26,357 bases of DNA, taken from IMG/VR virus record IMGVR_UViG_3300010391_000427, positions 1 through 26,357 of that record; one strand, given 5' to 3'. This DNA is from a virus. The notes under the pieces were generated by a model that had not been told where the DNA came from, did no database searches, and was given only the letters and a program-made list of their open reading frames with translations. The position numbers and the translations under genes are program-made. Shown piece after piece: positions 1 to 26,357 of this stretch. The stretch's first letter is position 1. Each line of letters starts with the position of its first letter.

Positions 1-35
1 CCTCGATCCCCCAATGGAGGAACCGCTCGCCCCCG

Positions 36-212
36 CTACCCTGCCAGCTTGAGCCGGAGCACGATCTCCTTCTTCACCGACTCTTCGACGTGCCGCATCG
101 TGCTTTCATGCACGCCGGCTTCTCGGGCCAGCTGCGAGATCGAAGAAAACGCCTCGGAGGCGTCGGCCCCGGTCAGGAACTCACGCAGACGATAGAGGAG
201 CAGGCGTCCCAT
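36..212 (-). CDS. Small helix-turn-helix protein, 58 aa
   Basis: Leftward frame of 58 codons from an ATG at 212 to TAG at 36-38. Residues about 24-42 (ISQLAREAGVHESTMRHVE) read as a classic helix-turn-helix: Leu-Ala, then Gly-Val at the turn, then Ser-Thr at the start of the recognition helix. A basic tail (KKEIVLRLKLAG) follows. The family is unrecognised; the inference is a small DNA-binding regulator. No good Shine-Dalgarno sequence precedes the ATG (upstream bases are CT-rich), which lowers confidence. An in-frame TGA lies 18 bases further upstream of the six codons preceding ATG, so no longer form is likely. It lies next to the 213-631 gap, whose two dyads would be natural operators for such a protein. 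Confidence 0.45.
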   Translation of the reverse strand: MGRLLLYRLREFLTGADASEAFSSISQLAREAGVHESTMRHVEESVKKEIVLRLKLAG

Positions 213-280
213 GAGGAGTAGGAGTCCCGAGTCGGAACAGACCTGTGCTCATACCCCCCCTACCCCCCATGCAGCGGCAC

Positions 281-303
281 GGGGTGGGATGTAGGGAGGT
301 GGG
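281..303 (+). other. Potential G-quadruplex
   Basis: Four G runs (4, 3, 3 and 3 Gs) are separated by loops of 1, 5 and 4 bases, which fits the usual intramolecular G-quadruplex pattern. C7 and C6 runs lie just upstream (254-268) and could pair with the same Gs as an alternative hairpin. Function is not known. Confidence 0.4.
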
Positions 304-352
304 CCCGAGATTGCTTACTTTGGTATTACCGCGGCAATCAGCATCCAGGAGG

Positions 353-370
353 CAGGTGACGCATCACCTG
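353..370. promoter_or_regulatory. Perfect 7-bp dyad, operator candidate
   Basis: CAGGTGA, four bases (CGCA), then TCACCTG. The half-site CAGRTGA resembles that of the dyad at 546-562, so the two may be operators for one regulator. It could equally be an RNA hairpin, because a T5 run follows at 385-389. Confidence 0.4.
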
Positions 371-545
371 TCGGCTTTCGGCCATTTTTCCTGGCGCCCC
401 TACGCGGTTTCAGGGGGTTCGCAGCCTGAGCGGGGCTCCCCCATGCGTGATTCGGAGACTTACGGCTCCCCGAAAAAGAAGACCGGAGCACTTGCGCAAT
501 CGAGGTGACTGCTCTAGGGTGGCTCTTGGTACCGCTCATTACAGC

Positions 546-562
546 CAGATGACTAGCATCTG
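546..562. promoter_or_regulatory. 6-bp dyad, operator candidate
   Basis: CAGATG, five bases (ACTAG), then CATCTG. The half-sites are close to those of the dyad at 353-370. It lies between the two leftward genes. Assignment as an operator is inference. Confidence 0.35.
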
Positions 563-599
563 TCATAGGGCGCGGTCAAGAGAGATTGGGAAATCGGAT

Positions 600-630
600 G
601 GCCGGGGCTCTGACGGGCTCCGGCCATTTT
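600..630 (+). terminator. Terminator-like hairpin
   Basis: GGCCGGGGC (600-608) pairs with GCTCCGGCC (617-625): nine pairs including one G-U, with an 8-base loop, followed by ATTTT. The T run makes it read best on the plus strand, although no plus-strand gene precedes it. On the minus strand it lies directly after the stop of the leftward gene ending at 632 and is followed by a weaker T3, so it may serve that gene. Confidence 0.5.
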
Positions 631-631
631 C

Positions 632-1030
632 CTAGTGCGGCTGCCAGTCACGGGCCCAGGAGAAGTCCCCTGGGGGGTCTGACATCCAGGTGGGCGGCTT
701 CCAGGGCTCGTAGGCTCCGGCGTTCGATGCGTTCCCGGGGTACTTGCCGAGGGGCTGGGCGCCTTGCTGCTTCGCGCTTTTCTCTCCCAGGGAGTCCCAG
801 GCTCTCTCGAGAGCCATCAGGGACTTGGCGCTGTCGGAGCGCCAGGCCTGGTCCAGGAGCTTCTTGGCTCGAGCCTCGAAGCGCTCTCGCTTGTCCTCGC
901 AGAGGATGAGTAGCCGGCCGGCGCAGCCGCGAATGTGGGGCTTTCCTGGGTCTGCCCTGATGCCCCTGGCCCGAGAGAGGCTGTTCCAGAGCTCGATCAG
1001 AGCCAGCTTCTTCCTGGTGGCCTCGGACAT
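632..1030 (-). CDS. Hypothetical phage protein, 132 aa
   Basis: The family is not recognised. The reading frame is open further upstream, but the ATG at 1030 is preceded by GGAAG at a good distance (GGAAGAAGC-ATG). The upstream extension has unlike, Leu/Arg-biased composition, so I chose 1030. Residues about 1-85 are charged and helix-prone (MSEATRKKLALIELWN; later ARAKKLLDQAW and LMALERAWDSLGE). The C-terminal 45 residues are Pro/Trp-rich (YEPWKPPTWMSDPP), probably extended. It is divergent from the packaging operon starting at 1109, and the stop abuts the hairpin at 600-630. A role near the terminase genes could be regulatory or packaging-linked, but nothing shows it. Confidence 0.6.
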   Translation of the reverse strand: MSEATRKKLALIELWNSLSRARGIRADPGKPHIRGCAGRLLILCEDKRERFEARAKKLLDQAWRSDSAKSLMALERAWDSLGEKSAKQQGAQPLGKYPGNASNAGAYEPWKPPTWMSDPPGDFSWARDWQPH

Positions 1031-1108
1031 GCTTCTTCCAACGGCCGAGAAACTACCCAGGGAAGGCCTCTTGCGCAATCCCGCCTCCTGTGCTCTCTTC
1101 TCCGGCCT
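1031..1108. promoter_or_regulatory. Divergent spacer, probable late-operon promoter region
   Basis: A 78-base gap separates the leftward 132-aa gene from the start of the rightward packaging/structural operon, so it should hold promoter signals. No clear sigma-70 -35/-10 pair is seen. The palindrome-centred 11-mer CTTGCGCAATC (1070-1080) occurs identically at 491-501 and could be part of a phage-specific promoter or a binding site. Confidence 0.3.
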
Positions 1109-1363
1109 ATGACGAACGAAGCTGCGCCAACGGAAAAGCCCAAGAAGCACCGCCGAACGACCGAGGAACACAAGCTCTACCTCCAGGCCAAGATCAAGGC
1201 TCTGGAGGTGAAGCAGGAGCAAGCCATCAAGGCCGCCCTGGAGTGCTCTGCCGTTGAGGTAGGCAAGCTGGCTGTTCTCAGGCCGGGGGACAAGAACATC
1301 TCCACGGCGGCCCAACTCCTCACGGCCTCGGCAGCCGCCATCAAGACGATCCTGACGACATGA
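1109..1363 (+). CDS. Small hypothetical protein at start of packaging operon, 84 aa
   Basis: The N-terminus is strongly basic (KPKKHRRTTEEHK), followed by a long helix of alternating charged and Ala residues (LYLQAKIKALEVKQEQAIKA). The C-terminal part contains STAAQLLTASAAAIKTIL. The frame is open upstream to 935, but the translation there is Pro/Leu-rich and lies opposite the leftward gene, so ATG 1109 is preferred even though no strong Shine-Dalgarno precedes it. The stop overlaps the next ATG (ATGA at 1360-1363). The position, first in the operon and two genes before terL, is compatible with a small terminase or packaging accessory protein. That is inference from position; no family was recognised. 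Confidence 0.65.
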   Translation: MTNEAAPTEKPKKHRRTTEEHKLYLQAKIKALEVKQEQAIKAALECSAVEVGKLAVLRPGDKNISTAAQLLTASAAAIKTILTT

Positions 1364-1620
1364 AAGCTCTCAAGTGGACGAGTAGCTGCGAGAAGCGCTA
1401 CCGCGAGGCCATCGACATCCTGGACATTCCTGGCTCATTCTGCCGTTGCGTGCAGGCGGATATCGAGATGTACGAGGCTGTCCATCCTGGAGACAGGACG
1501 GAATTCAAGGCGGTGGCGTTCAACCGCCCCGTGCTCGAGAAACTCCAGCAGAACAAGTGGCTCACTACCAAGCTGGACAAGAAGAAGAGATACTACAAGC
1601 CGTCCGATCTGGAATCGTAA
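1360..1620 (+). CDS. Hypothetical protein, 86 aa
   Basis: Starts in an ATGA overlap with the preceding gene and ends six bases before the next ATG. The protein is mixed alpha/beta by eye, with Cys at residues 10, 28 and 30, and a basic C-terminal part (NKWLTTKLDKKKRYYKPSD). Residues KAVAFNRPVLEKLQQNKWL could form a small helical DNA-contact region, but there is no clear HTH. The family is not recognised. Coupling to neighbours in the packaging operon suggests a role in DNA packaging or its control. Confidence 0.6.
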   Translation: MKALKWTSSCEKRYREAIDILDIPGSFCRCVQADIEMYEAVHPGDRTEFKAVAFNRPVLEKLQQNKWLTTKLDKKKRYYKPSDLES

Positions 1621-1625
1621 CCGCC

Positions 1626-1862
1626 ATGGCCTTCTGGGGAGCAGATCCGCGCTTCAATAAGAATGTGGACATGCTCCAGGTCCGTCTGAAGATCCTCGAG
1701 ATCCTATCGGAGAATGAGACCAAGACGGCGGATATCATCAAGGCGCTACGCATCGTCTGCGGCGAGAGCATCATCAAACGAGCGCTGCATCATCTGGAGC
1801 TGGACGGATACATCTCCCGCAGGGCGAGGACGGAGCCGTGGAAGATCAAGGCGAGAGAGTAG
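1626..1862 (+). CDS. Winged-helix-like DNA-binding protein, candidate small terminase, 78 aa
   Basis: Residues about 17-70 have the order expected of a winged helix: LQVRLKILEILSENETKTA (first helix and turn), DIIKALRI (second helix), ESIIKRALHHLELDGYIS (recognition helix leading to the wing), then a basic strand (RRARTEPWKIKARE). The phrase HHLELDGYISRR strongly resembles MarR/ArsR-type winged-helix ends. It sits immediately upstream of terL and overlaps it by 25 bases, the usual place for a small terminase, which also binds DNA through an HTH. At 78 residues it is short for a small terminase and lacks an obvious oligomerisation region, so a transcriptional regulator is the alternative. The Shine-Dalgarno is weak. 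Confidence 0.6.
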   Translation: MAFWGADPRFNKNVDMLQVRLKILEILSENETKTADIIKALRIVCGESIIKRALHHLELDGYISRRARTEPWKIKARE

Positions 1863-3412
1863 AGCGTGTATTTACGCTCCGTGGCCCGGCCGCTTTATAC
1901 TTCGCCTGCAACTCCAGGGAGGTCTTGCTCGAGGGCGGCACTCGTACTGGAAAAAGCTGGTCCTTTCTCATCAAGGCCAAGTACACGGCAGATCAGTACC
2001 CGGGCTCGCGGCAGATCATATGCCGCCAGACACGCAAGTCACTGAACGAGTCCATCCTAAAGGACTGGCGCGAAGAGATCCTGTGGACTGGACATCCGGC
2101 TGTATCTGCCTCAGCTTCCAAAGAGCACCAGGATCTATACCACTGGCCGAATGGTTCTGAGGTATTTTTGGCCGGCCTGGAGGGTATGCGCGACACGGCC
2201 TCGCCGATCCTCTCGACCAAGTGGGACAGAATCTACGTCTGCCAGGCAGAGGAGACGAGCCAGAACGATTGGGAGATCCTCTCTACGCGACTCAGCTCAT
2301 TCAAGACGCCATATCACCAGATGACCGCCGACTGCAATCCGGCGGACCCAAGCCACTGGCTCAACACGCGCTTCGCGCCTGACCGTGAGAAGGAGTCCCG
2401 TTCTCGCTTCCCGTTCCGGCACTACGACAACCCCTCCTTCTACGATGGCCTGTACCCGAACGGGCACTACACGCCGCATGGCGCAGAGTATGTAGGCATA
2501 CTGGAAACGACACTGACTGGCGTACGGCGTGAACGCTACCTGTTGCACAAGTGGGTCGCGGCCGAAGGCCAGATCCTCGACACCTGGGATCCACGCATCC
2601 ATTCCATAGACGCCAAACTCGAGAAGGACGGGGTTCACGGATGGTTGATCCATGCACCGAGCGTCTCCGAGAGCCCGATCAGGGTCGCCTACTTCACCTG
2701 CGGCGTGGACTTCGGGTGGCATCCCGATCCTGGCTGCATGCAGCTCTGGGCCTACGATTCACCCAGATGGCACCCGCTCATCCGCCGCTTCAGGATCTAC
2801 GAGGTAATGAAACTGCGCTGGCAGCGCGAGCAGTGGGTAGACCTCGCCGAGAAGTGGTGGCAGGAGTACGGCGTCTCCTGGTTCTCCTGCGACCCGCACG
2901 ACCCGGAGAATATCAACGCCTTCAACATCCGCCTCGGCAAGAAGAACGCCCGCAACGTCCCCAAGCTAGCCATCAAGTGCCCTCCCATCGGCGGTGGCCA
3001 CCAGCGTGCGAAGCACAACTCGGCAGCGATCGACCTCATGCGTGAAGGGCTGAAGGGCGCAACTGGGCATGTCAGAAGCTACTACTTCAAGGACGCCTTC
3101 CCGGAGGGGATCGACGAAGAGCTCAGGCGTACAGGGAGGCCGACCTGTTTCGAGCAGGAAGTCGAGTCATGGACCTACGCCGTAGACGCAAACGGGAACC
3201 CGACTCCCAAGCCCAGTAACGACTGTGACGAGCATGCGGTCGATTGCGATCGCTACGATCAGACGTTGAACTTCGTGCGCGGCTTCGGGAAGATGCCGCG
3301 TGAACAACCCAGGTATGCCCCTGGCTCGGATGACGAACTAATGGCACAGCTAGAAGAGGAAGCAGCCAAGGAGCGCCGCAAGACGAAGAACAGGAGGCCG
3401 CCGTGGGAGTGA
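1838..3412 (+). CDS. terL: Terminase large subunit (packaging ATPase/nuclease)
   Basis: A 524-residue DNA-packaging motor. The ATPase half has Walker A GGTRTGKS at 33-40, the segment IYVCQAEE at 132-139 in the Walker B/catalytic-Glu position, and a coupling motif TADCNP at 163-168. The nuclease half has the acidic residues expected of the RNase H-like terminase nuclease: Asp291 in GVDFG, Asp352 in SCDPHDPE, and Asp464/Asp469 in NDCDEHAVDCDRY. The fragment RIYEVMK (319-325) fits the conserved strand after the first Asp. Length is normal for the family. The start is GTG 1838, with GAGGA seven bases upstream. The protein is known to work with a small subunit and the portal, cutting and pumping the genome into proheads. 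Confidence 0.95.
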   Translation: MEDQGERVERVFTLRGPAALYFACNSREVLLEGGTRTGKSWSFLIKAKYTADQYPGSRQIICRQTRKSLNESILKDWREEILWTGHPAVSASASKEHQDLYHWPNGSEVFLAGLEGMRDTASPILSTKWDRIYVCQAEETSQNDWEILSTRLSSFKTPYHQMTADCNPADPSHWLNTRFAPDREKESRSRFPFRHYDNPSFYDGLYPNGHYTPHGAEYVGILETTLTGVRRERYLLHKWVAAEGQILDTWDPRIHSIDAKLEKDGVHGWLIHAPSVSESPIRVAYFTCGVDFGWHPDPGCMQLWAYDSPRWHPLIRRFRIYEVMKLRWQREQWVDLAEKWWQEYGVSWFSCDPHDPENINAFNIRLGKKNARNVPKLAIKCPPIGGGHQRAKHNSAAIDLMREGLKGATGHVRSYYFKDAFPEGIDEELRRTGRPTCFEQEVESWTYAVDANGNPTPKPSNDCDEHAVDCDRYDQTLNFVRGFGKMPREQPRYAPGSDDELMAQLEEEAAKERRKTKNRRPPWE

Positions 3413-3600
3413 GTGAAGAGTTGTTTCGTGACGGTTTAGCCTGTTCGCGCTGTCATAAAACACAACCAGAGGTCTTCATCAGACTGAAGACGATGTACGG
3501 TCAATGGCTGTGTGATGATTGCCTGGAGAAGAAGATAGAAGAAGCACCGTGTCCGATGTGCGGCAGATCAAACAAAGTAGAAACTGAACAACATGACTGA
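3403..3600 (+). CDS. Zinc-ribbon-like small protein, 65 aa
   Basis: Three CxxC pairs are visible: Cys14/Cys17, Cys37/Cys40 and Cys50/Cys53, in a protein of 65 residues, so at least one structural zinc site is likely. The start is GTG 3403 with AGGAGG five bases upstream, overlapping the terL stop. The base composition is more AT-rich than its neighbours (AAAACACAACC, AACAAAGTAGAAACTGAACAAC), suggesting separate origin. The stop overlaps the following ATG. Function is unknown; zinc-ribbon proteins bind nucleic acids or proteins. Confidence 0.75.
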   Translation: MGVSEELFRDGLACSRCHKTQPEVFIRLKTMYGQWLCDDCLEKKIEEAPCPMCGRSNKVETEQHD

Positions 3601-4312
3601 TGCTCCCGCGGTAGTTGCCACTCAGTGGAATCTGATCGCCGCCGGGCCTTCTCGCGCCCACCTGTCGAGCGCGGATCTGCTGGAAGGCCCCGTCGTCACC
3701 GTCAATCGCGCCATCGACATCATGGAGCGGGGTATTCTGGTGGACTTCGCGGCCTTTGCCGATACACCAGCCGGCTACTGGAAGCCGCTGAATCTCGAAC
3801 GGCATCTGAAGCCGGGAATGCAAATCTGGCTCTCCCCCGCCCACATCACGGCCTGGGATCAACAACTGCCTGCCTGGCTCGGTATACGACCGCTTCCGTT
3901 CGGGACAGTTCCGGACATCGTGAAGATCAAGAAGCACGCCATGGAGGCACTCAAGAAAAGCAACGTCGGGGTGGAGGCGGCCGTGATGGACTTCCTGGAC
4001 CTGCTCGAAAAAGACATTCCATCTCCGAGAGCCGTGTTCACGACGCTCGCTGCCCTCGAGCGCATCTTCCTCTTCAGGCCGACCAAGGTCCGCCTGCTCT
4101 GTGCCGACATGGATGGAGCTGAACGAGATGGCCAGACCGTGGAAGACTTCATGGAGGACAACAAGAAACGGCTGTCCGGCCTGGACCGCTGGCAGCATGA
4201 ACGCCTCTCCCTCGGTCGTGCGATCCGGATGGTCAAGGCCGGCTTTGGCTGCGAGGTGGAGTTCTACACGCCTAGGCCAGAGGAGTCCTTCGACGGAGCT
4301 CTGGTCCATTGA
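3593..4312 (+). CDS. DUF115/MptE-like Rossmann protein, 239 aa
   Basis: The N-terminal strand-loop LIAAGPSRAHL (14-24), the pair VVTVNRAID (34-42), and a later ALERIFLFRPTKVRLLCADMDG (154-175) follow the plan of DUF115/MptE-like and related sialyltransferase-fold proteins: a GPS nucleotide-binding loop, then xNRA, then a late strand ending in an Asp-rich loop. Phages carry such proteins with unknown acceptors. Enzymatic action, perhaps glycosyl or nucleotidyl transfer, is inference. ATG 3593 overlaps the preceding stop. It lies between terL and portal, where it is not required for assembly, so it is probably an accessory gene. About 138 bases separate it from the portal gene. The family call is moderately sure; the activity is not. 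Confidence 0.6.
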   Translation: MTDAPAVVATQWNLIAAGPSRAHLSSADLLEGPVVTVNRAIDIMERGILVDFAAFADTPAGYWKPLNLERHLKPGMQIWLSPAHITAWDQQLPAWLGIRPLPFGTVPDIVKIKKHAMEALKKSNVGVEAAVMDFLDLLEKDIPSPRAVFTTLAALERIFLFRPTKVRLLCADMDGAERDGQTVEDFMEDNKKRLSGLDRWQHERLSLGRAIRMVKAGFGCEVEFYTPRPEESFDGALVH

Positions 4313-4450
4313 GCCTGGATGCAGCCGAAAAGCACCAGCTTGAGCAAACCTAGAAATTGAGTAGCTCGGGCACTAGAGTCCGCCGCCACTTATGGCGATG
4401 CCTGGACGAGCAAGGAGAGGAGAGGCTTATCCTCTTCGGGGAGTCGTCGG

Positions 4451-6376
4451 ATGATCGATGTCAGTGCCGAGGGCCTCGCCAACGAGGTCAAGCAGGCGAT
4501 CGAGCATCGGGACACGTTCCTGGGCGAGCCGTACCGTGAGGCAGTCAGGCGCTTCTACGGCCCTGCGTACAAGACCCGCTACGGACAGCCGGCGATCGTT
4601 GACTACGAGAACCACGCCCACGCCTGGATCTCAGTCTTCTTGCCAGTCCTTGCTTCTGGGAACCCGCGCATGCGAGGCAGAACTCCTCGCCTGGGAGGGG
4701 CTGCCGCGTTCGCCAAGGCTTGTGAGCTTGCCGGCAACAGAAACTTCGAGCTCACCGATGTCAAGCGCACGATCGAGCAGCTAGCTACAGACTGGGCCTT
4801 CAAGTATTGCGTCGGGCTCACTACCCCCGTGCCAGTCAAAGGGCTACGCGAGCGCGAGGATCCACCTCATCGGCCGACCACCAGGCGCATGTCCCTGGAC
4901 GACTACATCTGGGATCCTCTGGCCCGCCAGCACGCCGAGACGCGATTCCAGGGGCACAAGATCGTCAGGGACAAGGACAGCCTCCTGGATGAGGCTGCGC
5001 AGTTTCCGGAACGCTCGTGGAACACGGATGCGATCCAGTCTCTCGACGAGGATCACACCCGCCAGCGAATGCGCGAACGTGTGACTGGCATGGTCCATCG
5101 TCAGGAGGTCGAGTTCTGGGAACTCTGGATCCCTGAGATCACTCTCGAAGACGCCGTGGACGTGACCGGCAAGAAGTTTCAGCCTGATCCTGACAATGGC
5201 TACAACGGCACGATCTACACGATCGATCCAGAGAGGGGGACCATGCTGCGTTCCCCGAGGCCGTTCTGGGGGCCTCGGGATGGCATGTATACGTTCTCCG
5301 GATATCTGTATGTCCCTGACGAGAGCGTTGGCCTCTCTCCTCTCGCGGCCACGGCAGCGCAAGCGGAAGAGTTCAACAAGATGACAAGCTCCGCGATGGA
5401 GGCCATGCGCAGATTCAAGATCGGGTTCGCGGTCAGTTCCGAATCTGGTGGCCTGGAAGAAAAGCTAGCCGAGTTCCAGGATCTTGGTGTCTTCACCGTT
5501 GATGGGGCAATGGACGATCTCGCCAAGCATTTCATGCAAGTGCAGTTTGGCGGGATAACTCCGCAACATCTCCAGGCCCTCGATACGCTGCGCTCGATCC
5601 TCGAGCGTGCGTCCGGCCTCACCGAGGCCAAGCAAGGTCTCGCGTCCGGCGCTGCAACAGCCACAGAGGCCTCGATTGCCGAGATGGGAAGCGGCAAGCG
5701 CATGGGCTACATGACCGAGAAGTTCGTGCAGTCCGTCGTGAAGCCAATCGCCAAGAAGGAAATCTGGTATCTGGCCATGGACCCGCGCTCACGCATCGGG
5801 CTAGGGGATCTCGCTTCCGGCCTCTTCATCGACCCGAAGACCGGCAAACCGATCGAGAATCCGGTCATGCAGGGCGGACCTGAGCATGGAGACTACCTCG
5901 AGGATCTTGATATCGAGATCCAGCCGCTCTCCATGCGCTTCACGACCGAGATGCTCGAGGCCGAGCGCCAGGCGTCATGGGAGCAATTCCTGCTCTCGAC
6001 GGCCCCCATGATCCCGAGCCTGCCGTACGTCGATTGGGGCCTCGTCTACCAGCGCAAGGCCGAGTCCCTTGGCGACCCATCGCTTGCCCGAACGATCGAT
6101 ATCGAGAAAGCGATGATGATGGGCATGATCCAGATGCAGATGCAGATTGGTCAGATGGCGCAGGGTGTCACGACGCAGCCGACCTCTGTACAGCCCCGCC
6201 TCGGGATTGACACCATGAAGCAGCAGCCCCCCAAGGCGCCTTCGATGCCGGCACTGAAATCATCCGAGAGTCCGCGTGGATTCTCGAAGAACGCTAGACC
6301 GCAACCCAACAAGGGGCCACGGATGGCCGGGGCCTCCGCAACTACAAGGAGTACAAGTGGACAAGAAGGTAAATGA
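4451..6376 (+). CDS. Portal (head-tail connector) protein, 641 aa
   Basis: Assigned from place and pattern: it directly follows terminase and precedes scaffold and capsid. It is within the podovirus portal length range and has the portal-like order of an N-terminal helical part, a central beta-rich region (VEFWELWIPEITLEDAVD; GYLYVPDESVGLSPLAATAA), then helices around LRSILERASGLTEAKQGL and ASGAATATEASIAEMGSGKR. These latter segments are typical of portal stems and crowns. A Met/Gln-rich helix (about 555-572) and a Pro/Ser-rich, probably disordered tail end the protein. ATG 4451 has GGGGAG eight bases upstream. In the family, twelve copies form the vertex ring through which DNA is packaged and ejected. 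No invariant motif was available for proof. Confidence 0.8.
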   Translation: MIDVSAEGLANEVKQAIEHRDTFLGEPYREAVRRFYGPAYKTRYGQPAIVDYENHAHAWISVFLPVLASGNPRMRGRTPRLGGAAAFAKACELAGNRNFELTDVKRTIEQLATDWAFKYCVGLTTPVPVKGLREREDPPHRPTTRRMSLDDYIWDPLARQHAETRFQGHKIVRDKDSLLDEAAQFPERSWNTDAIQSLDEDHTRQRMRERVTGMVHRQEVEFWELWIPEITLEDAVDVTGKKFQPDPDNGYNGTIYTIDPERGTMLRSPRPFWGPRDGMYTFSGYLYVPDESVGLSPLAATAAQAEEFNKMTSSAMEAMRRFKIGFAVSSESGGLEEKLAEFQDLGVFTVDGAMDDLAKHFMQVQFGGITPQHLQALDTLRSILERASGLTEAKQGLASGAATATEASIAEMGSGKRMGYMTEKFVQSVVKPIAKKEIWYLAMDPRSRIGLGDLASGLFIDPKTGKPIENPVMQGGPEHGDYLEDLDIEIQPLSMRFTTEMLEAERQASWEQFLLSTAPMIPSLPYVDWGLVYQRKAESLGDPSLARTIDIEKAMMMGMIQMQMQIGQMAQGVTTQPTSVQPRLGIDTMKQQPPKAPSMPALKSSESPRGFSKNARPQPNKGPRMAGASATTRSTSGQEGK

Positions 6377-6626
6377 TCCCGGCGCGACCCAGATGAACTT
6401 CGAGTCGAAGAAGCAATACAAGACGCCCGACTTCACTGCGCTCGATCGGGCGGCGAACGTCACACACGCGCAATCGAACTTCGATGGCGGAGCGACTACC
6501 AAACAGGGCGGCGTTCAGAGGTCGTCCGGTCAGACAAACTTCGAATCGGAGGAGCAGATCAAGGTGAAGACCAAGCTCTCTCACTTCGGCGAGAAGGAAG
6601 GCACTGGCTCTCAGGGGGGTTACTGA
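6357..6626 (+). CDS. Small hypothetical protein between portal and capsid genes, 89 aa
   Basis: The frame is open from 6276, but GTG 6357 is chosen because AAGGAG (6347-6352) lies five bases upstream and this gives a normal short overlap with the portal stop. The protein is hydrophilic, with three similar short segments: MNFESKKQ, SNFDGG and TNFESEEQ. This [STM]NF[ED][SG] repeat may be short linear binding motifs. The composition suggests a disordered protein. The stop overlaps the next ATG (TGATG). The family is unknown; it may be a head-assembly helper because it lies between portal and scaffold. Confidence 0.6.
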   Translation: MDKKVNDPGATQMNFESKKQYKTPDFTALDRAANVTHAQSNFDGGATTKQGGVQRSSGQTNFESEEQIKVKTKLSHFGEKEGTGSQGGY

Positions 6627-6913
6627 TGGGCAAAGGAGAAAAGAAACGGAAGCCGTCTCAGATCGAGATTGCTGCCGGCACTTCGAAAATATCCAGCGCT
6701 GCGTACCGCGCACAGCAAGCAGATGACGCTCGCAAGTCGGCCGCGAAACAACGCCAGGCTGCGAAATCATTTGTCCCAGCTCCCTATCAAACGCGCCTCG
6801 GCTATGAGAATGCCGAGAAGGCAGAGCGCGAGGACATGCAGAGGCGGTTGAAGGATCGCCTGTACGAGGGAGATCCAAAATACAGGAAGGGCATGAGGCG
6901 TTACTCGAAATGA
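6626..6913 (+). CDS. Basic hypothetical protein, 95 aa
   Basis: Very Lys/Arg-rich: MGKGEKKRKPSQ at the start, then a long helix of Ala, Gln and Arg (YRAQQADDARKSAAKQRQAA), then EKAEREDMQRRLKDRLYEGD. A DNA- or capsid-binding linker is possible but not shown. The ATG shares one base with the upstream TGA, and the TGA overlaps the next ATG (ATGA 6910-6913), so it is translationally coupled on both sides. No homologous family is recognised. Confidence 0.65.
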   Translation: MGKGEKKRKPSQIEIAAGTSKISSAAYRAQQADDARKSAAKQRQAAKSFVPAPYQTRLGYENAEKAEREDMQRRLKDRLYEGDPKYRKGMRRYSK

Positions 6914-7308
6914 GCAAGCGCGGGGAGTTCTACATCCGCACCAAGCGCGGCGAGGTTGGCTTCTCGCCGCAGTTTCCGAAAGGCTGGGACGATGGCTCGG
7001 GCAAGGTCAGGCACATCAAGGAAGGCCCACACAAGGGCCGCGTCTGCTGGACTACCAGGGAAGAAGCGAAGGAGATCGCCAAGCGATTCGAGGACCAGAA
7101 CGGCCGAGAGCCGATTCGACCCCCAATAGTCCGGCTTGAGCATTTCTGGCAATTGATTCTCTGGGCACTACCCTCCGCCAGCTATGGCGGACAACGATCT
7201 TGCTGGAATCCCGATTCCTGGCGCCCCCATCTCGACGCAGCCCACAGAGGGCGACCCTCTCGCAGATCAGAAGGCTGCATTCCAGACCCTTCTGGCTGCC
7301 CAGCGTGA
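6910..7308 (+). CDS. Hypothetical protein overlapping the scaffold gene, 132 aa
   Basis: The first 75 residues look like a genuine small domain: GEFYIRTKRGEVGFSPQFP, then GKVRHIKEGPHKGRVCW, then a helix TTREEAKEIAKRFEDQ. The remainder runs 125 bases into the next gene and turns Pro/Arg/Ser-rich without domain character, as expected for an out-of-frame reading of a coding region. Either the gene has a useless tail, or a one-base error hides the real stop (a TAG lies in another frame at 7123-7125). The ATGA overlap with the upstream gene supports the start. Function is unknown. Confidence 0.55.
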   Translation: MSKRGEFYIRTKRGEVGFSPQFPKGWDDGSGKVRHIKEGPHKGRVCWTTREEAKEIAKRFEDQNGREPIRPPIVRLEHFWQLILWALPSASYGGQRSCWNPDSWRPHLDAAHRGRPSRRSEGCIPDPSGCPA

Positions 7309-8254
7309 GCAGACGAAGCTGGAGAGCGGCGTTCGTGATAGCCCTCTACTCGAAGAGAAGCCCAAGAAGTCAGCCAAGGCTGCGGCGAGGCCGGCAGAGA
7401 AGCCAGCCGCCGAAGTAGAGACTGAAGCGCCGGCCGCGCCGGCAATCGCTGCGAAGCCTGAGGTCTCCCATGAGACCGAGAAGCTGCGCGCGAAGCTCCT
7501 CCTGGCGGGATTCCCCAAGGAGGCAATCGAATCCACGACTGAAGACAAGCTGCGGTCGTGGTGGCAAGGACAGGAAGAGCGTGAGCAGGCCCGAGCTGCC
7601 GCCATCCAACGAGCATCTGATCTCGAAAAGCGCTTCACCCAGACCACTTCCAAGCCTGCGGAGCCTTCTGATGAAGGGGTGCCCACCGCAGAGGAGGATC
7701 TGGATGACATCGCCAAAGAGCTCTCGGATCAGTTCGGGGAAGACGAAGCTGGGGCACTCCTCAAGGCGGTCAAGAAGCTGGTGGAGCCGTACCGGTCGAA
7801 AACCGATCGGCTCGAGGCGTTCATCGAATCCGCGCGCAAGCGCGGAGCTCAGGACATCTCCCAGCGGAACAGAGCGCGCCTTGCGGAGAAGATGCCCATG
7901 CTCAAGGACAACGATCGCGCGTGGAGTCTCATCCACTCGCATGTCGAGCAGGTGTTCCAGAATGAGCCCAACAAGCATTCCTCTGCTGAGGCCGCATTCG
8001 ACGACATCTACCAGGCCATCTACGGCGGCATTGAAGTAGCCAAAGAAGCGCCTGCGTCCGCTCCTGATCCCGACAGATACGCAGAGGAGAAGGCGCGCAT
8101 TGCTGCATCTGCGCCTACCGTACCGGACTCCCACAGACACCAGAAGGTTTCATCCCCGACGGATAGAGCCTTCGCAGCATTCAAGGTTCTGCGGAAGAAT
8201 CCGGAAGACCTCGAAGGGGCACAAAGAGCCTACGGCGTAGGCCCTGCCCAATAA
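7184..8254 (+). CDS. Scaffold-like protein, 356 aa
   Basis: Acidic, Ala/Lys/Glu-rich and largely helical. A low-complexity N-terminal third (KSAKAAARPAEKPAAEVE) is followed by helices (RAKLLLAGFPKEAIESTTE; LDDIAKELSDQFGEDEAGAL; LVEPYRSKTDRLEAFIESA). The C-terminus carries scattered basic residues, where scaffolding proteins commonly bind capsid subunits. It lies directly upstream of the major capsid gene, the standard place for scaffold. No protease motif is seen. The ATG at 7184 has only a weak Shine-Dalgarno. The stop TAA begins the AAGGAG signal of the capsid gene. The assignment rests on position and composition. Confidence 0.75.
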   Translation: MADNDLAGIPIPGAPISTQPTEGDPLADQKAAFQTLLAAQREQTKLESGVRDSPLLEEKPKKSAKAAARPAEKPAAEVETEAPAAPAIAAKPEVSHETEKLRAKLLLAGFPKEAIESTTEDKLRSWWQGQEEREQARAAAIQRASDLEKRFTQTTSKPAEPSDEGVPTAEEDLDDIAKELSDQFGEDEAGALLKAVKKLVEPYRSKTDRLEAFIESARKRGAQDISQRNRARLAEKMPMLKDNDRAWSLIHSHVEQVFQNEPNKHSSAEAAFDDIYQAIYGGIEVAKEAPASAPDPDRYAEEKARIAASAPTVPDSHRHQKVSSPTDRAFAAFKVLRKNPEDLEGAQRAYGVGPAQ

Positions 8255-8269
8255 GGAGCTACTAGGTAA

Positions 8270-9517
8270 ATGGACGGCACCTCCATTACCCTGTTCAACA
8301 ACTTCGTACAGGGTACCGGCCCGGTGTATATCACCAAGCCGGATGAAGTAATCAATGATGCCCAGCTCAACCGGACATACTCGTTCGGTGCGTTGATGGG
8401 CGGGGATCGCGGCAAGAAGACCATGATCTCGGGCGGCTCGGAAATGCGTTTCGAGACGTTCTTCGAGACTGGTCAACGCACGCGATTCCACCAGCCGGGA
8501 GCTACCCAGCAATGGGCGCAACCGCAGAAGCTCGTCTCCGGACGAGCGCACTGGCGCTACCTCATCACAGACATGGCCTGGAACCTCCAGACCATCATGT
8601 TTAACGAGAAGCTCCGCTACGGGACCGACACCGAGATGTTCCACCAGTACGTCAACATCAAGCGCCACCTGGAGCAGGCGATGTGGACAGACAAGTGGGA
8701 CTTCTTGGAGACCCACACTTGGTCCGAACCTGACTTCAACGAGATGGAAACTGCATCCGGTGGAGAGACAGGCAAGTTCTACTCGATCCCCGCATTCCTC
8801 AATGAATATGCGAACGGGCTCTACAACTCGGCTGGAACTGCCGGAACTCCTTGGACAACGGTCCACGGCATTGACCCGACCAGTTCCGTTCAAGGTGTAA
8901 ACCGCTTCGACCATGCCCGGGTGACGTACACGAACGAAGTGGTCAGCAATGGTCAGCTTGCTTCCAGCACGACGATTCTCGGCGCGTTCGAGAAGATGTG
9001 GAAGAAGGTCCACTTCGAGAAGCCGCCTACCATGAAGGAATACTTCTCGGAGCCGGCCTACAACAATCAGCAAATCTTCTGCTCGGAGTTCGGCCAGACT
9101 GCATATGCAATCCTCTGCCGAGCGTTCCAGGATATGTTCGTGATTCAGACTCGTCAGGATCCGGCCTATCCGGATCCAGCATTCAACTTCATTCCGGTGA
9201 AGTATGTGACGGCGCTGAATACGGCAACCCTGTATCCGAACCACTCAACGCTTGCGTCTGTTACAGACAACGTTTCAGAAGGAACCGCGAGTTCTGGATT
9301 CACTGGTCCGCGCTACTACTGGATCAACTCGAACTATCTCTACCCGTGTTTCCACGAAGAGGTGTTCTTCCTGCGGGGCAAGGTGCGTGAGCACTTCAAT
9401 GACCCCGACACGTTCGTGATGCCGGTTCGCACCTGGGGCAACCTCAAGTGCCCGAGCCGGATCCGCCAGGGCCTTGTCTCTCCCGCCAAGGATGTCTACG
9501 CCGGACTCTACGTTTAA
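8270..9517 (+). CDS. Major capsid protein, HK97-fold type, 415 aa
   Basis: Position after scaffold, length and composition fit the main coat protein. N-terminal ITLFNNFVQGTGPVYITKP leads to a long middle region with helices (FHQYVNIKRHLEQAMWTD), the segment YYWINSNYLYPCFHEE, and a conserved-looking end CPSRIRQGLVSPAKD. The sequence is rich in aromatics and Asn/Thr and has no signal peptide. AAGGAG (8253-8258), overlapping the upstream stop, serves the ATG at 8270. A similar signal precedes the next gene, and a terminator follows that gene, so the two are probably strongly expressed together. The HK97 fold is inferred from the general family, not from a motif. Confidence 0.85.
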   Translation: MDGTSITLFNNFVQGTGPVYITKPDEVINDAQLNRTYSFGALMGGDRGKKTMISGGSEMRFETFFETGQRTRFHQPGATQQWAQPQKLVSGRAHWRYLITDMAWNLQTIMFNEKLRYGTDTEMFHQYVNIKRHLEQAMWTDKWDFLETHTWSEPDFNEMETASGGETGKFYSIPAFLNEYANGLYNSAGTAGTPWTTVHGIDPTSSVQGVNRFDHARVTYTNEVVSNGQLASSTTILGAFEKMWKKVHFEKPPTMKEYFSEPAYNNQQIFCSEFGQTAYAILCRAFQDMFVIQTRQDPAYPDPAFNFIPVKYVTALNTATLYPNHSTLASVTDNVSEGTASSGFTGPRYYWINSNYLYPCFHEEVFFLRGKVREHFNDPDTFVMPVRTWGNLKCPSRIRQGLVSPAKDVYAGLYV

Positions 9518-9528
9518 GGAGCAAATCA

Positions 9529-10107
9529 ATGGGAATCTTCATCAACAAACCCACTGAGGTTCCGGGCGTAGGCGCATCAGGGATCTCTCCGCAAGCTGAC
9601 ATCTGTCAGAGCTGGAACCGCACCGGAAGCAACGTGACGATTGGCCAACCCGTACAGCTCGCCCTATTCCAGGGGGCAGCTACGGAAATTGCCACCAACG
9701 ACACGAACAGCTACCGGCCTGGCGCGTCGAATGACACCGTATGGAATACGGTCATCCGAGCCCGATCCAATGCAACATTGGGGTCATCCATCCAGAGAGG
9801 AGGTATCTTTGGTGTTGGTCTCGACCAGTCGGTCGCCGACAACACCAAGGGAAGCTTCCTGTACTTCGGATGGGTAAAAGCCCGCGTTGTCACATCGAAC
9901 GGAGCTGTCCCTGGGGATCCGTTGACCATCAAGGTTGGAACCACATTTGCCAACATGGTCTTCGACAACACCATCCTCTCGAACGAGACCATCATCGCTA
10001 CGTTTGCCGATAGGGCAACGTCGAATACGTCTCCGACGAATAGGACGATCTTCCTGCACAATGGGCTCTTTGCCCCGCACATCACCGGCTCCGGTGGGTT
10101 CTCCTGA
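9529..10107 (+). CDS. Probable head decoration protein, 192 aa
   Basis: The ATG at 9529 is preceded by AAGGAG (9516-9521), which overlaps the capsid stop. The longer open frame from 9448 lies inside the capsid gene and is not used. The protein is Gly/Thr/Asn/Ser-rich and beta-like (VTIGQPVQLALFQGAATEI; GGIFGVGLDQSVADNTKG; FLYFGWVKARVV), consistent with a small capsid decoration or cement protein. It is the last gene before the strong terminator at 10138-10181. A head-tail joining protein is the alternative. Confidence 0.65.
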   Translation: MGIFINKPTEVPGVGASGISPQADICQSWNRTGSNVTIGQPVQLALFQGAATEIATNDTNSYRPGASNDTVWNTVIRARSNATLGSSIQRGGIFGVGLDQSVADNTKGSFLYFGWVKARVVTSNGAVPGDPLTIKVGTTFANMVFDNTILSNETIIATFADRATSNTSPTNRTIFLHNGLFAPHITGSGGFS

Positions 10108-10137
10108 TCTCAGTGCTCTCTCTCTGATGATCACTTC

Positions 10138-10181
10138 GGCCCCCGCCTCCCGCTCCTTTCCGGGAGCGGGGGCCTCTTCTT
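10138..10181 (+). terminator. Strong intrinsic terminator after the capsid genes
   Basis: GGCCCCCGC (10138-10146) pairs with GCGGGGGCC (10166-10174). After a one-base bulge, TCCCG pairs with CGGGA. The loop is eight bases and TCTTCTT follows. It separates capsid transcription from the tail genes, as in other podoviruses where capsid mRNA is made in excess. Confidence 0.85.
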
Positions 10182-10192
10182 GAAAGGCTCAG

Positions 10193-11140
10193 ATGTCACT
10201 AGCTGTCAGCCACATCCTCGCCCAGATGCGCCACGAGCTCGCTGGCGGCGATCTCTCGATCGAGCTGGACAAGTTCGGGATCATCAATCAGGCGGGACAT
10301 CACCTGTACTCCATGCACCCGTGGCGCTGGATCAGCGGGCGCTCGGCGCTGCTGAACCTGCGTGGAGTGCTCTCGGGGTCTACGGCAACCTGGGTTGCCG
10401 CGACCAAGACGTTCACTCAGACAGGCGCCTTCACGAACTACTCGTTCCAAGCAGGCGACGAACTACAGACAATCTCCGGTACAGGTATCACCTCGTCCGT
10501 AGTCAAGATCGCCTCGCGGACGAACAACAACTCGATCGTCGCGTCTACCTCGATCAGCGCCGTAGACCTGGCTACCGGAAACATCAACTGGAGGGTCGAT
10601 CCGCAGACGATCCAGTTGCCGGCCGACTGCCGAGACATCATCTGGATCAGCTCGACCAGCACCTCGGCGGTGGGTGGTGTGACGCTCACGACGCTTGAGC
10701 GCATCCTGAGGCCAGGAAGGCCTCTGCCGCCATCACCTCCTCTACGGGGCTCTTCTACGCTGCCGTGGTCTACTCTGGCGAGCCGCCCGTGCCGTTGCTC
10801 GAGATTTACCCATCTGCGAGTGCCAACGCCACGGGGGCCATGCGGATCTTCTACAGGAGCCGTTGGACTGCGGTCACGGCCGACACGCAGCAGATCAATA
10901 TCCCGGATTTCGTCCTGGACCTCTACATCTGGATCGCAAGGGCCTACGTATCAGGCTATGAGCGAAATGACCTGGAATCGATCCACTCTCGTCTTGCCAA
11001 GATCCGCAACTCGCCGATCTTCTCTGCCGCAGCGCGCTCGGACGGCATGGTGCAGCCGTACTATGGTCCGATCCGAGGTGGCGGGATGCAGGTCTGGAGG
11101 CGCCAGTCTGTACCGATGCCCTTACTGGCCAACAAGGTAG
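10193..11140 (+). CDS. Tail tubular (T7 gp11-like) protein, N-terminal part; frame disrupted
   Basis: The first about 170 residues read as a tubular tail/adaptor protein: LSIELDKFGIINQAGHHLY, then MHPWRWISGRSALLNL, then a beta-rich region ending VTLTTLERILR. The order of helices, an aromatic HPWRW motif and later beta strands resembles the T7 gp11 class that joins portal to nozzle. After about 10705-10725 this frame becomes Pro/Arg/Ser-rich nonsense, while the sensible continuation lies in the -1 frame (10699-11157). The true product is therefore about 320 residues from a frameshift, or the sequence lacks one base. No standard slippery heptamer is seen. ATG 10193 has AAAGG upstream. The tail operon begins here. 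Confidence 0.7.
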   Translation: MSLAVSHILAQMRHELAGGDLSIELDKFGIINQAGHHLYSMHPWRWISGRSALLNLRGVLSGSTATWVAATKTFTQTGAFTNYSFQAGDELQTISGTGITSSVVKIASRTNNNSIVASTSISAVDLATGNINWRVDPQTIQLPADCRDIIWISSTSTSAVGGVTLTTLERILRPGRPLPPSPPLRGSSTLPWSTLASRPCRCSRFTHLRVPTPRGPCGSSTGAVGLRSRPTRSRSISRISSWTSTSGSQGPTYQAMSEMTWNRSTLVLPRSATRRSSLPQRARTAWCSRTMVRSEVAGCRSGGASLYRCPYWPTR

Positions 11141-11157
11141 ACCCGCCCACGCTCTAG
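10765..11157 (+). CDS. Tail tubular protein, C-terminal part in the -1 frame
   Basis: The frame is open from 10699, just after a TGA at 10696-10698, and reads AITSSTGLFYAAVVYSG, PPVPLLEIYPSASAN and MRIFYRSRW, then helices ending in a basic, Pro-rich tail. The phrases LFYAAVVYSG and PPVPLLEIYP suit the second half of a tubular tail protein and are missing from the frame that begins at 10193. GTG 10765 could be a start, but there is no good Shine-Dalgarno, and starting there would cut off about 22 sensible residues. I read it as the end of the same gene. It stops two bases before the nozzle ATG. Confidence 0.65.
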   Translation: MVYSGEPPVPLLEIYPSASANATGAMRIFYRSRWTAVTADTQQINIPDFVLDLYIWIARAYVSGYERNDLESIHSRLAKIRNSPIFSAAARSDGMVQPYYGPIRGGGMQVWRRQSVPMPLLANKVDPPTL

Positions 11158-11159
11158 CC

Positions 11160-14100
11160 ATGGAGCAGAACATCTCGATCGATTGGCCGTTCGCCGGTCT
11201 CTCCGAGAACTTCGGGTTCGGAGATCAGGAGCCCGGCACTGCCCGCGAGTACCAGAATGTACGCGGCATCGACCCACGGACGGGCCGCATTCGCGGCGCA
11301 CAACGCTCTGGTGTCTCGAAGTACATGCCGGCGTATCTGAAAGGCCAGAACATCAAGGTCCAGGACTTGATCTCGTTCTTCCAGGACAATCGCCAGGTGT
11401 CGTACACAGCGATCGCCTCTGGTTCCGAGACGGTCACCTGGAGCACCACGACACCTTCCAAGAAAGACTGCCTGAACGTCAAGACGGACAGACAGGGGAA
11501 CGTCTACGCCCTGGATGGAAACTCTGGGATCGTCAAGCTCTCAGCCGACAACGCCGTCGTCTGGCAGTTGACGCTTCCGATCACTGACCCAAATCACATC
11601 GTTCGCGCGCTCTTCGTAGACGAGTTCGATCGCGTGTACGCAGCCGTCTCGGCTGGTGGTGTGCAAGACAAGGCGATGCTTTGGGCCTACGATCAACTGG
11701 AAGACAACAAGTTTGAACTCTTCTGGGCGATCAACACGAAGCGGTATGTAGAGGACATCGAGACCTATGGAGACAAGCTCTACACCATACAGAACGACTC
11801 CAACAGGAAGCGTTCTTTTGTTACCTCGTACGACGGGATCGACACGACCGATCCTGTTGTGGCTCTCGAGTGGCGGGTGCCATACCCTGCCAACGACCTC
11901 GCCATCAAGAAGGACGGTTCGGTAATAGTCGGATGCGAAGCAGCCACGGGCCAGACAAGCTCGATAGCGGCTACGAACTTCTGGCGCGACGCGGACCCGT
12001 CGTATCAGGGCTATGACGTTGATTCGGTTGACTGGACTCCATACCAGTTGACCAACTTCAATTCGCGTGTGTGGTCCTGGTACGTTGCGGACGATATCGA
12101 CATCACGGATGTAGCCAGCGATTTCGCTAATGGTGTGGAGATATTGCGCTGGAGAGATCGAACCAAGAATCACCGACACTTCTTCGCTGATCTAGCGAAT
12201 CTGGACAGGGGGCCCGTGCTGTCGTTTGATGGTTTGGTCGGCCACAAGTCCGTGTCATGGAACAAGACGGGGGTGACGCAGCCCAATCAGGTATTGCGTA
12301 CGTCCCCGAACGCATCGACGACCAAGGAGTACGCCGATCAGCAGCGGACGATGATCCCAGCCTACACGGACTCCCAGTTCTGTGTCTTCATCGTCATGCG
12401 ACCTTCCGCTACACAGCCGGCCGGCGACAACTTGATGCGCACGGTCTGGTATCAGGATCGCAACAACGTCAGCGATAACGAGCGCCACATCCTGATAATC
12501 AATGCGACCTCTGGAGATGCGCCTTCAACGGCTGCCGGTAATGTCTCCTGGTACACGGGCCCGAATGGGACAGCTCACTCCATTCCGCGTGGCGGTCGCG
12601 GCGGCAACTTCCAGCCAAAGGCATATTCGGTCACTCCAACAGCCAACGGCGCGGGTGCCTGCCTTGTGGTCCAGATGTACGATGGCGGCTTCTATCCTGG
12701 AACAGACTTCGGTGGGTTCATCGTAATCGATCACTGCCAATTCAGAGTGAATGGCAATCCGGGAGACATCTTCGACGGCGCCACCCATAAAAGCCTAGAG
12801 CCAACCTATCTAGGTGCAGGTCGCAAGTTCGGGACTACGGACCTGCCGGCTGGATTCTCGCCTTACCTGGGAGACATCCTAGAGATATTGGTGCTGGATC
12901 GTGGCAGCAGGAATGAGCCGGTTGGGGGGGCTGTCTCTGCGATCGTAGGGAACGACCATCTGGAGGATAATGCAGCGCCGCAGTCGCAGTTGGAAGGCGA
13001 GATGACCCGCATCGAGGGTTATCTCATGCACAAGTATGGGATCCAGTCCAGGCTCCCGAACTCTGGCGCTACATATCCGCACCCATTCGGAAGGACAGGC
13101 GCAAGCCCGGATTACCTGGCTGGACCTCCAGCAAACGACGCCAGCGGTGTATCTACCGCGCAAGCTCTAGCCAACAAAAGCTTCGCCTGTGTCATCAAGT
13201 ACACATCTGAAGGCAAGATCGTCTGGTGCGCGAACGAGATGGCGACCGGAGACGGTTCGCGCCCTGGCGGCTTCGGGTATGCCGTGGCCATCAACTCGAG
13301 CGGGAACATCTATTCGGTAGGCCCCAAGCCGACTGGTGCGGCCGGCGGCTCTCAGCAGATACGGATGATCGTTGACAAGGGAACAACCTTTTCGCTCGCG
13401 GCTGGTGATGGCGCCTGGAGCGTCACGCTGGCCGGAAGTGCCGAATTCGACTACCACTTCCCGAGGCTGGATGTGGACGAATTCGACAACCTCTACCTTC
13501 CATACTACGAGATCACCGGTGGACCGGTGGCGTCCTTCAGGGTCTACAGCAAGACAGGCACATTGCTGCACTCCAAGCTGCTCTCTGCCTCGCAGCAGGG
13601 ACATGCGGTGGCCGTCGATCGACGGATCCCAGCTTACCGTAACGATCTCGCCACGAAGCGTGCGGAGCATATGATAGTCGCCACGACCAACGCCGGCACG
13701 AACACCAACGCTACGGTCCACAAGGTCAGGTTGGTCTCGGTGGCGCAGACTGGCGCTTCTCCTCGGGCCCTGACAACCGTCGGAGTGTCCGGCGGAACGA
13801 TCAAGAGATTCTCGACCAGTGGCACGCAGTCGATCACTGGCGGAACGAACGCACTTGATTCAAATTCCTACGTACAATCTGTCAGTCTGTTCAAGCGCTG
13901 CTACTGGACAGACGGACGCCAATACAAGCAGTTCGAGCCGATCACGAACGCTGTCATCGACTACAAGAGCACGCAGGCCGGGGCTATCCCGAGCCGTTGC
14001 GCCTTGATTGATACCTGGCGCGGTCGCATCGTTCTGGCGCGCAGCGCAGACGAGCCGCACAACTGGTTCCTCTCCAGGAAGGATGACCCAGACAACTGGG

Positions 14101-15095
14101 ACTTCTTCCCCCCGGTACCAAGTGAGATCGATGCAGTCGCAGGAAACAACTCACCAGCAGGGCTCTGCCCTGACATCATCAATGCGATCGTTCCCTACTC
14201 CGAGGACATCCTTGTGTTTGGTGGGGATCACTCCATCTGGGCTCTGGTCGGCGATCCCGCTGCCGGAGGAAGACTGGAGCTCATCTCCGACGTTACCGGC
14301 ATGTCCTTCGGAAGGCCATGGTGTAAGGATCCGAACGGAGTCCTGTACTTCTTCGGAAGCCAAGGAGGCCTCTTCAGGTGGGTTCCCGGAGCCAGACCAG
14401 AGCGAGTCTCGCTGAACAAGATCGAGCGCCAGCTACAGGACGTGAATCTGGCGACGCACTACATCCGTCTCGCCTGGAACTACAGAGACGAAGGTCTGCA
14501 CATCTTCCAGTTCCCATTCGGGACCGGCGGAACGCAGGTCTCGCACTGGTTCTACGAGATGAAGACTGATGCCTTCGCCAAGGATCTGTTCGGGACATCG
14601 ACGGTTACCAATGTGCAGCCGACAGCCGTCATGGTCATCGACGGCGACGACTTCGATGACCGCGTAATGTTGCTGGGCTGCGAGGATGGACGAATCAGGA
14701 AGTGGGACAGGGAGGCCAAGTCGGACGACACGAGGAGTGACGATACGACGCCAGTGGCGATCGACGCCTACGTCACAATTGGACCTCTCCAGGGAGACTT
14801 CGAAGAGCGATTTGCCATGGAGACCCAGTTTTCTGGGTTGACCGTCATTCTCTCCGATCGGGATGATGGGGCCAAGTTCGAGCTCTTCGCAGCCGAGTCG
14901 CCGGAGTCTATCGGGCTACTCTTGCGCTCTGGGCCTCTTGTCCCTGGCAGGAACCCGCCCAAGTGGGATAGGGTGGTCGGCCCGTACTGCTGGCTCAGGA
15001 TCAGGAACGCAGCCCAGGAGCAGCGCTTCTCGTTCGAGAGGGCTTACCTGCGCGCGTCACCTGCCGGGCCAGCCAGACCGAGGAACTACGCATGA
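11160..15095 (+). CDS. Tail nozzle protein (T7 gp12-like) with inserted lectin-like domain, 1311 aa
   Basis: The last about 400 residues have the style of podovirus nozzle proteins: LFKRCYWTDGRQYKQFEP; TWRGRIVLARSADEPHNW; EDILVFGGDHSIWALVGDP; GVLYFFGSQGGLFRW. Beta-propeller-like blades (DRQGNVYALDGNSGIVKLS; SSGNIYSVG; DEFDNLYLPYY) occur on both sides of an insert. The insert, about residues 296-640, matches the ConA/LamG-like lectin plan: an N-terminal W-x-ADD, then VEILRWRDRTKNHRHF, then VLSFDG, and the terminal helix MTRIEGYLMHKYGIQSRLP. At 1311 residues it is far longer than T7 gp12 (about 794). In the family, six copies close the tail tip. The insert probably projects and binds host glycans, which is inference. 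Confidence 0.8.
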   Translation: MEQNISIDWPFAGLSENFGFGDQEPGTAREYQNVRGIDPRTGRIRGAQRSGVSKYMPAYLKGQNIKVQDLISFFQDNRQVSYTAIASGSETVTWSTTTPSKKDCLNVKTDRQGNVYALDGNSGIVKLSADNAVVWQLTLPITDPNHIVRALFVDEFDRVYAAVSAGGVQDKAMLWAYDQLEDNKFELFWAINTKRYVEDIETYGDKLYTIQNDSNRKRSFVTSYDGIDTTDPVVALEWRVPYPANDLAIKKDGSVIVGCEAATGQTSSIAATNFWRDADPSYQGYDVDSVDWTPYQLTNFNSRVWSWYVADDIDITDVASDFANGVEILRWRDRTKNHRHFFADLANLDRGPVLSFDGLVGHKSVSWNKTGVTQPNQVLRTSPNASTTKEYADQQRTMIPAYTDSQFCVFIVMRPSATQPAGDNLMRTVWYQDRNNVSDNERHILIINATSGDAPSTAAGNVSWYTGPNGTAHSIPRGGRGGNFQPKAYSVTPTANGAGACLVVQMYDGGFYPGTDFGGFIVIDHCQFRVNGNPGDIFDGATHKSLEPTYLGAGRKFGTTDLPAGFSPYLGDILEILVLDRGSRNEPVGGAVSAIVGNDHLEDNAAPQSQLEGEMTRIEGYLMHKYGIQSRLPNSGATYPHPFGRTGASPDYLAGPPANDASGVSTAQALANKSFACVIKYTSEGKIVWCANEMATGDGSRPGGFGYAVAINSSGNIYSVGPKPTGAAGGSQQIRMIVDKGTTFSLAAGDGAWSVTLAGSAEFDYHFPRLDVDEFDNLYLPYYEITGGPVASFRVYSKTGTLLHSKLLSASQQGHAVAVDRRIPAYRNDLATKRAEHMIVATTNAGTNTNATVHKVRLVSVAQTGASPRALTTVGVSGGTIKRFSTSGTQSITGGTNALDSNSYVQSVSLFKRCYWTDGRQYKQFEPITNAVIDYKSTQAGAIPSRCALIDTWRGRIVLARSADEPHNWFLSRKDDPDNWDFFPPVPSEIDAVAGNNSPAGLCPDIINAIVPYSEDILVFGGDHSIWALVGDPAAGGRLELISDVTGMSFGRPWCKDPNGVLYFFGSQGGLFRWVPGARPERVSLNKIERQLQDVNLATHYIRLAWNYRDEGLHIFQFPFGTGGTQVSHWFYEMKTDAFAKDLFGTSTVTNVQPTAVMVIDGDDFDDRVMLLGCEDGRIRKWDREAKSDDTRSDDTTPVAIDAYVTIGPLQGDFEERFAMETQFSGLTVILSDRDDGAKFELFAAESPESIGLLLRSGPLVPGRNPPKWDRVVGPYCWLRIRNAAQEQRFSFERAYLRASPAGPARPRNYA

Positions 15096-15439
15096 CATCT
15101 ACGCCGCAACGCTTCACTCCTAGAGCAGGCATGAGGCTCCCAGGCCGCGTCAGGCGGGCCCTGGATGGATCTGTAGACTCGACCAGGCGTTTTGGCGACA
15201 CGATTGAGGTAGCCCCCGACGGCCGCCTGGAGTCGCGCCTGGCGAAGGGTGGCGGACTCAAGATGACCCGCGAAGGCTTGATGCTCGATCTGAAGCTCGC
15301 CGGTGAGAAGAATCGGCCGCAGCTCAACAACGTCCGTGAGCTTGCGCCGACGGCAACTACGGCAGACCTGATAGTCAAGATGAACGAGCTCCTGAAAGAG
15401 AGCATGCGTACCGGCAACATGAAGGGCGGCGTAACGTAA
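15092..15439 (+). CDS. Small fibre-like or structural protein, 115 aa
   Basis: ATGA overlap with the nozzle gene, TAATG overlap with the next. The N-terminus is basic and Pro/Arg-rich. The middle (VAPDGRLESRLAKGGGLKM, then TREGLMLDLK) has the short beta repeat GGL-x-T-x-x-GL seen in phage fibre shafts. The end (TATTADLIVKMNELLKES) resembles the short helix that often ends small phage structural proteins. The resemblance is from memory and not proof. It may be a small adaptor or fibre attached to the nozzle tip. Confidence 0.55.
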   Translation: MTSTPQRFTPRAGMRLPGRVRRALDGSVDSTRRFGDTIEVAPDGRLESRLAKGGGLKMTREGLMLDLKLAGEKNRPQLNNVRELAPTATTADLIVKMNELLKESMRTGNMKGGVT

Positions 15440-16050
15440 TGCCGATCGTTGCGATCGTAGGTCAGTGGCGTTCTGGGACATCTCTGGTGGCCCAGATCGT
15501 GAATCGTCTCGGCTACCATGCTGCGCCGACCATCACGGCTCCCTGTCCGCCGACATGGCGTTCCGACTGGGAGGATCTCGATTTCACCGTGCCGCTGATG
15601 AGACGGAAGAAGATCGACTGGGATTGTTACCTCGAGATGCGCATCAACGTCTCTGCCGCGCTCGGTTTCGGTGGTGACATCGCCATCAAGTCTCCATATC
15701 TGGCTCTCGTCTGGGATGAATTCCTGGACGCCGTGCAGCCGGATCATATCATCCAGACTACGAGAGAAGATGAGGAGTGCGAACGATCACTCAAGCATCA
15801 ACCGCTGGATGTCAAACTCTACAGAAAAGACATAGACAAGATCCGCAAGGTCGATAAGGCCCTGTGGGTTACTTGTTTTGCACGCCACATGAAAATGTTG
15901 GACATACCGTATGAAGACATTATTACGCATCCGGTAGGTTTAACCAGTGACATAGCGGAGTTCATCAACAAGGGAACTGATCCAGAAACAATCAAGGCTG
16001 CATCCAAGCTGATCGGCAAACCTACGGAGTACAAAACATGCCCGCAATAA
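15439..16050 (+). CDS. Sulfotransferase-like P-loop protein, 203 aa
   Basis: The N-terminal strand and loop IVAIVGQWRSGTSLVAQIV gives the sulfotransferase-type P-loop GQWRSGTS (8-15), which binds the 5' phosphosulfate of PAPS in that family. The segment AIKSPYLALVWDEF resembles the family's K-x-P helix. HIIQTTREDEECERSL (about 104-117), with Arg and Ser, resembles the 3' phosphate-binding motif. No acceptor can be named. The last third is AT-richer than the surroundings (TTACTTGTTTTGC; GAAGACATTATTACG), which suggests transfer. It is embedded in the tail/ejection genes with overlaps both sides (TAATG, 13 bases). It may modify a virion or host molecule, or have lost activity. Confidence 0.65.
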   Translation: MPIVAIVGQWRSGTSLVAQIVNRLGYHAAPTITAPCPPTWRSDWEDLDFTVPLMRRKKIDWDCYLEMRINVSAALGFGGDIAIKSPYLALVWDEFLDAVQPDHIIQTTREDEECERSLKHQPLDVKLYRKDIDKIRKVDKALWVTCFARHMKMLDIPYEDIITHPVGLTSDIAEFINKGTDPETIKAASKLIGKPTEYKTCPQ

Positions 16051-16784
16051 TTGCTGGGATAGCAGCAGGCGGTAGTCTTGCTTCTAGTTATTTCGGCGGC
16101 AAGCAGAAGAAGAAGCAAAGACGCCGCCATGCCAAAGCCATTCAGAGGGCCCTGAGCGGAGAAGAGGCGATCCGTGGGGCCGGACTCGGACAACAAGAGG
16201 CGCTCTCGCGCCAAGCGACCCAGCAGCAGTTGCACGGCTACGACGTAGCCCGCCAGGAGGGTACACGCCTTGGCCGTGGCTCAAAGCGCAGAGCCATCGA
16301 GCGCGAGCAGCAGCTTGGGGGGCAGCTTTCACAGAACCTCCAGAATCGAGGACTCAGCTCCACGACTACTGGCGGCAACCTGCAACGTGGCTTGGCCGGC
16401 GACACGACTCGCCAGCTCTCTGATATCGATGAAGGCTTGTCTGGCTTCTTCGGTGATCTGGCTCTCGGCAGAGCCGGGACCGAAGCGCAGGGCACTCAGG
16501 ATCTTGCAGGTCTATCCCAGCAGAGGACTGATCTTGCCTCCATGCTGAACGAGCAACGCAACCTGCAAGCGCGAGGTTACGGCGGCTTCGGTACGCAGCT
16601 CGAGGGTCTGCCGCCAAGTGGCGCAGAAAACGTGTTTGGCGCTATTGGCACTGGGATTGGTGTCTACGGCGGCATGGGTGGGGGAATGGACTTCGGCTCC
16701 TCGCTGCAAAAGCTCTTCGGCATGGGCGGCGGCGGCCAGTACAAAGGACAGACCGGAGGCGGTGGCGTCGGTGGATGGTCATAA
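16038..16784 (+). CDS. Internal virion protein, gp14-like, 248 aa
   Basis: The N-terminal hydrophobic segment (PAIIAGIAAGGSLASSYF, about 2-19) is followed at once by a very basic run (KQKKKQRRRHAK), then a long Gln/Arg/Ala-rich helical region and a Gly-rich C-terminus (GGMGGGMDFGSS; GGGGQYKGQTGGGG). A short membrane-active start, coiled coil and Gly-rich tail is typical of podovirus ejection proteins of the T7 gp14 place. It overlaps the previous gene by 13 bases and stops directly before the next ATG. It is expected inside the head or tail and to enter the envelope on infection. Confidence 0.65.
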   Translation: MPAIIAGIAAGGSLASSYFGGKQKKKQRRRHAKAIQRALSGEEAIRGAGLGQQEALSRQATQQQLHGYDVARQEGTRLGRGSKRRAIEREQQLGGQLSQNLQNRGLSSTTTGGNLQRGLAGDTTRQLSDIDEGLSGFFGDLALGRAGTEAQGTQDLAGLSQQRTDLASMLNEQRNLQARGYGGFGTQLEGLPPSGAENVFGAIGTGIGVYGGMGGGMDFGSSLQKLFGMGGGGQYKGQTGGGGVGGWS

Positions 16785-17888
16785 ATGACACGCATCGTCT
16801 CAGGTTCACAGGATCCCGATTACGGCTTCTCATCGGCCATCCTGAAAGGCCAGGAGATCGGCGCGAACTATCAACGCGCCCGCCTGGCCAATCAGGAGAA
16901 CGCTCGGCAAGAGAAGGAACTGCAACTCAAGATGCAGCACGCGATGTTCCTGCATCAGCAGGAGAAGACGAAGACCCAGCAGCTATTGAATCATCGCGCG
17001 CAGATGGGCGAAGCGGCTGCCTTCCAACAGCTCGCTCAAAAGCAGGCACTCGAAGAGAACCCGGAGGCGATGCAGGTCCAGGACATGCTCGGGGCACTCG
17101 GGAAGATCGACGATCCGCAGGCGCACGCACTGGCCCTGGCTTCATTCCAGGGTCTTCTGAAGCAGCAGGAGAAGGCGAAGCAGAAGGCCGCCGTCGAGAA
17201 GATGATCGACGAAGAAGGCCAGAATGGGATCATTGATCCCAAGGACATGCAGCTCCGCTTAGCCTCTGGTGAAGAGCCGCAAGCGATCGCCCAGGAAATA
17301 ATGAAGGCGAAGCATGAGGCCACTGTCAGTCACATGGCCAAGACTCACTCGGAGGAGATGCTGCCGCAGATGCAGGCCCTCGTGCAGACTGCTCGGCCTG
17401 GCTCTCCCGAGCGCTTGAAGGCAGAGCACATGCTTGCAGAGTTCCAGATATCCGATACGCAGCAGGCGAAGCCAGGTGAAGCAGAGAAGCGCCTAAAGGC
17501 GATCCAGGACGCCCTGATAGTCCCTACCGCAGAAGCTCGATCCAGAAGCAAGGAAGATCGCAGACAGCGACTTCGCACGGTCGGCATGGCATCTCAGGCT
17601 CCGCGTCCTGAGCCGGGTACGCCAGCATACAAGAAGTATGCTGTCGAGAAGAAGGCAGAGAAGGAGAAGCGCTACCCTGCGACAGCCGGCGGCAAGAAGG
17701 CGAAGTCCGCGCAAGTAATCATCAGTGTCCTTCAGGGCAGTAAAGATGAAGCTGACTTCTACGCTAACCTCCAGGCGCAAGGGATTGATCCTGCGAATGA
17801 GGAAGATGCCAAGCTCATCATGGAAGCTCTGGGAGCTGATACTGGCGGCCAAACATCTATGGGACCGTACACGGCCAATAGCCAATGA
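16785..17888 (+). CDS. Internal virion protein, gp15-like, 367 aa
   Basis: Almost entirely helical, rich in Gln, Lys, Glu and Met: QENARQEKELQLKMQHAMF, then QQEKTKTQQLLNHRAQMGE, then long helical repeats. It starts at the base after the upstream TAA and ends in an ATGA overlap with the giant gene. Place and coiled-coil composition match the middle ejection protein (T7 gp15 position) that forms the channel with the large protein. The C-terminal part ends SAQVIISVLQGSKDEADFY. No enzyme motif is seen. Confidence 0.65.
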   Translation: MTRIVSGSQDPDYGFSSAILKGQEIGANYQRARLANQENARQEKELQLKMQHAMFLHQQEKTKTQQLLNHRAQMGEAAAFQQLAQKQALEENPEAMQVQDMLGALGKIDDPQAHALALASFQGLLKQQEKAKQKAAVEKMIDEEGQNGIIDPKDMQLRLASGEEPQAIAQEIMKAKHEATVSHMAKTHSEEMLPQMQALVQTARPGSPERLKAEHMLAEFQISDTQQAKPGEAEKRLKAIQDALIVPTAEARSRSKEDRRQRLRTVGMASQAPRPEPGTPAYKKYAVEKKAEKEKRYPATAGGKKAKSAQVIISVLQGSKDEADFYANLQAQGIDPANEEDAKLIMEALGADTGGQTSMGPYTANSQ

Positions 17889-20800
17889 TCCTGGATGCGG
17901 ACACGGAGAATCAGAGCGTTGATATTCCGGCAGAGGCTCCGGAATACGAGGTAGCTGTCCGCAACAAGGTTGCCGAGGCGTTCCGCGCCCGCAGACCTGA
18001 GCCCCCCACCGGAAGAATGGGGATGGAGCGAGCCGGGGAATCCGCCGCCGGTGCGCTTATCTCTGCGTTTGGCGGCGCTCCGATTGCGGAGTCTCTCTCG
18101 TATCTGGCGCACCACATCAAGAAGGCCCGCATTCTCTCGAAGTTGCCTGTGGCTGGCAAACTGTTCGATGCCCAGATGGAGATCACGGAGAATCTTGGAA
18201 GAGAATGGGCTCTTGGCGCGAAGCGCGTGAGCGACCAGCTTTTGCCTACAGAGCAACAAAAAGGAGACATCTACGAACGCGGCGGGTCATTCGCTGGTGG
18301 TCTTGTGGCCCTGCCGGCTATAGCGGAACAGTTTGGCGCTCTCGGAGTTGCTGCTCTCGGAGCTGGGCAGGCAGGGGCTCCAGCCTACTTCGAGACTCTC
18401 CAGAAGACGGGTGACGAGACGAAGGCCATCAGGGCCATGCTTCCAGCTCTTGGGGTCGGTGCCACCTACGCAGTTCCAGCCGCGAAGATCCTTGGTGGTC
18501 TGAACAAGGCATCTGGAGGTCTGCTCTCGAGCGAGCTCTTCCGCCTGATGTTCGCCACTCCGGCAGCCGAAGGCGCTCTGGCGGTCGGCCAGTCGGCTGC
18601 GCTGGACGCGATCATGGAGCATGCGACCGGGGAGGATCGCAAGTTCCTACAGGACGGGATCGAGCAGGGAGCCTTCGGGTTCGCCACCACATTCGTCTTT
18701 GGCCTCCTGGGGGCTGGGAAGGCTCGGCTTGCTGGGCGGGCCGCAGAAGCCCCAGGCGCCCCTGCCGCAGAAGCCCCAGGCGCCCCTGCCGCGGAAGCCG
18801 CCCCGCAGGCCCACGTAGAGGCTCCTAGCGAGGCCGCTGGCGTTGGAGGGCATCCGCCCAGCGCCGAGCAGCAGGAGGCCGCCAAGCGCTCGATCGGCGC
18901 CATGCCGCGTGAGCTGCTGGGGCTCGAGATACAAGGCCCTGTCTACCACGTCTCCGGCAAGGGCTCCGAGATCGAGAAGGCTGGCGAGCTGCGCGCCTCT
19001 AAGGAAGGCGTCAACCAGGGCGGGCTCGGCGGCATCACGGAAGAACCTGGAGTATCAGTCACCACCAAGCGCGAGAAGGCAGAGCTCTATCAGAAGGAGC
19101 TGGATCGCCTACGCGACCTCTCGAATGCAGCTACCCAAGATGAAGCACTCGATCTCCTTCGGCGTTTTCGGGACGAAGACGCGCGTCTTGATCCTGGTTT
19201 GGCAACAGAAGCCTATCAGGAAGCGATCGCCAAGGCGAAGCATCAGGTCAGTAAAGGAGCTGATCCGCTGGATGCGACGTTCAACGCCTACAGAGACGAG
19301 TATCTCCGGAGGCGAGGAGCTGGCAATTTCCAGGGAGGAAAGCATCCAGGACTAGAGAACCCGAACCTGATCGGAGAGCGCAGCGGCTTCAAGGGCAATG
19401 AGCCGGCCAGGATCTTCGAGGTCCAGAAGGGGCAGATCCCGGAAGGTCACAAGATCAGCAAGGGGCAGGACGAGGGCGAGCTGCGCATCGGCGGGGATGT
19501 CCCGCTTGGCGGGAGGGCAGTTTCGGCGGAAGAAGTGAGGATGACCTCCGGTGTCCTGAAAGGCAGGAAGAATGATATTGTTGAGCTCTACGCTGGTGGT
19601 CCCAGCCCGTTCAGGAACGTCACCACGAAGAGCGTGTTGGCGTTGGCCAAGAGGAATCTCATCTCCACTGGAGATACGCCGCGCACGGCCAGGCGCGAGC
19701 TCGAGCTGGCGCATGGCGCAGTCAAGGCCGAGCTGGCTGAAGCCACGAGACACGCCCGCAAGCTGGACGTAGAAGCTCGCAAGGCGTTCGGCAGGGACTG
19801 GGCCAACGGCAAGGGTGGGCAGCAGATCAAGGACGCCCTCGAGAATAGCGACCTGATCCGCGATCTACCGGAGAACATGCGCCGGCCAGTAGCCCTCCTG
19901 CGCGAGCACCTGGATCGCCTCTCGAGGAGACTGATCGAGACTGGGGCAGCCAAGGGGCCCATGGTCGGGATCATCGAGCGCAACCTGGGCGAGTACGTCA
20001 CCAAGGCGCACCAGGCGTACACGGATCCAGAGTGGGCCGACAAGGTTCCCGAAGATGTACGCAACCGGCTCTTCTCGCTCTGGAAGTCCTGGTCCATGCC
20101 GATCTCCAAGGGCGAACTTGGAGTGCTGGAGGCCGCTTCGAAGCAGGAAGGTGAGGCGGGTCGTTTGGCGCAGATGGAGTTGGCCGGCCGCAAGGACTTC
20201 CTCGACATGAGCGAGGACGAGATCCGTGGCGAGATGGACGCAATCCTGCAACGCGCCAAGGAGCACGCAGACAACCCGTTCGCGCACATCGCATCTGGCA
20301 AGCTTGGTCGCAAGGATCTCTCGATCTTCAAGCACAGGAAGACTATCCCGAAGGAACTACACGACTTCCTTGGAGAGGTGAATAGTCCGATCGCCGCCTA
20401 CGCCAACTCCGTCGTGAAGATGGCCGGAGTTGCTGCGAAGCATGAAGCGTTCACGGCCATCAGACGGACGGGGCTTGGCTCGTTCCTGCATGAGAAGCCG
20501 ACCGGGAAGTTCACCGCACGCTTGTCGGCAGACGGCAACGCCGGACTCCGGCCCCTAGACGGTCTCTACACGACTCCAGAGATCAAGAAGGCGCTCACCG
20601 AGATCGGCCCAGGCGAGCAGCATGCGCTCATCAAGCTGGCCCTGAAGGCAAATGCAGTAGTCAGATGGGGCAAGGTGGTCGGCCAGCCGTGGGCCACCGT
20701 GCGCAACTTGCTCGGCAACTTCCCGACGATGGTTGCCAACGGCCATCTTCCGTGGGTCGGGATGGAGTCCTGGAAGAAGGCATTTTCCAAGGGCGATCTT

Positions 20801-22051
20801 GGAGAGCTGAAGGAGGCCATCAAGCTCGGCGTGATTGGAGATGCGATCAGCACCTACGAGCTTTCTGACGTGCGCGAGATGCTCAAGAAGGCGCCCACCG
20901 ACCTAGGGCAAGACAAGAGCGCGCTGGCAAGCGTGAAGGGGATGGCCGAAAGGCTATTCGCCGCTGGCGACATTGGCCCCAAGCTCTCCGCTTGGGCGCA
21001 GGAATGGAAGGCGCTTGTCAAGGCAGGGATGTCTGAACCTGCTGCGAAGGAGCTGGCTGCTGATCGCATCCGCGACACCATGCCAACCCCAGAGCGCATG
21101 GCCCCATTCCTGAAGAAGTGGCGTGGACAACCTGTGCTGGGCAACTACTTCGCCTTCAGCTCCGAGATCATCCGCAACCTCGGAAACCGAATGCGCCTGA
21201 TCGGCTCGGAGTTGAAGAGCCCCAATCCGAAGATCCGGGCGATGGGGTACAAACGAGTCGCCGGACAACTGGCCGCACTCACGGTTGTTCCCGCTGCGGT
21301 GTACGCCTACAACTCCCTGAACGGGATAGACTCGGAGGAGGATGCTGACCGTCGCAACTTCGTCCCGCCCTGGGACAAGGAGAGCCGCTTGGTGTGGAGC
21401 GGCACCAAGAAGAAGGGCAGATACTTCGATCTCTCGGACGTGGATCCGATGATGACATTCGCCGACCCCGTGGCGCGAATGCTGCAAGGCGAGGATCCGA
21501 CGGAGGCAGGTCTAGCGGCCGTGAAGGAGTACGCGCAGAGAGTCTTCGGGCTATCGCCTATCGCCCAGGTTGCCGTTGAGCTCTACAGCAGCCGCGACAA
21601 GAACGGCGCCCCCATCAAGGATGTGGCGGCCTACCTGAACAAGAACCTCTCTCCCGGTTTCGCGCTCTCCTATCAGCGCGGCAATGAGAATGGGTTTGGG
21701 CCTGAAGTCGCGGCGGCAGCCAGCGGCGTCCGGAGCTATGACTTCGATCCGGAGAAGTCTCTCAAGTACAAGGCGTTCGCCTTCCAGGACGAGATCAGGA
21801 AGGTAAGTATGCAGATCAATGACCTGAAGGACAGGAGAGACCTCGATCCAGACGAGAAGCGCAGCCTTCGCAAGATGGCTGAGTCCGAGAGGAAAGCGCT
21901 CTTCAAGGGACTGCACGAGATGTCTCGATCGGCCATCCGGCTCGGGATCCCGATCTACAAGGTGGAAGACACCTTGGACGCAACGCTCTCAGAAGACGTG
22001 ACGGATGCCATCCTGTCTGGCTACTACATCCCCTACGGGGAAAAGGAATGA
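17885..22051 (+). CDS. Giant internal virion (ejection) protein, 1388 aa
   Basis: Last and largest of the three ejection-type genes, comparable with T7 gp16 (1318 residues). Hydrophobic Ala/Gly-rich stretches occur at about 138-170, 190-210 and 258-280, then an Ala/Pro repeat linker (286-305). Residues about 350-560 contain VYHVSGKGSEI, PGVSVTTKREKAELYQ and GELRIGGDVPL, with spacing like H-Y-E ADP-ribosyltransferase folds; this is a hypothesis. From about 620 the protein is helical (LREHLDRLSRRLIETGAA; RNLGEYVTKAHQAYTDPEW). Residues about 920-1200 (RGQPVLGNYFAFSSEIIRNL; a hydrophobic segment at 1125-1145) resemble the large polyvalent protein domain LPD38 as I recall it. No lysozyme or transglycosylase motif was seen. 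ATGA overlap at both ends. Confidence 0.75.
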   Translation: MILDADTENQSVDIPAEAPEYEVAVRNKVAEAFRARRPEPPTGRMGMERAGESAAGALISAFGGAPIAESLSYLAHHIKKARILSKLPVAGKLFDAQMEITENLGREWALGAKRVSDQLLPTEQQKGDIYERGGSFAGGLVALPAIAEQFGALGVAALGAGQAGAPAYFETLQKTGDETKAIRAMLPALGVGATYAVPAAKILGGLNKASGGLLSSELFRLMFATPAAEGALAVGQSAALDAIMEHATGEDRKFLQDGIEQGAFGFATTFVFGLLGAGKARLAGRAAEAPGAPAAEAPGAPAAEAAPQAHVEAPSEAAGVGGHPPSAEQQEAAKRSIGAMPRELLGLEIQGPVYHVSGKGSEIEKAGELRASKEGVNQGGLGGITEEPGVSVTTKREKAELYQKELDRLRDLSNAATQDEALDLLRRFRDEDARLDPGLATEAYQEAIAKAKHQVSKGADPLDATFNAYRDEYLRRRGAGNFQGGKHPGLENPNLIGERSGFKGNEPARIFEVQKGQIPEGHKISKGQDEGELRIGGDVPLGGRAVSAEEVRMTSGVLKGRKNDIVELYAGGPSPFRNVTTKSVLALAKRNLISTGDTPRTARRELELAHGAVKAELAEATRHARKLDVEARKAFGRDWANGKGGQQIKDALENSDLIRDLPENMRRPVALLREHLDRLSRRLIETGAAKGPMVGIIERNLGEYVTKAHQAYTDPEWADKVPEDVRNRLFSLWKSWSMPISKGELGVLEAASKQEGEAGRLAQMELAGRKDFLDMSEDEIRGEMDAILQRAKEHADNPFAHIASGKLGRKDLSIFKHRKTIPKELHDFLGEVNSPIAAYANSVVKMAGVAAKHEAFTAIRRTGLGSFLHEKPTGKFTARLSADGNAGLRPLDGLYTTPEIKKALTEIGPGEQHALIKLALKANAVVRWGKVVGQPWATVRNLLGNFPTMVANGHLPWVGMESWKKAFSKGDLGELKEAIKLGVIGDAISTYELSDVREMLKKAPTDLGQDKSALASVKGMAERLFAAGDIGPKLSAWAQEWKALVKAGMSEPAAKELAADRIRDTMPTPERMAPFLKKWRGQPVLGNYFAFSSEIIRNLGNRMRLIGSELKSPNPKIRAMGYKRVAGQLAALTVVPAAVYAYNSLNGIDSEEDADRRNFVPPWDKESRLVWSGTKKKGRYFDLSDVDPMMTFADPVARMLQGEDPTEAGLAAVKEYAQRVFGLSPIAQVAVELYSSRDKNGAPIKDVAAYLNKNLSPGFALSYQRGNENGFGPEVAAAASGVRSYDFDPEKSLKYKAFAFQDEIRKVSMQINDLKDRRDLDPDEKRSLRKMAESERKALFKGLHEMSRSAIRLGIPIYKVEDTLDATLSEDVTDAILSGYYIPYGEKE
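18740..18799 (+). repeat. 24-bp tandem repeat, two and a half copies
   Basis: Two identical 24-base units (18740-18763, 18764-18787) and half of a third with one change encode A-E-A-P-G-A-P-A repeats, a flexible linker in the giant ejection protein. Identity at DNA level points to recent duplication. Confidence 0.85.
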
Positions 22052-22275
22052 GCGGCGAGGACGGGAACGGCTGGGATGAGTACAGGAAGCTAGTGATGTC
22101 AGAGCTCCTGGCCCTCGACAGCACCCTGAACGGAATCATGTCTGAGCTCACACAGATGCGCACTGACCTCGCCGCGCTGAAAGTAAAGGCCGGGATCTGG
22201 GGCCTCATCGGCGGGGCCCTGCCGGCCATAGTCACAATCGTCATCCTCTACATCGAAGCAAGGATTCGTCCATGA
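22048..22275 (+). CDS. XhlA-like holin candidate, 75 aa
   Basis: A hydrophilic helical first half (YRKLVMSELLALDSTLNG, then IMSELTQMRTDLAALKVKAG) is followed by one membrane segment near the C-terminus (GLIGGALPAIVTIVILYI, about 52-69) and a short charged end. Coiled coil plus one C-terminal membrane segment is the plan of XhlA and similar small phage holins or holin partners. ATGA overlaps at both ends tie it to the giant gene and the lipoprotein gene. Its place at the end of the late operon suits lysis. A small virion membrane protein is the alternative. Confidence 0.6.
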   Translation: MSGEDGNGWDEYRKLVMSELLALDSTLNGIMSELTQMRTDLAALKVKAGIWGLIGGALPAIVTIVILYIEARIRP

Positions 22276-22538
22276 AGAAGCTACTCCTCATTCTGCCGCT
22301 CCTCTGTGCGGCTCCCGCCTGCAAGACCATCGATGCCTTGCTGGATGTCCCCGGCGCCGCCGCCGAAGACGTTGGCGGAGTTGTCCCTGGCTCTCCTACG
22401 GCAGACACCGCCGGCCAGGTGGCCGCCACGGGCACGACTCTCCTGACCGGCAATGCAGCCCTTGGGGCTGGCGTTGGAGCACTCGTCACCATTCTTGCAG
22501 GGATGTTCCTGAAGAAGCGGAAGGCTGCGACGGCATAA
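22272..22538 (+). CDS. Small lipoprotein with C-terminal membrane segment (spanin candidate), 88 aa
   Basis: Starts MKKLLLILPLLCAAPAC, a lipoprotein-like signal with Cys17 as the possible lipidated residue. The bases of the lipobox (AAPAC) are not ideal. The middle is Ala/Gly/Val/Thr-rich and acidic. A second hydrophobic segment (about 62-80, ALGAGVGALVTILAGMFLK) precedes a basic end, KKRKAATA. Lipidated N-terminus plus C-terminal membrane segment is the layout of single-protein spanins (T1 gp11 type), which link the two membranes; this one is shorter than the known example. It overlaps the holin candidate by ATGA and ends one base before the stop of the converging gene. Confidence 0.55.
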   Translation: MKKLLLILPLLCAAPACKTIDALLDVPGAAAEDVGGVVPGSPTADTAGQVAATGTTLLTGNAALGAGVGALVTILAGMFLKKRKAATA

Positions 22539-22539
22539 C

Positions 22540-23082
22540 CTAGAACGGCGTCCGCTCCTCAGCATCCTGCTCGGACTGGGCAGGCGTAGCTGCGGCCAGG
22601 ATTGCTCTGGCCCTGCTGCGCCGTGTCTCATCGAAGCTGGCGTACTTGGGATTGCTCGTTGGCAGATCGATCATGTACTTGAGGTATCCCTGAGCATATT
22701 CATTTCCCTGAGCACAGAGGTCATAGACCTCGGCCCAGGTGACCTCACCCCACGGCTTCCCGAGCGGGGACGGTTTCTTTCCGAACTTGATGGAGTCGTT
22801 CTGCCAGATCCGAAAGGATTTCCCCTCGGCGGAGATTCCTACAGCAGATACGGTCTGCACCTTATTTGGGTGCGCATAAGCCTCTGTGATCGATATCGAT
22901 GGCAACGGCTGCGTCTGCTGAGCTCTGCCCTCGGCCATATACGGATCACCGAATGTCTTGATGAATGTCGCGTATGCAGCCTCCATCAGGGCATCGATGT
23001 CTTGGGCAGAGAACTTGCCAGAGCCCATGGAACGGCCGACTACGCCAGTCACGAAGATGTGGAGTGCCTGCGGATCGCTCAC
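22540..23082 (-). CDS. Hypothetical protein, 180 aa
   Basis: The open frame continues to 23268, but GTG 23082 is preferred because AAGGAG lies just upstream and the GTG overlaps the stop of the HTH gene (GTGA). The protein has an N-terminal helical domain (FSAQDIDALMEAAYATF), a short beta region (VQTVSAVGISAEGKSFRIW) and a C-terminal helical part (EVTWAEVYDLCAQGNEYAQ) ending in an acidic tail (SEQDAEERTPF). An acidic C-terminus after a beta region can occur in single-strand DNA-binding proteins, but the rest does not fit clearly. No family is recognised. It is the last gene of the leftward operon and converges on the late operon. Confidence 0.6.
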   Translation of the reverse strand: MSDPQALHIFVTGVVGRSMGSGKFSAQDIDALMEAAYATFIKTFGDPYMAEGRAQQTQPLPSISITEAYAHPNKVQTVSAVGISAEGKSFRIWQNDSIKFGKKPSPLGKPWGEVTWAEVYDLCAQGNEYAQGYLKYMIDLPTSNPKYASFDETRRSRARAILAAATPAQSEQDAEERTPF

Positions 23083-23309
23083 TCCTTCTCCTTCGTCAAG
23101 CTGGCAACCAGAGAAGCCAGAGCTTTGTAGTCGTTGTCGATTGATGGCGGCCCAAACCGCTTGAGTTGAATGCCATGCTTGCGCAGAAAATGGTCTCGCA
23201 CATAACAGGCGTTCTTGCTCATCTTCAATTTCTTCATGAGAGTTCGGATATCGCTCGCAGCTAGCCACGCACGAATGAATTCCTCATTCCCGATCTTAGG
23301 TTTTGCCAT
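23079..23309 (-). CDS. Small HTH phage protein, 76 aa
   Basis: ATG 23309 has AAGGA about seven bases upstream; the frame is open beyond but reads poorly. The sequence NEEFIRAWLAASDIRTLMKK, then LKMSKNACYVRDHFLRKHG, then IQLKRFG is the plan of a widespread short phage HTH protein: a first helix with AW, a second helix, then a basic recognition helix before LRKxGI. It may regulate the leftward genes, or bind phage DNA in replication or packaging. The stop overlaps the GTG of the next gene. Confidence 0.65.
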   Translation of the reverse strand: MAKPKIGNEEFIRAWLAASDIRTLMKKLKMSKNACYVRDHFLRKHGIQLKRFGPPSIDNDYKALASLVASLTKEKE

Positions 23310-23326
23310 ATGTTTCCTTTCTTTCT

Positions 23327-23749
23327 CTACAGAGACAACGGACCCCCCCATGGGGTTGGGTCCGTGAACGTCACGGCCCCACCATCAGACAGCTCTGCCG
23401 TCTGTGTTCTCAGATACCAGTACGACTTCATCCTACCGCGCTTCTTGCGTGGAGATCGTTCTCCCGGCTTCGTCTTCGAAGAACGCCATTCCCATAGCTC
23501 GAATGATACTCCAACGCGAAGAATGTGGGGTAACTTTCCGGTGTGCAACGAATGAGAGCGATGCTTCGCCAGCGTGCCTTCGGAACAGTTCTGAATGAAC
23601 ACCATACCGGCCCCGTTGATAGCCACGACATCAACGCAGTTGAAGAGATCGTGACGTACAACTCCGCGCCATTGCTGCACGGTCTCTGCATGCCAGCCCA
23701 GCTTATTGACGTATCGACAGCAGAGCGCATTGGTGGATGTCTTGTTCAA
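23327..23749 (-). CDS. PD-(D/E)XK-like nuclease, small phage type, 140 aa
   Basis: Residues 8-95 match, from memory, a common small phage protein of PD-(D/E)XK-like fold: a helix with a Glu (NKLGWHAETVQQW, Glu22), then RHDLFNCVDVVAI (Asp40), then GMVFIQNCSEG (Gln53, where relatives have VQxTS), then a final strand FELWEWR. Nuclease activity is inference. The start is TTG 23749, supported by GGAGAAG eight bases upstream and by overlap with the previous TGA. The C-terminal about 35 residues are basic and Gly/Pro-rich. The clustering with an HTH protein suggests DNA repair, recombination or host DNA degradation. Confidence 0.65.
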   Translation of the reverse strand: MNKTSTNALCCRYVNKLGWHAETVQQWRGVVRHDLFNCVDVVAINGAGMVFIQNCSEGTLAKHRSHSLHTGKLPHILRVGVSFELWEWRSSKTKPGERSPRKKRGRMKSYWYLRTQTAELSDGGAVTFTDPTPWGGPLSL

Positions 23750-23991
23750 TGCTTTCTTCTCCAGAGGGTTCTTCGCGGCAATTCAGAATAGGAACTTCCA
23801 GATAGCGTTTGCCGTAGTCTCACGATGTCCTCCGCCAGAAATGAGCCGCCGTCTTTCCATTGCTCACAGAACACGGTGATCGCGTCACGCAGTTTGGCAC
23901 AATCAACGGCCATGTCGTAGGCTTCACTCTCTGCCAACCTTCCGCCCTGGCACAGGCGCGCCCACAGATCGCTGAATCTATACTCGTTCAC
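23746..23991 (-). CDS. Hypothetical protein, 81 aa
   Basis: The frame is open to 24123, but the part upstream is Ser/Thr/Pro/Trp-rich and lies under the end of the beta-helix gene, so GTG 23991 is the likely start, though its Shine-Dalgarno is weak. Helical by eye (NEYRFSDLWARLCQGGRLAE; YDMAVDCAKLRDAITVFCEQ; EDIVRLRQTL). No family is recognised. Its TGA overlaps the TTG start of the nuclease-like gene. Confidence 0.5.
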   Translation of the reverse strand: MNEYRFSDLWARLCQGGRLAESEAYDMAVDCAKLRDAITVFCEQWKDGGSFLAEDIVRLRQTLSGSSYSELPRRTLWRRKH

Positions 23992-24034
23992 TTTCGTTAG
24001 CTCGCTCTTCTGTTGTATAGAAGGCCGCGGTGCT

Positions 24035-25012
24035 TCACGACTGCCAGTCCACGTCCACCCGCCCCACGTCCTGCTTGTTCCAGTGGATGTGGGCGTCGCC
24101 GACGCAGTTCGTGAACGAGACATGCTTCGTGTCCTTCACGTCGATCCAGTTCTGCCCGCCGGCAGCATGGAATGTGCTGCCGTTGAACGTGACGACGCCG
24201 CAGCCCTGCACGGAGGCGATCGCCTGCTGGTTGTCGCCCGACAGGAAGACACTGCCGCGCACCTGAGCCAACGGGTGCCGCTCGAGCAGCAGCGACCCGG
24301 TGCTCTTCGGCTGCATCGACTTGTCCACGAAGAACCGCGTTATCACGACGTTGTTCTTGGTCTCAAAGCCGCTGAGCGCGAAGGCGGCGCGGGCGTTCCC
24401 GTCACCGATCAGCCGCCCGGCGTTCCTCGAGAGGCAGTCGCTCATCACGATCGGCCCGCCAGGCGTCAGGTCGCCAGCGGCCTTGCAGTCGAAGCCCTGC
24501 TCGATAGGGCGCTGCACGAGCTGCACGTTCTGCGATCCGGTGTCCTCGAAGTAGCAAGCCCGGAGAACGAGCGTCGGAACAGAAAGGGGGATCCCATCTT
24601 TGAGCAACAGGCCACGGTTGTACCCGGCCAGGTTCCAGTAGATGTCGTGCTCGTTGTGCGTGTTGAAGAATGCGCAGCGCTCGACTCTGTTGTCCGAGCG
24701 CATCCTGTAGCTGCGGCTCGCCCACTTCGTAGCGTTGCGTACAGCAAGGTCTTGCAGGCGGATGCCGTCGCAGACCCCGTGGAAGACGAAGTGGTGTAAG
24801 CCGACGCTCGAGTACGGCAGCGAGTAGACGAACATCCTCTTGGATACTACGTCGCCACTGTCGATCGGCCACTCCCCGCGGAGTTCGGTAGGCAGTAGGT
24901 CTTCGGCTGCAACCCCTGGTCCTACCACCGGAGCATCGTACACCGATCCTCCGGTGTAGGCGTTCAGCGCAGCCAGTGACTTCTCGATTCCTTCTTGGAC
25001 GGCGGGCAACAT
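24035..25012 (-). CDS. Parallel beta-helix protein, possible tail spike, 325 aa
   Basis: ATG 25012 is used because AGGAAG lies six bases upstream. A GTG at 25063 is in frame but sits inside a hairpin and has no Shine-Dalgarno. After an N-terminal helix (VQEGIEKSLAALNAY), the protein shows repeats of hydrophobic strands spaced by Asn/Asp/Gly turns (GIRLQDLAVRNATKWASRS; DNRVERCAFFNTHNEHD; VLRACYFEDTGSQN; VTFNGSTFHAAGGQN; HVSFTNCVGDAHIHWN), characteristic of right-handed parallel beta-helices of pectate-lyase and tail-spike type. No catalytic residues can be assigned. As a leftward gene outside the tail operon, it may be a receptor protein or a secreted enzyme. Base composition is like its neighbours. 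Confidence 0.65.
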   Translation of the reverse strand: MLPAVQEGIEKSLAALNAYTGGSVYDAPVVGPGVAAEDLLPTELRGEWPIDSGDVVSKRMFVYSLPYSSVGLHHFVFHGVCDGIRLQDLAVRNATKWASRSYRMRSDNRVERCAFFNTHNEHDIYWNLAGYNRGLLLKDGIPLSVPTLVLRACYFEDTGSQNVQLVQRPIEQGFDCKAAGDLTPGGPIVMSDCLSRNAGRLIGDGNARAAFALSGFETKNNVVITRFFVDKSMQPKSTGSLLLERHPLAQVRGSVFLSGDNQQAIASVQGCGVVTFNGSTFHAAGGQNWIDVKDTKHVSFTNCVGDAHIHWNKQDVGRVDVDWQS

Positions 25013-25040
25013 GATTGACTTCCTGGTTGTAGATGGAAAA

Positions 25041-25105
25041 GCAGCCACATCTCCGACGGGCACCCACGGCTGAGAATGGTTCCGCTCAGGGAGAGATGCG
25101 GCTGC
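25041..25105 (-). terminator. Long structured hairpin with U-run, terminator or leader element
   Basis: On the minus strand GCAGCCGCATCTC (25105-25093) pairs with GAGATGTGGCTGC (25053-25041), 13 pairs with one G-U. The 39-base middle holds a further CTGAG...CTCAG stem, and TTTT follows directly. It lies in the 99-base gap between the secreted-protein gene and the beta-helix gene. A terminator for the upstream genes, or an attenuator in the beta-helix leader, are both possible. Confidence 0.6.
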
Positions 25106-25111
25106 TAGACG

Positions 25112-25534
25112 TTAGTCGTTCGGGAGTGAAACCACCTCGTCGCCGACCTGGACGATAGAGCTCGAGGCCTGATTGTTGCGCTGCTTCTTCTTCTTGACCG
25201 GGCGCATGTTGGCCCATTTCCCGTTGGGTAGCTTCTTCTGCACCTTGCCGTCCTTGATGCGGTAGGTGTTGCCACCCGTGCTCCACTCGCCTGAGCTGGA
25301 TGCGGTCGGAGCCGCCGGGGTCGAGTGAGCGCCTGCGACGCCGTTGGCGACGCTGGAGATTCCGGTTGCGTCAACGCCTTGAACCCAGATGCCGGGCCCT
25401 GGGGTCGATGGCGTCACGTCAACCGACACGGGCTGATCGCCCAGGATCCAGAGCGAGCCATCCTTGACCTCGCCTGCGAAGGCGGTTGCTGACAGCATGA
25501 ACGCCGCAGCGATCGCCACGATTGTCTTCTTCAT
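25112..25534 (-). CDS. Sec-secreted hypothetical protein, 140 aa
   Basis: A clean signal peptide MKKTIVAIAAAFMLSATAFA ends with an A-F-A cleavage site, so the mature protein would start GEVKDG. It contains a Pro/Ser/Gly-rich central part, a short sequence GNTYRIKDGKVQKKLPNGKW (beta hairpin-like) and a strongly basic stretch VKKKKQR, ending with a beta-like tail (SSIVQVGDEVVSLP). AGGAG lies seven bases upstream of the ATG, which overlaps the stop of the previous gene (ATGA). No family is recognised. Export to periplasm or outside is inferred from the signal. A phage protein with a host signal peptide may act on the cell surface. Confidence 0.7.
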   Translation of the reverse strand: MKKTIVAIAAAFMLSATAFAGEVKDGSLWILGDQPVSVDVTPSTPGPGIWVQGVDATGISSVANGVAGAHSTPAAPTASSSGEWSTGGNTYRIKDGKVQKKLPNGKWANMRPVKKKKQRNNQASSSIVQVGDEVVSLPND

Positions 25535-26001
25535 GTCTTGTCTCCTACTGAGTCTCTCGATCCGGAGATCGAACCGAGTGTATTAAAGGCATCCTCGCAG
25601 CCGGAGCCGTCGCCGTAGCCGTAGCCGGAACCGTCGCCGTCGCCGTAGCCGTAGCCGGATCTGGAGCCGTAGCCGTCGCCGTAGCCGTTGCCGTAGCCGT
25701 AGCCGTAGCCGTAGCCGGATCTGGAGCCGTAGCCGGAGCCGTCGCCGTAGCCGTTGCCGTAGCCGTAGCCGGAGCCGTAGCCGTCGAAGCTAAACATAGA
25801 CAGCGCGGGCGCACCGCTTAGGCCGACAATGCCCTTTAACATGCTATCTACAGCCATTTGGGCGTCGATTGGCATTGCCTCTTCTACCCACAGCAGGTTG
25901 CTGTACCCGATATCTGCGAGCATCATGCCAGGCCGAAGCCCGTGATCGGGACATGCACCCGCCGCTTTGGCGGCAAGGAGATGCAGCTCTGTCAGCTCCA
26001 C
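25531..26001 (-). CDS. Gly-Tyr repeat protein, 156 aa
   Basis: GTG 26001 is chosen because GGGAGAGG lies five bases upstream; the open frame begins with a TTG at 26016 that has no signal. The N-terminal about 70 residues are a helical domain (ELTELHLLAAKAAGACPDHG; AQMAVDSMLKGIVGLSGAPAL). Residues about 73-135 are almost wholly Gly-Tyr-Gly with Ser, Asp, Asn and Arg at the variable places, including the repeated block GYGSRSGYGYG. The role is unknown. The short end CEDAFNTLGSISGSRDSVGDKT overlaps the secreted-protein start. It is coupled to the DUF6948-like gene upstream by a ten-base overlap. Confidence 0.7.
   Translation of the reverse strand: MELTELHLLAAKAAGACPDHGLRPGMMLADIGYSNLLWVEEAMPIDAQMAVDSMLKGIVGLSGAPALSMFSFDGYGSGYGYGNGYGDGSGYGSRSGYGYGYGYGNGYGDGYGSRSGYGYGDGDGSGYGYGDGSGCEDAFNTLGSISGSRDSVGDKT
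25601..25786 (-). repeat. Hexanucleotide-type coding repeat (Gly-Tyr-Gly)
   Basis: Nearly continuous units of GCCGTA/GCCGTC/GCCGGA/GCCGTT on the plus strand encode GYG-x-G on the minus strand. A longer unit containing GGATCTGGAGCCGTAGCC occurs twice. All units keep the frame, so copy-number change would lengthen or shorten the protein without breaking it. Confidence 0.85.
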
Positions 26002-26279
26002 GGGGCCCTCTCCCAAGCTTCAACGGCCTTAGCGGTTACATCAAGCACGGCCGTCACATCGCGCAGCTCCATATCTGCTGCGTCGCTTATGCGGCATTCA
26101 CTGTTTGGGCCTTGGCTGGCAAGGCCAACGACCCCCTTGAGAATCTTGCTCCAGTAAACGCACATACGCGCACGCTTGAGCGTGATCGTCTTGCCGGTCG
26201 TATCCAGTGTGTAGCCAAAAAAGACTCCGCGATGAGCAGTCGTGACGACGACCGGGCGCAGCTCGGCGTCGGTGGTCAT
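25992..26279 (-). CDS. DUF6948-like protein, 95 aa
   Basis: The order RPVVVTTAHRGVFFGYTLD, then ITLKRARMCVYWSKI, then GVVGLASQGPNSECRIS, then LRDVTAVLDVTAKAVEAW is the pattern I recall for DUF6948, a short family of phages and their hosts with no known role. The strands and aromatic residues suggest a small beta-rich fold with a final helix. ATG 26279 has AGGAG eight bases upstream and overlaps the stop of the previous gene (ATGA). The family name is from memory and could not be searched. Confidence 0.6.
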   Translation of the reverse strand: MTTDAELRPVVVTTAHRGVFFGYTLDTTGKTITLKRARMCVYWSKILKGVVGLASQGPNSECRISDAADMELRDVTAVLDVTAKAVEAWERAPWS

Positions 26280-26357
26280 GGGGCGGCTCCTGCCGCCTGC
26301 GCAGCTCGTCGTCCACGGACAGCCTCCGCCATAACCTCCAGCCTGTACGCGACGAAC
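26276..26357 (-). CDS. C-terminal end of a leftward gene, truncated by the window
   Basis: The frame runs from the window edge and reads FVAYRLEVMAEAVRGRRAAQ then AAGAAP before a TGA that overlaps the ATG of the next gene (ATGA). The overlap and the sensible helical sequence support a real gene. Only 26 residues are visible, so no product can be named. Confidence 0.45.
   Translation of the reverse strand, partial: FVAYRLEVMAEAVRGRRAAQAAGAAP

Follow-up and report, generated by a model that had tools for sequence, protein, structure and literature searches.

The window spans an entire linear virus record (26,357 bases), probably a fragment of a virus genome, and encodes a 1311-residue protein that is confidently predicted to contain a ConA/LamG-type beta-sandwich jelly-roll domain at residues ~292-644 (about positions 12033-13091, plus strand), between two stretches of beta-propeller sequence. 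This protein is probably a tail nozzle. It is fairly likely that the virus is an SU10-like short-tailed phage, in which a jelly-roll of ~350 residues is located in a propeller loop of the nozzle, is present in six copies, and binds a host-surface glycan. The gene is a single open reading frame (ORF) at positions 11160-15095 on the plus strand, as an earlier note on this DNA had stated. The earlier note had also proposed that a lectin-like domain is inserted into a tail nozzle protein. A ConA/LamG-like domain is indeed found within a propeller protein at the podoviral nozzle position, and the nozzle identity of this protein is likely.

Fold and sequence kinship of the inserted domain

The AlphaFold2 model of the insert, built from 66 aligned sequences, is a jelly-roll with a pLDDT of 80.2 and a pTM of 0.87. 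When this model is compared with the PDB by Foldseek, 39 matches are obtained at E <= 0.001. These matches include a glucanase, arabinofuranosidases, laminin-G and neurexin modules and sialidase lectin domains, and the top ones are mainly glycan-active or glycan-binding beta-sandwiches together with laminin-G modules. Viral models give 219 matches at E <= 0.001, many of which are labelled LamG or ConA-like. The Foldseek TM scores of the insert are modest (about 0.2-0.5 by query length), probably because the insert contains long extra loops, some of which are modelled with pLDDT < 50. Binding domains of clostridial neurotoxins are also among the fold matches, but a toxin function is rejected, because only the jelly-roll is shared. 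VIA-align ranks the tailspike of cyanopodophage Pan3 first (9vyh chain p, Z 19.4, rmsd 3.4, 230 residues aligned) and AbnA with arabinan-binding domain 4 next (Z 17.6), the Z scores of the matches being 15-19 overall. The Pan3 tailspike has the same fold (residues 9-349 of the model against residues 20-270 of the chain) and likewise belongs to the tail of a short-tailed phage. However, it is a separate protein of 269 residues, whereas the window domain lies inside one propeller ORF of 1311 codons. The sequence identity between them is 15%, and a profile search of PDB sequences missed Pan3.

The motifs quoted in the earlier note are all found in the translated ORF: ILRWRDRTKNHRHF at residues 328-341, LSFDG at residues 354-358, and the terminal helix IEGYLMHKYGIQSRLP at residues 618-633. 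The early motif described there as W-x-ADD is present as well, but it reads W-x-x-ADD (WYVADD, in W305-S-W-Y-V-A-D-D312). The insert is located where the earlier note had placed it (12043-13080), except that position 12043 is two bases off frame; residues 296-640 correspond to positions 12045-13079. This extent is slightly too small. The insert starts with DWTP at residue ~291 and ends with YPHPF at residue ~643 (positions ~12030-13090), both of which had been missed and both of which fit the plan of a phage domain family described below.

A scan of IMG/VR with the pattern EGYLAHKWG, which was prompted by the terminal helix of the insert, finds at least 120 contigs. The proteins with this pattern have a common plan, WTP..I..LWLDADD..TIT..G..VSQW.DKSGN.RH.....NG...FDG...GDIAEIIV....RQKIEGYLAHKWGL..NLP..HPYK, and the inserts of the window and its relatives are colinear with this plan from end to end. 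The EGYLAHKWG domains of the phrog_10356 type contain WTP..I..LWLDADD, QWRDKSGN.RH, FDG and EGYLAHKWG..NLP..HPYK in the same order as the window domain, but the window domain is ~100 residues longer than the domains of this family. Among the 120 matches listed, the EGYLAHKWG domain looks stand-alone in 59, is C-terminal in 24, and is followed by >150 residues after the motif in 14; a propeller on both sides is seen by eye in none of these 14 listed proteins. A second pairing of the two folds, in another protein, is seen in viral contig L146 (motif at ORF residue 243), where propeller-type repeats (STNGIDWVTTG...SNDGGLTW) come after a LamG domain.

An HMM of the LamG family matches all eight true inserts and none of 168 shuffled or reversed controls. 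The E-value in this test is 4e-10 for the best member of the insert family, 2e-7 for the window insert, and 0.56 and 0.73 for the two weakest members. When the insert family is compared with the phage LamG family by hhalign, the probability is 98.9%, while that of a reversed-alignment control is 0.8%. The comparison was repeated after removal of the C-terminal end motif, because the comparison set had been chosen by this motif, and the probability is then 97.1%. As judged from these comparisons, the likeness of the insert to the phage LamG family is not due to chance. The window domain shares the jelly-roll fold with the Laminin_G_3/ConA-like superfamily. A match to Laminin_G_3 of Pfam is a usual but not obligatory mark of the ConA/LamG superfamily. 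Laminin_G_3 (PF13385) is matched by one of five sampled members of the EGYLAHKWG family, with an E-value of 4.8e-4 and a score that falls short of its cut-off, and phrog_10356, a virion structural protein, is matched by all three members tested. The window domain and its seven relatives match no Pfam family, including Laminin_G_3, and the insert segment alone matches nothing in Pfam, PHROGs or PDB in single-sequence searches. Likewise, PDB sequence searches with single proteins and with profiles A4 and A9 give nothing at their thresholds, and a profile of the C-terminal part (A3) gives only weak WD-repeat-type matches (E >= 0.15). Thus, the insert is placed in the ConA/LamG superfamily by its fold and profile kinship only, and not by a Pfam model. 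This family is common across viral contigs, but Pfam covers it poorly, and its recognition aids the annotation of receptor-binding candidates in metagenomic phages.

Propeller flanks and gene order

The beta-propeller profile phrog_8401 matches residues 87-226 with an E-value of 1.3e-4 and residues 666-885 alone with an E-value of 0.019. These matches flank the insert and none is found within it, in agreement with the previous observation that propeller-type sequence resumes on both sides. When the insert is left out, the profile matches one stretch across the junction with an E-value of 3e-8. The score of this joined match (31.5 bits) is close to the sum of those of the two halves (19.4 and 12.2 bits), so that this test indicates a propeller on both sides of the insert but does not establish that a single blade is split. 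The profile is found in all eight members of the protein family. Inspection by eye suggests that about four propeller repeats precede the insert and three follow it; a home-made blade HMM gives only noise. The N-terminal part (residues 1-290, positions 11160-12029) is presumed by analogy to contain the start of a platform, followed by the first propeller repeats, and the repeats resume at residues 666-885 (positions 13155-13814). The C-terminal part (residues 886-1311, positions 13815-15092), presumably the nozzle core and the end of the platform, is the most conserved in the protein, with a mean pairwise identity of 70%. It weakly matches phrog_578 (E 0.06-0.24), which is annotated as 'head closure Hc3' and to which P22 gp10 is assigned by name. 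The model of the whole chain (AlphaFold2, residues 112-1311, nine sequences) has a pLDDT of 36 and was not used, so that any position assigned to the domain on the tail is tentative. This layout suggests that a nozzle propeller tolerates the insertion of a 350-residue domain.

The genes of the window are arranged in the order terminase, portal, scaffold-like, capsid, adaptor, candidate nozzle and ejection-like genes. The candidate nozzle gene thus follows the adaptor gene, as in the podoviral portal-scaffold-capsid-adaptor order, with which it was compared for SU10 and T7. The adaptor gene (10193-11157, plus strand) lies directly upstream of it. In the window record only, this gene shifts frame near position 10745, while the relatives checked read through, probably because of a sequencing or assembly error or because this copy is broken. 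The two pieces match the intact copies of the relatives in turn, and these intact copies match PF24175 (SU10_adaptor), with a best E-value of 4.3e-7 and with two above the curated cut-off. The portal of the window resembles SU10_portal weakly. A sulfotransferase-like gene (15439-16050, plus strand; PF13469, E 3.6e-7) is located between the candidate nozzle and the ejection-like genes, and a gene at 17885-22051 (plus strand) encodes a 1388-residue protein that matches the virion structural protein phrog_22602 (E 4.9e-24) and is possibly an ejection protein.

SU10 shares with the window the order from terminase to adaptor, the adaptor family and, weakly, the portal family. In SU10, however, fibre, holin and endolysin genes lie between the adaptor and nozzle genes, whereas in the window the adaptor gene adjoins that of the candidate nozzle. 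The SU10 nozzle, gp17, contains domains inserted into a seven-bladed propeller, between blades 2 and 3, and these domains wrap round the tail and straighten for genome release (PMC9509320). The SU10 inserts are four Ig-like domains, whereas the window insert has a lectin fold. In addition, receptor binding is reported for tail tubular protein B of Vibrio phage OWB (PMC7241545). The earlier note had regarded a receptor-binding module within the nozzle as an unusual way to meet the host; this view is tempered by the SU10 inserts, the receptor-binding tail tubular protein and the podophage tailspike 9vyh. Inserted nozzle domains (SU10) and a ConA-like tailspike (Pan3) are known precedents, and a lectin fold inside a propeller is a variant of them.

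Proposed role of the inserted domain

The region is covered by ten distinct relatives, each of them uncultivated and each containing the insert. Relatives that lack the insert are not found when the C-terminal part, the capsid and the portal are used as queries. The presence of the insert in all ten relatives indicates that this lineage has long possessed it, and the insertion seems to predate the lineage. A tblastn search of cultured phages finds no relative of the candidate nozzle, portal or capsid, and a scan of bacterial and archaeal genomes finds no relative. The six full-length members share on average 49% pairwise identity within the insert, compared with 59%, 63% and 70% in the other parts, and gaps account for 7.8% of the insert and 0.4-1.5% elsewhere. 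The least conserved 365-residue stretch of the candidate nozzle begins at residue 261. Thus, the insert is the fastest-diverging part of the candidate nozzle. Trees of the separate parts differ in the placement of one relative: the tree of the insert groups L007 with L008, while that of the N-terminal part and first-propeller flanks groups L008, L009 and L020. Swapping of the insert as a module is unsupported and not claimed, because the tree of the C-terminal part agrees with that of the insert.

In the explanation that we favour, a ConA/LamG-type jelly-roll would be built into a beta-propeller loop of the nozzle, and the nozzle hexamer would display six lectin-like copies around the tail, by analogy with the inserted domains of SU10. 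The domain would bind a host-surface glycan and give the tail a low-affinity, multivalent grip of its own, which might orient the particle or trigger the nozzle before ejection. Nozzle identity, the hexamer, exposure on the tail surface and glycan binding are all what we infer. Glycan binding is the most likely role of the insert, as suggested by its fold and its faster divergence, neither of which is proof. Many ConA-like domains are structural or protein-binding, which is a point against glycan binding, and the faster divergence also fits a weakly constrained surface domain. Receptor binding may be accomplished by other virion proteins.

It is unlikely, although it deserves serious weight, that the insert is structural, such that it stabilises the contacts between nozzle subunits or docks a separate spike without binding a host glycan. 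In SU10, the main task of the Ig-like inserts is to keep the tail together, and the fibres dock onto the extension of a propeller blade (PMC9509320). Possible separate beta-helix proteins are encoded in the window and in two relatives (see below), and the domain is kept in all relatives. However, a dock or contact domain is expected to be conserved, whereas no other part of the protein varies as much in sequence and length as the insert, and the solved folds closest to the insert belong for the most part to modules that bind glycans or cells.

It is improbable that the nozzle position is occupied instead by a distinct receptor-binding or spike protein of the propeller type that carries a lectin module. 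Profile and sequence comparisons of the candidate nozzle with the SU10-type, T7 and P22 nozzles give no signal, its 1311 residues exceed those of T7 gp12 (794) and SU10 gp17 (1005), and phrog_8401 represents a general repeat family. However, the SU10 and T7 nozzles likewise have no detectable similarity to each other (PMC9509320), the gene is located directly 3' of an SU10-type adaptor gene, no other gene has a fitting size and position, and the strongly conserved C-terminal part suits a core tail part. The earlier assignment as a nozzle is likely from the position, the SU10-type adaptor upstream and the propeller match, but not from a sequence link to solved nozzles.

Two further explanations concern the insert itself. 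It is very unlikely that the insert is a glycan-cleaving enzyme with a ConA-like or arabinofuranosidase-like fold that clears a path through surface polysaccharide: an endo-1,3-beta-glucanase (3dgt) and an arabinofuranosidase (1wd3) are among the top fold matches, but the family is broad and rich in non-catalytic lectins and LamG domains, and no Pfam enzyme family is matched. That residues 296-640 are ordinary propeller blades with no inserted domain is hardly credible, because, although the close relatives are all about equal in length (all of them containing the insert), the domain boundary is clear, the propeller profile flanks the insert without entering it, the insert shows LamG profile kinship, and the AlphaFold check that the earlier note had proposed yields a confident jelly-roll with fold matches, which excludes such blades.

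Separate fibre or spike candidates

In podophages, recognition of the host is generally attributed to tail-attached fibres or spikes. The absence of a visible separate long fibre gene, as stated in the earlier note, is uncertain, because the record is probably a fragment, a 342-residue ORF of the window is beta-helix-like, and look-alikes of ~378 residues are encoded by two relatives. Three relatives extend to 42-49 kb, compared with 26 kb for the window record. The 342-residue ORF (24035-25063, minus strand) has, by eye only, the look of a parallel beta-helix, and on this basis is a candidate tailspike. It has no family match and no relative in six related contigs. The proteins of the two relatives, of 375 and 381 residues, also have a beta-helix look and match each other at 33%, and the 375-residue protein matches Beta_helix weakly (E 0.021). 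It is improbable that this lineage lacks a first-contact fibre or spike and that the lectin-like domain of the nozzle combines primary host recognition and the ejection channel in one polypeptide. A lectin-like module that forms part of the nozzle itself would link recognition to channel opening within a single protein, and the host range of such phages would not be readable from fibre genes alone.

Several other genes of the window and its relatives were observed. The relatives encode a family of 474-649-residue proteins with repeated DTEQISD-like segments (L158 6197-9636, L159 16278-19561 and L160 18120-19580), which have no family match and of which two neighbouring copies are present in L158 and in L159. 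A small protein with a signal-peptide-like start is encoded at 25112-25534 (minus strand) of the window and has look-alikes at L158 14334-14804, L159 4136-4588 and L160 8436-9059. An ORF at 25531-26016 (minus strand) contains GYGYGDGSGYG-type repeats.
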